Positions 1 to 64,000 of a stretch of 64,000 nucleotides of DNA are shown piece by piece. Under the pieces are notes generated by a model that was not told where the DNA came from, searched no databases, and worked only from the letters and a program-made list of their open reading frames with translations. Position 1 is the first letter of the stretch. Every line of letters starts with the position of its first letter. A program made the translations under genes and the position numbers. This DNA comes from Thiogranum sp. (GTDB lineage Bacteria > Pseudomonadota > Gammaproteobacteria > DSM-19610). The stretch spans positions 1-64,000 of the forward strand of contig JASBSS010000022.1 in the NCBI GenBank assembly GCA_030148805.1, written 5' to 3'.

Positions 1-1
1 T

Positions 2-535
2 TGTCGCGACTGGTTGACGTTGCAGTTGAATCACTCGCTGGCACGCACCGATCTGGCGGTGGTCTCGCGCCTGTATCGGGGGTGCGAGCGCAACGACCGC
101 GCTGCGCTGGCGTACTGGAACGACTATCTGCTCGCCTGCCGAGAAACGCGGGAACTGCGATTGACCGATACCGCCATGGGCCAGGCGCTGGCGCGTCTGC
201 TGGTCGCGCTCGGCCAGGCGGCCCCGGATACCGGGGACACCGCCTTCGCCACCGCGTTCTGTTTCGCCGCGCGCCAGTGGCGGATCGAGTCGCGCGCCTG
301 TGCCCTGGCCTACGTTTGGGCCTGGCTGGACAACCAGGTCGCGGCGGCGACCAAGCTGGTGCCGCTGGGACAGACCCAGGCGCAGCAGCTCCTGGGGCAG
401 CTGCAAGCGGCGGTCCCGGCGGTGCTGACCCTGGCCGCCTCGCTTGGCGACGAAGACATCGGGGCGAGTCTGCCGGCGGTGGCGTTGGCGAGCAGTCGGC
501 ACGAAACCCAATACACCCGTTTATTCAGATCCTGA
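2..535 (+). CDS. ureF: Urease accessory protein UreF, 5' end outside the window
   Basis: UreF is a GTPase-regulating chaperone that works with UreG and UreH/UreD to load nickel into urease in the cytoplasm. The window opens inside the gene; the visible part is 177 residues of a family usually about 220-230 long, so roughly the first fifth is missing. The all-helical, alanine- and leucine-rich protein keeps the family's arginine-rich [20 protein letters not shown]-like stretch and ends in the usual C-terminal tail with a basic residue (RLFRS). It stops 14 bases before ureG. Identification rests on family resemblance together with the adjacent, unmistakable ureG. Confidence 0.88.
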
Positions 536-549
536 GGAAAGAGGCCATC

Positions 550-1206
<657 letters not shown>

Positions 1207-1224
1207 TCCAAAAGGAGATCGAGC

Positions 1225-1440
1225 ATGAAAAGCAAAAAATTGTTACGCCGCGTCTGTCTGTGGGGCGGGTTGTTTCCCTTGCCCTTGTATGCCCACCCGG
1301 GACCCGAGGGCGAAAGCGCGGCCGTGCACGTGCTGTACCATGCCCTGCAGATCGGAGCTCCCGCGCTGCTGTTGGGGCTGGTTGCGATAGCGCTGTTGCG
1401 CTACCGCCGCCTGCGCATGCGACGGGGAAGATCGGTTTAA
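1225..1440 (+). CDS. Small exported/membrane protein at the end of the urease operon
   Basis: A 71-residue protein preceded by an AAAGGAGAT ribosome-binding site 18 bases after ureG, so it is very probably translated as the last urease-operon gene. It has a basic N-terminus and a hydrophobic segment ending in YAHPG (possible signal peptide cleavage after Ala-His), a short loop with three histidines, a second hydrophobic segment (about 44-59) and a strongly basic tail. The position is one often occupied by HupE/UreJ-type nickel permeases, but this protein is far shorter and has only one or two membrane segments. Function unknown. Its 3' end overlaps the convergent response-regulator gene by four bases. 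Confidence 0.7.
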   Translation: MKSKKLLRRVCLWGGLFPLPLYAHPGPEGESAAVHVLYHALQIGAPALLLGLVAIALLRYRRLRMRRGRSV

Positions 1441-2333
1441 CCCAGTATGCGAATGGCGATGCCGGCCGCGCTGGTGCGGTTCTCGACGCCGAGTTTGGGG
1501 AAGATCTGCTCCAGGTGTTTGTTGACGGTGCGCACGCCCATGCCGAGAATCTGCGAGATGTCCTTGTTGGTCTTGCCGTTGGCGATCCAGAATAACACCT
1601 GCGACTCGCGGGCGGTCAGGTTCAGCGCCCGGCGCAGGCGTTGCTCGCCGGATAACGTTTCGGCGCCGACTTTCAACAGATATTCGCCGTTCGGCTGTTT
1701 GTCGACCAGCGCGATGTCCAGCTGCACCTCGGCATCGCGCAGAGGGAAGGCCTGACCGGCGACCGGCGCGGCCGCCAGCCAGCATCGCAGCTGCGGCGCC
1801 AGCACCGTCGTCAACCAGGGTTGGTCGGCCTTGACCTTGGCGAACAGGGCGTAGCTCTGGGGCGTGGCCCACAGCAGCTGCCCCATGGCGTCGACGGTGA
1901 AGATGTGCTGCCCCACGCTGTCGAGCGCCAGCTGGGCGCTGTGGGTGAGTTGCGCGTTTTTGAGGTGGATTTTCATGCGCGCGAGTAATTCGCTCGGGTT
2001 GACCGGCTTGATCAGATAGTCGACACAGCCCATGCCCAGCCCCTTGAGAACGCTCTGCTCGTCGTCCAGACCGGTCATGAAGATGATCGGGATGGACGCC
2101 AACTGGGTGTCGGCCTTGATATGGCGACAGGTCTCGAAGCCGTCCATATGCGGCATCACCGCGTCGAGCAGAATCATGTCCGGTCTGAGCTTGCGGGCGA
2201 TGGTCAGGGCCTGGCGACCCTCCAGGGCGATGAGGGTATCGATGCCGGCCCGCTCGAGCGTGTCGTTGATCAGGCTGAGGGAATCGGGGGCGTCATCGAC
2301 CACCAGAACCGTGGGCGAAGTGTTATCCGTCAT
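1437..2333 (-). CDS. Response regulator, receiver plus LuxR-type HTH
   Basis: A 298-residue DNA-binding response regulator. The N-terminal receiver (about 7-125) has the acidic pocket VVDDA, phospho-acceptor Asp57 in LLDAVMP and the conserved Lys109 in YLIKP. A middle segment (about 130-225) resembles a degenerate PAS domain. The C-terminal LuxR/FixJ HTH (about 232-298) contains LTARESQVLFWIANGKTNKDIS. It starts inside the last codons of the upstream sensor gene (overlap at 2323-2333), so the pair is translationally coupled and this is the likely cognate regulator. In view of the neighbouring urease genes, control of nitrogen or nucleobase/urea use is a reasonable inference. Confidence 0.92.
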   Translation of the reverse strand: MTDNTSPTVLVVDDAPDSLSLINDTLERAGIDTLIALEGRQALTIARKLRPDMILLDAVMPHMDGFETCRHIKADTQLASIPIIFMTGLDDEQSVLKGLGMGCVDYLIKPVNPSELLARMKIHLKNAQLTHSAQLALDSVGQHIFTVDAMGQLLWATPQSYALFAKVKADQPWLTTVLAPQLRCWLAAAPVAGQAFPLRDAEVQLDIALVDKQPNGEYLLKVGAETLSGEQRLRRALNLTARESQVLFWIANGKTNKDISQILGMGVRTVNKHLEQIFPKLGVENRTSAAGIAIRILG

Positions 2334-5300
2334 TGGCCGGTCCCGGTTGCAGGAAGTTCACCAGTTGTTTGTAGCGAAAATCCTCGACATAGTGGTCGAC
2401 GGTTTTCAATTGCCCGGCCGAGAGCAGGCCCGCGGCACGGACTTCCGCCAGGGTCTGGCGCACGCCTTTGCAGAAACCGCTGTCGGCGTAGCTCACCAGT
2501 TCCCGAATCAGCCGGTGATCGGGAATCTCCAGCGGCGTCTCGTCACTCCCGGCGGATGCGGCGCGCTCGATCGACGCCGGTGGCGCGTCGCTGCCGGTCT
2601 CGTGGATCCATTCCACGTCGAGCAGCGCGCTGAGTGTATCGAGCAGCAGGCGGTGGCTGATCGGCTTCACCAGATAGGCATCGTGGGCCAGCGTGCCGTC
2701 GGCGCCGCGATGCCACTCCTGGGCGTCGGCCGAGATCATGACGATGGGCTGCTCGAGACCTTGCTCGCGCAAGCGGCGCGCCAGCGTAAGCCCGTCCATG
2801 CCCGGCATCGTCACGTCCAGCAGGAACAGATCGGGCGCGCTATGCGCGCTGGCCGCCAGGCAGTCCTCGGCGTTTTTCGCCTCTCGGGTCACGAATCCCA
2901 GCGGCATCAGCAGATCGGAGAGCAGCCCGCGGTGAACGGGTTCGTCGTCGACGATCATCGCCGTGATGGGCCGTCCCCGGTAGCCGATGATGGGTCGCTG
3001 GGTCGGGTCCGCGTCCTGCGGGGTATCGTCGCGCGACAACAGCAGTGTCACCTTGAAGCTGCTGCCCTCCCCGGGCGTGCTTTGTATCTGGAGTTCGCCG
3101 CCCAGGATCTCAGTGAGCAGGCGCACGATGGTGAGCCCCAGGCCGGTGCCGGCCACGTGGGGAACCTGCTCGTTGCGTACCCGCTCGAAGGGATCGAGGA
3201 TGCGCTGGATGTCTCCCGCCTCGATGCCCACGCCGGTATCGCGCACCCAGAATTCGGCGACCTGGTTGCGGTAGCTGATTTCCAGTTCGACATACCCCTC
3301 GACGGTGTATTTGACCGCGTTGGACAGCAGGTTGATCAGAATCTGACGCAGGCGTTTTTCGTCGCTGATGACATGGCGCGGAAGATAGGGCGGTCGTCGG
3401 TAGCGGAACTCGATGCCTTTCGCCTCGGCCTGGCGGGAGAACATCTCCACCAGCTGGTCGATCAGATCGGCGAAGCGTAGCCGGTTGCGATAGATGTCCA
3501 GGCGCCCGGCTTCGATTTTGGAGATGTCCAGCAGCCCTTCGATCAGATCGGTGAGGTATTCCCCGTTGCGCCGCATGATGCGCAGGCCCTTGAGGCATTC
3601 GGGGTCCAGATCGCCGCGTTGGGAAAGCAGTTGGGCATAGCCCAGGATCGACTGCAGGGGCGTGCGCAGTTCGTGGCTGATGCCGGTGAGGTATCGGGTC
3701 TTGGCATTGTTGGCACGTTCGGCCAGTTCCTTTGCCTCCTGCAGCGACTGATCGGTGATCTGATGGGCCTCGATCTCGGCAATCAGCCGCTGGGTCTGGC
3801 GGGTCGATTCCTGCTGGGCCACCTCGCGGCTTTCGCGCGCGAGCAGGAACAACCAGGAAATGACGCCGAAGACGATCATCAGCGTGAAGAACAGCGTCCA
3901 GATGGTTTTCTGCAGCATTTCCATCTGCGCATCGGTGGCCGGTGTCATGTGGAAGTAGACCAGCGACAGCAGGCCCGCCGTGAGCAGATTGATGGTGACG
4001 AAAATCGCGAAAAAATGGCCGACGCGGGAATCGATAAGCGCGCTGTATCGATCGGGCAGGAAGACCCCGAGCAACGCTCGTATCTGTTGCGAGAAGCGTG
4101 CGGAGCGTTTGCAACTGTCCAGGCAACGGGCATCCAGCGTGCAGCACAATGAACAGATCGGTCCCTGGTAGGCCGGGCAATGACTCATGTCGGGCAACTC
4201 GAATTCGGTTTCGCAAATGCAGCACGTGAGCGAAGCGTTCTCGCCGCTGGGCGTGGAGGCGCAGGCCAGCTCGGGGGAGGTGCGGGCGATATAGTAGCGG
4301 CTGCGGGTCAGCAGCGCGATCAACGGCACCAGGATGAAGCACAGGCCCAGGCTGATGAAGTGCGCCAGATTGGCGGCGACCGGGCCGAGGTGACCGAGAT
4401 AGCTGAGGATGCCGACCAGCGAGGCGATGATCATGGAGCCGGTGCCGACCGGATTGACGTCGTAGAGATGGGCGCGTTTGAATTCGCCGTGTGCCGGGCT
4501 CAGTCCGAGGCGCTTGTTGATCATCAGGTCGGCCGACAACGAGGCCAGCCAGCTCAGGGCGACGATGGCGAATACGCCCAGAATCGATTCCAGGGCACGG
4601 TAGATGCCCAGCTCCATGAGCAACAACGCGATGATGACGTTGAACACCAACCACACCACGCGACCGGGGTGACTGTGGGTGAGGCGGGAGAAGAAATTCG
4701 ACCAGGCGATCGAGCCGGCATAGGCATTGGTGACGTTGATCTTCATTTGCGAAACGATCACCATGGTGCCGGCCAGCAGCAGGGAAAAGGTGGGCGACTG
4801 GGTGAGCAGCGTGAACGCCGACTGATACATCCGGGTCGGGTCGGTGGCCTGCTCGAAACCCGCCCCGCCGGTGATCGCGAGGTAGGCCAGGAACGATCCC
4901 AGCAGCATCTTGACGAGGCCCATGAGGATCCAGCCCGGTCCGGCGAGGATCAACCAGAACCACCATCGGCGGGCGTTTTTTTCCGTCTTCTCCGGCATGA
5001 AGCGCAGGTAATCCACCTGTTCGCCGATCTGGGCGATCATGGCGAAGAAGATCGAGGTCGCGGCCCCGAAGAGCCCCAGGTTGATCGTCTCGGCTTGCGG
5101 CACCCCGGGGGGGGCATAGCCGATCCAGTCGTCGATGCGCCGGAATTCGATGGCGAAGACGATCGCCAGCGCGCTGATCTGCACCAGCAGCCAGAAACCT
5201 TGCGTGCCGACCTGGAATTTGCTGATCGCCGAGATGCCGTGGGTGACAATGGGCACCACCGCCAGCGCGCTAATCACATAACCCAGGGCGAGGGGAATGC

Positions 5301-5736
5301 CCAGCATGGCCTGCAACGCCGAGGCCAGGATGGCCGCCTCGATGGCGAAGAAGATGAAGGTGAAGGAGGCGTAGATCAGCGACGTGATGGTCGACCCCAG
5401 GTAGCCGAAACCCGCGCTGCGGGTCAGGAGATCGATGTCCAGCCCATAGCGGGCGGCGTAGTAGCTGATGGGAAAGCCGGTGATGACGATGACCAGGGCC
5501 ACGGTCAACATCGCCCAGAGGGTGTTGACGAAGCCGTACTGCAGGGTCACCGCCGCGGCGATCGCCTCCAGTGCCATGAACGCCGTGGCGCCCAGCGCGG
5601 TCTTGGCCACCTGATCGATGCTCCAGCGGCGCGAGCGCCGGGCGGTGAAGCGCAGGGCGTAGTCCTCCAGCGTCTGGTTGCCGACCCATTTGTTGTATTG
5701 CCGGCGAACGCGAAAGATGTTCTGGCTGGCACGCAT
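2323..5736 (-). CDS. NCS1-type permease fused to hybrid histidine kinase
   Basis: A 1137-residue sensor. Residues about 35-480 form a many-helix membrane domain resembling nucleobase:cation symporter-1 (cytosine/purine/allantoin) permeases. A Cys-rich segment (about 500-545, with C-C-x-x-C, two further single Cys, a C-x2-C-C group and C-x3-C) looks like a zinc-binding or redox knuckle. Two more membrane helices follow (about 570-640), then a HisKA dimerisation domain with GISHELRTP (phospho-His about 689), a HATPase_c domain (DTGVGI, GTGLGL), a receiver (VVDDE-type pocket, acceptor Asp in LLDVTMPGMDG about 975) and a helical tail. The ATG at 5736 is preferred, as the permease-like sequence begins soon after; another ATG at 5814 would add 26 unrelated residues. 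Such fusions suggest transport-coupled sensing; the ligand is not evident. Confidence 0.93.
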   Translation of the reverse strand: MRASQNIFRVRRQYNKWVGNQTLEDYALRFTARRSRRWSIDQVAKTALGATAFMALEAIAAAVTLQYGFVNTLWAMLTVALVIVITGFPISYYAARYGLDIDLLTRSAGFGYLGSTITSLIYASFTFIFFAIEAAILASALQAMLGIPLALGYVISALAVVPIVTHGISAISKFQVGTQGFWLLVQISALAIVFAIEFRRIDDWIGYAPPGVPQAETINLGLFGAATSIFFAMIAQIGEQVDYLRFMPEKTEKNARRWWFWLILAGPGWILMGLVKMLLGSFLAYLAITGGAGFEQATDPTRMYQSAFTLLTQSPTFSLLLAGTMVIVSQMKINVTNAYAGSIAWSNFFSRLTHSHPGRVVWLVFNVIIALLLMELGIYRALESILGVFAIVALSWLASLSADLMINKRLGLSPAHGEFKRAHLYDVNPVGTGSMIIASLVGILSYLGHLGPVAANLAHFISLGLCFILVPLIALLTRSRYYIARTSPELACASTPSGENASLTCCICETEFELPDMSHCPAYQGPICSLCCTLDARCLDSCKRSARFSQQIRALLGVFLPDRYSALIDSRVGHFFAIFVTINLLTAGLLSLVYFHMTPATDAQMEMLQKTIWTLFFTLMIVFGVISWLFLLARESREVAQQESTRQTQRLIAEIEAHQITDQSLQEAKELAERANNAKTRYLTGISHELRTPLQSILGYAQLLSQRGDLDPECLKGLRIMRRNGEYLTDLIEGLLDISKIEAGRLDIYRNRLRFADLIDQLVEMFSRQAEAKGIEFRYRRPPYLPRHVISDEKRLRQILINLLSNAVKYTVEGYVELEISYRNQVAEFWVRDTGVGIEAGDIQRILDPFERVRNEQVPHVAGTGLGLTIVRLLTEILGGELQIQSTPGEGSSFKVTLLLSRDDTPQDADPTQRPIIGYRGRPITAMIVDDEPVHRGLLSDLLMPLGFVTREAKNAEDCLAASAHSAPDLFLLDVTMPGMDGLTLARRLREQGLEQPIVMISADAQEWHRGADGTLAHDAYLVKPISHRLLLDTLSALLDVEWIHETGSDAPPASIERAASAGSDETPLEIPDHRLIRELVSYADSGFCKGVRQTLAEVRAAGLLSAGQLKTVDHYVEDFRYKQLVNFLQPGPANDG

Positions 5737-6278
5737 GGGTTTGGTACGGGTCCTCCGGTATCGATGCGATATTCTGGTGCAGAATCCCCCTCGGTCGGCT
5801 TCGTCATGGTGCACGACTGCCAGGGTTGACGGGGTTCTGGGATTGTTTGTGTCGCGCCAAGCACCAGTTAAGCAAATTCGGCGCCAAAGTCGCTGGGAGG
5901 GAGAGTAGCCGGATTATTCCGGTCGGCCTATGCGTTATTTACCCCGTATCGATCACGGGCCCCGGTGAGTGGATGCGGGGTTTAACAAATGATAATCGGC
6001 CTCAGGGCCCCCTCTTTATAATGCTGCTTGCAGGACGATTGGTGTTCCCTCTTCGCGCCACGCTGAAAGCGCATGCCGTCAGCGGGTGGGGAATATCGGC
6101 CTTCCAGGGCAGCCGGTGCCTGGGCTGCCCGGTCTCGGGTGTTTCAGCCGGGCAGGGTCTTCGGCGGGCGCCCGCCCCTTGCGATCCGCAAGCCGCGCGC
6201 CTGAAGACGGGCGAGGCACCACCGGGTCCGGCAGGTCATTGAAGTCGTGCGCAGAGAGCTTGCGATACAGAAAAACGC
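5737..6278. other. Intergenic region with a TATAAT element and competing GC-rich hairpins
   Basis: A 542-base stretch between the divergently transcribed permease-kinase and CheB/CheR genes. No credible coding frame is seen. On the plus strand there is a perfect TATAAT at 6018-6023, without a recognisable -35, followed by strong inverted repeats: 6107-6114 pairs with 6123-6130, 6125-6132 pairs with 6148-6155, 6163-6176 is a 14-base perfect palindrome, and 6178-6183 pairs with 6187-6192. The first two stems share 6125-6130 and so exclude each other. None is followed by a T-run. Confidence 0.5.
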
Positions 6279-9200
6279 ATGAGTGAAAAACCCTTAGATC
6301 CAGCGAGTTGTTACTGGGCCGGCGTGGGGGCCTCGGCCGGGGGACTTGAGGCCATTCAAGCCCTCTGCCAGTCGCTTCCCGACAGCGCCAACATCATCTA
6401 TATCATCGCGCAGCATCTGTCGCCCCGTCACAAGAGCATGCTCACCGAATTGGTGCAGCGCAGCAGCCGCCTGAAGGTGGAAACCGTCAAAAGCGGGGTC
6501 GAGGCCGTCGCCAATACCATCTACATCACGCCGCCGCAGAAAAATGTCCTGGTCGAAGGCGAGCGCATTGTGCTCGTCTCGCCCGATGAGGAAAACACGC
6601 CCAAACCTTCGGTCAACAAGTTGTTTGTCTCCCTGGCGGAGGAGAAAAAGGAATATGCGGTGGGAATCATCCTCTCGGGCACCGGTTCCGACGGCGCACT
6701 CGGCGTCAAGGCGATCCGGGCCTCCGGGGGGCTGACCATTGTGCAGCAGCCGGAGAGTGCCAAGTACGACGGCATGCCGCGCTCGGCGATTCATACCGAT
6801 TGCGTGGATCTGGTCCTGCAGCCGCGGGAGATCGGGGCGCATCTGGGCAAGCTGACCGCGACGCTCATGCAGGGCAATCGGTTGGCCAGATCGCCGGAAG
6901 TGAAGGACAGCTTCGGTGAACTGATCAACCTGATTCGCCGCCAGTGCGGGGTGTCGTTCAAGGACTATAAGCGCGCCACGTTGCAAAGACGGATCGAGCG
7001 GCGCATGCTGACGCGGGCCATCGGCGAGCTAGACGACTATGTCGCCTATGCGCGCGACAACCCCGACGAGGTCCGATCGCTCTACAAGGATATTCTCATC
7101 TCGGTGACGAATTTCTTTCGGGACACCGAGCCGTTCCGGGTCCTCAGGAAAACCATCGACGAGTTGCTCGAGAACGTCAATCCGCGCGAAGTCGTACGCA
7201 TCTGGTGCGTGGGCTGCGCCACCGGCGAGGAGGCCTACAGTCTTGCCATGCTGCTGGCCGAGGCGGTGGGCGGTCCGGCAAAGCTGGAGGAAAGGAACAT
7301 CCAGGTATTCGCCACCGACGTGGACACCGAGGCGCTCGCGGTGGCGCGCAAAGGGGAGTATCGCGAGTCCACGCTGGTGGATGTCCCCGACGCCTTCGTC
7401 AAGAAGTACTTCGTCAAACGCAAGGACAAGTATCAGGTCATCAAGCCGCTGCGCGATATCATCCTTTTTGCCGGCCACAACATCATCGAGGACCCGCCGT
7501 TCTTGCGGATCAACCTGATCACCTGTCGCAATCTGTTGATCTATTTCGAGCAGAATCTGCAGAAGAAGGTGTTCAACATCTTCCACTACGCGTTGACCCC
7601 AAACGGCTATCTTTTTCTTGGAAAATCTGAATCCACCGGGCAGGTGGGACAGCTCTTTCGCAGCATAAAGACCAAGGAAAAGATCTTCCAGAAGCGCAAC
7701 ACCCTGCCAAACCCCCAGGGTCTCTATATCTCTAATGACCGGAGGCTGCCCACCTCGCACGTAAGCGCGAAACCGGGCAAGCAACCCGAACGTCACACCT
7801 TGCCGGAGTCGCTGATCAGGCTGTTGTCCGACGCCGCGGTGCAGATCGACGATTCGTTCAATATCGAGCATGTCTACGGGGACGTGACGCCCTATCTCAG
7901 CATCGCCAGCGGCAAGCCGCAGTGGAATCTCGTCGATATCATCAACGACGTGCACAAGCAGGAGATCCGGGCGCTGGTGTTCAAGGCGCTGCGCACCGGT
8001 GAGATCGCCCAGGGTCAACCGCGGAAGATCAAAATCGACGGTCAACTCTATCTCGACCGGATAAAGGTGTATCCGCTGGAGACCGAGGCGTCCAAGGAAC
8101 GCACCATGCTGGTGTGCTTTGAAAAACTCAGGCAGGCCAAGCAGCCGCCGGCACGTGGCAAACGCGAGGTCGACGAGGAGAAGATCAAGGAGCTCGAGGA
8201 CGAGCTTGCCACCGCGCGCGAACACCTGCAGACCGTCATCGAGGAGCTGGAGACCTCCAACGAGGAACTGCAGTCGATGAACGAGGAGTTACAGTCGTCC
8301 AACGAGGAGTTGCAGTCCTCCAACGAAGAGCTGGAGACGACCAACGAAGAGCTGCAATCGGCCAACGAAGAGTTGATCACCATCAACGACGAGCTGAACA
8401 ATAAGACGGCGGCTCTGGAAAGAGCCACCGGTCAGCTTGTCAGCATCAAGAATTCGCTGGATTTCCCGCTCGTGGTGGTCGACGATCAGAATCAGATAAT
8501 CCGGGCGAATCATCAGGCGGGGGTGTTTTTCCGGATTTCGGAGGAGCGGGGTGACCTGCTCAAGCTGTTGCCCCCCGAACTGCCGGTCGAGCAGATCGCC
8601 GAGCTGGTGAAGACCGTGAAGGCGCGTGGCGAGGCGGCCAGCCTGCAACTGGAAATCGGCAGCCGATTTTACCACCTGCACATCACCCCCTATCGTCAAA
8701 ACGGAGAGACGGTCATCGGTGCGGTGCTCAGTTTCATCGAGAACACCCGGGCGGTGAGGCGTACCCAGCAGCTCATCGAGAGCCGTAAGAAGGCGCAATC
8801 GGCCAACTTCGCCAAAAGCGAGTTCCTAGCCAACATCAGTCATGAAATCCGGACACCGTTGAATGCGATATGCGGGGTGGCGGAAATCTTCAGGCGCAAC
8901 TTCGATGTTCCCGACAAGCGCGAGCGCCTGTTGAACGTGTTGGACAATTCCACCACCAGTCTGAAGAGCCTTCTGGATGACGTGCTGGATTATGCCAAGC
9001 TCGAATCGGGGCAATTGAGCCTAGAGTACGCCAACGTGGCGATAAGGGAAGTCATAGAAAAACTGATTGATGCCTATTCAATCCAGTCGGCGGACAAGAA
9101 TCTTTCCCTGGTCACGAAAATGGACAAGAATCTGCCGGACAAGCTGATCGGAGACCCGCTCAGGATCCAGCAGGTCCTGTCCAATCTGCTGTCCAATGCG

Positions 9201-9944
9201 GTGAAGTTCACCGAGCAAGGCAAGATCGAGCTGGAGGCGACGGGGCAGGGGCGAAAGCATCACTACGAGCTGCGACTCAGCGTCCGGGATACCGGCATCG
9301 GGATGAGCCCCGAGGAGATTTCGCGCATCTTCGAGAAGTTCACCCAGACCGACGCCTCGATCTCCCGCCGTTACGGCGGTACCGGCCTGGGGCTTTCGAT
9401 CGTCAAGGAGTTGGTCAATCTCATGGAAGGCGATATCCAGGTCGAGAGCACCAAGGGGGTGGGAACCGAATTCACGCTCAGCTTGCCGCTCAAGCTTCCG
9501 GGCAAGGGTCGGGAAGAGGCGAAGCAGAAACCGGAAACGCCGTTCGTCATCAATCCACGGCAGGCGGAGGACAACCCCATTCTGGTCGTCGAGGACAACG
9601 AGTCCAACATTTTCGTCGTGACCTCGTTTCTCGACGAACTGGGTTGCGTCTACGATGTCGCCCGCAACGGCAAGGAGGCGCTGGTGTTCGCCAAAAACCA
9701 GTTCTACCCGCTCATTCTGCTCGATCTGCAAATGGACGAAATGAACGGTTTCGAGTTTCACCAGGCGTTGAAGCAGCGCCAGGCGAACCGCAAAGGCAGG
9801 CACGTCTCCAATGTCATAGCGGTCAGCGCCCATGTGGAGCGCGATATCGTCGAGCAATGCAAGTCGTCGGGCATGCAGGAGTTCATCGCCAAACCCTTGC
9901 AACTGAGCAAGCTCAAGGATGTATTGAGCCGATACCTTCAATGA
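6279..9944 (+). CDS. CheB-CheR-PAS-histidine kinase-receiver chimera
   Basis: A 1221-residue multidomain signalling protein. CheB-type methylesterase domain about 8-190, with the Ser in GASAGG, the His in AQHLSP and the Asp in GTGSDG. CheR methyltransferase domain about 205-480, with RRIERRM and the SAM-binding loop VGCATGEEAYS. A coiled coil at about 645-715 is built of NEELQSx heptads. Then a PAS domain (about 725-820), HisKA with SHEIRTP (about 853), HATPase_c (DTGIGM, GTGLGLS) and a receiver with acceptor Asp in LLDLQMD (about 1147). No membrane segment, so cytoplasmic. CheB/CheR fusions of this sort modify or sense chemoreceptor-like partners; none lies nearby. It overlaps the next gene by ATGA. 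Confidence 0.93.
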   Translation: MSEKPLDPASCYWAGVGASAGGLEAIQALCQSLPDSANIIYIIAQHLSPRHKSMLTELVQRSSRLKVETVKSGVEAVANTIYITPPQKNVLVEGERIVLVSPDEENTPKPSVNKLFVSLAEEKKEYAVGIILSGTGSDGALGVKAIRASGGLTIVQQPESAKYDGMPRSAIHTDCVDLVLQPREIGAHLGKLTATLMQGNRLARSPEVKDSFGELINLIRRQCGVSFKDYKRATLQRRIERRMLTRAIGELDDYVAYARDNPDEVRSLYKDILISVTNFFRDTEPFRVLRKTIDELLENVNPREVVRIWCVGCATGEEAYSLAMLLAEAVGGPAKLEERNIQVFATDVDTEALAVARKGEYRESTLVDVPDAFVKKYFVKRKDKYQVIKPLRDIILFAGHNIIEDPPFLRINLITCRNLLIYFEQNLQKKVFNIFHYALTPNGYLFLGKSESTGQVGQLFRSIKTKEKIFQKRNTLPNPQGLYISNDRRLPTSHVSAKPGKQPERHTLPESLIRLLSDAAVQIDDSFNIEHVYGDVTPYLSIASGKPQWNLVDIINDVHKQEIRALVFKALRTGEIAQGQPRKIKIDGQLYLDRIKVYPLETEASKERTMLVCFEKLRQAKQPPARGKREVDEEKIKELEDELATAREHLQTVIEELETSNEELQSMNEELQSSNEELQSSNEELETTNEELQSANEELITINDELNNKTAALERATGQLVSIKNSLDFPLVVVDDQNQIIRANHQAGVFFRISEERGDLLKLLPPELPVEQIAELVKTVKARGEAASLQLEIGSRFYHLHITPYRQNGETVIGAVLSFIENTRAVRRTQQLIESRKKAQSANFAKSEFLANISHEIRTPLNAICGVAEIFRRNFDVPDKRERLLNVLDNSTTSLKSLLDDVLDYAKLESGQLSLEYANVAIREVIEKLIDAYSIQSADKNLSLVTKMDKNLPDKLIGDPLRIQQVLSNLLSNAVKFTEQGKIELEATGQGRKHHYELRLSVRDTGIGMSPEEISRIFEKFTQTDASISRRYGGTGLGLSIVKELVNLMEGDIQVESTKGVGTEFTLSLPLKLPGKGREEAKQKPETPFVINPRQAEDNPILVVEDNESNIFVVTSFLDELGCVYDVARNGKEALVFAKNQFYPLILLDLQMDEMNGFEFHQALKQRQANRKGRHVSNVIAVSAHVERDIVEQCKSSGMQEFIAKPLQLSKLKDVLSRYLQ

Positions 9945-10633
9945 AAGCGCGCTCCGAGGAACGCATTGCGTTGAAGTATCCACCCATCAAGCCGGTTTTC
10001 TTCGTCGGCGCATCGGCGGGGGGCGTGCAGGCGCTGTCGGATCTCGCCGCGCAATTGCCCGAGGACTTCCCGTCGCCCCTGTTTTTCTTGCTGCATCGCA
10101 AACGCAGCAGCGGCCAGACCCGCGCCGTGTTCGCCGATATATTACAGGCGCGCAGTCGCCTCCAGGTGGTCGTTCCCAGAACGGGTGATCTGGTGAGGGC
10201 CCGGCACATTTATGTGCCGCCGCGTAATTTCCATCTGGTGGTGAAGGACAACCGGATCGCGTTGCGGCGCAAGCCCGACAATCTGCCCTGGCGACCGAGC
10301 ATCGACGTGTTGTTCAAGAGCGGCGCGCGCGACTACGGCGAGCGCGCCGTCGCTGTCTTGTTGACCGGGGGTTTGGACGACGGCGTGGAAGGCTTGCGCG
10401 AGACGACCTTCCAGGGGGGAATCACGGTGGCGCAATCTCCGGAAGATGCCCACGACCCGGCGCTGCCGCTCAACGCGCTGCTGCAGGATCATCCCAGTTA
10501 CGTGCTTCCCCTGAGCGACATGCCGGCATTGTTCTGCGAGCTGGCCCAGCATCCGTGCCTGCCGAACCAGAAACAGATCCTGGAGCGCGCAGCGCTCACC
10601 GCCGCCCGCAAGCGGCGGGACGTCGACGCCTGA
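9941..10633 (+). CDS. Stand-alone CheB-type methylesterase domain protein
   Basis: A 230-residue protein made of a CheB catalytic domain without the regulatory receiver. The Ser-His-Asp triad residues are visible: Ser in GASAGG (near residue 25), His in FLLHRKRS and Asp in TGGLDDG; the late PEDA and ALPLNAL motifs match the family. The ATG lies in an ATGA overlap with the upstream CheB/CheR-kinase stop, so the two are co-translated. The frame is open further upstream but that part lies inside the kinase gene. It could supply methylesterase activity in trans or act as a decoy regulatory subunit; the sequence cannot decide. Confidence 0.85.
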   Translation: MKARSEERIALKYPPIKPVFFVGASAGGVQALSDLAAQLPEDFPSPLFFLLHRKRSSGQTRAVFADILQARSRLQVVVPRTGDLVRARHIYVPPRNFHLVVKDNRIALRRKPDNLPWRPSIDVLFKSGARDYGERAVAVLLTGGLDDGVEGLRETTFQGGITVAQSPEDAHDPALPLNALLQDHPSYVLPLSDMPALFCELAQHPCLPNQKQILERAALTAARKRRDVDA

Positions 10634-10663
10634 CGGATGCCTCGTCCGCCCGGCGGCCGGCCG

Positions 10664-11335
10664 CTAGCGACCCCGAGGGTCGGAGGAATACGCCGGGCTG
10701 TAAGGTCCTTTCAGCAGGCCTTGGTTGGGACTCATCACCATCTGGGCGTTGGCCTGGCGGCACAGGGAGTGAACCCGACCGGTGGCGGTGTCGAGTACCT
10801 GTTCCACCGCGGCGGCCACCAGCATGCCGACGAGTCCGCCACCGCCGTCGCCGGAGCCTTCCGCGGCTTGGGCGGTGCCTTCCCACAAGGTGGCACCGGT
10901 CTTGACGTCCACGAGTCGGGCGTGCGCCTTGACCACGGTGGTGGAGGATATCAGCACGTATTTCTGGCCCCAGTCCTCGATGCTGATATAGAGCACCGCG
11001 TCGGCGCCGAACACCTGGTGGATTTTCTCCAGCGGCACGGCCTGCATTTCCGCCGCGCCCGGCAGGCCGTTTTCCTTCATGAACGCGTCGACCACCGCCA
11101 CCGGGAAGACATAATAGCCGGCTTCGGCCAGGGGCCGGGTCACCGTCGAGAGATAGACGTAGGGCGCGTCGACGTCGACGGAGTTGTTGATCGGCGGCAT
11201 CACCAGCAATGAGCGCGGCATGTGGCTGCGGTATTCGCGGTAGTCGCGCGGTTGCTGGGTGGTGGCGCAACCGCCCAGGGCCAACAGCAGCGTGCAGACC
11301 AACAACGAAAAAAAACGCGAGCGGTAGCTGATCAT
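10664..11335 (-). CDS. DUF799/GNA1162-family lipoprotein
   Basis: A 223-residue predicted lipoprotein with signal peptide and lipobox ALGGC (Cys23). The body resembles the GNA1162/DUF799 family: RSLLVMPPINNSVDV near the start of the mature domain, YYVFPV, and a C-terminal glycine-rich GDGGGGLVG segment. It is the last gene of a three-gene lipoprotein operon (CsgG-like, DUF4810, DUF799), a conserved arrangement at the outer membrane. Its ATG overlaps the DUF4810 stop by four bases. Biochemical role is not established; involvement in envelope transport is inferred only from the CsgG-like partner. Confidence 0.88.
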   Translation of the reverse strand: MISYRSRFFSLLVCTLLLALGGCATTQQPRDYREYRSHMPRSLLVMPPINNSVDVDAPYVYLSTVTRPLAEAGYYVFPVAVVDAFMKENGLPGAAEMQAVPLEKIHQVFGADAVLYISIEDWGQKYVLISSTTVVKAHARLVDVKTGATLWEGTAQAAEGSGDGGGGLVGMLVAAAVEQVLDTATGRVHSLCRQANAQMVMSPNQGLLKGPYSPAYSSDPRGR

Positions 11336-11697
11336 TGTTCGTTCTCCTGCAGACGGGTGAGCAGGCCGTCGACGAACGCGGCGGACTCGGGGAACAGTTC
11401 GCGTTCGGCGGCGAATTCGCGGTGCGCGGCATCGCGATTGCCTTGCAGGTAGTACATGTAACCGAGGTGAGCGTGGACACCGGGGGGGACCCGCTTGCCC
11501 TCGGCCTGGGCCCGGGTGACGTCCGCGGACAGCTTGGCGACCTGGACGTCCGGTTCGGCCTGACCCGGCTTGGCATACATTTCATAGACCAGCTGCTCGT
11601 AGTTGCCCCAACTGTAGATCGGCGGTTGGGGGGTGGCGCAGCCAAACAGCAGTGACGCACTCAGCGCGCTCAGCGCCAGTCTTGCATAGTTGTTCAC
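11332..11697 (-). CDS. DUF4810-family lipoprotein
   Basis: A 121-residue small lipoprotein with signal peptide and lipobox LLFGC (Cys20), then a TPR-like helical domain (VHAHLGYMYYLQGN). The GTG at 11697 is chosen as start because it overlaps the stop of the upstream CsgG-like gene (TAGTG) and gives a standard lipoprotein signal; an ATG 24 bases upstream would add eight poorly fitting residues. It is the middle gene of the CsgG-DUF4810-DUF799 trio. Function unknown beyond the conserved association. Confidence 0.82.
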   Translation of the reverse strand: MNNYARLALSALSASLLFGCATPQPPIYSWGNYEQLVYEMYAKPGQAEPDVQVAKLSADVTRAQAEGKRVPPGVHAHLGYMYYLQGNRDAAHREFAAERELFPESAAFVDGLLTRLQENEQ

Positions 11698-12398
11698 TAT
11701 CGGCCTCCCGATGGCGACCACTCGCCGCGTTGCAGTCCGTCGACCAGATGGTTCACCGCTTCGGTGATCGCCAGATTCAGGACTTTTCCGTTCAGTGTCG
11801 CGTCGTAACCCGCGGTACCGCCGAAGCCCACGATTTCGCGGTTTGACAGCGCGTACTCGCCGGCGCCCTGGACCGAATAAATGATCTCCGAGGTGCTGAC
11901 ATCGACCACGTTAAGGGCTACTTTGGCGTAGGCGGTTTGTTGTTTTCCGGCCCCGAGAATACCGAACAATTGCCGATCGCCGGTGGTGCGGCGGCCGAAT
12001 TCCGTGACATCGCCGGTGATCGCGACCTGCGCGCCCTTGAGCGATTGCTTTTGACCGCGCAGTTGCGCTTCGCGCGCGATTTCATCCATGTTCTGGCGGT
12101 CGACCACAGTGAAGCGGTTGGTCATCTGCAGATGGGTCTTGAGGATCGTCTTGGCCTGGTTGCCCAGCTTGTCCGGCCCATCGGAGAAGATACCCTGCAT
12201 GTAGCTGGAGCGGTTCTGGAACTTGCCCACCACCAGCACATAGCGCGGGCCGTTGTAGGCGGTGCCATGGGAGGCCACCGTTTCCGGCGTCACCGCTCGG
12301 TGCGCCTCGGTGGCGCAGCCGGCGAGCGTCACCAGGGCCAGCGCAAGCGCAAAAAAGCGTCCGATCGGCGTTTGGGTCGAAGTGGAAATCTTATTCAT
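11697..12398 (-). CDS. CsgG/HfaB-like lipoprotein
   Basis: A 233-residue outer-membrane-type lipoprotein: signal peptide with lipobox TLAGC (Cys28), then a CsgG-like fold indicated by RYVLVVGKFQNRSSYM, the Tyr/Phe-rich strand region, LLKTHL-like helix (ILKTHLQMTNRFTVVDRQNM) and ITGDVTEFGRR. CsgG relatives form oligomeric secretion pores or are structural partners in envelope export. It is the first gene of the trio, and the following 520 bases upstream carry no gene. No curli subunit genes are in view, so a curli role is unlikely. Confidence 0.87.
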   Translation of the reverse strand: MNKISTSTQTPIGRFFALALALVTLAGCATEAHRAVTPETVASHGTAYNGPRYVLVVGKFQNRSSYMQGIFSDGPDKLGNQAKTILKTHLQMTNRFTVVDRQNMDEIAREAQLRGQKQSLKGAQVAITGDVTEFGRRTTGDRQLFGILGAGKQQTAYAKVALNVVDVSTSEIIYSVQGAGEYALSNREIVGFGGTAGYDATLNGKVLNLAITEAVNHLVDGLQRGEWSPSGGR

Positions 12399-12919
12399 GT
12401 GCTGATTCTTCCTCTTTTCGGCGTATATTTATTCGGTTAATCGGGTGGAATCTTTAACCCCTTGTTTCGACATAGGGTGGACCTCTGCAGTAGCTAAGCG
12501 TATCAGGATTGCCTTGCGAGGGGACTCTCTCAAATATACGGAGGGTACACCGTAGCAACCGCTTTTATCTTGTTGTAATTATTAAAAAATCACTAAGAAC
12601 GCGAATGCCGTGGGCACGGAATCGGTGGTCGCGGGGGCGGACCGGGCTTGGGTTCATATTGGCTTAGGGGCTGGTGTGTCGGGCCAGACAGGACTCAGCG
12701 TCAGGCCGCAATCGACCCGCGTGACCAGCACCGAACCTATTTGCCTGCCTGGGTTTCGCTACGGCCCACAGTGGGCGCCGCCTCTTGTTGGTGAGGGCCT
12801 TCCCCGGTCGTCGTTTACGCTTTCATTGATCTGCATCAACCCTCCCCGTTGATTTTTATAGCCCCGCCCCCTTGATAGACTCGGCCATAGATTGGATGCT
12901 TCCTACCACTGAAATTTAG
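12399..12919. other. Intergenic region with AT-rich block and FNR/Dnr box
   Basis: A 521-base region between the leftward CsgG-like gene and the rightward LuxR-type gene. It has an AT-rich block around 12555-12600 and, at 12826-12839, a perfect TTGAT-N4-ATCAA box listed separately. A frame open from 12610 to 12852 has no RBS, no protein character and overlaps the box, so it is not called. Confidence 0.6.
12826..12839 (+). promoter_or_regulatory. Perfect FNR/Dnr box upstream of the Cys-rich LuxR-type gene
   Basis: TTGATCTGCATCAA matches TTGAT-N4-ATCAA at all ten defined bases and is centred about 87 bases before the ATG at 12920. Unlike the other boxes here, no -10-like hexamer lies at the class II or class I spacing; a TTTATA at 12855-12860 is only about 23 bases from the centre. 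The site may therefore act by a different geometry or as a repressor site. Confidence 0.6.
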
Positions 12920-13444
12920 ATGAAGGCCGCGATCCGGATGCTGACTGAATCACTATGTCAAGACCATATTGCAACCTGCGTGAAAGACGCCGATCAGCGG
13001 GTCCTCGAGCAGAATGCCGTTTGCCGAGGTATCTGTGGAGACCTCCGGGGAGAAATATGCGACAAGGGCTGTATGCAGCTCTATGCCCGGGACAGCTCTC
13101 ATCAATGGAAGCGGTGGGGCAGCCGGGTATATAAGAATGAGCAGATTCATGGGGAATTCTTTGACGTGGTCTTGCTGTGCAGTGATAAACACGTCATTAC
13201 GTTTCTTCAGCCACTGAAAGAGAAATATGACATGGCATTGGCCCACTACGAGTCGAAAGGCCTGACACGACGCGAGACAGAAGTCGTTTCCATGACGATC
13301 CGGGGTATCTCCAACGCCGATATTTGCAGACGGCTGACCATTTCCAGGGCGACACTGAGAACGCATTTGAACAACGTGTATCGCAAGCTCAGGGAGCTGG
13401 GCGAGGAGCCGGAGTTTATACCGGCCAACCGCTTGCAGGGCTAG
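12920..13444 (+). CDS. Cys-rich N-domain plus LuxR-type HTH transcription regulator
   Basis: A 174-residue regulator. The C-terminal domain (about 113-170) is a LuxR-type HTH, with LTRRETEVVSM, the ISNADICRRLTIS helix-turn-helix and RATLRTHLNNVYRKL. The N-terminal domain (about 1-100) looks PAS-like and has eight cysteines in the whole protein, including a C-x3-C-x7-C-x3-C array at 35, 39, 47 and 51 that could hold a metal, Fe-S cluster or disulfide switch. There is no receiver domain, so it is probably not a response regulator. A perfect FNR/Dnr box lies upstream, and oxygen-independent ubiquinone gene ubiT lies two genes downstream. An anoxia-linked regulator is a reasonable inference, but its targets are unknown. 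Confidence 0.82.
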   Translation: MKAAIRMLTESLCQDHIATCVKDADQRVLEQNAVCRGICGDLRGEICDKGCMQLYARDSSHQWKRWGSRVYKNEQIHGEFFDVVLLCSDKHVITFLQPLKEKYDMALAHYESKGLTRRETEVVSMTIRGISNADICRRLTISRATLRTHLNNVYRKLRELGEEPEFIPANRLQG

Positions 13445-13495
13445 GTGGGAATCAACAGGGTTCGAGTGATGCAAAAAGCACAGGAATGACCGACT

Positions 13496-14410
13496 ATGGA
13501 ATATGGGGTATTTATTCATACCAATCACAAGCAGATCGTGGGCGCGTTGGTGGCCGAATACGCGCTACGGCGGAATTCAAAACACAACGACAAGTTCAGC
13601 GTACGGATTATTCGCCATGCCGACTATCCGTTTTTCAAGCGATACGAAGGCCAGCTTTACCTTCGCGACGGGGTTAAACGTCCCTGGTACAACGACGACC
13701 TGCAGTCCTTCACCCCCTTGCGATTTATGCCGCCGGCGTTGATGGGATACGAGGGCCGCGCGGTGGTGATCGATCCGGATATTTTCGCCATCGGCGATGT
13801 CTGGGAGTTACTCTCGCGCGATATGCAGGGAAAGGCGATTCTCTGTCGCCGGCGCGCCGGCCCCAAGGGTATTGTCGACCGCTGTTTTGCCAGCAGCGTC
13901 ATGCTGCTGGACAATGCCAAACTGAGGCATTGGGATGTCGAGGACAAATTCGACCGTCTGTTTAGTTTCGAGCAGGATTATCAGCCATGGATCTGCCTCA
14001 AGGACGAGCCCCGCGAGACCATAGGCTTGCTGGAGAACGAGTGGAACGACTTTGACCGGCTGGACGGCCATACCAAGATGATTCACAACACCCGCCGCCG
14101 GACGCAACCCTGGAAGGCTGGACTGCCGATAGACTGGCGACCCGCGGAAAGGTTTCGTCTATTTCCGCCTTTCGGGTGGGCAATGCGTTTTCGGCGTCGT
14201 GTTTTCGGAGAATACGCGCTGCTCGGACGCTATAAACCGCACCCGGATCCGAGACAGGAACAACTGTTCTTTGGGTTGCTCAAGGAATGTGTGGAAAAGG
14301 GCATCGTCAGCGAATCCATGCTCAGGGAGCAAATGGCCAAGAATCATGTGCGTCACGATGCGTTTGAGGTTATCGACAGAACCCCCCGAATCGCCGGAGC
14401 CTGGCAGTAA
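13496..14410 (+). CDS. Glycosyltransferase-like protein
   Basis: A 304-residue soluble protein preceded by an AGGAATGA site. The N-terminus (GVFIHTNHKQIVGALVAEYAL) and a central strand with VVIDPDIFAIGD, a DxD-like metal/nucleotide-sugar motif, resemble GT-A-fold glycosyltransferases of the GT8 type; SSVMLLDNAKL and the later HTKMIHNTRRRTQPWK fit such enzymes. No membrane helix. It stands before ubiT and near the surface-glycan operon. The family is not identified with certainty, and donor and acceptor are unknown. Confidence 0.7.
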   Translation: MEYGVFIHTNHKQIVGALVAEYALRRNSKHNDKFSVRIIRHADYPFFKRYEGQLYLRDGVKRPWYNDDLQSFTPLRFMPPALMGYEGRAVVIDPDIFAIGDVWELLSRDMQGKAILCRRRAGPKGIVDRCFASSVMLLDNAKLRHWDVEDKFDRLFSFEQDYQPWICLKDEPRETIGLLENEWNDFDRLDGHTKMIHNTRRRTQPWKAGLPIDWRPAERFRLFPPFGWAMRFRRRVFGEYALLGRYKPHPDPRQEQLFFGLLKECVEKGIVSESMLREQMAKNHVRHDAFEVIDRTPRIAGAWQ

Positions 14411-14481
14411 GGGAAAGTCACCGCTGAGGGTTTCGGGTCGCGTTTTTTTGAGTGTATAAATTACGTGGGTGAGAAAACACG

Positions 14482-14994
14482 GTGAGCGACCCTGGACACC
14501 GGAACGCCGCCGTTTCCCTGCCCCGAGGTCTGGCGTCCGCGTTGGCTATGCTGCCGGACGGCCTGCACTCGCGTTTGATGGCTTCGGCACTGAACCACCT
14601 ATTGGCCAGATGGATAAACACCAAGGATCTCGATTTCCTGGACAGCCGTGGTGTCGTCATCGCGGTGCGTGACATGGGTATCCGTTATCGCCTGTCCTGT
14701 AAACAGGGCAGATTGATTGCTTGGGATTTACCCGCGGACCTAACTATAGAAGCTACGCTGTACGATTATCTGCAGCTGATCGGTAAACAGGAGGATCCGG
14801 ACACGCTGGTTTTTCAGCGTCGGCTGAGCATGCGGGGTGATACGGAGTTGGGTCTCGCGGTTAAGAATTTCCTGGATGGCCTGGACTTTGACTCGCTCGG
14901 GTCCTACCGAAAACTGGACTTGCTGCTCCAGCGGGTGCTTCCTGTCTATAAAAGGATATTCGGACAGGTCGCCACCAGGTCGCCAGATCCTTAA
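14482..14994 (+). CDS. ubiT: UbiT, lipid-binding accessory protein of O2-independent ubiquinone synthesis
   Basis: A 170-residue SCP2-domain protein resembling E. coli UbiT (YhbT). The diagnostic block KQEDPDTLVFQRRLSMRGDT followed by ELGLAVKNFLD is nearly that of YhbT. UbiT is thought to bind ubiquinone intermediates and works with UbiU and UbiV when oxygen is absent. Start is taken as GTG at 14482, with only a weak ribosome-binding site (GGTGAG); no better start lies nearby. Here ubiT is about 12 kb from ubiUV, with a glycan cluster between. Its end is 20 bases from the convergent acyltransferase gene, with a small CCGCC/GGCGG hairpin at 14996-15010. Confidence 0.9.
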   Translation: MSDPGHRNAAVSLPRGLASALAMLPDGLHSRLMASALNHLLARWINTKDLDFLDSRGVVIAVRDMGIRYRLSCKQGRLIAWDLPADLTIEATLYDYLQLIGKQEDPDTLVFQRRLSMRGDTELGLAVKNFLDGLDFDSLGSYRKLDLLLQRVLPVYKRIFGQVATRSPDP

Positions 14995-15013
14995 CCCGCC
15001 GCGCTGGCGGACA

Positions 15014-15934
15014 CTATGGCTGCTCTGGCCAGCGGCGTTTCAGACATAACCATTGATCGGGTCGTTGCCGTATCCAGTCCTCAAACAGATGATTCAGTTT
15101 TTCGGTCATTCGGGTGATATCGGTTAGGCTGTCACCTACGCCACTGGTGCCTACAGGCGGGTGGAAAATGACTCGAAAACGCGAAAGATCAATTCGCTCG
15201 ATCTGTACGGGTATCAAGGGGCAGTCCAGTTTCACCGCCAGCCAGGCAGGGGTGGTGGCAGTGGGTGCCCTGCGGCCGAAAAACGCAACCGCTTCGCCCT
15301 CGTCGACGCGCTGGTCAGACAACAGGCCGACCGAACGGCCGTGATCAATTTCGCGTAGCAGTTGCCTCAGGCCGTTTTTTTTGGAAACGAGGCGGCAGCC
15401 TGTCGACCGGCGCTGCTTTTGAAGCATACGGTCTAGTATGGGGTTGCTCTGCGGGCTGTACATGACGCTCAGCGGAACGCCGAAGCTGGCCACCAGTGCC
15501 GCGGCCAGTTCCCAGTTTCCAAGGTGTGCGCTGACATATACGGCCGGCGTTTTGGCGTTCAGTATCTCTTGTGTCTCCCTGTTTATCGAGAGAATGACCC
15601 GTCGGTTCCGACTGGTTGCCGTGAGGTTGTTCAGGTGTGGGTACTCGGCCACCACGGCGCCGAAGTTTCCCCAGATATCCCGCGCGAGCCGTTCCCGTTG
15701 ATCTTCGTTCCAATGAGGAAATACCCGCATTAGGTTTTTCTTCACTTGTCGATGTTTGTGGGTTGTTGGTCCAAGCGTTCGTAGTAACGCGCGACCGGTG
15801 GCGGCGGCACATTGCGGCGACAAGAATCCCACCAGACGCCAGAAAAGAGAAAGCGTGATCCCTTCGGCAACGCAGCAAAGTCTGTGTATGGTGCGTGAAC
15901 GGGGCGCGAGCCCGCGGAGAAAGAGTCGGCCCAA
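15014..15934 (-). CDS. LpxL/HtrB-type lysophospholipid or lipid A acyltransferase
   Basis: A 306-residue membrane-associated acyltransferase of the LpxL/LpxM family, which transfer fatty acyl chains to lipid A precursors or related lipids at the inner membrane. The catalytic H-x4-E motif is HLGNWE (137-142), followed by LLSDQRVDEGEAVAFFGRRA with the family's conserved Asp-Gln and by PDQWLCLKRRW near the C-terminus. The start is TTG at 15934: an in-frame stop lies three codons upstream and a GAGGTG ribosome-binding site stands seven bases before it. Whether it is the housekeeping lpxL or a paralogue specific to the neighbouring glycan locus cannot be told. Confidence 0.87.
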   Translation of the reverse strand: MGRLFLRGLAPRSRTIHRLCCVAEGITLSLFWRLVGFLSPQCAAATGRALLRTLGPTTHKHRQVKKNLMRVFPHWNEDQRERLARDIWGNFGAVVAEYPHLNNLTATSRNRRVILSINRETQEILNAKTPAVYVSAHLGNWELAAALVASFGVPLSVMYSPQSNPILDRMLQKQRRSTGCRLVSKKNGLRQLLREIDHGRSVGLLSDQRVDEGEAVAFFGRRAPTATTPAWLAVKLDCPLIPVQIERIDLSRFRVIFHPPVGTSGVGDSLTDITRMTEKLNHLFEDWIRQRPDQWLCLKRRWPEQP

Positions 15935-16240
15935 ATGCGATCACCTCGAAAAAATAAAATTCTAGGAATAGAGTAGGGCGTTCGACCGGCCTGTGTCAGT
16001 CGACACGGGGGGACGATTCAATACCGGACAACGACAACAGTATACTCCGGCCTCGATATCGGTACTGGCTAAAAAACGGGAGTTCTTGCAAGAGATGGGT
16101 CTTTACTTGATCGCCGCTGAATGTATTCAGTCATTCTGTCCGGCCGATCCTTCGAAATATAGTTGAAGTCGCTGTCGAAATGCTTCCCGTAGACTGCTTA
16201 TGACCCGGTCATCCATTGTGACAGAGAAGGAGAAGGATAT
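15935..16240. other. Divergent promoter region of the acyltransferase and the neuB operon
   Basis: About 306 bases without a gene. On the plus strand, TATACT at 16041-16046 with TTCAAT at 16017-16022 (18-base spacer, weak -35) is a candidate promoter for the neuB operon, leaving a leader of about 190 bases. No FNR box or strong hairpin seen. Confidence 0.3.
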
Positions 16241-17320
16241 ATGCGAAGGTTTTCCATCGAAGGCACCGAGATTCACGACGATACTGATTGCTACGTTGTT
16301 GCGGAAATAGGAAACAATCATCAAGGAAATCTGGAAACCGCCATGGAAATGTTTCGCGTGGCAAAAAAATGCGGGGCTAACGCGGTAAAACTGCAGAAGC
16401 GTGACAACAGGAATCTGTATACGAAGGCGATTTATCACTCGCCTTACGCCCATAAAAACAGTTTCGGACGGACTTACGGCGAGCATCGGGAATTTCTCGA
16501 GTTCGGTCGAAGCGAATACCGGGAGCTCATGGACTACGGTAGGGAGATCGGGGTGACGGTGCTGGCTACGGCGTTTGATCGGGGCAGTGCGGACTTTCTC
16601 GAGGAACTGGATGTGGCTGGTTTTAAAGTCGCCTCTGGCGACCTGAGGAATGTACCGCTGCTCAGGCATATCGCCGCATTCGGGAGGCCGATGATTATCA
16701 GTACTGGCGGTGCCTGTATGGACGATGTCAACAGGGCCCACGACGTCATCATGCCGATTAACAACCAACTTGCGATTTTGCAGTGCACGTCGGGATACCC
16801 GGCGGAATTCGACGAGCTTAATCTTGGTGTCATCACAACCTACCGCGAGCGCTTTCCCAATGTGACCGTTGGCTTATCCTCTCACGACAACGGTATCGCC
16901 ATGGCAATCGCAGCTTACATGCTGGGTGCTAGAATCGTGGAGAAACACTTTACTCTCAATCATACCTGGAAGGGAACTGACCATGCTTTTTCTCTTGAGC
17001 CCGACGGTTTTCGCAAGCTGGTTCGCGACCTGAGTCGATTGCGGATGGCGATAGGCGACGGCGTGAAGCGTGTCTATCACAGCGAAGCCTCGGCGATGCT
17101 GAAGATGGGGAAAAAACTGGTCGCGGCGCGGGACTTGCCTAAAGGCCATACCATTCGGCTGGAGGATATCGCCATCAAGTCTCCCGGCGATGGTCTGGCG
17201 CCGTACGATCTCGACAAAGTCGTCGGGCGCGTCACCTGTCAGTCGCTGGCTCATGACGAGGATATCTGTATTGAGCGGCTTAATGGTAGCGAGAGCTGGC
17301 AACAGCAGGCAGCCTCTTGA
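16241..17320 (+). CDS. neuB: NeuB-family nonulosonate (sialic-acid-like) synthase
   Basis: A 359-residue enzyme of the NeuB family, which condenses phosphoenolpyruvate with a hexosamine such as ManNAc to form sialic acid or a related nine-carbon sugar. The TIM-barrel domain (about 1-285) has EIGNNHQGN near the start, KLQKRD, the KVASGD substrate loop, STGG and the GLSSHD and EKHFTLN segments. An antifreeze-like SAF domain follows (about 290-355, KKLVAARDLPKGHTI). A strong AGAAGGAGAAGG site precedes the ATG. First gene of a seven- or eight-gene operon; the exact sugar is not predictable. Confidence 0.93.
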   Translation: MRRFSIEGTEIHDDTDCYVVAEIGNNHQGNLETAMEMFRVAKKCGANAVKLQKRDNRNLYTKAIYHSPYAHKNSFGRTYGEHREFLEFGRSEYRELMDYGREIGVTVLATAFDRGSADFLEELDVAGFKVASGDLRNVPLLRHIAAFGRPMIISTGGACMDDVNRAHDVIMPINNQLAILQCTSGYPAEFDELNLGVITTYRERFPNVTVGLSSHDNGIAMAIAAYMLGARIVEKHFTLNHTWKGTDHAFSLEPDGFRKLVRDLSRLRMAIGDGVKRVYHSEASAMLKMGKKLVAARDLPKGHTIRLEDIAIKSPGDGLAPYDLDKVVGRVTCQSLAHDEDICIERLNGSESWQQQAAS

Positions 17321-18129
17321 GTTCGCTTTTTTCCTTGACCTCGGAAATTGCCGTGGTAACCGGGGCACTGGGCAAACTCGGGACGGTGTGGACAGAAACC
17401 TTGCTGGAAGCAGGCGCCGCAGTTCTTGCCCTTGACCTTCCGACCCAGCCGGTGGGCGAGTCGTTTCAACGATTGTTGGACCGGCATACCAGGGCCCGGT
17501 TGTGTTTGCTGCGGGTCGACGTTAGAGAGCGCTCGGAACTTGAAGCCATCCACGAGCGCTGCGTGGCGATGTTCGGCGCTCCCACGATACTGGTCAATAA
17601 CGCCGGCATTGACCGCCCACCGCTCCGGGAGGCTACCTGCTATCGCATTGAGGATATGCCGTTGGCGGAGGCCAGACAGATTCTGGAGGTGAACACGCTG
17701 GGGGTGTTATTGTCGAGCCAGGTATTCGCCCGACGGATGTTACAGGCGCGTCGAGGTTCGATCATCAACATTGGCTCCCTCTATGCGGGCGTGTCTCCCG
17801 AGGCACATTTCTACGACCATCTCCACCGAGATCCGCCCCACCTCAAGCCGCCGGCTTACGGTGCTTCCAAGGCCGCCGTCATCAATCTCACCCGGTATCT
17901 GGCGACGCATTGGGCACCCTACGGGGTCCGCGTGAACGCACTTTCTCCGGGCGGGGTTCTAGGGGGGCAGGATGCACAATTTCGGCAAAAGTTCTGCCGC
18001 CGTGTCCCCTTGGGGAGAATGGCGGTGAGCGAAGATCTTCGTGGCCCGCTGCTGTTCCTGGCCTCGGCCGCATCGTCTTACGTCACCGGTACCGAGCTGG
18101 TGGTCGATGGCGGTTTCACGGCTTGGTAA
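17317..18129 (+). CDS. Short-chain dehydrogenase/reductase
   Basis: A 270-residue classical SDR oxidoreductase. It shows the TGxxxGxG cofactor motif (VTGALGKLG), the NNAGID motif, the catalytic Y-x3-K in YGASKAAV and the SPGG loop after the active site. The start is TTG at 17317, overlapping the neuB stop in TTGA. Placement between neuB and neuA-like genes suggests it modifies a sugar of the nonulosonate pathway, for example by reducing a keto group, but the substrate is unknown. Confidence 0.86.
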   Translation: MSSLFSLTSEIAVVTGALGKLGTVWTETLLEAGAAVLALDLPTQPVGESFQRLLDRHTRARLCLLRVDVRERSELEAIHERCVAMFGAPTILVNNAGIDRPPLREATCYRIEDMPLAEARQILEVNTLGVLLSSQVFARRMLQARRGSIINIGSLYAGVSPEAHFYDHLHRDPPHLKPPAYGASKAAVINLTRYLATHWAPYGVRVNALSPGGVLGGQDAQFRQKFCRRVPLGRMAVSEDLRGPLLFLASAASSYVTGTELVVDGGFTAW

Positions 18130-18144
18130 ACACGGGTGCTCCGA

Positions 18145-19617
18145 ATGCTGCCGCAGTTTCTCCCGAACACAATTCCCAACTGGATTGGCGGCGCGCAAGT
18201 CGAAGCCCAGTCGGGAGAGGTTTTCCAGAAAGTCTCTCCGCACAGTGGCGTGCAGCTGTACCGGGTGGCGAGTTCCGGGATCAGCGATATCCAGCGAGCC
18301 GTCCAGATCGCGACTCACGCGCAGCCGGACTGGGCGGGAATGACGCCTGTTCGGCGCGGGGAGTTGTTGCTTAATCTGGCACAGGTGATGCGTGACTATC
18401 GCGACGACATTGCCGCTGTAGTGGCGCTGGAAACGGGAATGTCTTTTTGCGCGGCACAGGCCGAAACCGCGGTCGCCATCGCTCAAGGGGAGTTCATGGC
18501 CGGCGAGGGGCGGCGTCTTTACGGCAGGACGGCCACTAGCGCCACACCGCACAAGTACGCCAGTCTGGTGCGCCAGCCGGTAGGGGTCGCCGGGTTGATT
18601 ATCGCCGCCAACACGCCGATCGCAAATATCGCCTGGAAAGTCTTCCCGGCTTTGATTTGTGGCAACGCGGCCGTTGTTAAGGCGGCCGAGGACGCGCCGG
18701 CCACGGCATGGCTATTCGGCAGACTCGCGCGGCAAGCCGGTCTTGCTCCTGGAGTGCTCAATATCGTGCAGGGGCTGGGTGAACAAGCCGGCGCACCCTT
18801 GGTCGCCCACCCCGATGTAGGCGTTGTCAGCTTTACCGGTTCCACTGAGGTGGGGCGAGTTATCGCCACGGTTGCCGCTCAGCGGCTGGCTAAGGTTTCG
18901 CTGGAGCTGGGCGGCAAGAATCCGTTGATCGTCTGCGACGACGCCGACCTGGAGAAGGCTGTCGATTGGTCCTTACTCGCCGCGTTCAGCAACGCGGGAC
19001 AGCGTTGCGCGGCGGCGAGTCGCATTATCGTCTTTGACGCCGTCTATGGTCAGTTTCGAGATCAACTGGTGGAGCGGACAAGAAAGTTGCGCCTCGGGCC
19101 TGAGGATGGCGACGACTTGGGCCCTGTGATCAATGAGCGACAGCTCAATCACATGCTGAGCGCGGTGGAAGACGCCAGAAAGAAAGGCGCCGCGATCCTG
19201 ACCGGCGGAACCCGCCTTGGCGGTGCGGCGCACGGAAAGGGCTTCTACATGGCTCCGACCATCATCGAGCAGGTTGCGCCCCGGGATGCTATCTCCCTGC
19301 AAGAGCTGTTCGGGCCGATAACCTGCCTATACCGGGTAAAGAACTTCGATCAGGCGTTATGCATGGCGAATGACTCGCCCTACGGGCTGACGGCTTCGAT
19401 TCATACCCGTAACATCGACCGCGCCATGGAGTTCACGCGGAGAATTCAGGCCGGCGTGGCGGTGGTCAACGGCGGGACGCACGGCAGCGAACCGCATATG
19501 CCTTTTGGCGGAACCAAAATGTCCGGCAATGGAACCCGTGAACCGGGTAGGGAGGCGCTGGAGGTTTATTCCGATCTGAAGGCGGTATATATCAATGTCT
19601 CTGCGGAGATCCATTGA
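18145..19617 (+). CDS. NAD(P)+-dependent aldehyde dehydrogenase
   Basis: A 490-residue ALDH-superfamily enzyme. It shows the cofactor segment around FTGSTEVGR, the general-base Glu in LELGGKNP (about 254) and the catalytic Cys in NAGQRCAAASR (about 286), then LFGPI and a C-terminal FGGTKMSGNG motif. Start taken at ATG 18145; a GTG at 18136 in the same frame is possible, neither with a clear ribosome-binding site. It is 15 bases after the SDR and directly abuts the neuA-like gene, so it is co-transcribed. An ALDH is not a standard step of sialic-acid synthesis; it might oxidise an aldehyde precursor or a modified sugar. Confidence 0.9.
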   Translation: MLPQFLPNTIPNWIGGAQVEAQSGEVFQKVSPHSGVQLYRVASSGISDIQRAVQIATHAQPDWAGMTPVRRGELLLNLAQVMRDYRDDIAAVVALETGMSFCAAQAETAVAIAQGEFMAGEGRRLYGRTATSATPHKYASLVRQPVGVAGLIIAANTPIANIAWKVFPALICGNAAVVKAAEDAPATAWLFGRLARQAGLAPGVLNIVQGLGEQAGAPLVAHPDVGVVSFTGSTEVGRVIATVAAQRLAKVSLELGGKNPLIVCDDADLEKAVDWSLLAAFSNAGQRCAAASRIIVFDAVYGQFRDQLVERTRKLRLGPEDGDDLGPVINERQLNHMLSAVEDARKKGAAILTGGTRLGGAAHGKGFYMAPTIIEQVAPRDAISLQELFGPITCLYRVKNFDQALCMANDSPYGLTASIHTRNIDRAMEFTRRIQAGVAVVNGGTHGSEPHMPFGGTKMSGNGTREPGREALEVYSDLKAVYINVSAEIH

Positions 19618-20385
19618 ATGACCGCCGCTGGCCGCAGCCTGATTGCGATGATTCCCGCCAGAGCAGGCTCGAAGAGGATCGCGGACAAGAATATCCGGTG
19701 TCTTTGCGATCACCCGCTGATGGCGTACACGATTTGCGCAGCGGTGAAAAGCGGCATATTTACCGATGTCGTCGTGTCTACCGACTCCGAGCGCTACGCG
19801 GACATTGCCAGGCACTATGGCGCCAGCGTTCCGTTCCTGCGTCCACAGGAGTTGGCGGGAGAAGTATCGCCGGACATCGAGTGGGTCACCTATACTCTCG
19901 ACAGGCTCAGTCAGCGCGGTCGGGTGTACGAATGCTTCAGTATCCTGCGTCCGACGAGCCCGTTTCGCTTACCAACAACCATCCGCCGGGCATGGCGACA
20001 TTTCCAAACCCAGACCGGCGTCGATTCGCTGCGCGCGGTGGAGAAGTGCCGGCAGCACCCGGGGAAGATGTGGGTGGTGAAGGAGCAGCGCATGACTCCG
20101 CTGATAGCCTTGGCAGCGCACGGTACCCCCTGGCACAGCAGTCCTTATCAGTCGCTCCCCGAAATCCATGTTCAAAACGCCAGTCTGGAAATCGCATTTA
20201 CCCGCGTGGTCTACGAGCAAGGCACCATCGCCGGGAACGCGCTTATGCCATTTTTCACGCAAGACTATGAAGGGTTTGATATCAACAACGAATACGACTG
20301 GAACATGGCGCAATACCTTGTCGGCAGCGCGCAGGCGAAATTGCCGCGCATCAGGCACGTGCCCTATGTCTTCGACGATGAATGA
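19618..20385 (+). CDS. NeuA-like acylneuraminate cytidylyltransferase
   Basis: A 255-residue nucleotidyltransferase of the NeuA/KdsB type, which activates nonulosonates as CMP-sugars. The signature IPARAGSKRIADKNI is near the N-terminus, followed by VVSTDSERYADIA and LRPTSPFR, all typical of CMP-sugar synthetases. The C-terminal DINNEYDW motif also fits. It starts directly after the aldehyde dehydrogenase stop (TGAATG) and ends overlapping the next gene by eight bases. Pairing with NeuB supports a CMP-nonulosonate product; exact sugar unknown, so the symbol is withheld. Confidence 0.9.
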   Translation: MTAAGRSLIAMIPARAGSKRIADKNIRCLCDHPLMAYTICAAVKSGIFTDVVVSTDSERYADIARHYGASVPFLRPQELAGEVSPDIEWVTYTLDRLSQRGRVYECFSILRPTSPFRLPTTIRRAWRHFQTQTGVDSLRAVEKCRQHPGKMWVVKEQRMTPLIALAAHGTPWHSSPYQSLPEIHVQNASLEIAFTRVVYEQGTIAGNALMPFFTQDYEGFDINNEYDWNMAQYLVGSAQAKLPRIRHVPYVFDDE

Positions 20386-21790
20386 CACCAGCCTATTCGA
20401 CCCGCTGTTGCTGATCCCGGTGGAAAACCAGGTGCGGGAGCTGGATCCAAAGCTGCTGCTAGCCTGTGTTGCCGCGCAGCGGGGGTTCTCCTCGATTGTC
20501 GGGTCCCGGCGGGAAATGGAATTCAACATAGATTCCTTCCCCAGCGCCATCTATCTGTCCAAAAGCATGACTATCCGCAGCCTGGCATTTTTTCGCGTGG
20601 CCCGTCGCCTCGGCCATAAAATTGTCGCCTGGGACGAGGAAGCGCTGGTTCACCTTCCGGCGAAAACCTATTTTTCCCGTCGACTGAATGCATCGGCCAT
20701 GAAGTATGTACTGGCCCTGTTTGCCTGGGGGCAGGATAACGTCGAGCTATGGCGCCAGTACCCGCACATACCGCAAGATGTTCCTATCCATGCTGTCGGA
20801 AACCCTCGTAGCGATATGTTGCGCTCCGAGGTTCGGGCCTATTACGCGAAGGACGCGCAGGCGCTGCGTCGCGATTACGGCGATTTTATTCTTGTCAATA
20901 CCAACTTCAATCATGTCAACGCGTTCGGGCCGGATATTAACCTGTTCAGGCCCGCGACTACTCCAGGGGGCCGAGTCAGATTCGGCAGGGCCGCCCGCGG
21001 CATGAGCTGGGAGTACGCCAGCGGGCTGTGGCGGCACAAGCGCGCCGTCTTTTCCTGCTTTCAGGAGTTGATTCCGGCGCTGGAACAGGCCTTTCCCGGT
21101 CATACTATAGTGGTACGTCCTCATCCCACCGAAAATCCACAAGTGTATCAGGATATAGCTGCCAGCTGCCGAAGGGTGCGTGTCAGCAATAAGGGCAATG
21201 TCGTGCCCTGGCTGATGGCCGCCGCCGCCATGATTCACAATGGCTGTACGACCGCGGTAGAGGCGTATCTCATGAACGTGCCTGCCGTCAGTTTTCTGGT
21301 TCCGGTGAACAAAGCCTATGATGACGACTTCTATCGCCTGCCCAACAGGCTTAGCCATGCTTGCTTTGATTTCGACGAGCTACGACAGACGCTTGAAAGC
21401 ATATTGTCCGGAAAGACGGGTGTTGCGGAAACCGCGGAAAGCCGCGAGCTCATAAACCGCTATATCGAATCTCAGGAGGGCCCTATGGCTTGTGAGAGAA
21501 TGATCGCCATCCTTGAGTCGATGAATGGTCTGTATTCGAGGTCGCGGTGGACCGTTGCCGGATCGCTCCAGCGTTGGGCTCTGTCCAGGGGGCTAAGTAT
21601 CGCAAGAAGGCTGAAATCCCACCTTCCAGGCTCACATAACAGGCCGGAGTATCAATTGCATCGATACCCGGAACTTCCACTCGAAGAAGTGGTGGACAGA
21701 CTGGGCCGCTTGCGGGCGTTGTTGGGGTACGGAGGTGAATTCCGCGTCGAGTCATTGTCCGAAGTGTTGTTCAAAATCGAGCCGGTCTGA
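20378..21790 (+). CDS. Surface carbohydrate biosynthesis protein, copy 1
   Basis: A 470-residue soluble protein of the surface-carbohydrate biosynthesis family whose members begin with LIPVENQVRELD. Visible features are KLLLACVAAQRGFSSIVGS, WDEEALVHLP, NTNFNHVNAF, VVRPHPTEN and HNGCTTAVEAYLMNVPAVSF; the last two recall the nucleotide-sugar site of GT-B-fold or capsule KpsS-type transferases. The ATG at 20378 overlaps the neuA-like stop. Copy 2 follows after 26 bases and shares all these motifs. Probably a glycosyl- or phosphosugar transferase acting on surface glycan; exact reaction unknown. Confidence 0.85.
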   Translation: MNDTSLFDPLLLIPVENQVRELDPKLLLACVAAQRGFSSIVGSRREMEFNIDSFPSAIYLSKSMTIRSLAFFRVARRLGHKIVAWDEEALVHLPAKTYFSRRLNASAMKYVLALFAWGQDNVELWRQYPHIPQDVPIHAVGNPRSDMLRSEVRAYYAKDAQALRRDYGDFILVNTNFNHVNAFGPDINLFRPATTPGGRVRFGRAARGMSWEYASGLWRHKRAVFSCFQELIPALEQAFPGHTIVVRPHPTENPQVYQDIAASCRRVRVSNKGNVVPWLMAAAAMIHNGCTTAVEAYLMNVPAVSFLVPVNKAYDDDFYRLPNRLSHACFDFDELRQTLESILSGKTGVAETAESRELINRYIESQEGPMACERMIAILESMNGLYSRSRWTVAGSLQRWALSRGLSIARRLKSHLPGSHNRPEYQLHRYPELPLEEVVDRLGRLRALLGYGGEFRVESLSEVLFKIEPV

Positions 21791-21816
21791 GAGCGGACAG
21801 GACCAGAGGGAATTGT

Positions 21817-23226
21817 ATGGCAATGACAAAAGTGCCTCTCATTATTCCGGTTGAAAACCAGGTTCGTGAACTCGATCCCAAGCTGTTGCTGGCCTGTGTC
21901 GCGGCGAAAAGAGGGTTTTCATCGATAATCGGTTCGCATAGAAAAATCGATCTTCGGATTGCATCCCTCCCCAGGGGCCTGTATCTATGCAAAAGTTTTA
22001 CCTCGATGAATCGGACGATGTTCTGGATCATGAGCAAGCTGGGGCAGGATATCGTCTCCTGGGATGAGGAGGCGCTGGTGCATCTGCCAGACGAGGTTTA
22101 CTTCTCCCGAAGACTGTCTCCCTCGTCGCTAAGATATGTGTCACACCTGTTTGCGTGGGGCCAGGAAAACTCAAATCTATGGCGGCGCTACCCGAGAATG
22201 CCAAAAGACAAGCCGATTCATGTCACCGGCAATCCTCGCGCCGATCTGCTGCGTCCGCAGTTGCGCCCTTTTTACGAGAAGGCGGCCAATGATTTGCGCA
22301 AAAAACATGGCAGGTATGTGCTGATTAACACCAATTTCAACCATGTGAACGCGTTTTACCCCGGCCAGAACTTATTCCTTCCAATGAAAGAGCAAGGCTC
22401 GAAAAGGAAATCAGGCAAGGCGGCTAAGGGCATGAATCGGGAGTTTGCCGAGGCGTTGCATAAACACAAGCAGGCGTTATTTGAAGAATTCAAAAAACTC
22501 ATTCCGGAGCTCGAAATCGCGTTTCCCGAAACAGTATTGGTTGTTCGCCCGCATCCGACTGAATGTCAGAATGTCTATCGACGCCTTGCCGGGCTCGGTG
22601 AGCGTGTGACGGTTTCCGGCGAGGGAAATGTCGTCCCGTGGCTGATGGCGGCCGACGCACTCGTGCACAACGGCTGTACTACCGCGGTCGAGGCCTACAA
22701 ACTGGGCGTACCGGCGATAAGCTATCGCCCGTGTGTCGACGAGAGAGTCGATGAGGGATTTTACGGGCTTCCGAATCGCCTAAGCCATCAATGTTTCAGT
22801 CAGCAGGCGCTGATTGAAACGTTACGCCAAATACTTGCTGGCCAACTAGGCCGGGTCGTCGATAGTGAAAACGAAACCCTGCTGGCAAATCATATCTCCG
22901 CCTCCGACGGACCGTTGGCCTGTGAGCGTATTGTCGATGTGCTGGAGGAGATCGTCGGGCCTTATGGAAAAAAGTCTCGATTGGAAGCGTCAGCACAGGT
23001 GAGCGGCTGGATGCTGGCGAATGGCCGGCGTGTGATTAAACGGCTGCGACCGTATCTTCCCGGGGCATCTGCCCCGGATGACTTTCATCGCCACCGCTAT
23101 CCGCCGGTGACACTCGCGCAGCTGCGCCGGCGACTTTCGCGTATGCAACAATCCCTGGGAGATGACACTCCGCTGAAAGTCGAACAGATACACCATCAGA
23201 TTTTTCGTATTGTTGTAGGAAGCTAA
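21817..23226 (+). CDS. Surface carbohydrate biosynthesis protein, copy 2
   Basis: A 469-residue paralogue of the preceding gene. The same blocks occur in the same order: IPVENQVRELDPKLLLACVA, WDEEALVHLPD, NTNFNHVNAF, VVRPHPTEC and LVHNGCTTAVEAYKLGVPA. The C-terminal third, past about residue 380, is more divergent, with a basic linker and a final domain rich in Arg and Leu. Tandem arrangement and motif identity point to gene duplication with later specialisation, perhaps for two acceptors in one glycan. No signal peptide or membrane helix. Confidence 0.85.
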   Translation: MAMTKVPLIIPVENQVRELDPKLLLACVAAKRGFSSIIGSHRKIDLRIASLPRGLYLCKSFTSMNRTMFWIMSKLGQDIVSWDEEALVHLPDEVYFSRRLSPSSLRYVSHLFAWGQENSNLWRRYPRMPKDKPIHVTGNPRADLLRPQLRPFYEKAANDLRKKHGRYVLINTNFNHVNAFYPGQNLFLPMKEQGSKRKSGKAAKGMNREFAEALHKHKQALFEEFKKLIPELEIAFPETVLVVRPHPTECQNVYRRLAGLGERVTVSGEGNVVPWLMAADALVHNGCTTAVEAYKLGVPAISYRPCVDERVDEGFYGLPNRLSHQCFSQQALIETLRQILAGQLGRVVDSENETLLANHISASDGPLACERIVDVLEEIVGPYGKKSRLEASAQVSGWMLANGRRVIKRLRPYLPGASAPDDFHRHRYPPVTLAQLRRRLSRMQQSLGDDTPLKVEQIHHQIFRIVVGS

Positions 23227-23236
23227 GGGTGGGTAT

Positions 23237-24100
23237 ATGAAAATCATGATCCTCGGCGTTGGAAAATCCGGAACCACAGCGCTTTTATACAAGATGGCGG
23301 CGGGCCTTTCCGGCTGTCGGGCATTTTCCGGCGGCAAACCGGGTAAATATCTTGGTGATTACGCTCACGCCGTCTACAAGCATACTTATGAGGAGCGGAA
23401 AGGAAAGAATTTCGATTTGTATCGGAAACACCTTAAGAATGAGCGCTACGACCGTATGGTATGGTTGGCTCGTGATCCTAGAGATGTCGCCGTAAGCAGA
23501 ATGCTATATCGGTGGAACCGGGGCTGTATTGGTCACAGGCGACAGTTCAAGGCGCATCTGGAATTGGTAAAAAAAAAGGAAGCGGATCCGGCATCCATCC
23601 CATTTTATGAAATTTGTCGGTACGCGGGATATACGGAGTGGCCCACAGATATGCGCTCGGTTGTGGCCGAGGAACGACGTCGATATGAAAATATGCGCGC
23701 ATTTGTCGCTGGCGCTGGCGGCAATTGGTTCGTTTTTAAATACGAGGATATGATCGAAAAACGCTTTGGGGCTCTGAATAGATATCTCGGCTTCAGCGTC
23801 AACCATGAGGTCGGTGTTCCAAATGCTACCGTAAAGTCCAAGGTGGCCCGTAAGAAGACGAGTGGCGACTGGCGAAACTGGTTCACAGCGCAGGACATCG
23901 ACTTGTTCAAGCCGATATACCTCCCTTATATGCAGCTTATCGGCTATGACTCTGGCGATTGGGAACTTCGGGCTCGTCCGGTTATCGAGCCGGAATATTC
24001 ATCAGGCTATATGCAAGCGCTCACAGAGCGCCTTGCCGCTGACGTTGTTCGAAATATCAAATACAGTGCCCAGAGCTGGTGGGAAAGAAGATCAGGTTGA
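23237..24100 (+). CDS. Sulfotransferase-family protein
   Basis: A 287-residue protein with the hallmarks of PAPS-dependent sulfotransferases: an N-terminal P-loop-like 5'-phosphosulfate binding motif GVGKSGTTALLY (about 7-18) and a 3'-phosphate motif with conserved Arg and Ser in RDPRDVAVSRMLYRWN (about 79-94). VFKYEDM after the middle also fits the family. It lies in the glycan operon, 11 bases after the surface-carbohydrate gene, so a carbohydrate acceptor is likely. The family also contains protein and lipid sulfotransferases, so the acceptor is inference. Confidence 0.82.
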   Translation: MKIMILGVGKSGTTALLYKMAAGLSGCRAFSGGKPGKYLGDYAHAVYKHTYEERKGKNFDLYRKHLKNERYDRMVWLARDPRDVAVSRMLYRWNRGCIGHRRQFKAHLELVKKKEADPASIPFYEICRYAGYTEWPTDMRSVVAEERRRYENMRAFVAGAGGNWFVFKYEDMIEKRFGALNRYLGFSVNHEVGVPNATVKSKVARKKTSGDWRNWFTAQDIDLFKPIYLPYMQLIGYDSGDWELRARPVIEPEYSSGYMQALTERLAADVVRNIKYSAQSWWERRSG

Positions 24101-24131
24101 GTAGATGCGCTATTCCACGGAGGTTTTCCTG

Positions 24132-24641
24132 GTGAAAGAGATTGCGCGTGGTCTTAGGCTCGTGGCGTTTGATTTTGACGGAGTATTCACCGACGACATG
24201 GTATACATACTTGAGAACGGTGAGGAAGCGGTGCGCTGTTTTCGGGGCGATGGCATCGGTTTGCAAAAGCTCGCCCGGCTGGGTATTGAAACTGTGATTA
24301 TTTCCACGGAAATGAATCCTGTGGTGTCGGCGCGGGCGAGGAAGCTGAATCTTCCCTGCCTGCAGGGTGTCGTCGACAAGCGTGCCGCGCTGGAGAAGTA
24401 CAGCCAGGATTTAGGGATCGCGCTGTCAGCGGTGGCCTTTGTCGGCAACGACGTCAATGATCTCGCGGTGCTGCGCGGAGTGGGTTTTCCGATCGCGGTT
24501 AAAAATGCACATCCCGAGCTGATTCGGCTTGCAATGTACCAGACAAAGTGTTCGGGTGGTCGGGGCGCGGTCAGGGAGGTCTGCGAGCTGATCGAGAAGA
24601 CACTGGAACCGGGTGGTGTAGAGGTCTACGTAGAGCCGTGA
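24132..24641 (+). CDS. KdsC/NeuA-C-type HAD phosphatase
   Basis: A 169-residue HAD hydrolase of the KDO-8-phosphate phosphatase type. Motif I is DFDGVFTDD, motif II is in VIISTEMNP, the conserved Lys is in VVDKRAAL and motif III is GNDVNDLAVL. Such domains also occur fused to the C-terminus of CMP-sialic acid synthetases, so here the phosphatase probably acts on a nonulosonate 9-phosphate. GTG at 24132 is chosen because GGAGG stands eight bases before it and it gives a normal KdsC N-terminus; an ATG at 24105 would add nine residues. Last gene of the operon. Confidence 0.85.
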   Translation: MKEIARGLRLVAFDFDGVFTDDMVYILENGEEAVRCFRGDGIGLQKLARLGIETVIISTEMNPVVSARARKLNLPCLQGVVDKRAALEKYSQDLGIALSAVAFVGNDVNDLAVLRGVGFPIAVKNAHPELIRLAMYQTKCSGGRGAVREVCELIEKTLEPGGVEVYVEP

Positions 24642-24715
24642 CCAACTGCATGAACATACTTTTCCAGTCAATACCGCCGGTACGTCGAAGGCGTTTGGTC
24701 CCGGGCATCTGAATC

Positions 24716-25852
24716 TCAGCCGCTGTAGGATTGCCTCACCAAAAGCCGGACGCGGGTGGCTGCCCGTTGCAGGTCGCTCGAAAGGATTTCCGGAACTGCG
24801 GTGTGTCTGTGGCCGATGCGCGGTTTACCCAGCCAGGTGGCACGATCATGCTCTAGCAACAGCTGCTGGAGGTGGCCTATGTCGCGCTTGATGCGCTTTT
24901 CCCTGAAGCAAGGTGCCAGTCGTCCTATCAGTCCATGCTTTCTGTCGCGACATTGACTAGAGCGTCCGGATGAGCCGTGACCGTCCTTGTCGCTCAGGTC
25001 GAACATGAATACCGGCTTGCCGGTCGCGCTGGCCTCGGCCAGCATGGAGGCGCTGTCTGCGGTGACGACCAACTGGTCGGCCAGCGCCAGATACCCGTAA
25101 AAAGGGTTGTCTCCCGCACCACCGCTCCATTGATAGACGTATGCCGGTACTGTCAGTTGCCGGACCAGTTCCGAAAAAGCCGTAGGCGGTGTGCGAGCGC
25201 TGTCGGTGGCGAGCACCGAGCCTCCACGAGCCAGCGCCAGATTGTTTACCAGTCTTCCAAGTTGCCGGGCTCTGTCCCCGCTCAAAACACATTTTCCGCT
25301 ATTTCCGCCTACCAGCACAGCCGTATAGGGGCGTGGGAGGTGCGCCAGTTTCGGGCGCCAATGGCGGGCGTATACTTTCAGACGATCGTCGGTTACGCGA
25401 TGCAAGGGAAGCTGGGTGTAGAGGATGTTGCTCCTTTGCGGAAGAAAATACTGGGGCGTCGTGATAATAAGATCAAACGCGTCTAGTGGGCTCTTGGGGC
25501 GCCCAATGTGCACCAGGCGGCAGCGCCCCCCTGACTTTTTGCCTATCCATCTTGCCACCATTTCGTTGGCGCGCGAGGCGCTGATGACGAGATCTGGCCA
25601 TGGCGGTTCGAGTGGGCATGAGCGTTCCCGGTCGATGCCCACGAGGGTAATCCCAAATAGTTGCCTGTGAATCATTTTGGAGATGATTTTGCGATCCCGC
25701 CGGACAATGCGCTTTCTTTCCCAGGGCCACCCCAGCGCCTCGGCCAGTGCCAGGACTTGGTTGTTGTCGCCGACTTTGTCGCTGGTCAGTAACCAGGTTC
25801 TCGGACAAACGAAGTCGGTTGGGTTGTCTATCGTTACCCTTGAGGGTGTCAT
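24716..25852 (-). CDS. ELM1-family protein
   Basis: A 378-residue protein resembling the bacterial ELM1 family (named after a mitochondrial fission protein; distant GT-B-like fold). Visible features are WLLTSDKVGDNNQVLALAEALGWP at the N-terminus, VLVGGNSGKCVLS, VLATDSARTPP and the VVTADSASMLAEASATGKPVF block. The ATG at 25852 follows the upstream O-antigen ligase stop by a single base (TGAAATG), so the two genes are co-expressed. Family members are often next to LPS genes and may be glycosyltransferases, but no reaction is established. Confidence 0.8.
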   Translation of the reverse strand: MTPSRVTIDNPTDFVCPRTWLLTSDKVGDNNQVLALAEALGWPWERKRIVRRDRKIISKMIHRQLFGITLVGIDRERSCPLEPPWPDLVISASRANEMVARWIGKKSGGRCRLVHIGRPKSPLDAFDLIITTPQYFLPQRSNILYTQLPLHRVTDDRLKVYARHWRPKLAHLPRPYTAVLVGGNSGKCVLSGDRARQLGRLVNNLALARGGSVLATDSARTPPTAFSELVRQLTVPAYVYQWSGGAGDNPFYGYLALADQLVVTADSASMLAEASATGKPVFMFDLSDKDGHGSSGRSSQCRDRKHGLIGRLAPCFREKRIKRDIGHLQQLLLEHDRATWLGKPRIGHRHTAVPEILSSDLQRAATRVRLLVRQSYSG

Positions 25853-25853
25853 T

Positions 25854-27077
25854 TCAATCGGCAAGGGTCAGAGCCAGGAAGAGAATATAAAACATGTTCA
25901 GCGTGTCGTCGCCGAATGCCTGATTGGTCAGGCCGGATAGCGCATAGCCTGAGCACAAAATTATTCCGATGCCGTCGAATACGAGTCGGTCAGGGCGCGT
26001 CAAGCGCCGCCAGAACACGACGATCGGCGCAAAAAGCAGGACTAGTAGGCTCAGAATGCCAGGAATGCCTCTAGCCACGAGACTGGTGAGGTATTCGTTG
26101 TGCAGATGGTTGTAGTTCAAGACGATTTGCTTCATGGCCTCTTTATCCGGCTCCGTCCTCATAGCCGCCCGTTGCGTATTTTCTGCGCCCCAGCCGAAAA
26201 TTGGCTTTTCCATGGCAGCTTGGAGCCCGTCTTTCCACATAACAATACGTCTGCCTACAGAGCTGTCCCAATTTGAGTGGGTGCGGTAGATATGATACTC
26301 GGCGTAGGCCGAATGCAATCTCTGTTCTACCGCCGGTACTTGTGAAGCGGCTAGTACCAAAAACAGTAAAAGGAGGTTCGCACCGACGGCGTTGGTACTC
26401 GTCAGGCAGCCTGCCTTACGCCAGACTAAAAGGACTGCCATCAGCAGGAGTATCGACAGAGCCCAAACGAACCGTGACTGCGTGAGTACCGATGCCAGGA
26501 ATCCGGCGGAGAACGCGCCCATGGACAGGAGTTTTCCTGAAGCGGACTCGCGGGGAAAACGAATAAGAGAGAAGAATCCGAGCAGCAGGGAGATCAGCGC
26601 ACATATCAGCGCATTGACCGATCCACCGGGTCGTTCGGTTCCTTGGAGAAACTGCAGATAGACCACGGAGAAGATGATAAATGCGCTGAGCTTTACCGTC
26701 ATCAATAGAAAGCGGGGCGTGATGCGGATATATAGCAGCAGCAAGCCTATGAGGGGCGCGGCGAGAAACTCTCGCAACCTCCTAAGCGTGGATAGTCCCG
26801 CCATCGGATTATCGGAGATAAGCGCGCAGCTAAGAGCGACGACGTAGAATCCCAGGGTAAGAAGGCTCAATAGAAAAACGGCTCTGAATCGGGAACGCCG
26901 GCGATTGACTAGGGCGTAAACCAGTCCAAGAATTCCCAGTAGCGTATAGGCGGCTTGCCCCAAGTTCGGCGCTACGACCAGACTGGCGGGAAGCAGGAAA
27001 ACGGCGCCCTGAACCGGGCGTTCGCGGTGCTTGACTGGTGCAGGCTGTGACGGCTGGGAAAGCGGCATTGAGGTCAT
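25854..27077 (-). CDS. O-antigen ligase/polymerase family membrane protein
   Basis: A 407-residue protein with about ten to twelve predicted membrane helices and the large periplasmic loop typical of the Wzy/WaaL (O-antigen ligase-like) family. The loop contains the characteristic IFGWGAENT and NYNHLHNEYLTSLVARGIPG blocks, with the conserved His and Arg used in lipid-linked glycan transfer. It may join the surface glycan encoded nearby to lipid A-core or polymerise it. Start is taken at the first ATG; a methionine four residues later is also possible. The leftward pair with the ELM1-like gene faces the neuB operon tail-to-tail. Confidence 0.88.
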   Translation of the reverse strand: MTSMPLSQPSQPAPVKHRERPVQGAVFLLPASLVVAPNLGQAAYTLLGILGLVYALVNRRRSRFRAVFLLSLLTLGFYVVALSCALISDNPMAGLSTLRRLREFLAAPLIGLLLLYIRITPRFLLMTVKLSAFIIFSVVYLQFLQGTERPGGSVNALICALISLLLGFFSLIRFPRESASGKLLSMGAFSAGFLASVLTQSRFVWALSILLLMAVLLVWRKAGCLTSTNAVGANLLLLFLVLAASQVPAVEQRLHSAYAEYHIYRTHSNWDSSVGRRIVMWKDGLQAAMEKPIFGWGAENTQRAAMRTEPDKEAMKQIVLNYNHLHNEYLTSLVARGIPGILSLLVLLFAPIVVFWRRLTRPDRLVFDGIGIILCSGYALSGLTNQAFGDDTLNMFYILFLALTLAD

Positions 27078-27358
27078 GCGGCTGTATACGTTCGCAAGGG
27101 TTCAAGGAGAGGATGAAAGCGGCTCTTATTCCGGATCGACCCTGCCATGGGATGTTGTCGCCGGACGGACGCGATCCGGTTTCGGTTATCAAGCTTAAGA
27201 ACCAACGCGAAATGGGCTCATTCCTCGGCATCGCGTCGCGTCTGAGTTGAAAGAAGTCCGATTGTAAATCCTGGTGCAGGAGTTTCGGAATCGACCCGCC
27301 GGGTCCAGTTTTTCCCCCAAGCGGGAAATGGCATATCGCGGCTCGGAGTTTGCTACGC

Positions 27359-28273
27359 CTAGTCGCAGCCGGGGGCGATGTGCGTATGCATGCCCGAGGT
27401 CCCATGCCAGTAGCCATTGCAACTTCCGTCTGGCGTTAGGGCGCTCAATGAACTTCGTGCGTCGGCCAGCGAGATGCGGTCCTGCAGTCGATCGCGGAAC
27501 GTCCGGATAATATGTTGCGTATGCTGTGACTGCGGACTGATGCGCAGTACATCCACCCCGATGACGCGTAGGCTGTCAATTTCGGTAATTAAATTGCAGC
27601 TCTTCGCTGACTGCGTCTGGATGCCGTTGAGTACCAGGAAGGATTCGCGCTCTTGGGTGGACAGACGCAATCCGTCAGGATAGTCCAGGCAATGAAAACG
27701 GCAATCATCCTTGGGTAGGTTGTGAGCGCGCGCGGTAAAACAGCGCGCCGAGTAGGCCAGCGGCAGTCTTCCGTATACGAAAACTTCTGTTTCAACGCCG
27801 TTTGGCCGCAGGAGCTGGATATCGGAGACTGCTTTTCGGCAAAGCTCGACCGGCGCAACCCAGCGCGTCAGGCCGTGTTCGGCGAGTACTTTGAGTGTTC
27901 CGGCATTGTAGATGTTGAGCGAGGGACCGGCAACGAAAGCATGCTTGCCGGCTAAGCGGTTTACCGCGCCAAGGTCGTTGGCTTCAACACTGAAGCGCCC
28001 GTTGTCGCAGATCCGCTTCATCATGCCGAGCTCGGACCCGCTCTCGATCAGTGTCAGCGTGGATAGCACCACCTCTTTCCCCGCGTCGCGAAGTTGTTCT
28101 GCCAGACGGATCCAGTCCTTGCTATTCAGGGCGCGGCGCTTGGAACAGACGGTTTCACCGATATAGACGATATCAATGTCGGTATCGATAATTGAGGCAT
28201 AAAACTCGAGCAGTTCCTTCCGAGCCCAAAAATAGAGCACTGGGCCGAGAGAAAGGCGGATGGCATCGGTCAT
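27359..28273 (-). CDS. ubiV: UbiV, Fe-S protein for O2-independent ubiquinone hydroxylation
   Basis: A 304-residue U32-peptidase-family protein. UbiV forms a heterodimer with UbiU that hydroxylates ubiquinone precursors without oxygen, probably with prephenate as oxygen donor. The [4Fe-4S] cysteines are Cys43, 178, 191 and 195; the last three have the same spacing (13 and 4) as E. coli UbiV 180, 193 and 197. The ATG at 28273 overlaps the ubiU stop (ATGA), so the pair is translationally coupled; the frame extends further upstream but only inside ubiU. The C-terminus is slightly longer than usual, with a Gly/His/Cys-rich tail. Confidence 0.93.
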   Translation of the reverse strand: MTDAIRLSLGPVLYFWARKELLEFYASIIDTDIDIVYIGETVCSKRRALNSKDWIRLAEQLRDAGKEVVLSTLTLIESGSELGMMKRICDNGRFSVEANDLGAVNRLAGKHAFVAGPSLNIYNAGTLKVLAEHGLTRWVAPVELCRKAVSDIQLLRPNGVETEVFVYGRLPLAYSARCFTARAHNLPKDDCRFHCLDYPDGLRLSTQERESFLVLNGIQTQSAKSCNLITEIDSLRVIGVDVLRISPQSQHTQHIIRTFRDRLQDRISLADARSSLSALTPDGSCNGYWHGTSGMHTHIAPGCD

Positions 28274-29289
28274 TGCCATGGCCGGTGATAGGCGCCCAGT
28301 GTGGTCTGGTTTCCTTCGGAAACCGCCTTTAACGATTCGAGCCACTCAGGACGGGGGCGGTAGTCTTGTGGGTCTTTCCGGCAGCTATCGATCGCGGCGC
28401 GCCACACCTGGGTGACCCGCCGGACGTACGCGGGGCTGCGCTGGCGCCCTTCGATCTTTATGGCCGCAATTCCGATAGCCTGCAGATCCGGAAGCAAAGC
28501 CAGCGTGTTCAGACTGGTCGGCTCCTCAATGGCGTAAAAGGTCTCTCCACCGACCTCAAAACGGCCCTTGCACAATGTTGGATAGCCTGCCGATTCCTCC
28601 TTTCGATAGCGGTCTAAAAGCACGTCGCCGAGTCGGCATTCCAGCCCGGCGGGAGTCTGCATCCAGCGCACCGCGGAGGCCGGAGAGCAGGCGCCGAAGG
28701 TATTCGGTGATTGCCCGGTGACATAGGAAGAGAGCAAGCAGCGTCCTTCCACCATGACACACAGGCTGCCGAAGCCAAACACCTCCAGCGGGACCGGACT
28801 TTGCTCGGCCAATTGAGCGACCTGCCGCAACGATAATACGCGGGGTACCACCACGCGCCGAATGCGGAAGGTGTCGTGGTAAAAGCGAATGGCCTCTGGA
28901 TTGGTCGCCGACCCCTGTACCGACAGATGCAGGTGCAGCCCGGGCCAGCGGCTGGCGGCATAGTCCATTACCCCTATATCGGCCAGGATCAGAGCGTCGG
29001 CGCCAATGGAGTAGGCCATATCCACCGCCCGGCACCACCGCTTCCATCCAGATTGCTGGGCATAGGTGTTAACCGCCACAAAGACTTTCGCCCCTCGCTT
29101 GTGGGCGTATTCAACGCCGACACGAGAGCGTTCCAGATCGAAGTTCAGCCCGGCGAAATGGCGGGCGTTGGTATCGTCACGAAAGCCGATATAAACGGCG
29201 TCCGCGCCGTGATCCACGGCGGCCTTAAGCGCGGGCAGATTACCAGCGGGGCATATGAGTTCAAGCTTTCCATCGGGCGACGATGTCAT
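28270..29289 (-). CDS. ubiU: UbiU, Fe-S protein for O2-independent ubiquinone hydroxylation
   Basis: A 339-residue U32-family protein beginning KLELICPAGNLPALKAAVDHGADAVYIG-like, the family signature. Four cysteines at 177, 184, 201 and 240 keep exactly the spacings (7, 17, 39) of the E. coli UbiU [4Fe-4S] ligands 169, 176, 193 and 232. The ATG at 29289 follows an AAAGGAGGC ribosome-binding site; an open frame upstream overlaps the yhcC gene and is not used. Acts with UbiV and UbiT. The gene lies 43 bases after yhcC in a four-gene leftward operon whose promoter carries an FNR/Dnr box. Confidence 0.95.
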   Translation of the reverse strand: MTSSPDGKLELICPAGNLPALKAAVDHGADAVYIGFRDDTNARHFAGLNFDLERSRVGVEYAHKRGAKVFVAVNTYAQQSGWKRWCRAVDMAYSIGADALILADIGVMDYAASRWPGLHLHLSVQGSATNPEAIRFYHDTFRIRRVVVPRVLSLRQVAQLAEQSPVPLEVFGFGSLCVMVEGRCLLSSYVTGQSPNTFGACSPASAVRWMQTPAGLECRLGDVLLDRYRKEESAGYPTLCKGRFEVGGETFYAIEEPTSLNTLALLPDLQAIGIAAIKIEGRQRSPAYVRRVTQVWRAAIDSCRKDPQDYRPRPEWLESLKAVSEGNQTTLGAYHRPWQ

Positions 29290-29332
29290 TCTGCCTCCTT
29301 TATGGTATCTGGAGAATCCCGATCCGAACACA

Positions 29333-30319
29333 TCAGTCCTGGATCCTTTGCGGTACAGGGTGCGCGGACAATGGAATGGCGGTGACAGACAGGCTGGTGT
29401 CGAGACGGCACTTATCACCTTGTTTGACGTTCCGGCGTCGCAATTCCTGGGTGATCAAGTTGAGCACGCGCCATTTCCAGGAGCACCACAGGGGCGCCAG
29501 GATGATGTTAGCCGATGCCGTCCCCGTCAGTCGATGATAGATGACTTCCGGCGGCGTGATTTCAATCAGATCGCTGACGGTGGTGACGTATTCGTCCAAA
29601 GAAAGCGGCAGGTACTCTCCGCGTCGCCATTGGTTGGCGAGCGTCGTACCCTTTACAACATGCAAGGGGTGAAGTTTCAGGCCTTCCACGCCCAGCTCCA
29701 GCACCCGCTTTAAAGTGGCCGTGCAATGCCGACCAGTTTCGCCCGGAAGGCCGATAATCAGGTGGGTGCAAACACGCAGATTTCGGGCATGGGCATGGCG
29801 TACCGCGGTGACGTATTCGGCAAATCCGTGCCCGCGATTGACCCGCTTCAGCGTGTTGTCGTAGGCCGACTGCAACCCCAGTTCCAGCCAGACTTCCAGC
29901 CCTCTGTCCTGATATGCCGCAAGCAGATCCAGCACCGGCGCCGGTACGCAGTCTGGCCGCGTGCCGATTGCGATCCCGATCACATCCGTCGCGGCGGTCG
30001 CTTCGTCATAGAGCCGGGCCAGCTCATTCACATCAGCATAGGTATTGGTATATGCCTGAAAGTATGCGATGTATTTCTGCGCACCGGTACGTCTGCGGAT
30101 GACCCGTCGGCCGGACTCGAGCTGATCCTCAAGCGCAGTGGTGCCCTGAGCGTGGGGACTGAAGGAGACGTTATTGCAAAAGGTGCAACCCCCGCGGCCT
30201 TTGCTGCCGTCGCGGTTGGGGCAGCTGAAGCCCGCGTTCAGCGCCACTTTGTGCACGCGCTCGCCGTGGCACTTCAGCATCGCCTGGCCAAATGTGTTTA
30301 CATAGCGAGACAACACCAT
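29333..30319 (-). CDS. yhcC: YhcC-family radical SAM protein
   Basis: A 328-residue radical SAM protein of the YhcC type. The family's unusual cluster-binding pattern C-x11-C-x2-C is present at Cys33, 45 and 48, and is followed by the TIM-barrel motifs GTRPDCVPAP, LELGLQSAYDNTLKRVNRGH and LIIGLPGE. The reaction of YhcC is not established. It is co-transcribed with a smaller radical SAM gene and with ubiUV, which suggests that all four are needed under anoxia. Confidence 0.9.
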   Translation of the reverse strand: MVLSRYVNTFGQAMLKCHGERVHKVALNAGFSCPNRDGSKGRGGCTFCNNVSFSPHAQGTTALEDQLESGRRVIRRRTGAQKYIAYFQAYTNTYADVNELARLYDEATAATDVIGIAIGTRPDCVPAPVLDLLAAYQDRGLEVWLELGLQSAYDNTLKRVNRGHGFAEYVTAVRHAHARNLRVCTHLIIGLPGETGRHCTATLKRVLELGVEGLKLHPLHVVKGTTLANQWRRGEYLPLSLDEYVTTVSDLIEITPPEVIYHRLTGTASANIILAPLWCSWKWRVLNLITQELRRRNVKQGDKCRLDTSLSVTAIPLSAHPVPQRIQD

Positions 30320-30328
30320 CCGCGTCAG

Positions 30329-30955
30329 TTACCCCACGACATCCAGAACTCTTCGCCTGAATTTAACGCCCAGCCGCTCGGCCAATTCCCTGCAGGCGGC
30401 GATCTCCACCCCCGCCAAGCCGTCGATGGCGGTGGCGGTGACGTCCGTGATGTACTCAGGCGAGCGGGACAAAAAATCCTGCATGGCGTCCCAGGAGCCG
30501 GTCAGTGTCGGTCTGCAGTGGCGGCGATACAGGCTCTCATTCTGTGTATTCATGGAAACCGACAGCGCGTCGATGCGACCTGCCAATTGGGGCAGAATAT
30601 TCCGCTTGTGAACGAGGTTGGCGAGACCGTCGGTGTTGAGTCTCACCCGTCCCCCGTGTGCTTGAACGTAGTCGGCGATATCAAGCAGCGGCCGAAGCCG
30701 CAATGTCGGCTCACCGAAACCGCAGAATACCAGTTCCCGGTATTTCGCGGGCTCACCCACGGCCGCTATCAACTCGCCGGTATCGGGGCGCCGTCGCAAC
30801 CGCAGGTCATAGCCGTGCACACGCGGGCCGCCGTCACGGTGTTTGGGGCAGAAGCCGCAACGCAAGGTACAACGGTCGGTGATGTTCAGGTACCGCCTGC
30901 GCTCGATTTGGTAGGCCAGTACGGGCGTGTCTGTGGCCGGCAACATCGCCTGCAT
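30329..30955 (-). CDS. Small radical SAM protein (TatD-associated type)
   Basis: A 208-residue radical SAM enzyme with C-x3-C-x2-C at Cys29, 33 and 36 in DRCTLRCGFCPK, the GFGEPTLR loop and RLNTDGLAN. It resembles the TatD-associated radical SAM subgroup, of unknown reaction; no tatD is nearby. ATG 30955 is preferred over ATG 30988 because the class II FNR-type promoter described below would start the transcript near 30977. First gene of the leftward rSAM-yhcC-ubiU-ubiV operon; yhcC starts nine bases after its stop. Confidence 0.83.
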   Translation of the reverse strand: MQAMLPATDTPVLAYQIERRRYLNITDRCTLRCGFCPKHRDGGPRVHGYDLRLRRRPDTGELIAAVGEPAKYRELVFCGFGEPTLRLRPLLDIADYVQAHGGRVRLNTDGLANLVHKRNILPQLAGRIDALSVSMNTQNESLYRRHCRPTLTGSWDAMQDFLSRSPEYITDVTATAIDGLAGVEIAACRELAERLGVKFRRRVLDVVG

Positions 30956-30983
30956 AGGTATCGCTCTCAAATTCAAGACGAAC

Positions 30984-31025
30984 AGCATAGCCTGGCGGCA
31001 GCGCGCGCAATTTGACCGATATCAA
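30984..31025 (-). promoter_or_regulatory. Class II FNR/Dnr-type promoter of the rSAM-yhcC-ubiUV operon
   Basis: On the plus strand TTGACCGATATCAA (31012-31025) matches TTGAT-N4-ATCAA at nine of ten bases. On the minus strand TATGCT (30989 down to 30984) lies 29.5 bases from the box centre, the spacing of class II Fnr promoters (box at -41.5). The transcript would begin near 30977. Confidence 0.62.
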
Positions 31026-31184
31026 TTTTACCTGAGCTCGAGTTAAGTCGATTCGCTTGTAGTCCCCCCGGGTGGAGAACGCTGCTTGTTTGCGGCGCAC
31101 GGTGATTCACCTGGTTTGGATGTGTCGCGGATCTCTCGTTTGGCCAACGCCGGTCGCGCTGTCGATTCCACTCGCCTTCTTTAG

Positions 31185-33014
<1,830 letters not shown>

Positions 33015-33038
33015 CGGTGTCTGGCGTGAAACGGGTGG

Positions 33039-33060
33039 GGAGTCCGTGAATTCACGCTCC
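33039..33060 (+). other. Inverted repeat between nirS and nirE
   Basis: CGTGAATTCACG (33045-33056) is a perfect 12-base palindrome flanked by GGAG at 33039-33042 and CTCC at 33057-33060, which extend the stem across a two-base bulge. No T-run follows, so it is more likely an mRNA processing or 3'-protecting structure than a terminator, letting nirS be expressed above the downstream haem d1 genes. Confidence 0.4.
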
Positions 33061-33089
33061 TCAAGGGAGAGTGAGAAAAGGGGGCCGGA

Positions 33090-33872
33090 ATGAGGTGCGA
33101 GAAAGGGAAAGTATACCTGGTTGGAGCCGGACCAGGAGACCCGCAACTGCTGACGGTCAAGGCGTTGCGGCTGATGGAAACTGCCGACGTCGTGGTCTAC
33201 GACCGGCTGGTCTCCGCCGAGGTCCTGCAGCTGGTTGCAACATCGGTCGCACGCATCTATGTGGGAAAGGCGTGCGGCGATCACACGTTGAATCAACGAG
33301 AGATCGACCGGGTCCTGATCGATCAGGCTCGGTCCGGGCGCGGCGTGGTTCGCCTGAAGGGCGGCGACCCGTTTATTTTCGGGCGAGGAGGCGAGGAGGC
33401 CCTGGCGCTGGCCGCAGCGGGCATCGACTTTGAGGTGGTTCCGGGAATAACGGCCGCGCAGGCCTGCGCGGCTTATGCCGGCATACCGTTGACCCATCGC
33501 GGACTGGCCCACGGGATACAGTTTGTAAGCGGTCATCGCAAGAATAATGATCGATTGCGGATTGACCCAGCCACGCTTTCCGACGTCGGACAAACGCTGG
33601 TCATCTACATGGGGTTGGAGACGTTGCCGCAAGTGGTCGCGCAAGTGCTGGCGGCGGGCCGCGAGGCGCAAACGCCGGCGGCCATCATCGAACACGGCAC
33701 CTTGGCGCGCCAGCGGATGTTCGTCACCACGCTGGGCAGGTTGTCTGCGGAGGCTAAGTTGCGCGCCGTGGAGGCGCCGGCGTTGATAGTCATAGGGAAA
33801 GTGGTGAGTCTCGCCGATAGCCTGGATTGGTTTCTACCCACAATTGAACAGGGGAGGCAGTGTTATGGATAG
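33090..33872 (+). CDS. nirE: Uroporphyrinogen-III C-methyltransferase NirE
   Basis: A 260-residue SAM-dependent methyltransferase that makes precorrin-2, the first step committed to haem d1. The family motif GAGPGDPQLLTVKALRLMETAD is at the N-terminus, then VVYDRLVS, the GGDPFIFGRGGEE block and VPGITAAQACAAYAGIPLTHR. The short CobA/NirE form lacks the CysG dehydrogenase domain, so siroheme synthesis is probably elsewhere. Placement directly after nirS, rather than near nirJ as in Pseudomonas, identifies it as nirE by context. It overlaps nirC by eight bases. Confidence 0.95.
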   Translation: MRCEKGKVYLVGAGPGDPQLLTVKALRLMETADVVVYDRLVSAEVLQLVATSVARIYVGKACGDHTLNQREIDRVLIDQARSGRGVVRLKGGDPFIFGRGGEEALALAAAGIDFEVVPGITAAQACAAYAGIPLTHRGLAHGIQFVSGHRKNNDRLRIDPATLSDVGQTLVIYMGLETLPQVVAQVLAAGREAQTPAAIIEHGTLARQRMFVTTLGRLSAEAKLRAVEAPALIVIGKVVSLADSLDWFLPTIEQGRQCYG

Positions 33873-34260
33873 ACGCTGCCAGCCGGTTCGCTCTGAAGTT
33901 CCAAGGCTGTCACCGGCACCGGTCGAAGCGAAATGGGCCATTCCAGGGATGGTCGTTCTGGTGCTGATTTCGCTGCGGGCAGATTTGACGCAGGCCTCGC
34001 CGCCGTCGCTGCAGCGTCAGGAGGAGTTGAGGAATCTTCTTTATCAGGACTGCGGCTCTTGCCACGGAATGCGGTTGACCGGCGGCCTGGGGCCGGCACT
34101 GACGCCTGAAGCGTTACGCCACAGTTCGCGGGCGAGACTCGTCGCAGCGGTGCGCAACGGACGCGACGGCACGCCCATGCCTCCCTGGAGAGAACTGTTG
34201 AGCGATGGCGATATTGACTGGTTGATCGACTCGTTGATCGGCAGGGGTGAAAGACAATGA
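33865..34260 (+). CDS. nirC: Small c-type cytochrome NirC (c55x-like)
   Basis: A 131-residue monohaem cytochrome with an atypically long basic N-terminus before a hydrophobic segment (about 25-42) and the haem motif CGSCH (63-67). A Met ligand in GTPMPPWREL matches NirC/c55x-type proteins, which give electrons for haem d1 maturation or to NirS. ATG 33865 is selected because GGGGAGGC stands about seven bases before it; a longer start at 33844 lacks such a site. Overlaps nirE by eight bases and nirF by four. Confidence 0.88.
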   Translation: MDRRCQPVRSEVPRLSPAPVEAKWAIPGMVVLVLISLRADLTQASPPSLQRQEELRNLLYQDCGSCHGMRLTGGLGPALTPEALRHSSRARLVAAVRNGRDGTPMPPWRELLSDGDIDWLIDSLIGRGERQ

Positions 34261-35423
34261 AGGCGCTCATGCTGGTTTTGCTGTTCGCGATGCTCGGGCC
34301 GGTGGCCGGCGATGGAAGCCGCGCCACCGGCGACCTCGGCGTGGTCATCGAGCGTGCGGCCGGCAGCATTCTGGTGGTCGAGCATAGCCACGACACGCGT
34401 TTGCACGAGATCGAGGGTCTGGGCGATTTGTCGCACGCCTCGGTGGTGTTCTCCCGAGACGCCCGTTACGCTTTTGTATTTGGCCGCGACGGCGGCCTCA
34501 CCAAGGTGGATTTGCTGTCGGCCCGCGTTGTGAAGCGGATCGTGCAATCCGGCAACAGCATCGGCGGCGCCATCTCCCAGGACGGCAAGCTCGTGGCGGT
34601 GTCGAACTATGAACCGGGCGGTGTGCGGGTGTTCGATTCGCAGACGCTCGCGCCCGTAGCGGACATACGGGCCGACTATGGTGGCGCTCAACCGTCCAAG
34701 GTGGTAGGCCTGGTCGATGCACCCGGAAAGCGTTTTGTGTTCAGTCTGTATGACGCAGATCAGATCTGGATTGCGGATTTCAGCGCCGGGGACGAACCCA
34801 GCATTACGCGTTTCAGCGATGTCGGGCACTTGCCCTATGACGCTCTGATCACTCCAGACGGACGTCATTATGTCGCCGGTCTTTTTGGTGAGGATCATCT
34901 TGCGCTACTGGATCTATGGCACCCGCAACGCGGAGTGCACCCGATTCTCGACGGGTACTCCCGGCGCGAAGCCAGGTTACCCGTCTATAAGATGCCACAT
35001 CTGGAAGGTTGGGCGGTCGCCGGCGGCAAGGCTTTCGTACCCGCCGTCGGTCAGCACAAGGTGCTGGTGGTGGATACAGGTAGTTGGAAGACCCTGGCTG
35101 AGATCGAGGTTCACGGTCAGCCGGTGTTCGTCATGGCACGCCCGGACGGTCGTCAGCTATGGGTCAACTACGCCTATCCAGACAACGATACCGTGCAGGT
35201 CATCGACGCCGAATCCTACGCCATTGTCCGGACGCTCAAACCCGGCAAAGCCGTCTTGCACATGGAGTTCACACCGCGCGGAGAGAAAATCTGGTTGTCC
35301 GTTCGCGATGACAATCGCATTCAGGTCTATGATACCGCCACGCTTAAGTTGCTTCGAGAGCTGCCGGCGGACAAACCCAGCGGCATTTTCTTCACCAGCC
35401 GCGCCCACCGGATCGGGTTGTAG
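34257..35423 (+). CDS. nirF: Haem d1 biosynthesis protein NirF
   Basis: A 388-residue periplasmic protein needed for one of the late steps of haem d1 synthesis. It has an N-terminal signal peptide (about 1-18) without a lipobox cysteine, so it is probably soluble, and a propeller fold like the NirS d1 domain without the cytochrome domain. Landmarks include the SIGGAISQDGKL repeat, KMPHLEGWAV and PSGIFFTSRAHRIGL at the end. The ATG lies in ATGA with the nirC stop. Confidence 0.95.
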   Translation: MKALMLVLLFAMLGPVAGDGSRATGDLGVVIERAAGSILVVEHSHDTRLHEIEGLGDLSHASVVFSRDARYAFVFGRDGGLTKVDLLSARVVKRIVQSGNSIGGAISQDGKLVAVSNYEPGGVRVFDSQTLAPVADIRADYGGAQPSKVVGLVDAPGKRFVFSLYDADQIWIADFSAGDEPSITRFSDVGHLPYDALITPDGRHYVAGLFGEDHLALLDLWHPQRGVHPILDGYSRREARLPVYKMPHLEGWAVAGGKAFVPAVGQHKVLVVDTGSWKTLAEIEVHGQPVFVMARPDGRQLWVNYAYPDNDTVQVIDAESYAIVRTLKPGKAVLHMEFTPRGEKIWLSVRDDNRIQVYDTATLKLLRELPADKPSGIFFTSRAHRIGL

Positions 35424-35425
35424 GC

Positions 35426-36412
35426 ATGGACTCTCTGACGCTGCGATTGCTCAATGATTATCAACGCGATTTTCCGCTGAACCCGCGGCCGTTTGCAGTC
35501 ATTGCACGCAGCTTGAATACGGATACTGAGACGGTACTCCAACGACTCCAGCAACTGCGATCCGGTGGGACTATCAGCCGCGTCGGCGCGGTGTTTCGGC
35601 CCAATACCGTCGGCGTAAGTACCTTGGCGGCCATGGCGGTACCGCCCCGGCTGGTGGAGCGCGTGGCATCGATGGTGAGTGATTTTTCTCAGGTCAATCA
35701 TAACTACGAACGTGAGCACCGCTACAACCTCTGGTTCGTGGTCACCGCCGGCGATCAGACTGAACTTGACCTCACCTTGCGCCGCATCGAGCAGACTACC
35801 GGCTATTCGGTACTCTCCTTGCCGTTGGTCAGGGATTATCACATCGATCTGGGCTTTCGGATGAATCCTGACGCTCAGTCGCAAGTCGCGCCCCTGCGGC
35901 CCGACGATCGGTGCGGGACCATGTCGTGTGCAGATCCCCCACACGCCGCAGACCTGATCGAAGCTATTCAGGACGGTTTGCCGCTAATCGAGAGGCCTTA
36001 TCGCCGGATTGGCGAGCAGGTCGGATGCTCGGAATGCGCGGTGATAGCGCACTTATCGGACATGACGCGGCAGGGAATCATAAGGCGTGTCGGGGTGGTG
36101 GTACGTCATCAGGAACTGGGGTTCGGGGCTAACGCCATGGTGGTCTGGAACGTACCGGATACCGAAGTCGAGAGCCTGGGACGCCGACTGGGCGCGTATG
36201 AACGCGTGACCCTGTGCTATCAGCGTCCGCGCCGACTTCCTCAGTGGCCGTACAACCTTTTCAGCATGATCCATGGTCGCAAGCGCGAAGAGGTGCTGGC
36301 GTGCATAGAGCGCATGAGCGAGGATCTAAGGTTGAAGCACGTCGATCGGCAGGTGCTCTTCAGCACCCGGCGCTTCAAACAGCGCGGTGCCTGGTATCGG
36401 GGGATGAAATAA
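35426..36412 (+). CDS. nirDL: Sirohaem decarboxylase subunits NirD-NirL fused
   Basis: A 328-residue fusion of two AsnC/Lrp-like domains that act with NirG and NirH to decarboxylate sirohaem to didecarboxysirohaem. The NirD half (about 1-150) has the HTH segment and NHNYEREHRYNLWFVV. The NirL half (about 165-328) has the second HTH, then TLCYQRPRRLPQWPYNLFSMIHG. A linker of about 15 residues joins them. Such fusions are known in some lineages, whereas others have separate nirD and nirL. Two bases separate it from nirF and nirG follows without a gap. Confidence 0.95.
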   Translation: MDSLTLRLLNDYQRDFPLNPRPFAVIARSLNTDTETVLQRLQQLRSGGTISRVGAVFRPNTVGVSTLAAMAVPPRLVERVASMVSDFSQVNHNYEREHRYNLWFVVTAGDQTELDLTLRRIEQTTGYSVLSLPLVRDYHIDLGFRMNPDAQSQVAPLRPDDRCGTMSCADPPHAADLIEAIQDGLPLIERPYRRIGEQVGCSECAVIAHLSDMTRQGIIRRVGVVVRHQELGFGANAMVVWNVPDTEVESLGRRLGAYERVTLCYQRPRRLPQWPYNLFSMIHGRKREEVLACIERMSEDLRLKHVDRQVLFSTRRFKQRGAWYRGMK

Positions 36413-36856
36413 ATGGACGACGTCGATCGCCGCATTATCAATCAGCTGCAGGGAGACTTTCCTATAAGCGAGCGACCGTTCCTGGACGCCGCCACCCGCC
36501 TTGATACCACCGAAAGCGAACTGATCACCCGCTTGCGCTGCATGCTCGACGACGGCTTGTTGAGCCGCTTTGGTCCCCTGTTTCACGCGGAACGCATGGG
36601 GGGAGCGCTGAGTCTATGCGCCATGCAGGTGCCGGAGAAACGATTCGGCCATGTGGCGCGGCTGGTCAACAGCTTTCCCGAAGTCGCACATAATTACCAA
36701 CGTGAACACGCATTCAACATGTGGTTCGTATTGGCCACGGAGACTGCCGAGCAGCTGCATAAGGTGTCTCGGCAGATCGAGATAGTCACCGGTATCGAGG
36801 TGCTCAGTCTTCCCAAGGAGAACGAGTTTTATGTCGGAGTCAATTTGCAAGTCTGA
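36413..36856 (+). CDS. nirG: Sirohaem decarboxylase subunit NirG
   Basis: A 147-residue Lrp-like protein, the NirG component of the sirohaem decarboxylase. It resembles the NirD half of the preceding fusion, with an N-terminal HTH, the AHNYQREHAFNMWFVLA motif and a C-terminal ligand-binding domain ending LSLPKENEFYVG. The ATG immediately follows the nirDL stop, and its 3' end overlaps nirH by 26 bases. Confidence 0.93.
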   Translation: MDDVDRRIINQLQGDFPISERPFLDAATRLDTTESELITRLRCMLDDGLLSRFGPLFHAERMGGALSLCAMQVPEKRFGHVARLVNSFPEVAHNYQREHAFNMWFVLATETAEQLHKVSRQIEIVTGIEVLSLPKENEFYVGVNLQV

Positions 36857-37337
36857 ACCGGATATCAAGGAACTGGACCGGCGTCTGGTGTTGGCCACCC
36901 AGTCCGGGTTGCCGCTGCACGCTCGACCTTATCACTGGCTGGCGACTCAGCTAGGCGTGGGGCCCGAAACGGTCATGCAACGCTTGCGCGCAATGTGTCA
37001 AGACGGTCGCATCCGCCGCATCGGCGTGTTGCCGAACCACTACCGCTTGGGCTACGTCGCGAACGGTATGGCGGTATGGGATATCGACGACACAGAGGTT
37101 ATGCGGGCCGGGGCCCTGGTGGGCGGGATGGCCAGTGTCAGCCATTGCTACCGCCGCCCACGTCATCCCCCCGACTGGCCCTACAATCTGTTCGCCATGG
37201 TGCATGGGCACAGCCGGGGGGAGGTGTTGGGGGAAATTCGCCGAATTACCGAGCTACTGGGCGCGCAGGGGCGTGCCCACGACGTGTTGTTCAGCACTCG
37301 TATCCTGAAAAAGACCGGCCTGAGAATCGAGGGATGA
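36831..37337 (+). CDS. nirH: Sirohaem decarboxylase subunit NirH
   Basis: A 168-residue Lrp-like protein corresponding to NirH. It resembles the NirL half of the fusion, with the SHCYRRPRHPPDWPYNLFAMVHG block and LFSTRILKKTGLR at the end. Alternation D-L-G-H in this cluster pairs one NirD/G-type with one NirL/H-type subunit twice. The ATG is inside the nirG 3' end, so translation is coupled. One base separates it from nirJ. Confidence 0.93.
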   Translation: MSESICKSEPDIKELDRRLVLATQSGLPLHARPYHWLATQLGVGPETVMQRLRAMCQDGRIRRIGVLPNHYRLGYVANGMAVWDIDDTEVMRAGALVGGMASVSHCYRRPRHPPDWPYNLFAMVHGHSRGEVLGEIRRITELLGAQGRAHDVLFSTRILKKTGLRIEG

Positions 37338-37338
37338 T

Positions 37339-38550
37339 ATGTTCCGACTTTCCAGCTATATGAGAGCGATCGATCAGCCGACGGAACTATCGCCGGTGCA
37401 TAAACCCGCCGGCCCCGTGGTGATATGGAATCTGATCCGGCGCTGTAATCTAACCTGCAGGCATTGCTACTCGGTTTCCGCCGATATCGGATTTTCCGGT
37501 GAGTTGGCCACCGATCAGGTTTTTACAGTGATGGATGACCTGCGTGCTTTCGGTGCGCCGGCGCTGATTCTCTCCGGGGGCGAGCCGCTGTTAAGGCCTG
37601 ATATTTTCACCTTGGCGCAACGCGCGAAGGACCTCGGTTTTTATGTCGGTCTGTCGACCAACGGCACTTTGGTGGACGAAAGCAACATCACTTCGATCGC
37701 CAGGATCGGTTTTGATTATGTCGGCATAAGCCTCGACGGACTGCGCGCGACACACGACCGTTTCCGACAGAAAGCGGGTGCCTTCGACGCCTCACTGCGT
37801 GCCATCCGGCTATGCCGTGACGCCGGAATCCGGGTCGGCATGCGGTTTACGCCGACCCGGGAAAGCAGCCATGAGTTGGCGCATTTGCTCGATCTCATGG
37901 AAACGGAGCAAGTCGACAAGTTTTACCTGTCTCATCTCAATTACAGTGGGCGTGGCAACCGCAACCGATGCAGCGACGTGGCCCACCAGACTGCCCGTCA
38001 GTTGATGGATCTGTTGTTTGATCGCTGCCTGGCGGATCTACGCGCGGGGCACGCACGCGAATATGTCACCGGAAACAACGATGCCGACGCAGTATATCTG
38101 TTGCTTTGGGTCGCACGGCGTTGGCCGGAGCGCTATGAGGCTATGCGTTCTCGGCTGCAGCAGTGGGGCGGTAACGCTTCGGGGGTGAACATCGCCAATA
38201 TCGATAACCTGGGCAATGTCCACCCGGACACCTTTTGGTGGAGCTATAAATTGGGAAACGTGAAACATAGGCGCTTTTCCGATATCTGGACCGATCTCAG
38301 CGATCCGTTGATGAAAGCGCTGAAATCCAGACCGCGTCCGCTCCGCGGGCGGTGCCGGGTGTGTACTTATAACGCGATTTGTAACGGCAATACGCGGATA
38401 CGGGCGTTTCAGCTCACCGGCGATCCTTGGTGGGAGGATCCGGCGTGCTACCTGGAGGACCACGAGCTGGGTATCTCGGCCGAGGAATACCAGGACGATA
38501 AGCCTCAGCCGCTGCCGCTCGACATTGGCGCGAACAGGTACGTGGGTTGA
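37339..38550 (+). CDS. nirJ: Haem d1 biosynthesis radical SAM enzyme NirJ
   Basis: A 403-residue radical SAM/SPASM protein that removes propionate side chains from didecarboxysirohaem to give the keto groups of haem d1. The radical SAM cluster motif is CNLTCRHCY near the N-terminus, with LILSGGEPLLRPD and the STNGT loop after it; a C-terminal second cluster region contains CRVCTYNAICNGNTR. Length is as expected. It follows nirH by one base, and 123 bases without a gene separate it from nirN. Confidence 0.96.
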   Translation: MFRLSSYMRAIDQPTELSPVHKPAGPVVIWNLIRRCNLTCRHCYSVSADIGFSGELATDQVFTVMDDLRAFGAPALILSGGEPLLRPDIFTLAQRAKDLGFYVGLSTNGTLVDESNITSIARIGFDYVGISLDGLRATHDRFRQKAGAFDASLRAIRLCRDAGIRVGMRFTPTRESSHELAHLLDLMETEQVDKFYLSHLNYSGRGNRNRCSDVAHQTARQLMDLLFDRCLADLRAGHAREYVTGNNDADAVYLLLWVARRWPERYEAMRSRLQQWGGNASGVNIANIDNLGNVHPDTFWWSYKLGNVKHRRFSDIWTDLSDPLMKALKSRPRPLRGRCRVCTYNAICNGNTRIRAFQLTGDPWWEDPACYLEDHELGISAEEYQDDKPQPLPLDIGANRYVG

Positions 38551-38673
38551 AGCGCAACGGTCAGCGGCTTCCTGTCCCGCGTCGTTTCCGCACAGCGCTC
38601 GTTCGTCTCCACCTCTTGCCCGGGGGGGCGGCGTCGCCATGATGGCAAGGCGGTTTCGTTCAGGTTCCTGGAC

Positions 38674-40236
38674 GTGAGGGTACTCGCTCTCACCGCGGCG
38701 CTGGCACTATGTCTGCTGTGGGTCGACAAGGCCGCTGCGGTTAACCCGCAACTGCTGTTCCGGCAGTATTGTGCTCAATGCCATGGCGTCGAACGCCTGG
38801 GTGGAACCGGGCCGGCGTTGCTCCCGGAGAACCTTGGCCGGTTACCAAGAGAGCAGGCAGGGCAGGTAATCGCACACGGCCTGAGCGCGACCCAAATGCC
38901 CGGCTTTGGCGACAGACTTCAAGCCGAGGACATCGCCGCGCTGGTCGACTACATCTATTCACCCCTGGAACGGGCACCGCGGTGGGGCGAGTCAGAGATT
39001 CGCGCCAGCCGGTTGGTGTACTCGCAACAGGCGTTGGCATCCGAGCCCGACCAGGTGGCGCCGGTCTACGACGCCGACCCCTTGAATCTTTTTCTGGTGG
39101 TCGAGGCCGGCGATCATCACATAACCGTTCTGGATGGAGACCGTCTCGAACCCATCAGGCGTTTCAAAACCCGCCGCGCGCTGCACGGCGGTCTGAAATA
39201 CTCGTCCACGGGCCGTTACGTTTACCTCTGCTCCCGTGACGGCTGGGTCGGCAAGTTCGATATGTACAGCCTGGAGATGATCGCCGAGATTCGCGTGGGT
39301 ATAAACACGCGTAACGCCGCGGTCTCGGCGGACGATCGCTATGTCATGGTCGGAAACTACTTGCCGCACAGTCTGGTGATTCTTGACGCACGTGACCTGA
39401 GCCTGGTTAAAATCATTCCCGTGGCAGACTCCACCGGCAAAAGTTCGCGTGTCAGCGCCGTATATACGGCCGCTCCGCGCGGCAGCTTCATCGTGGCGCT
39501 CAAGGACGTTAAGGAAGTCTGGGAGATAAAGTACACCGACGTTACCGGACTTGTACGTCGCGGCCCGGCGCACGAGCGCCGGCTGGAAAATGGGATGGCG
39601 GCAGCCCAGGCGTTTCCCCTGCGGCGTATTCCGCTGACGGACTATCTCGACGATTTTTTCTTCGATCAGGACTATGAGCATCTTATCGGGGCGGCCCGCA
39701 AAGCCCGCAAGGGGCAGGTGATCACTCTGACTGCAGGCCGCAAGGTCGCCGACATCGCCATCGCCGGAATGCCGCATCTGGGATCCGGCGTTACCTGGGA
39801 TTACAAGAATACTCGCGTGCTGGCTTCCCCCGATCTGGAAACCGGCACCGTGAGCATCATCGATATGCGAACCTGGAAGGTCATAAAGAGACTCGCCACC
39901 AAGGGGCCCGGTTTTTTCATGCGCAGTCATGAGCGTTCGCCCTACGCCTGGGTGGATGTTTTCAGGGGGCCGCACAGAGACCTCATGTATGTTATCGACA
40001 AGCAGACGCTGGAGATTGCGCGTGTTCTGCGCCCGGAGCCTGGCCGGACGAGCGGCCACGTCGAGTTCACCCGCGACGGCAGTAAAGCCCTGGTGTCCAT
40101 CTGGGAACCAGATGGAGCGGTGATCGCTTACGATGCAAAAACGTTGCAGGAAATCAAGCGGATTCCGATGCGTAAGCCGGTAGGGAAATACAACGTCTAC
40201 AATAAGATCATGCGTTCCGAGGGCACCAGTCACTGA
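38674..40236 (+). CDS. nirN: NirN-type cytochrome, dihydro-haem d1 dehydrogenase
   Basis: A 520-residue periplasmic NirS-like protein. It has a signal peptide (about 1-22), a c-type haem motif CAQCH (33-37), and a d1-type propeller in which the GLKYSSTGRYVYL, NYLPHSL and MPHLGSGVTW motifs are seen. NirN introduces the last double bond of haem d1 and passes the cofactor to NirS. Start is the GTG at 38674, since no in-frame ATG lies just upstream. Shorter than NirS (520 versus 579) because its cytochrome domain is trimmed. Last gene of the nir cluster. Confidence 0.9.
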   Translation: MRVLALTAALALCLLWVDKAAAVNPQLLFRQYCAQCHGVERLGGTGPALLPENLGRLPREQAGQVIAHGLSATQMPGFGDRLQAEDIAALVDYIYSPLERAPRWGESEIRASRLVYSQQALASEPDQVAPVYDADPLNLFLVVEAGDHHITVLDGDRLEPIRRFKTRRALHGGLKYSSTGRYVYLCSRDGWVGKFDMYSLEMIAEIRVGINTRNAAVSADDRYVMVGNYLPHSLVILDARDLSLVKIIPVADSTGKSSRVSAVYTAAPRGSFIVALKDVKEVWEIKYTDVTGLVRRGPAHERRLENGMAAAQAFPLRRIPLTDYLDDFFFDQDYEHLIGAARKARKGQVITLTAGRKVADIAIAGMPHLGSGVTWDYKNTRVLASPDLETGTVSIIDMRTWKVIKRLATKGPGFFMRSHERSPYAWVDVFRGPHRDLMYVIDKQTLEIARVLRPEPGRTSGHVEFTRDGSKALVSIWEPDGAVIAYDAKTLQEIKRIPMRKPVGKYNVYNKIMRSEGTSH

Positions 40237-40349
40237 GCCCGCAGGGCGTGACGGGGTCTTGCTTCGGTCAGTGCCACAGGCAACCAGCGCCTGAGAACCG
40301 CCGCCTTCCTGGCTGTAATAATCGATTCCAAAGTACTAAAAAAAAGCCC

Positions 40350-40392
40350 TTGATGTAAATCAAGGACGCTAGCTTGAGAGACGACGTCTAAT
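40350..40392 (+). promoter_or_regulatory. Class II FNR/Dnr-type promoter of norCB
   Basis: TTGATGTAAATCAA (40350-40363), in the same 18-base palindrome as before nirS (40348-40365), is followed by TCTAAT at 40387-40392 (five of six -10 bases) at 30.5 bases from the centre. The transcript would begin near 40399, 27 bases before the norC ATG. Confidence 0.8.
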
Positions 40393-40425
40393 TGTCGCGA
40401 ACCTTTTGTTTCTAGGGGAGGGGCC

Positions 40426-42271
<1,846 letters not shown>

Positions 42272-42424
42272 GCCGAGCAGCGCAATGGCTGGCATCCGCT
42301 GAGACGCACCGAGCCACGAGTTGGCGGTCGATGCCTTGGCGCCGGCCATGTCGCGACGGCCCATGTGCGTGTCGCAGCGATGGTGCGGCGACGGAAGTAG
42401 GCACAGTCACGGGAGAGAATCGCT

Positions 42425-43249
42425 ATGGCGATAGAAGTCAGAAAAATTCGCAATTCGCGCGATGACATGCCTTTTTATCAGGCGCAAGGACGCGAGAGGG
42501 AGCTGTTTGAATATGCCTGGCGCAACCAACTGCCGATGCTGCTCAAGGGGCCCACTGGCTGCGGCAAGACGCGGTTTGTCGAACACATGGCGGCCCATCT
42601 CGGTCGACCGCTATATACGGTGGCCTGTCACGACGACCTGAGCGCCGCCGATCTTGTCGGGCGGCACCTGATCGGCGACGGCGCCACTTATTGGAACGAC
42701 GGGCCGCTAACCCGCGCGGTCCGCGAGGGAGCCATCTGTTACCTCGATGAGGTCGTGGAGGCGCGCAAAGACACCACCGTGGTGTTGCATCCGCTGTCAG
42801 ACAACCGCCGCATGCTGCCCATAGAGCGTACCGGTGAGACCTTGTACGCGCCTCCCGAATTTATGTTGGTAGTCTCCTATAACCCGGGGTATCAGAATCT
42901 GCTCAAGGGAATGAAGCCATCCACCCGACAGCGTTTCGTATCCGCCCGCTTCGATTTTCCCGCTGCGTCGACCGAGCAGGCCATAGTCGAACGTGAAGCG
43001 GGGGTAGCGGCGGAGCTGGCGAGACGGTTGGTCGGGCTGGCGCAGGGCTTGCGGGCGCTCAAGGACCAGGACCTGGAGGAGGCGGCCTCGACCCGCCTGC
43101 TGATTTACGCCGCGCAATTGATACGAGACGGGTTCGAACCCTTGGAGGCATGCCGGGCCGCGCTGATCGAGCCGCTGACCGACGACGAAGCCACCGTCGC
43201 CGCGTTGATGGAGCTAGTGGCGGCGGATTTCGGCCCCTGTGTCCCATGA
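42425..43249 (+). CDS. norQ: NorQ, AAA+ ATPase for NO reductase maturation
   Basis: A 274-residue MoxR-type AAA+ ATPase with Walker A GPTGCGKT (42-49), Walker B in YLDEVVEA and a sensor segment in VVSYNPGYQN. NorQ with the von Willebrand protein NorD inserts the non-haem iron into NorB. A GGGAGAG site precedes the ATG. It stands 153 bases after norB, a gap with no other feature visible. Confidence 0.95.
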   Translation: MAIEVRKIRNSRDDMPFYQAQGRERELFEYAWRNQLPMLLKGPTGCGKTRFVEHMAAHLGRPLYTVACHDDLSAADLVGRHLIGDGATYWNDGPLTRAVREGAICYLDEVVEARKDTTVVLHPLSDNRRMLPIERTGETLYAPPEFMLVVSYNPGYQNLLKGMKPSTRQRFVSARFDFPAASTEQAIVEREAGVAAELARRLVGLAQGLRALKDQDLEEAASTRLLIYAAQLIRDGFEPLEACRAALIEPLTDDEATVAALMELVAADFGPCVP

Positions 43250-43298
43250 GACCGGCCAGCGGTCGGCCGGCGCACGCCCCGCCGAGGGCTGATGCGCC

Positions 43299-43679
43299 GT
43301 GCCTAATCCTGGCGCAAGACATCTGGCCGTCGCCGCCGAGTCTCTTTATCTGGCGAACCTGATGCTGGCACCGGGCCTGGCTTTTGTGCTGCTGCTGGTG
43401 TTGTACTGGCGGAGGCGACACAGCGCTGATGCCTTGGCGCTGAACCATCTGTCTCAGACCGTCGGGGTGAGTCTGTTGGGCGGGGGGCTGATTGGAGTGG
43501 GCGGCGTCCTCTTGGCCCTGTTCGGGGGGACGGAGTCCGGTTACACCTGGATGATGGTGGTACTGTACTTCACCTTCGTTAACAGCAGCCTGATCCTGTT
43601 CGGCGTGATCGGCCTGGTCCGGGCTATGGCCGGGCGGCGCTATGTTTACCCGCTGCTAGGCGGGCTGTTTCGCTCATGA
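43299..43679 (+). CDS. Small three-helix membrane protein in the nor cluster
   Basis: A 126-residue integral membrane protein with three hydrophobic segments (about 18-40, 55-75 and 85-110) and no cofactor motif. It starts with GTG at 43299 preceded by a weak GAGGG; an ATG at 43362 is an alternative. It overlaps the polyferredoxin gene by four bases and is thus part of the same operon between norQ and norD. I do not recognise the family. It may assist NorB assembly or insertion like the NorE-type proteins of other clusters, but no sequence sign proves it. Confidence 0.72.
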   Translation: MPNPGARHLAVAAESLYLANLMLAPGLAFVLLLVLYWRRRHSADALALNHLSQTVGVSLLGGGLIGVGGVLLALFGGTESGYTWMMVVLYFTFVNSSLILFGVIGLVRAMAGRRYVYPLLGGLFRS

Positions 43680-44641
43680 ACCGGACCCAGCGGTGGCGTC
43701 TGGCGTGGCGCAGTGCTTTCTTCGCGCTTTTCGTTCTGGCGCCGCCATTGGATCTGTTTCGCCTGGACCTCACGCAGGGCCATTTCATTGTCTTGGGTAT
43801 GCCCTGGACACTGGACATCCGCGATACCACGGCGATGGAGGCCAGCCTGAATCTCCTGCTACGTGCGTTTCTGCCGGTTGCGCTGCTGGTGGCGTTGGGG
43901 GCATGGGTGGCTTGGCGCTATGGGCGTCTGTACTGCGGCTGGTTGTGCCCCCATTTTTCCGTGGTCGAGATGATCAACGCGCTGATGCGGCGTGCCAGCG
44001 GCAGGCCCACGCTATGGCTGCGTAAACCGCTGCCGCAGGCGCAACGCGATGGTGTCCGGATCTCACCGCATGCCAGCCTGTGGGTTGTGGTCGCGTTGGC
44101 GGTGGTAGGCTTCTCGCTGCTCTGGTCGGTCACACTGTTGACCTATCTGTTGCCGCCGGCCCAGGTGTGGGGCAACTTTTTCAGTGCTTCGCTGAGCGAC
44201 GGCCAGCTCCTTTTCCTCATCGTGGCGACGGGGGTGTTGCTCGTCGAGTTTACCCTGGCGAGGCATCTGTTCTGCCGCTACGGTTGTGCCGTGGGCCTGG
44301 CGCAAAGCCTGTTGTGGATGGGCAATCGGCGGGCTCTGGTGGTCGGCTTCGATCGCGCCCGGGCGGCCGAGTGCGCCACCTGCGACGCCTCGTGCGAACA
44401 CGGCTGTCCGATGCGTTTGCAGCCGCGACAGATTAAACGCAGGAAATTCACCTGCACCCAGTGCCAACGGTGCGTTCAGGCCTGTGAGAATGTCAATCGC
44501 CCGTTGGGAAGAACCAGTCTATTGCAGATGCTGGACGCGCAGTGCGCACTGGATGTCTCGGCGCGCGACTTCGGTCGGCGCCCGGTCACGCCAGCGACGT
44601 GTTTCCGCCGGCGGCTGGCGCCAGGGGGGAGCGATGCTTGA
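43676..44641 (+). CDS. NapH/CcoG-like membrane polyferredoxin
   Basis: A 321-residue membrane protein with four or five helices and cysteine motifs: LYCGWLCP after the second helix, FCRYGCAVG after the fourth, then CATCDASCEHGCP and CTQCQRCVQACENV in a C-terminal ferredoxin-like domain. This is the arrangement of NapH, NosR C-terminal domain and CcoG/RdxA proteins, which move electrons across the membrane or reduce metals. Its position between norQ and norD suggests it delivers electrons for maturation or activity of NorB. It overlaps both neighbours (4 and 8 bases). Confidence 0.85.
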   Translation: MNRTQRWRLAWRSAFFALFVLAPPLDLFRLDLTQGHFIVLGMPWTLDIRDTTAMEASLNLLLRAFLPVALLVALGAWVAWRYGRLYCGWLCPHFSVVEMINALMRRASGRPTLWLRKPLPQAQRDGVRISPHASLWVVVALAVVGFSLLWSVTLLTYLLPPAQVWGNFFSASLSDGQLLFLIVATGVLLVEFTLARHLFCRYGCAVGLAQSLLWMGNRRALVVGFDRARAAECATCDASCEHGCPMRLQPRQIKRRKFTCTQCQRCVQACENVNRPLGRTSLLQMLDAQCALDVSARDFGRRPVTPATCFRRRLAPGGSDA

Positions 44642-46484
44642 AGAATGGGTCGGGCAGTTATGGCACAGTCTGATCACCCGGGCGGCGGGGCGCGAGTATC
44701 CGCAGGCGGCGGTAAGCTTAGACGAAGTGCGTCAGCCCGTCGCGGTGCTGTTCCGCGCTCTCGGCGGCAATGGTGCGCTGCGCATCGAATCCGCCCACGA
44801 AACCGCATTCAAGGGGCGCCGCCGGCTACTCAGCCGTATCGCAGGTACCGACCGCGGCGTGACGTTGGCCTGGCGTGACGAGGCGGCTCTGCGCCTGCCG
44901 GCGTGCCTGGCGCACTACCCTGAGCGCGATCTCAACCGTCAACTCTATCTGTGGCTGGCGGCTCTTGCCGCGCGTCATGCTTACCACTCGGGTGACTGGT
45001 TGCAGCGCAACGCCGCGGCGACCCGCGAACTGCTGACGCTTCACCCGGGTTTGTACCGCCGGTACCGCCTTCTGGCGGAAGGCCATTTGTCGAATCGACC
45101 TGACATACAGGCCTTGAGGGCCGAGGAAGCCCGGCAGGAAGCGCTGATTCGCGCGGCGCTGCGCGACCCCTGGGGAGCGGAGCATCCGTTACCGGTAACG
45201 GGCGTCGCGCCGCGGCCGGTGCCACTTTGGTTGCATCCCCAACCACCGGGCGGGCAGGTCGCGGGAGCCGCAGTCGACCCCTTGGACAAGGAAGAGGACG
45301 ACGGGGACGAGCGATCCGCTAGGCCGGTGGAAACTGACGCCAGCCGGCAAGGCGAACGGGTCGAGGCTTCGGACGATCACGACGGCCTGCTCGCTTTTCG
45401 CCTCGAAAGTCTGTTTACTCGTGCCGAGTATGCCGCCGTCGACCGCCCTAGCGAAGAAAACGAAGATGAGTATTCCCGCTCGGCGCTCGAGGAGCAACGG
45501 GTGGTCAGTGTGGCCGCCGAGCGCCGGCGGATCTCGGCGAGCTTGCGCTTCGACCTCGATCTGCCGCCCGAGGACAACGACGACTTGTACCTGGGCGAGG
45601 GTCTGGCCTTTCCAGAGTGGGATTATCGGCGGCAACAGCTGCAACCGGACTATTGCCGCGTGCAGCTGATGCAGGCGCGCAGTTCGCCCGTGCGCGACAT
45701 TCCCGAGCACTTGCGGTGCGCGGCACGCCGTGTGCGCCGCCTGCTTGAGACATCGAGCAGACGCCCTCACTGGAACCGGGCGCAAAATGACGGCAGCGAG
45801 CCCGATCTCGACGCTTTGATCGACCACTGCAGCGACCGCTTGCGCGGAGCCCGTCGCAGTGATGCCGATCTGTATCGGCGACTGGACCGGTCGGGGCGCG
45901 ACCTGGCCTGTCTGTTGTTGGCCGATTTGTCGCTGTCCACCGATGCACATGTCAACGACGAACAGCGGGTCATCGATGTCGTGCGCGACAGCCTATTTTT
46001 GTTTACCGAGGCGCTGCAGGCCACGGGGGACCGCTTCGCGATATATGGTTTCTCCTCGCGCCGTCGCAACCACGTACGTTGCCACCTTATCAAGGCGTTC
46101 GACGAAAAGGGCGGCGATCGTGTAAGAGCCCGGATTCAGGCGATACGACCGGGTTATTACACTCGCATGGGGGCGGCCATCCGTTACGCCACGGAGGTGT
46201 TGGGCAAGGAGCCGGGTGGCGACAAACTGCTGTTATTGCTGACCGACGGCAAGCCGAACGATCTGGATAAGTACGAAGGGCGTTATGGCGTCGAGGACAC
46301 CCGCCAGGCCATTCGTGAGGCCCGAAACGCGGGCTTGCGTCCGTTCTGTGTTACCGTCGACGACAAGGCGAAAGAGTATCTGCCGTATCTCTTTGGAAGC
46401 AACGCCTATGTGCGGATCAGGAATGCCAGTGAGCTGCCGGCCAAGTTGCCGCTGCTCTACGCCCGACTCACCCTCGCCGGATGA
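44634..46484 (+). CDS. norD: NorD, von Willebrand-type NO reductase activation protein
   Basis: A 616-residue protein with a C-terminal von Willebrand factor A domain (about 420-616) whose MIDAS motif is LLADLSLSTD (D-x-S-x-S, about 426-432) and a Thr/Asp pair later in LLTDGKPND. The N-terminal part is charged and mostly helical with an acidic linker (about 225-300). NorD and NorQ form a complex that inserts non-haem iron into NorB. The ATG overlaps the upstream gene by eight bases; the frame extends upstream in error. Ends six bases from the convergent regulator gene. Confidence 0.93.
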   Translation: MLEEWVGQLWHSLITRAAGREYPQAAVSLDEVRQPVAVLFRALGGNGALRIESAHETAFKGRRRLLSRIAGTDRGVTLAWRDEAALRLPACLAHYPERDLNRQLYLWLAALAARHAYHSGDWLQRNAAATRELLTLHPGLYRRYRLLAEGHLSNRPDIQALRAEEARQEALIRAALRDPWGAEHPLPVTGVAPRPVPLWLHPQPPGGQVAGAAVDPLDKEEDDGDERSARPVETDASRQGERVEASDDHDGLLAFRLESLFTRAEYAAVDRPSEENEDEYSRSALEEQRVVSVAAERRRISASLRFDLDLPPEDNDDLYLGEGLAFPEWDYRRQQLQPDYCRVQLMQARSSPVRDIPEHLRCAARRVRRLLETSSRRPHWNRAQNDGSEPDLDALIDHCSDRLRGARRSDADLYRRLDRSGRDLACLLLADLSLSTDAHVNDEQRVIDVVRDSLFLFTEALQATGDRFAIYGFSSRRRNHVRCHLIKAFDEKGGDRVRARIQAIRPGYYTRMGAAIRYATEVLGKEPGGDKLLLLLTDGKPNDLDKYEGRYGVEDTRQAIREARNAGLRPFCVTVDDKAKEYLPYLFGSNAYVRIRNASELPAKLPLLYARLTLAG

Positions 46485-46490
46485 TGCGCA

Positions 46491-47216
46491 TCAGGGCATG
46501 CCGCCGTGGATGTAGCTGCGCAGCCTCCCCACGTCCTTCAGAACTATGTTGTCGTCTTTGAGGTCGATCAAACCCTCTTTGCCGAGTTTTGACAGGGTGC
46601 GAGAAAGCGTTTCCGGGGTCATCGACAATCGCGAAGCGATGATATGCTTGGGAGTGGTGAGCTTGACCGCCGAGGTCCCTCCCAGATCGGTACTGGGAAT
46701 CTGGTCTAGCAGATAAGCGATAACCCGATAAGTGGCGTTGTGCAGCGTCAGGCGGTCGATCTCACCGACCTGCCAGTGGAGGCGGCGGCTCATTTGCGCC
46801 ATGATGGCAAAACAGGCCTCGGTCGATTGACGCAGGATTTCAGTATAGGCCCTCGCTTCGAAACAAAGCAGCTGGCTGGGACTCAGCGCGGTCGCGGTTA
46901 CCGGATAATAGGGAGAGCCGGAAAACATGACCGCTTCGGCGAAGGTATTGCAAGGATGGATCAGATCGATCACTTTCTCCTGGCCCTCGGGGGACAGGCG
47001 GGCGAGCTTGATTTGTCCGGACTCGAGCATGAACAGTTCGGTAGCCGGACGCCCTTGTTGGAAAAGAACTTCGTCCTGCGCTAACTCCACGGCGGTGGTG
47101 CTGAGTAGCAGAAAGTCGAGCTGATCGGATTCCAGCGCCCCGAATAGGACTGATTCGCACATCAGTGCGCGTACTGTCAAGCGGTCCTCGATCGTCAGGG
47201 GTTTTCGTTTGAGCAT
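46491..47216 (-). CDS. dnr: Dnr-type Crp/Fnr regulator of denitrification
   Basis: A 241-residue Crp/Fnr-family transcription factor. An N-terminal cyclic-nucleotide-like sensor domain (about 25-145) is followed by a C-terminal HTH whose recognition helix, TPETLSRTLSKLGKEGLI, keeps the Glu, Ser and Arg that read TTGAT half-sites. The Fe-S cysteine cluster of Fnr is absent: only scattered Cys (20, 89, 118, 134). That pattern defines the Dnr/NnrR group, which senses NO through haem. It faces norD tail-to-tail and is the obvious candidate to bind the boxes in this window. Confidence 0.9.
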   Translation of the reverse strand: MLKRKPLTIEDRLTVRALMCESVLFGALESDQLDFLLLSTTAVELAQDEVLFQQGRPATELFMLESGQIKLARLSPEGQEKVIDLIHPCNTFAEAVMFSGSPYYPVTATALSPSQLLCFEARAYTEILRQSTEACFAIMAQMSRRLHWQVGEIDRLTLHNATYRVIAYLLDQIPSTDLGGTSAVKLTTPKHIIASRLSMTPETLSRTLSKLGKEGLIDLKDDNIVLKDVGRLRSYIHGGMP

Positions 47217-47267
47217 GGTTGGAAAAGTCTAAGTTATTGATTGCTTGAATATCAATAGGCAACAATC

Positions 47268-47294
47268 GGGCCGCGGCCATGCCAGGCGCGGCCC
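47268..47294. repeat. GC-rich inverted repeat between dnr and the lipoprotein gene
   Basis: GGGCCGCG (47268-47275) pairs perfectly with CGCGGCCC (47287-47294), with an 11-base loop. It lies in the divergent region, with no T-run on either strand, so it is probably not a terminator. Nearby, TTGAT and ATCAA half-sites are at 47237-47241 and 47251-47255 but separated by nine rather than four bases. Confidence 0.4.
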
Positions 47295-47364
47295 GGCGGC
47301 GGGCTTTAGTTAGTCAAAATTCGGTCGATCATCTCTCTCGATGGGTTTGAGAAAGAGATGATTC

Positions 47365-47880
47365 ATGAAATGGCTGAAAATCAGTGCCAGCGTTCTTGTG
47401 ACAGTCACCATGGCGGCGTGCGGTACCGTGCCCCAGTCGCGGTCGCACTACATCGAGCTGGTCAAGGACTATAAAGGGTGGGGCGCTTCCCAACGACTGG
47501 TGTTCAGCAAGACGGTGGAACGGCCCTTCGAGAAGGTCGTGGCCGACATCGGCGATAAGCTGCAACGCTGCGTTCCTGGCGGTTACTCGCAAACCACTGT
47601 GCGAGGCGGTTCGATGAGTTCGCTATCGGTGAAAAACAATCAGCGTATTGCAGTCGTCAGCGAGGACAAGGCAGAAGTGACCGTGCAGCAATTCCATAGC
47701 AGCACGGCGATGCAGTCCAAAGGGGGTTTCTACCTGCTCGCCGCGGACGTGTTCCGCCAGGGAAAAGGCGCGGTACGCATCGATTTCTATACCGGAAAAC
47801 ACTATGCGGGGCTCGCCGAGGCGATTGAAAAATGGGCCCAGGGCAGTCAGCGGTGCCACGGGATCGGGGGCAACGATTAG
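47365..47880 (+). CDS. Uncharacterised lipoprotein
   Basis: A 171-residue predicted lipoprotein with signal peptide and lipobox MAAC (Cys19), followed by a soluble alpha/beta domain without recognised motifs. It has a conserved-looking HYIELVKDYKGWG segment, a KTVERPFEKVVADIGDKLQ helix and a final WAQGSQRCHG; the two late cysteines could form a disulfide. It is transcribed away from dnr. I do not recognise the family and no functional link to the neighbouring denitrification genes is shown. Confidence 0.72.
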   Translation: MKWLKISASVLVTVTMAACGTVPQSRSHYIELVKDYKGWGASQRLVFSKTVERPFEKVVADIGDKLQRCVPGGYSQTTVRGGSMSSLSVKNNQRIAVVSEDKAEVTVQQFHSSTAMQSKGGFYLLAADVFRQGKGAVRIDFYTGKHYAGLAEAIEKWAQGSQRCHGIGGND

Positions 47881-47990
47881 CTGACGATGAGTACATCGGT
47901 TATCGTTGGCAAGCACGACATTAAGCCCAAGATTTCAGCTGTAGCTCTCCCCATCTCCTGGCGCTGACGGGGGGGCAGTCGCCCGGTTGT

Positions 47991-48052
47991 TTGATCCCGA
48001 TCAATATGGTACGCACGTGCACGATATCGAGATCGACAAAAGCGGTCATAAT
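47991..48052 (+). promoter_or_regulatory. Orphan FNR/Dnr box with class I-type -10
   Basis: TTGATCCCGATCAA (47991-48004) is a perfect TTGAT-N4-ATCAA box. CATAAT at 48047-48052 lies 49.5 bases from its centre, the spacing of class I Fnr promoters (box at -61.5), but the -35 is poor. The transcript would start near 48059, about 290 bases before czcC. Confidence 0.5.
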
Positions 48053-48109
48053 CATGCGGCCGATATCGATGTCACCTCTTTCGAGACGGGCACCGGTTGG
48101 GTCAAGCTG

Positions 48110-48259
48110 ATGCCTTTTATTGTCAGCGTGCTCGTCCTGTTGCTGATCGTCGTTGCGGCAAGGTCGCCGGTTTGGCGATCGGCTGTAACCTCTCCGCCCA
48201 GGCGCCATAGCACCTTAAGACTTCCTCCTTTACGCGCATCCCCTGTAGTGCATCCCTGA
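48110..48259 (+). CDS. Doubtful small single-helix membrane protein
   Basis: From ATG 48110 a 49-residue protein with one strong hydrophobic helix (PFIVSVLVLLLIVV) can be read. The frame extends upstream to a GTG at 48017 with an acidic, His-containing, coding-like segment (HDIEIDKSGHNHAADIDV), but that would begin before the predicted transcript start. The C-terminal half looks non-coding. It may be a remnant of a larger gene. No family recognised. Confidence 0.28.
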   Translation: MPFIVSVLVLLLIVVAARSPVWRSAVTSPPRRHSTLRLPPLRASPVVHP

Positions 48260-48346
48260 TCGTCTTGACGGGCTGGTGAACGCCTGATGGCCGCTTCCCA
48301 GCCGTGTTTCATGCGTGCTTTTTGAGCACGATCGGGAGATGTTTCC

Positions 48347-51522
<3,176 letters not shown>

Positions 51523-51715
51523 ACCAGGGGTCGGCGGCGCGGCCCAGCGGATGAGACGGGAGCGGCTCGCCCGCTGGCGTTGCGCTCCCATCCTTTGGGT
51601 CACGCGCGCCGGAGGTGCGGCCTATAGGGGGGATGGGCGCGGCGACAGGCGGTCACACGGCCCCGATGCGCGCCGAGGCGGCAACCAGCCCGGCGAGGGA
51701 TAACCCGGGCCATTT

Positions 51716-53200
51716 TCAGGTGCCGCAAAAGGTTTGTTCCACGATCTCCTCCGGTTTTGGTGCCTGGAGGTACTTGTCTTTACCGGGCTGTCGGGTGAAC
51801 GGCGTTTGCAGGACTTCGTTCAGGGCGTGGAACACCGAGTAATCGCCGTCGTCCTCGGCCGCTCTGATGGCCGCTTCGATCTGGTGGTTGCGCGGGATGT
51901 AGACGGGGTTGACCGCTTGCATCGCGCGCTGACGCTCGGCTTGCGAGCCGGGCTCGAGCAGCAGGCGCCGGCGCCAGCGCCCCAGCCAGCCGTCGGTCTG
52001 TTCGGGCCGGTCGAACAACTCGCGCAATGGTTGATCGCGCACCGAGGGCTGGTCCGCCAACTGGGACAACTGGTGAAACGTCAGCGTGAAATCGGCCTGA
52101 TTGTCCGCCATGAGGGCGAGCAGGTCATCGATCAGTGTCTTATCGGTGTCCTTGTCTGCGCCGGGACAGGCCGTCAGGCCGCACTTGGCGCGCATGGCGG
52201 TGAGCCAGTGACCCTCATACCGCGGGGCGTAGGTCTCCAGGATCTCGTAGGCGGCCTTGACCGCCGACTCCGGGTGCTCATCGAGCAGCGGCAGCAGTGT
52301 CTCGGCGAAACGCGACAGATTCCACAGGCCGATCGGTGGTTGATTGCTGTAGGCATAGCGGCCGTTGCGGTCGATCGAGCTGAACACCTGATCCGGGTGA
52401 TAGGTGTCCATGAAGGCGCAGGGACCGTAATCGATGGTCTCGCCGCTGATCGCCATGTTGTCGGTGTTCATCACGCCGTGGATGAATCCGATTCGCATCC
52501 ACTGCGCGATCAGCGCCGCCTGGCGCTCTACCGCGCCCCGTAGCAGCGCGAGATAGGGGTTGTCGGCCGCGCGAAGCTGCGGATAGCTTTTCTCCAGCAT
52601 GTAATCGGCAAGCGCCTGGATCGCGGCGAGGTCCTCGCGGGCGGAAAAATACTGGAACGTGCCCACGCGAACGAAACTCGACGCCACGCGGGTGATCACG
52701 CCACCGGGAAGCAAGCGTTCGCGCGCCACCGGCTCGCCGGTGGCGACCGCCACCAGCGCGCGCGTGCTGGGGACGCCCAGCTTGTGCATCGCCTCGCTCA
52801 CCAGATACTCGCGCAATACCGGGCCGAGCGCGGACCGACCGTCGCCATTACGCGAAAAGGCCGTGCGCCCCGAGCCCTTGAGATGAATATCGCGGCGGGT
52901 ACCGTCGTTCGCCACGACCTCGCCGAGGAGCAGGGCGCGGCCATCGCCCAGTTGGGGCACGAAGTGGCCGAACTGGTGGCCGGCGTAAGCCATGGCCAGG
53001 GGAGCGGCGCCCGGCGGCACCTGGTTGCCCGAGAAGACGGCGGTGAGCGCCGCGACGTCATCCCCGGGGATGCCCAGTTCGGCCGCCAGGGCCGCGTTGA
53101 AGATGATCAGTTCGGGCGCCTTGACCGGGGTTGGCGGTGTTTGGGCGAAAAAGCGCTCGCCGAGGGCTAGGTAGCGGTTGTCGAAGTCGAAGGCTGTCAA
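51716..53200 (-). CDS. selO: SelO/YdiU-family protein adenylyltransferase
   Basis: A 494-residue pseudokinase-fold enzyme that attaches AMP to protein Ser/Thr/Tyr, linked to redox control. Visible blocks are MAYAGHQFGHFVPQLGDGRALLLGE, KGSGRTAFSRNGDGR with the conserved Lys, SEAMHKLGVPSTRALV, the catalytic HGVMNTDN loop and DYGPCAFMD with the metal-binding Asp. It ends ...FCGT, close to the C-terminal Cys-containing motif of bacterial SelO. Length fits YdiU (about 480). Preceded and followed by gaps of under 200 bases with no recognised signals. Confidence 0.95.
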   Translation of the reverse strand: MTAFDFDNRYLALGERFFAQTPPTPVKAPELIIFNAALAAELGIPGDDVAALTAVFSGNQVPPGAAPLAMAYAGHQFGHFVPQLGDGRALLLGEVVANDGTRRDIHLKGSGRTAFSRNGDGRSALGPVLREYLVSEAMHKLGVPSTRALVAVATGEPVARERLLPGGVITRVASSFVRVGTFQYFSAREDLAAIQALADYMLEKSYPQLRAADNPYLALLRGAVERQAALIAQWMRIGFIHGVMNTDNMAISGETIDYGPCAFMDTYHPDQVFSSIDRNGRYAYSNQPPIGLWNLSRFAETLLPLLDEHPESAVKAAYEILETYAPRYEGHWLTAMRAKCGLTACPGADKDTDKTLIDDLLALMADNQADFTLTFHQLSQLADQPSVRDQPLRELFDRPEQTDGWLGRWRRRLLLEPGSQAERQRAMQAVNPVYIPRNHQIEAAIRAAEDDGDYSVFHALNEVLQTPFTRQPGKDKYLQAPKPEEIVEQTFCGT

Positions 53201-53347
53201 GGTTCGGTCTGCGGCGGTGGCACGGGTCGGTCAGTGTACCGCAGCCGGTCATCGGCATACGCCGTAAAACATGGGGTTTAAGGGGTGCGGGCACGCACAG
53301 CCGCGGTGCCCGGCCGCCGCTCGGGTGATGGCCGCAAGCCCCTAGGG

Positions 53348-53551
53348 TCAACGATCCTTCGGCGGCAGCCCCATTTTCCCCCGTTGCGACAGCGCCAGGC
53401 GGCGCTCGCGCGAGGCCTGGCGAGCCAGGCCTACCATCGGCTTGAGCTCCACGGCGGCGTCGATCGCCTCGTAGAAACTGGCGGCTTTGCGAGCCTGCCG
53501 GGGTGCGGAGGCGAATTGTGGGCGGTGGGCCTCGAGGGTTTCGTCCTTCAT
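53348..53551 (-). CDS. Small basic hypothetical protein
   Basis: A 67-residue protein that can be read from ATG 53551, with AGGAC about seven bases before it. It has an acidic start, an amphipathic middle (ASFYEAIDAAVELKPMVGLA) and a basic C-terminus (Arg/Lys-rich, KMGLPPKDR). The frame extends much further upstream, but only as low-quality sequence. Similar very small proteins are often found in this kind of genome; no family or function recognised. Confidence 0.45.
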   Translation of the reverse strand: MKDETLEAHRPQFASAPRQARKAASFYEAIDAAVELKPMVGLARQASRERRLALSQRGKMGLPPKDR

Positions 53552-53831
53552 ACGCGGTCCTGATGGGTGACAGCGATGCCACTTTGCGCAGTATACGTGG
53601 CGCGGGCGGCTGGATAAGTGATATTTTTCGATAGGACGCATTGACGCCAGTGGATTGTCCGCTCCCGCACGGCGGCGCGCCTGCCCCGGTGGGTCCGTGA
53701 GTGATTCGGTGAAGTTCCGGCTATGGTATGGGTTTGCGCGGACCGCGCGCAGGCCGATGGACACGGGGCTTCGGGGTGTCCCGCCCAGGAGCGGCGGGGT
53801 GCCGCCGCCTGACGCGCAAGGGTGATGGAGA

Positions 53832-55505
53832 TTGGACGCTAGCGAGCCTAAAAATTTTTACGTCGCCGACTGGTGGGTCGATGTCGCGGCCAACCGGCTG
53901 TGCCGGGGCGACGACGAGGTCAGGCTGGAGAGCAAGATGATGGCGGTGCTGGCTTACCTGGCCGATCACGCCGGCGAGGCGGTGGACCGCGAGACCTTGG
54001 AGCGAGTCGCCTGGGGCGGTACGGTGATCGGCTATGACGCCTTGACCGGTTGTATCGCGAAATTGCGCAAGGCGCTGCAGGACGATCCCCGCGAACCGCG
54101 TTTCATCGAAACCATCCCCAAGAAGGGGTATCGGTTGATCGCCGGGGTGGCTCGGGGAACGGTGCAGGGCGCCTATACCCCGGTGCCTGCCATGGCGGGG
54201 CCAGGGCCTGCGCGCAGGCGCCCGCTGTGGGTCGGAGCCCTGGTGCTGTTGCTCGTGTTGGTGGGCTTAGGGCTGGGCGTGTGGCGCGGTGGTGCTCAAC
54301 GGGCGCCGTCCACGCCCGCCGACGTCACGCCGACCATCGTCGTGTTGCCCTTCGCCACCCTCGGTGACGAGCACGCCGAGTACCGTTATTTCAGCGAAGG
54401 GATCACCACGGATATCACCACCGCCTTGTCGCGCCTTTCCGGGCTGCTGGTGATTTCGCACGCCTCGGCCAACCAGTGGCAGGACGACGCCGCCAATGCC
54501 ACCCACGCGGCCGGCGCGCTCGGCGCGCGCTATGTCCTGAAAGGCGATGTCAGGCGCACTCCCGAACGGGTGCGGGTGAACGTGCATCTGATCGACGCGC
54601 GCAGCAAGGTCTATTTATGGTCGGAGAAATATGATCGCGAGTTGCGCGACATTTTCGCGTTGCAGGACGACATCAGCGCCAAAGTGGTGGCCGCGCTGGC
54701 GGTGACGCTCACCGCGGAGGAAAAAAAACACACCGCGCACCGCTACACCACCAGTCTGGAGGCTTACGACGATTTCCAGCGGGGGCAGGCGTACTACTTC
54801 CGGCATACGCGCGAGGACAACCATCTGGCACGCGAACAGTACCAACTGGCCATCGATCGCGATCCCGGTTTCGCCCGCGCCTACGGCGCCATGGCCCTCA
54901 CCCATGTCGCCGATCACCGCTACGGCTGGGTCCGATCGCCGACCGAGACGTTGGACCGGGCGTTGGTGCTGGCGCGCCAGGGGATTTCGCTGGATCGTGA
55001 CTCCCCGCGCGCCTATTGGGTGCTAGGTTATGTGCACCTGTTCCGCCAGGAGTATCGCCAGGCCGCCGACGCGGCTGGCAAGGCGATTGCGCTTGAACCC
55101 AGCTATGCCGACAGCTACGTCACCCTGGCGGTGAGCAGGATGCACTTCGGCCAGGCACGCGAGGCGTTGCAGCTGTTGCGCAAGGCGATGCTGCTCAACC
55201 CGCACTACCCCGCGGCCTACGCCTCGGTCCAGGGGCAGGCCTACTTCGTGGTCGGCGACTACGAGGCGGCGGTGGCGATCCTGCGCAAGGCGATCGAACG
55301 CAACATCCAGCTGCCCAGCCCGCATGTTTTTCTGATCGCGGCGTTGAGCAAGCTCGACCGTCTGGACGAAGCCCGTTGGGCGGCCGAGCAGCTGTTGGCC
55401 GTAGCGCCGGAGTTCAGTAGTGATCGGGTGGCCGACATGGTGACGTTCCGGGACGCCGAGGTGCTTGGCGATCTACGCAAGCAGCTGCGGCGCGTCGGGC
55501 TCTAA
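53832..55505 (+). CDS. CadC-like winged-helix regulator with TolB-like and TPR domains
   Basis: A 557-residue membrane-bound regulator. N-terminal OmpR-type winged helix (about 10-105, with VDRETLERVAWGG and GYRLIAGV), one membrane helix (about 131-153), a TolB-like domain (about 165-300, starting TIVVLPFATLGDE) and C-terminal TPR repeats (about 310-550). No receiver: such CadC/ToxR-type proteins sense in the periplasm and bind DNA directly. The start is TTG at 53832, the only choice, because an in-frame stop lies three codons upstream; GGAG precedes it. The target is unknown; the exported-protein genes downstream are candidates. Confidence 0.9.
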   Translation: MDASEPKNFYVADWWVDVAANRLCRGDDEVRLESKMMAVLAYLADHAGEAVDRETLERVAWGGTVIGYDALTGCIAKLRKALQDDPREPRFIETIPKKGYRLIAGVARGTVQGAYTPVPAMAGPGPARRRPLWVGALVLLLVLVGLGLGVWRGGAQRAPSTPADVTPTIVVLPFATLGDEHAEYRYFSEGITTDITTALSRLSGLLVISHASANQWQDDAANATHAAGALGARYVLKGDVRRTPERVRVNVHLIDARSKVYLWSEKYDRELRDIFALQDDISAKVVAALAVTLTAEEKKHTAHRYTTSLEAYDDFQRGQAYYFRHTREDNHLAREQYQLAIDRDPGFARAYGAMALTHVADHRYGWVRSPTETLDRALVLARQGISLDRDSPRAYWVLGYVHLFRQEYRQAADAAGKAIALEPSYADSYVTLAVSRMHFGQAREALQLLRKAMLLNPHYPAAYASVQGQAYFVVGDYEAAVAILRKAIERNIQLPSPHVFLIAALSKLDRLDEARWAAEQLLAVAPEFSSDRVADMVTFRDAEVLGDLRKQLRRVGL

Positions 55506-55723
55506 CGCGGTTTCCGCTAGCGCGAATCCCCCTTCCCAGCTCGTGTGACGGCGCCGAGGCCGTGGGTAACTTATTGAAAAAATAAAACTATATAAACATC
55601 AGAAAAACATCAGAGGTTCTCCATGTCGAGCGCCGTGGCAGTTGCTAGCTTGTCGCCCATCGACGTCGGACTGGCGCTAACGGCCGCCGGCGGCGGTGGA
55701 ACCCACCTTCACAGGAGAACCCG

Positions 55724-56005
55724 ATGATGAAAACCTTGATTGCCATTGTTCCCCTCCTTGCCACAGGTCTGGCGCAGGCCGACTTCGGCCGCGCCGAGGA
55801 TCCGGCCATGCGGTTGGTGTTCAGCCAGCTCGACCGCGACGCCGACGGTTATCTGTCGAGGGCGGAGCTCGAGGGTCGGTCCGCCGACACCCCCTGGCTC
55901 GAAAGTGCCCGTTACGGCGGCTTCGAGCTGGCGGACGTCAACCGCGACCAGCGGCTCGACCGCGCCGAGTTCTTACGTTTCGAGGAAGAGCTGCCGGTCG
56001 AGTAG
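55724..56005 (+). CDS. Secreted EF-hand protein
   Basis: A 93-residue periplasmic protein with a signal peptide (cleavage near AQA-DFG) and two EF-hand calcium-binding loops: DRDADGYLSRAEL (complete pattern of Asp-x-Asp-x-Asp-Gly-x-x-Ser-x-x-Glu) and DVNRDQRLDRAEF. A CAGGAGAAC site precedes the ATG, which is doubled (ATGATG). The upstream 218 bases are AT-rich near 55575-55620, with a short repeated ACATCAG. Probably calcium binding or sensing; partner unknown. Confidence 0.85.
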   Translation: MMKTLIAIVPLLATGLAQADFGRAEDPAMRLVFSQLDRDADGYLSRAELEGRSADTPWLESARYGGFELADVNRDQRLDRAEFLRFEEELPVE

Positions 56006-56059
56006 CCCCGCGGGGCATGACGCGACGGTGTTGTCCGGATCCTGGAACAGGAGGATGCA

Positions 56060-56446
56060 ATGAGGGTGATTCGATCTGCCGGCCACGGTTGGCTGGGACT
56101 CTGTCTGCTCGCCGCCGCCAGACTGAGCCGCGCCGCCGAACCGGCGGCGCTCCATCAGCAACGGGCCTTGAGCGTCGACGGCGCCTCGCGGGCGGCCTGG
56201 GCGGCGTTGCGGGCGTGCCGGGCAAGAGACTATTCGGTACCCGTCGCGGTGGTGGACCGCGGCGGCAACCCGCAGGCTTTGCTGCGCGATCGCCTGGCCG
56301 GAGCGCATACTCCGCAAGGCGCCCTGCGCAAGGCAGGGACGGCCGCCAGTTTCCGCCAGTCCACCGCGGAGCTGGCCGGACTGCTGGAGGACAAGCGGAT
56401 TCCCGCTATCGACGACATCCGCGAACTGCTGGAGTTTGGCGAATGA
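56060..56446 (+). CDS. GlcG/HbpS-like haem-binding-type exported protein
   Basis: A 128-residue protein with signal peptide (about 1-25) and a GlcG/HbpS (DUF336) domain seen in VPVAVVDRGGNPQALLRDRLAGAHTPQGALRKAGTAASF. Family members are small homo-oligomers, some of which bind haem or cobalamin or take part in redox sensing. A GGAGG site precedes the ATG. It overlaps the next gene by four bases (ATGA), so both are one transcript with the EF-hand gene 54 bases upstream. Confidence 0.82.
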   Translation: MRVIRSAGHGWLGLCLLAAARLSRAAEPAALHQQRALSVDGASRAAWAALRACRARDYSVPVAVVDRGGNPQALLRDRLAGAHTPQGALRKAGTAASFRQSTAELAGLLEDKRIPAIDDIRELLEFGE

Positions 56447-56943
56447 TCGCCCGGCGCTCGAGGCCCAGGAGATGGGTCGGCGCCTGGGCCCTGGTGGCGT
56501 TGTTGTTGCCCCGCCATGCATCGGCCGGGCCGGATTCCGCGGAGACGATTTTCGAGCCGATCATGGAGATCGATCTGCGCGCCGACGGTCGGCGCGCCTG
56601 GCGAGAGCAGAAACACCTCTTGATCATGTTCACCAAGGAGGGCTGTGGGCCCTGCGAGCGGATGAAACGCCAAGTGTTCCCGGACTCTGAGGTAGAGCGT
56701 TTTTTCCGCGCGCGGTTTGTCGCTTACGAAGTCAACATCCTGGGGGATCTGCCCATTGTCGACGTCCACGGCGAGGCGTTGACCGAGAAGCAGTATGCGC
56801 GGCGGGAGGCTATCTGGGGAACGCCGGCCTTCTATTTCTTTGGCGAGAAGGGCGAGTTGGTGTTCAAACACACCGGCGCGCTTTCGAAAAAGAAACTGAT
56901 GGCATTGGGAGAGTTCGTCGCTGCCGGGTTCTATCGGCCCTGA
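56443..56943 (+). CDS. Exported thioredoxin-like protein
   Basis: A 166-residue thioredoxin-fold protein with signal peptide (about 1-28) and active-site C-x2-C in EGCGPCERMKRQ (about 67-70). The cis-proline segment is in WGTPAFYFF. It resembles SoxW-type periplasmic thioredoxins that keep sulfur-oxidation or cytochrome-maturation proteins reduced. The ATG overlaps the GlcG-like stop in ATGA. No sox or ccm genes are in view, so the partner is unknown. Confidence 0.87.
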   Translation: MIARRSRPRRWVGAWALVALLLPRHASAGPDSAETIFEPIMEIDLRADGRRAWREQKHLLIMFTKEGCGPCERMKRQVFPDSEVERFFRARFVAYEVNILGDLPIVDVHGEALTEKQYARREAIWGTPAFYFFGEKGELVFKHTGALSKKKLMALGEFVAAGFYRP

Positions 56944-57255
56944 GCGTGTCGGGCCGGAGCCGCCGGCCGGGGGCATCCCCGGGACGGCGTACCGCTGCCG
57001 TGTGCGCTGCCCGAACCGAATCCGGGAGCGGGCGGACCGGCCCGCCGCGGCATGGCGCTGGCCGGCGGTCCCCCTCGGCGGTCGGATCCGGGGATGGGGC
57101 GGGCGGGGGTACGTCGGGTGGGTGATGTCCGCGGCCGGCGGGCAGCGGGTGCCCGCGCCAGGCTGAAGTCCGGCGGTCGAAAAATCGCAGACTCGCTCGT
57201 CTATGGGTGAAGGTGCCCGGTGCGGCATCGGAAAATCCAGCGAAGGAGCCCGGTT
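56944..57255. other. Intergenic, GC-rich, no feature recognised
   Basis: About 312 very GC-rich bases between the thioredoxin-like and the RND genes. No credible gene, promoter or terminator seen; the RND start has a GAAGGAG ribosome-binding site at the end of this stretch. Confidence 0.4.
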
Positions 57256-59589
57256 GTGACCGATTCCAGAACCCATCCCTATGTGAACTTCGTGATCGAT
57301 CATCCCTGGTGGACCTTGGCGCTGGTGGCGCTCGGGTGGGCGCTCATGGCACCCAACGTCCTGCAGGTCAGACCCAGCATCTCCTATCAGGATATGCTGG
57401 GAAAGGACCACCCGAAGCTGATCGACTACGAACGCATCCAGCGCGAATACACGCGCGACGACAATCTGCTGGTACTGGTGGAAGCCCGCGGCGGCGACGC
57501 CTTTGACGCCGAGACCTTGGCCGCGGCGCGGACGCTGACCGAAAAGCTGTGGCACACTCCGTTCTCCATCCGCGTGGATTCCATCAGCAATTTCCAGCAC
57601 TCCTACGCGCGCGGCGACGAGCTGGTGGTGACCGACCTGGTGCCCGGCCCGGACAACCCCGGCCGCACGCCGGCCGCGATACGCGCCATCGCCCTGGACG
57701 AGCCTTTGTTGCTGAACCGGGCCACCAACCGGGCGGGGAACGTGGTGGCCGCCAGTGTGAGCTTTGCCTTCCCCAACAAGGACGCGCGCGAGAAACTCGA
57801 CGCTTACGCGTATGTGATGGCGCTTACGCGTCAACTGGAAGCGGCGCATCCGCAACTGCGGGCGCATGTCAGTGGATTGATTGCGCTGGACGCCACGGTG
57901 ATGGCGGTCTCCCAGCGGGAAACCGGTCTGTTTCTGTTGTTGGTGATCGCTGTGGTGATCCTGTTGCTGGCGCTGTTCATGCGCGCGGTGATTCCCGTGG
58001 CACTTTCTATTCTGGTGTGTCTGTTCAGTATCGTCATGGCGCTGGCGCTGGCCGGACTCATGGGCTGGAAACTCACGCCTTTCACCGCCGCGGTGCCACT
58101 GATCATTCTGATTATCGCCGTCGCCGATTGCGTCCATATCGTCACCAGCTATCTGCATCAGTTGGGTGCCCGGAACGACAAGCCAACGGCTTTGCGGCTC
58201 GCCCTGCAGCACAATCTGGGGCCGGTGGCCATCACCAGCCTGACCACCGCCATCGGCTTTCTGACCCTGAATTTCAGCGCATCGGACGCCATTCACGCCC
58301 TGGGCAACGAGGTGGCGTTCGGCGTGATGGCCGCCTTTGTCTTCAGTGTCAGCCTGCTTCCGGCCGCGCTGCGGCTATTGCCCGCGCCCCGGCGCACGCC
58401 GCCCTCGATTGCCGGCGCGGCGCAGCAGGGTGCGCGCCTGGCGCGGTTCGTCGCGGACTATCGGCGTTCGATACTCGCGGCGGCGGCGCTGTTGATCGTC
58501 GGGCTGGGTCTGAGCGTAGCGCGCAACGAGATCAACGACATCGTTCCGCACTATTTCGCCCAATCCCTGCCCTGGCGCCAGGCCAACGATTTCGCGGAAC
58601 GCGAGTTTGGCGGTGCGTACACATTCTCCTGGTCGCTCGACAGTGGCGTCGGCAACGGCGTAAGTGATCCTATTTTCCTTGCCAAGGCGGCGCGCTTCGT
58701 CGCCTGGCTGCGCGCGCAGCCCGATGTGGTCCATGTCAACAGCATCACCGACACGTTCCGCCGGCTCAACAAGAACATGCACGGCGACAAGGCGCGCTTC
58801 TACCGGTTGCCCGACGACAAGACGCTGGCCGCCCAATACCTGTTGTTATATGAAATGTCGCTGCCCTACGGCCTGGATCTGAACAACCAGATCAATCTGG
58901 ACAAATCGTCGCTGCGCGTCCAGGCAACCTTCAAGACCCTCAGTACCAAGCAGATCCTGGCCATGGAGCGCAAGGTCGCGGACTGGCTGGAGGCCAACCT
59001 GCACGAGGCCGACGCGGTCGGTTCCGGCGTGCAGCTGATGTTCGCGCATATGATGAGCAAGGATGTCGCGGCGATGGTGTTCGGCGCCATGGCGGGGCTG
59101 GTGGTGATTTCTCTGTGTCTGATCCTGGCCTTGCGTTCCTGGCGCATCGGACTGCTCAGCCTGGCGCCTAACCTGGTGCCCGCGTTGGCGGCCTTCGGTG
59201 TCTGGGGGTTGAGCGTCGGACAGATCGGCATGGGCCTGGCGATGGTCTCGGGAATGACCATCGGCATCATTGTCGATGACACGGTGCATTTTCTTTACAA
59301 GTATCTGCTCGCCAGACGCCAGCGGCGGCTCCCGCCCCGGGCGGCGGTCGAATACGCCTACGCCATGGTCGGGCCGGCCATCGTATTCACCACGCTGGTG
59401 TTGGTCAGCGGGTTCTTGTTGATGACCGTCCTGGCTGAGTTCCGGGTCAATTCGGATATGGCCAGCATGATCTCGATCGTTCTGGGATTCGCGCTGCTGT
59501 TCGATCTGCTGGTGTTGCCGGCGCTGCTGCTCAGTGTCGATACCACGGGGGATACCGAGCCCGGCTCGGTCTCGCCACAGTGGGCCTGA
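57256..59589 (+). CDS. RND-superfamily (MMPL/HpnN-like) transporter
   Basis: A 777-residue membrane protein of the RND/MMPL superfamily with twelve predicted helices in two six-helix halves and two large periplasmic loops. Each half has a patched/SSD-like core (VVILLLALFMRAVIPVALSIL and LSLAPNLVPALAAFGVWGL), with VADCVHIVTSYLHQL and VDDTVHFLYKYL at the fourth-helix positions, where an Asp serves in proton coupling. It resembles exporters of lipids or hydrophobic compounds (HpnN, MmpL). GTG 57256 is chosen because GAAGGAG stands eight bases before it; another GTG at 57220 has no such site. Substrate unknown. Confidence 0.88.
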   Translation: MTDSRTHPYVNFVIDHPWWTLALVALGWALMAPNVLQVRPSISYQDMLGKDHPKLIDYERIQREYTRDDNLLVLVEARGGDAFDAETLAAARTLTEKLWHTPFSIRVDSISNFQHSYARGDELVVTDLVPGPDNPGRTPAAIRAIALDEPLLLNRATNRAGNVVAASVSFAFPNKDAREKLDAYAYVMALTRQLEAAHPQLRAHVSGLIALDATVMAVSQRETGLFLLLVIAVVILLLALFMRAVIPVALSILVCLFSIVMALALAGLMGWKLTPFTAAVPLIILIIAVADCVHIVTSYLHQLGARNDKPTALRLALQHNLGPVAITSLTTAIGFLTLNFSASDAIHALGNEVAFGVMAAFVFSVSLLPAALRLLPAPRRTPPSIAGAAQQGARLARFVADYRRSILAAAALLIVGLGLSVARNEINDIVPHYFAQSLPWRQANDFAEREFGGAYTFSWSLDSGVGNGVSDPIFLAKAARFVAWLRAQPDVVHVNSITDTFRRLNKNMHGDKARFYRLPDDKTLAAQYLLLYEMSLPYGLDLNNQINLDKSSLRVQATFKTLSTKQILAMERKVADWLEANLHEADAVGSGVQLMFAHMMSKDVAAMVFGAMAGLVVISLCLILALRSWRIGLLSLAPNLVPALAAFGVWGLSVGQIGMGLAMVSGMTIGIIVDDTVHFLYKYLLARRQRRLPPRAAVEYAYAMVGPAIVFTTLVLVSGFLLMTVLAEFRVNSDMASMISIVLGFALLFDLLVLPALLLSVDTTGDTEPGSVSPQWA

Positions 59590-59828
59590 GTCAGCGTCGA
59601 CGGTGGGGGGTGTCGCGGCGACGGCGGATTCGGTCTCCACCCGATGGGCTGTCCATGAGCTTTGCGCGCCGTTGGTCATGCGCGCATGTTACGATGCCAG
59701 CCTGGCGGACGGATTGCCTTGTGAGCCTCGCCCCTTTTCAAGGCTTGGAGGCGTGCCGGCCTTTCGCGGTCGGAATTCCCGCGGTCGGTTCGTCTACTGG
59801 TTGAACCCTTTATCAGATGGTGACAACC

Positions 59829-60626
59829 ATGCGTTACATGACATTGATCTATGAATACGCCGGCGGCGTCGAGGGTCTTTCCGAGGGACAACACCAGGCT
59901 CTGCTGGAGAAACATCGGCGCTTGCAGCAATGCGCCCGGGAAGCAGGCGCGTATCTCGGCGCCAGCGAGCTCAAGCCCGCCGCCACGGCGGTTTGCGTAC
60001 GCATGAAAAACGGCGTACCCAGCCTGAGCGATGGACCGTTTGTCGAGTCCAAAGAGCTGTTCGTCGGTTTCTATCTCCTGGAGTGTGCGGATCTGGATGC
60101 CGCGTTGCGTCTGGCCGCGATGATCCCCACGGCTTCCCACAGCGGCGTCGAGGTGCGGCCGTTGGACGCTGACTGTGGCTACGAGGGTCCGGGCCAAAGC
60201 GCCGAGGCGCTGGGCCGCGAGGGTGGAAAATCCTTGTTCGCGTTGCTCAACTACCTGGATGAGGATTTCATCGCCGCCTGTTCGCCCGGCGATATGCAGG
60301 CGCTGGTCGACAGCAGCCTGTCCATGGTCAGGCGCGCCGAGGCGGCGGGAGACTATGTCACGGGCAGTAAACTCATGCCAGCGGCTACCGCCACTACGAT
60401 AAGCCATGCGGGCGATACGCAGCGCGTCGTCGACGGGCCATTTTCCGAGGCCAAGGAAGTGCTGCTCGGCTTTCATGTGCTGGCGTGTGAGTCGATAACG
60501 GCGGCGACGGATTACGCCAAGGGCCTGCCCGAGGTCGGCATTGGCGCGGTCGAGGTCCGCCCGATCAATTACTACGCCCAGACGGCGCCGCAGTGGCTCG
60601 AATGGAACAGCTCGGCCTTGTCATAA
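59829..60626 (+). CDS. Double YCII/DGPF-domain protein linked to an ECF sigma factor
   Basis: A 265-residue protein made of two YCII-related (DGPF) domains. Each has a Met-Leu/Thr-x-Leu-Ile-Tyr-type start and the DGPF motif: LSDGPFVESKE in the first and VVDGPFSEAKE in the second. Family members are small and usually single-domain; here a duplicated arrangement forms one chain. The ATG at 59829 is preceded by GGTGA. It overlaps the sigma-factor gene by about 25 bases. DGPF proteins accompany ECF42-type sigma factors; their biochemical role is not established. Confidence 0.85.
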   Translation: MRYMTLIYEYAGGVEGLSEGQHQALLEKHRRLQQCAREAGAYLGASELKPAATAVCVRMKNGVPSLSDGPFVESKELFVGFYLLECADLDAALRLAAMIPTASHSGVEVRPLDADCGYEGPGQSAEALGREGGKSLFALLNYLDEDFIAACSPGDMQALVDSSLSMVRRAEAAGDYVTGSKLMPAATATTISHAGDTQRVVDGPFSEAKEVLLGFHVLACESITAATDYAKGLPEVGIGAVEVRPINYYAQTAPQWLEWNSSALS

Positions 60627-61867
60627 AGGTCGCCAGATCGGGTGCCCTGGCGACCTTGATCCGGCTTCTCGGTGACTTCGACCTGGCCGAGGAGGCGGTG
60701 CAGGAAGCCACCTGTCGGGCGTTGGTGGACTGGCGGCACAATGGGGTCGCGGACAATCCGGTGGCCTGGCTGGTCCAGACCGGTCGCCGTTATGCGATCG
60801 ATACGCTGCGCCACAACGCGATGGCGCGGCAACACCAACGCAAACTGCTATGGCCGCAGGAGACGCTGCCGGCGCACGACAACGACGACGCGCTCAGCGC
60901 CTTGCACCTGCCGGACGACCAACTGCGGCTGATTTTCGTCTGTTGCCATCCGGCCCTGGCGCAGGAAGCGCAGGTGGCGCTGACGCTCAAGACCGTCGCC
61001 GGTCTGGGCGTCGACGAAATCGCTCGCGCCTATCTGTCCTCGCCGAAGACGATCGAGCAGCGCCTGACCCGCGCCAAGCGCAAAATCCGCAGTGCCGTGA
61101 TCGCCTACCAGGTGCCGGATGAGGACCAGCTTGCCGGCAGACTCGACGCGGTGATGCGGGTGCTCTACCTTATATATAATCAGGCCTACACCACCCTAAC
61201 GGGGCCGGCGCTGCTCGACAGCCGGCTGGCCGAGGCCGCGATCTACCTGGCCCGGGTGCTCAACCGGCTGATTCGCCGCCACGCGGAAGTCCAGGGTCTG
61301 CTGGCGCTGATGCTGTTGCAGCACGCCCGCGCGGCGGCCAGAGTCGACGCTGGCGGCATGCCGGTGCCGCTGGAACGGCAGGAGCGCGCGCTCTGGGACG
61401 CTAAGCTGATTGCCGAAGGCACCGCGATGGTGGAGAAATGCCTGCGCCGGGGGCCTCCCGGGCCGTACGGTCTGCAAGCGGCCATCGCCGCCGTCCATTG
61501 CCGGGCGAGCAGTGCCGCCGAAACCGACTGGACCGAGATCGTGGCGCTCTACGACCTGCTGGAGGCGATGAGTCCCAACCCGGTGGTCACGTTGAACCGC
61601 GCGGTCGCCGTCGCCCGCGTGCAAGGCGCCGGCGCCGGTCTGCGGATACTCGATGCGTTCGGGGAGCACAAGAACCTGCTGGGCTTTCAGTACTACCACT
61701 CGGCCAGAGCCGGGTTGCTGGAGGAGTTGGGCGAGGGTCCGCGCGCCCTGACCGCCTACCGACGGGCGTTGGCGCTGTGCCGCAATGACGCCGAAAGCGC
61801 CTACCTCAGCGCCAGGATCGAGCGACTACGCAGGCGCATCAGCGTGCCGCCCGGGGAGTCTTCCTAG
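60602..61867 (+). CDS. ECF42-type RNA polymerase sigma factor with C-terminal extension
   Basis: A 421-residue sigma factor. The N-terminal part has region 2 (DFDLAEEAVQEATCRALVDW, NPVAWLVQTGRRYAID) and region 4 (LKTVAGLGVDEIARAYLSSPKTIEQRLTRAKRKI); the long C-terminal half (about 190-421) contains LYLIYNQAYTTLTGP, LLALMLLQHARAAAR and TPR-like helices. That domain and the adjacent DGPF protein are the hallmark of the ECF42 group. No anti-sigma gene is present; control is thought to lie in the C-terminal domain. Start ATG 60602; a GTG at 60593 is possible. Confidence 0.88.
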   Translation: MEQLGLVIKVARSGALATLIRLLGDFDLAEEAVQEATCRALVDWRHNGVADNPVAWLVQTGRRYAIDTLRHNAMARQHQRKLLWPQETLPAHDNDDALSALHLPDDQLRLIFVCCHPALAQEAQVALTLKTVAGLGVDEIARAYLSSPKTIEQRLTRAKRKIRSAVIAYQVPDEDQLAGRLDAVMRVLYLIYNQAYTTLTGPALLDSRLAEAAIYLARVLNRLIRRHAEVQGLLALMLLQHARAAARVDAGGMPVPLERQERALWDAKLIAEGTAMVEKCLRRGPPGPYGLQAAIAAVHCRASSAAETDWTEIVALYDLLEAMSPNPVVTLNRAVAVARVQGAGAGLRILDAFGEHKNLLGFQYYHSARAGLLEELGEGPRALTAYRRALALCRNDAESAYLSARIERLRRRISVPPGESS

Positions 61868-62316
61868 GGGGTTGGGCCTTCGTCGGCGGCCGTGGGGCGT
61901 CAAGCCTCTCCCTGGCCAGGTGTTACCCCTGCCCGATCCCGGCCTGGAACGCGGGCCGCGAATTATCAAGTAATATGTGAGGTTAGAAGTTTAACCAGTT
62001 GAATATGTTTTTTTATTCATAAGGCTTCTGGAATCTTCCAGAGGCCCTGCGTCCGTGCCCTCCCTGCTGTCTCCGAGGCTGACCCTCCCGGGAGACGGAG
62101 TGCACCGCCTCCACCGGTGTGGGATTTCTTCTCCCCGATCGCCGTGTCCAGGTCGCCCAGGTGGCCTCCCCGCCGCGTTGTGTTAAACCCCTTCGACGGC
62201 GAGTTGCAAATCCATAATTTTATACTTTAATGGTACTTATGGCGCGTTAGCGTGCTGCCTCGCAAACGGCTCCAGGCAACAACAAACCGGACTGTCTGAA
62301 GGAGGAGTTCAGATAC
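61868..62316. other. Intergenic region before aprM with strong hairpin
   Basis: About 449 bases without a gene. GGTTA and TAACC (61981-61985 and 61992-61996) form a small inverted repeat. A ten-pair stem (62023-62032 with 62037-62046, one G-T wobble) with a four-base loop stands in the middle; it is preceded, not followed, by a T-run on the plus strand. AT-rich -10-like sequences (CATAAT 62213-62218 and TATACT 62221-62226) stand about 90-100 bases before aprM but no good -35 is visible. Confidence 0.45.
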
Positions 62317-63111
62317 ATGATCACCCATAACCCCATTTCCGATGTTTCCGATTTCATCTCGCCGCTGGCGATGCAGTGGTACGTCGTGGCCATGTTCGTC
62401 CTTGTGGTGGGCGGAACCATCATCGATACCATCCATAAGAAAAGCGCCAAATATTTCTTTGAAAATGCCAGACGTTCCCGCGAGGCGCGCGAACGCCAGC
62501 TCGGCGGCGGGGAGAAAATCTCGATTGCCGTCAAGACGGTGGCTGAGGATGTACTGGCTTCCGGCGAGTTCTGCAATCCGCGGCGCCGGATCGCCCATCT
62601 GCTCACGATGTACGGGTTCATCATTTTTGTCGTCACCACCGTGATCCTGGTGTTCGGCTATCCCACCCCCGCCACCCCCACGCCGGGTTATCTACCCTTG
62701 CTGTGGCATCTGGGCGCCTTGATGATCTGCATCGGCGGGTATTGGTTCTGGTTCGGTATCCGCGTCGACGTCGCCGCCGAGGGTAACCCCTGGTATCGCG
62801 TGGTGCGCGCCGATCTGTTCGTGCTCTCGTTGTTGGCGACGGCGACTTTCGCCCTCATCTGGTCGTTCCTGCAGTGGAGCGGCGCCGGCGGCTGGGCCAC
62901 GCTGTTCTTCTGGCTATTCGTGCTGGCCAGCACGGTGCTGTTCGGCGGCGTGCTCTGGTCGAAGTTCGCGCATATGTTCTTCAAGCCCGCGGCGGCCTAT
63001 CAGCGGCGTATCGCCGAGGCCGACGGTTCGATGGACAACCTGCCGCCGCCGGCCGACAAGCCGGAGAAGTTCGGTCTGGGCATCGCCCGCGAGCTGCCGC
63101 GGCACTATTAG
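62317..63111 (+). CDS. aprM: AprM, putative membrane anchor of APS reductase
   Basis: A 264-residue integral membrane protein with about five helices (about 20-38, 90-112, 125-145, 162-184, 190-215) and cytoplasmic loops rich in charged residues. It lies directly upstream of aprBA, the position and length expected for AprM, thought to link APS reductase to the quinone pool in sulfur oxidisers that use it instead of QmoABC. It begins near an AAGGAGG site (62298-62304). A rather variable family, so identification rests partly on context. aprB follows after 62 bases. Confidence 0.88.
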   Translation: MITHNPISDVSDFISPLAMQWYVVAMFVLVVGGTIIDTIHKKSAKYFFENARRSREARERQLGGGEKISIAVKTVAEDVLASGEFCNPRRRIAHLLTMYGFIIFVVTTVILVFGYPTPATPTPGYLPLLWHLGALMICIGGYWFWFGIRVDVAAEGNPWYRVVRADLFVLSLLATATFALIWSFLQWSGAGGWATLFFWLFVLASTVLFGGVLWSKFAHMFFKPAAAYQRRIAEADGSMDNLPPPADKPEKFGLGIARELPRHY

Positions 63112-63173
63112 TGCGATAAGTATTCGTTTTCGATTCGAGCTACCGGTCACCGGTCCCAACTACGGAGGAAGAC

Positions 63174-63644
63174 ATGCCGACTTTTGTGTACATGACTCGC
63201 TGTGATGGCTGTGGACATTGCGTGGATATCTGTCCATCCGACATCATGCACATCGATCCGACTTATCGCCGTGCCCTGAATATCGAACCCAACATGTGCT
63301 GGGAGTGCTACTCCTGTGTCAAGGCCTGCCCGCAGAACGCCATCGACTGCCGCGGCTATGCCGATTTCGCTCCGCTCGGGCACAGCGTGCGGGTGCGCCG
63401 GGAAGAAGAGAAGGGCACCATCTCGTGGCGGATCAAATTCCGTGACGGGCGGGTGAAGGACTTCGTCTCGCCCATCACCACCCAGCCCTGGGGCGAGAAG
63501 ATCCCCCGTCTGGCCGATCTGCCGGTGCCGGATGAGGCCGAACTGAACTCGCAGCTATTGTGCTTCGAGCCGGATGCGCTCAACGTCGATACCGGTCTGC
63601 CGCAGATTTCGAAAGACAAGTTCAAGCAGGGGGTCTACTACTGA
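63174..63644 (+). CDS. aprB: APS reductase beta subunit AprB
   Basis: A 156-residue iron-sulfur subunit that carries electrons to and from the AprA flavin site. Two ferredoxin-type motifs are seen, CDGCGHCVDICP and CWECYSCVKACP, giving two [4Fe-4S] clusters, followed by the long C-terminal arm that wraps around AprA (WRIKFRDGRVKDF, PWGEKIPRLADLP). A GGAGGAAG site precedes the ATG. In sulfur oxidisers the enzyme works in reverse, making APS from sulfite and AMP. It overlaps aprA by one base (TGATG). Confidence 0.97.
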   Translation: MPTFVYMTRCDGCGHCVDICPSDIMHIDPTYRRALNIEPNMCWECYSCVKACPQNAIDCRGYADFAPLGHSVRVRREEEKGTISWRIKFRDGRVKDFVSPITTQPWGEKIPRLADLPVPDEAELNSQLLCFEPDALNVDTGLPQISKDKFKQGVYY

Positions 63645-64000
63645 TGAGCTTCAAAACCGTTTACGAAGACTGCGATATCCTGGTGGTCGGCGGCGGCATG
63701 GGCGGCACCGGCGCGGCCTACGAGGCCCGCTACTGGGCGCGCGACATGAAAATCGTCATTGCCGAGAAGGCTAATATCGACCGCAGCGGCGCGGTGGCCC
63801 AGGGTCTGTACGCGATCAACTGCTACATGGGCATGCAGTGGAACGAGAACCAGCCCGAGGACCACGTGCGTTACGCCCGCAATGACCTGATGGGCATGGT
63901 GCGCGAGGATCTGGCCTACGACATGGCCCGCCACGTCGACTCGGCGGTGCACAAGTTCGAGGAATGGGGCCTGCCGCTGATGCGCGATCCGAAGACCGGC
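63644..64000 (+). CDS. aprA: APS reductase alpha subunit AprA, 3' end outside the window
   Basis: The first 119 codons of the flavin-containing catalytic subunit, normally about 620-660 residues. An FAD-binding DILVVGGGMGGTGAAYEARYW motif stands at the N-terminus, then VIAEKANIDRSGAVAQGLYAINCYMG and WNENQPEDHVRYARNDLMG, which are typical of AprA. Overlap of the start with the aprB stop indicates translational coupling. Cut by the window end. Confidence 0.97.
   Translation, partial: MSFKTVYEDCDILVVGGGMGGTGAAYEARYWARDMKIVIAEKANIDRSGAVAQGLYAINCYMGMQWNENQPEDHVRYARNDLMGMVREDLAYDMARHVDSAVHKFEEWGLPLMRDPKTG

Follow-up and report, generated by a model that had tools for sequence, protein, structure and literature searches.

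The gene at positions 2323–5736 of the window (the whole stretch of 64,000 nucleotides of Thiogranum sp. DNA that was analysed) encodes a hybrid histidine kinase whose N-terminal part is a transporter domain of NCS1 descent, though a distant one. We consider it likely that this kinase is a transceptor, in which the NCS1-derived domain serves as sensor, most likely for urea and/or formamide and acetamide. From the gene neighbours and the position of a recurrent palindrome, we infer that it would probably switch on genes for urea and amide scavenging.

Gene and domain layout

The kinase gene forms one open frame on the minus strand, with its ATG at 5736 and a length of 1137 aa up to the stop codon, and overlaps by 11 bases with the gene for a LuxR-type regulator. 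The features of this region are:

2323–5736, minus strand: transporter-fused hybrid histidine kinase gene (open frame; Pfam HisKA, HATPase_c and Response_reg)
4285–5736, minus strand: NCS1-like transporter domain, residues c. 1–484 (AF2 model, fold matches to CodB and Mhp1, hhalign)
4711–4752, minus strand: residues 329–342, SQMKINVTNAYAGS, aligned with TM8 of Mhp1, cation and ligand site (alignment conservation)
4102–4227, minus strand: eight-cysteine knuckle, residues 504–545 (invariant cysteines, 45/45 rows)
3838–4026, minus strand: two extra helices, residues 571–633, taken as membrane helices (AF2 secondary structure)
3037–3702, minus strand: DHp and catalytic domains with the phospho-acceptor His688 (Pfam; H, N and G boxes)
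2635–2958, minus strand: receiver domain with Asp974 (Pfam; motif)
1437–2333, minus strand: cognate response regulator of 298 aa, receiver and LuxR-type HTH (Pfam Response_reg and GerE)
550–1206, plus strand: ureG, urease accessory protein (TIGR00101, 336 bits)
2–535, plus strand: ureF, its 5' end cut by the contig end, as the window edge is base 1 of the contig (PF01730, E 6.7e-37; frame)

Pfam assigned HisKA to residues 679–744, HATPase_c to 792–900, and a receiver domain to 927–1034, and matched nothing in the first 670 residues. Between knuckle and kinase, the AF2 model predicted helices at 571–597 and 602–633. Frame, Pfam, and AF2 thus confirmed the originally predicted single chain of transporter domain, cysteine segment, two helices, and hybrid kinase. 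With H, N, and G boxes, a receiver Asp, and an adjacent regulator gene, the two proteins have the make-up of a hybrid histidine kinase/LuxR pair; among 75 full-length family members, the H box was found in 73, the N box in 73, and the G2 box in 71. Beyond the regulator, and in opposite orientation to the kinase-regulator pair, ureG and the partial ureF follow on the plus strand. Both adjoin as predicted, though only a part of ureF is left at the window edge. A search of the assembly to which the window belongs did not detect UreC, so that the remaining urease genes may have been lost in a gap.

The transporter domain is NCS1-derived

Pfam, NCBIfam, and PDB sequence searches with the permease part revealed nothing usable. 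The full window protein had no transporter-family Pfam match at E ≤ 1, PF02133 was detected in 0 of 45 aligned sensor rows (a selection from the window and 80 loci), and no NCS1 chains appeared when profiles A1 and A3 were searched against PDB sequences. Family assignment came from structure and from profile comparison. For the AF2 model of residues 1–634 (mean pLDDT 79.8, pTM 0.81), the best solved structures identified by Foldseek were CodB (E 3.5e-9) and Mhp1 (E 3.6e-8). A comparison against the PDB in VIA gave CodB with Z 34.8 over 396 residues and three Mhp1 entries with Z 30.4, 27.9, and 25.7 over 428–429 residues; the next row (Z 25.4) was level with the lowest Mhp1 entry, and SLC5-type folds came after CodB and the top Mhp1 entries. 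Alignment of profile A1 with three NCS1-type proteins (A4), two of which match PF02133, resulted in a probability of 99.8 and E 3e-28 over 426 columns (hhalign). Profile A2 matched CodB (9.7e-16) and Mhp1 (4.6e-10), but it contains NCS1 rows and was used for residue mapping only. Among ten stand-alone relatives, L132 (31.8 bits) and L150 (37.7 bits) exceeded the PF02133 cut-off of 23.5. No SLC5 Pfam match was found in the window protein or the 45 rows, and for the region between transporter and kinase Pfam scans revealed no STAC domain and the linker model no significant matches. Since the sensor domain itself stays below the PF02133 cut-off, we name it NCS1-like or NCS1-derived and not a canonical member. 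The predicted NCS1 type was thus borne out by fold and relatives, although a Pfam profile search with the window protein itself does not reveal it.

Ligand and cation positions

This comparison started from the ligand residues of Mhp1 (Q42, W117, Q121, W220, and N318) and its Na2-site residues S312/T313. By alignment, the five ligand residues correspond to F53, F129, E133, F230, and N337 of the window protein. Four of these (F53, F129, E133, and N337) were invariant in 45/45 sensors, while position 230 was not; all nine stand-alone permeases compared carried Tyr at 53 and the same residues as the sensors at 129, 133, and 337. Thus, the ligand positions, which had been singled out for checking, proved to be largely conserved and the Asn of N318 was kept; at three of the five, the Mhp1 residue is exchanged for another one that does not vary among the sensors. 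In the sequence alignment, S312/T313 are replaced by K332/I333 in 45/45 sensors and 9/9 stand-alone permeases. The whole stretch of residues 330–342 was invariant in 45/45 rows, with K332, I333, and N337 common to 9/9 stand-alone permeases. The cation site, whose degeneracy was to count against the original prediction, is changed with respect to Mhp1, with the exchanged residues invariant in both groups. As judged from the alignment, the pocket is different from that of Mhp1 yet conserved, and sodium coupling of the Mhp1 kind is unlikely. Ser/Thr side chains at the Na2 site as in Mhp1 are presumably not universal in NCS1.

The cysteine knuckle

Cysteines of the window protein are located at positions 505, 506, 508, 520, 528, 531, 532, 538, and 542. 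Apart from C506, all of them were invariant in 45/45 rows, so that the check proposed for the cysteines at about 500–545 came out positive for eight of nine. Their pattern suggests two metal sites. Two stand-alone permeases beside formamidase genes (L131 and L152) harbored a C-terminal eight-cysteine segment as in the kinase. In most others, among them those from urease operons, the cysteines retained correspond to 505, 508, 528, and 531 alone, and in two actinobacterial permeases the pattern has been lost. Because permeases without a kinase end in this knuckle, it belongs to the transporter family and not to the kinase, which weakens the original idea of the segment as a kinase-specific input for metal or redox signals. 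Homology to CRIPT was considered and not accepted: profile A1 against the PDB revealed weak zinc-protein matches, the CRIPT-type one with E 0.053, and Pfam CRIPT was detected in 9/45 rows (best 8.7e-5). Nor do we claim a RING-finger fold, as the best Foldseek match had E 0.34. In VIA, the model of knuckle and linker reached a best Z of 7.0, on helices, and no significant fold match.

Distribution and gene neighbourhood

A scan of genome contigs revealed 198 relatives, and 80 loci were kept, for which flanks of up to 10 kb on each side were fetched. A homolog of the regulator was located directly 3' of the kinase in 74/74 loci with at least 1.2 kb of sequence there; together with the gene overlap in the window, this confirms the predicted coupling to a LuxR-type regulator. 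Urease, urea-ABC (urt), or amidase genes were present in the flanks of 57 of the 80 kinase loci (37 with ure, 31 with urt, 11 with both, and two with fmd genes), the neighbour families being checked on representatives for UrtA, UrtB, UreA, UreB, UreE, UreG, and UreD. Where both flanks were complete, 42/55 loci had ure, urt, or fmd genes and 13/55 had no local urea gene; the nearest ure, urt, or fmd gene lay at a median distance of 1.4 kb from the kinase. From the 23 loci without local urea genes, 19 were tested at the whole-genome level (all apart from L028, L039, L050, and L076), resulting in UrtA over the cut-off in 16 and UreC in 17. In the genome of L026, as in G137, neither UrtA nor UreC exceeded the cut-off.

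In a class sample, 18 of 369 genomes possessed the family, 17 with a fusion or a fragment of one and G279 with a stand-alone permease only. UrtA was over the cut-off in 14/18 family-positive vs. 61/351 family-negative genomes (Fisher p 1e-7) and UreC in 15/18 vs. 66/351 (Fisher p 2e-8), tests that ignore shared descent and genome size, many loci being related; for UrtA or UreC the counts were 17/18 and 70/351. Two other genomes of the window's genus were without the kinase family. A phylum sample of 398 genomes included 57 with a match at E ≤ 0.001, a few of these being weak matches to other NCS1-type transporters.

In Klebsiella, Peteryoungia, and Thioclava, plasmids carry the kinase gene immediately next to urtABCDE and in divergent orientation, the Klebsiella kinase-urt locus being on an IncFIB/IncFII plasmid that also carries a formamidase gene. 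On pSymB of S. meliloti, the kinase is likewise divergent from urtABCDE, with three genes between. Matches to the domain occurred in 342 Klebsiella records of the plasmid collection, and the two examined were one fusion and one stand-alone permease. An Azospirillum kinase had no urea or amidase gene within about 8–9 kb, and one Azospirillum locus revealed a cluster of the xanthine-dehydrogenase family. The homologs do show the link to nitrogen genes whose lack was to count against the original prediction; the recurrent urease, urt, and amidase linkage and the placement of the palindrome described below support the suggested role in nitrogen scavenging.

Stand-alone permeases

Stand-alone relatives of the transporter domain were identified within or beside several urease and amidase clusters. 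In G279, urease genes including ureF and ureG are followed by the permease and a NicO nickel transporter gene, an Acinetobacter ursingii plasmid has the permease followed by ureE-F-G-J-D-A-B-C, and in Klebsiella the order is ureD-A-B…E-F-G-permease. In G263, a permease-fmdA-fmdB-amidase cluster diverges from the kinase-regulator pair, and in Methylovirgula fmdB-fmdA, kinase-regulator-permease, and an aliphatic amidase gene occur together. The stand-alone permeases of Moraxella and Tsukamurella are beside or near fmdA, and those of Streptomyces and Arthrobacter had no urea or amidase gene within about 8–9 kb. Stand-alone relatives are annotated as 'allantoin permease' or 'cytosine permease', names that presumably derive from homology, and those from urease operons may be mis-named.

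For phylogenetic analysis, 153 domain sequences were collected. A first tree of 72 comprised one third of the fused domains and chosen rows, without L097 and L101 (copies of L132 and L131). For a second tree of 66, L143 and L144 as well as the duplicates L087, L091, L092, and L094 were removed, and L151, whose over-long open frame had been read as fused in the first tree, was counted as stand-alone. Here, 56 fused and 10 stand-alone domains were placed on opposite sides of one branch with SH-aLRT support of at least 95, which is consistent with a single joining; on the midpoint root used, either joining or loss could have come first. Rooting with NCS1 sequences failed, with end branches of 7.7 and 10.

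A candidate operator

Upstream regions of urtA, ureD/ureA, fmdA, and the kinase gene repeatedly contain the palindrome TACGTCA-NN-TGACGTA. Dyad counting revealed TACGT-N6-ACGTA in 11 of 91 regions upstream of kinases (shuffle maximum 3) and in 27 of 37 upstream of urtA (shuffle maximum 2). A weight matrix built from the 11 kinase-upstream sites, among which most urtA sites are not included, reached 18 bits or more at 47 sites across the 2.12 Mb of loci, compared with one site in a single mononucleotide shuffle. Within 600 bp upstream of urtA, ureA, ureD, fmdA, or a kinase gene were 42 of the 47: 31 at urtA (10 of them also at a kinase), five at a kinase only, four at ureA/ureD, and two at fmdA. 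The five without an assigned gene include that of L156, located between divergent kinase and stand-alone permease frames. Only three of 34 ureD upstream regions scanned had the palindrome, and many of those ureD genes are inside operons; other dyads, TTCTG-N6-CAGAA among them, were observed upstream of ureD as well.

The exact palindrome TACGTCANNTGACGTA occurred in 5 of 369 genomes, namely in 4/18 with the family vs. 1/351 others, and among UrtA-positive genomes in 4/14 with the family vs. 0/61 without. A reversed control pattern matched four genomes, none family-positive. The exact copy in G197 is more than 1 kb from urtA and off the kinase's contig. In the window the palindrome is absent, its TACGTNANNTNACGTA form is absent from the whole own assembly, and upstream of the window kinase no site scored higher than −0.9 bits. 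Overall, in branches linked to urt or fmd genes the regulator's best candidate site is the palindrome, the window's branch being outside this claim. At the family level, linkage and shared operator with urt, ure, and fmd genes are both found, while the window genome displays the ureF/ureG linkage only.

Proposed function and alternatives

In the mechanism that we propose, occupancy by the ligand, or its translocation if transport has been retained, would shift the LeuT-type transporter core, and the cysteine knuckle, presumably of zinc type and on the cytoplasmic side, together with the two added helices would relay this motion to the kinase. His688 would then be phosphorylated and the signal passed to the LuxR-type regulator, directly or via the receiver Asp974. 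The regulator would activate the genes for urt uptake and for hydrolysis (ure, fmdA, amiE) via TACGTCA-NN-TGACGTA and, in some species, also its own gene through the palindrome.

The original prediction had suggested a nucleobase, allantoin, or a related nitrogen compound as ligand; a nucleobase or allantoin is less supported, given that the recurrent neighbours are urease, urt, and formamidase/amidase genes and that three of the five Mhp1 ligand positions are occupied by other residues. A sensor that kept the classical NCS1 ligands, nucleobases, hydantoins, or allantoin, with the urea genes downstream of purine breakdown, would agree with the NCS1 fold, the names given to stand-alone relatives, and the Asn retained at Mhp1 N318. 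We regard it as improbable, as no purine, allantoin, or hydantoin pathway genes were among the 20 named neighbour clusters or, apart from the Azospirillum cluster mentioned above, in the plasmid regions examined, 45/45 sensors have F, F, and E in place of Mhp1 Q42, W117, and Q121, and the amidase and formamidase neighbours fit small amides. We give equally little credence to a general nitrogen-status or ammonium sensor that lies near urea genes by chance: amt, glnK, and gln genes were not among the 20 named clusters, promoters of urt, ure, fmd, and kinase genes carry the palindrome, and stand-alone permeases lie within urease operons. Nitrogen limitation may still feed in, since GCACC-N5-GGTGC, which resembles what we take to be the NtrC box, was found in 12/91 kinase upstream regions (shuffle maximum 3).

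Somewhat less remote, though still unlikely, is a dead transporter scaffold in which the signal enters via the knuckle (metal, nickel, or redox) or via a partner such as a stand-alone permease. The eight invariant cysteines, the nickel requirement of urease, and the stand-alone relatives adjoining the kinase in Methylovirgula, G263, and one Acinetobacter record would suit such a scaffold. Most aligned ligand and cation positions are invariant in the sensors and shared with the stand-alone permeases, unlike the decay expected of it, and the knuckle is likewise present at the C-terminus of permeases without a kinase. We prefer the transceptor for urea and short amides.

Beyond the single protein, a broader reading has about even chances in our view: that an ancestral NCS1-derived permease for urea or short amides was joined to a kinase once, that the product is now spread across alpha-, beta-, and gammaproteobacteria and conjugative plasmids with an operator of its own, and that the stand-alone sisters in Acinetobacter and Klebsiella are unrecognised NCS1-type transporters of urea or amides.

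Comparison with known systems

A literature search largely confined to journals outside subscription turned up no functional description of a fusion between an NCS1 transporter and a kinase, nor of a urea transporter of the NCS1 type. By annotation alone, similar pairs are listed next to urt genes in Dechloromonas aromatica, where a histidine kinase of 1131 aa and a CheY-like receiver are entered next to UrtA in Table 4 (PMC2907700), and in Ectopseudomonas guguanensis, where a hybrid histidine kinase and a LuxR regulator adjoin urtABCDE (PMC13296017); the passages concerned give no transporter domain, ligand, or operator. Likewise by annotation, a table of a nitrogen-starvation transcriptome includes the 'cytosine permease' msmeg_3402 and the formamidase msmeg_3403 under consecutive numbers (PMC4222082). 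GrtK, of which the available description gives different domains (PMC12918730), was set aside as a comparator. For the Klebsiella lineage CG307, a preprint describes a urea ABC transporter cluster that may help in the urinary tract (PMC13060141). Going by that description, it is probably of the same kind as the plasmid urt cluster, and our findings put a protein that probably senses urea next to the urt genes of Klebsiella plasmids.

With CodB and Mhp1 (PF02133), the present domain shares the overall fold and the Asn at Mhp1 N318, while it differs in Lys-Ile at the Na2 site, in other pocket residues, and in having no PF02133 match. The SLC5/STAC kinases CbrA, CrbS, and RpuS are described as having a LeuT-fold transporter N-terminal to a histidine kinase as well (PMC13022988, PMC9100948, PMC5715377), and according to these accounts they also form nutrient-linked two-component systems, in which a small domain separates the transporter from the kinase. 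The family studied here is nearest to NCS1 instead and has the knuckle and two helices at the position that STAC would occupy. In CbrA, STAC is reported to dock beneath the transporter core (PMC13022988); the accounts cited connect CbrA with histidine and C/N balance, while the present family is linked to urea and amides. Ks-Amt5 is likewise a transporter recruited as fused-kinase sensor for a small nitrogen compound, in which, as reported, transport was lost and ligand binding triggers the kinase; it is described without PAS, HAMP, or STAC (PMC5764959). It differs in its Amt fold, which belongs to another transporter superfamily, and in that the portion of the report available mentions no receiver domain (PMC5764959). 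Coupling of transporter and kinase has thus been studied, in the reports cited, in SLC5 (CbrA) and Amt (Ks-Amt5), and the present family would add a third transporter type, for which the 56 fused and 10 stand-alone domains split on one branch offer a natural comparison and the candidate operator makes urea sensing directly testable.

Transporter-kinases apart from their usual partners

At two collected loci, the fusion of transporter and hybrid histidine kinase was found at 885-894 residues, below its usual length:

L146 8662-11346, short version of the transporter-kinase fusion
L147 8498-11155, short version of the transporter-kinase fusion

In the stretch read at either locus, no homologue of the usual LuxR-type response regulator was detected, and fmdA (formamidase) lies close to both fusions. 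Genome G137 harbored two transporter-kinases (L133, L134), neither adjoined by the usual regulator, and neither UrtA nor UreC, the urea-uptake and urease markers, scored above the cut-off there. A further relative, lacking the transporter domain, corresponds to the kinase half, with matches from residue 531 onward, and a regulator homologue (58%) is encoded on the opposite strand:

L148 8856-10712, + strand, relative of the kinase half only

Separately, the genome of the window carries, on contig C25 (L142), a urt-like ABC operon with an aliphatic amidase, the formamidase FmdA and an FmdB-like frame, as well as a second regulator of the usual kind (34% identical), with no adjoining transporter-kinase in the 20 kb read.

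Other genes in the window and an upstream dyad

Further genes were annotated in the window:

6279-9944, + strand, 1221-aa fusion of CheB, CheR, PAS and hybrid histidine kinase, transcribed divergently to the transporter-kinase
16241-17320, + strand, NeuB-family gene with SAF domain
31275-33014, + strand, cytochrome d1 heme domain (PF02239) and c-type cytochrome domain

The last is nirS-like and may belong to a denitrification locus.

A GCACC-N5-GGTGC dyad, which resembles the NtrC box, occurred in 12 of 91 regions upstream of the kinase, among them those of L003, L005, L008, L016, L031, and L036.
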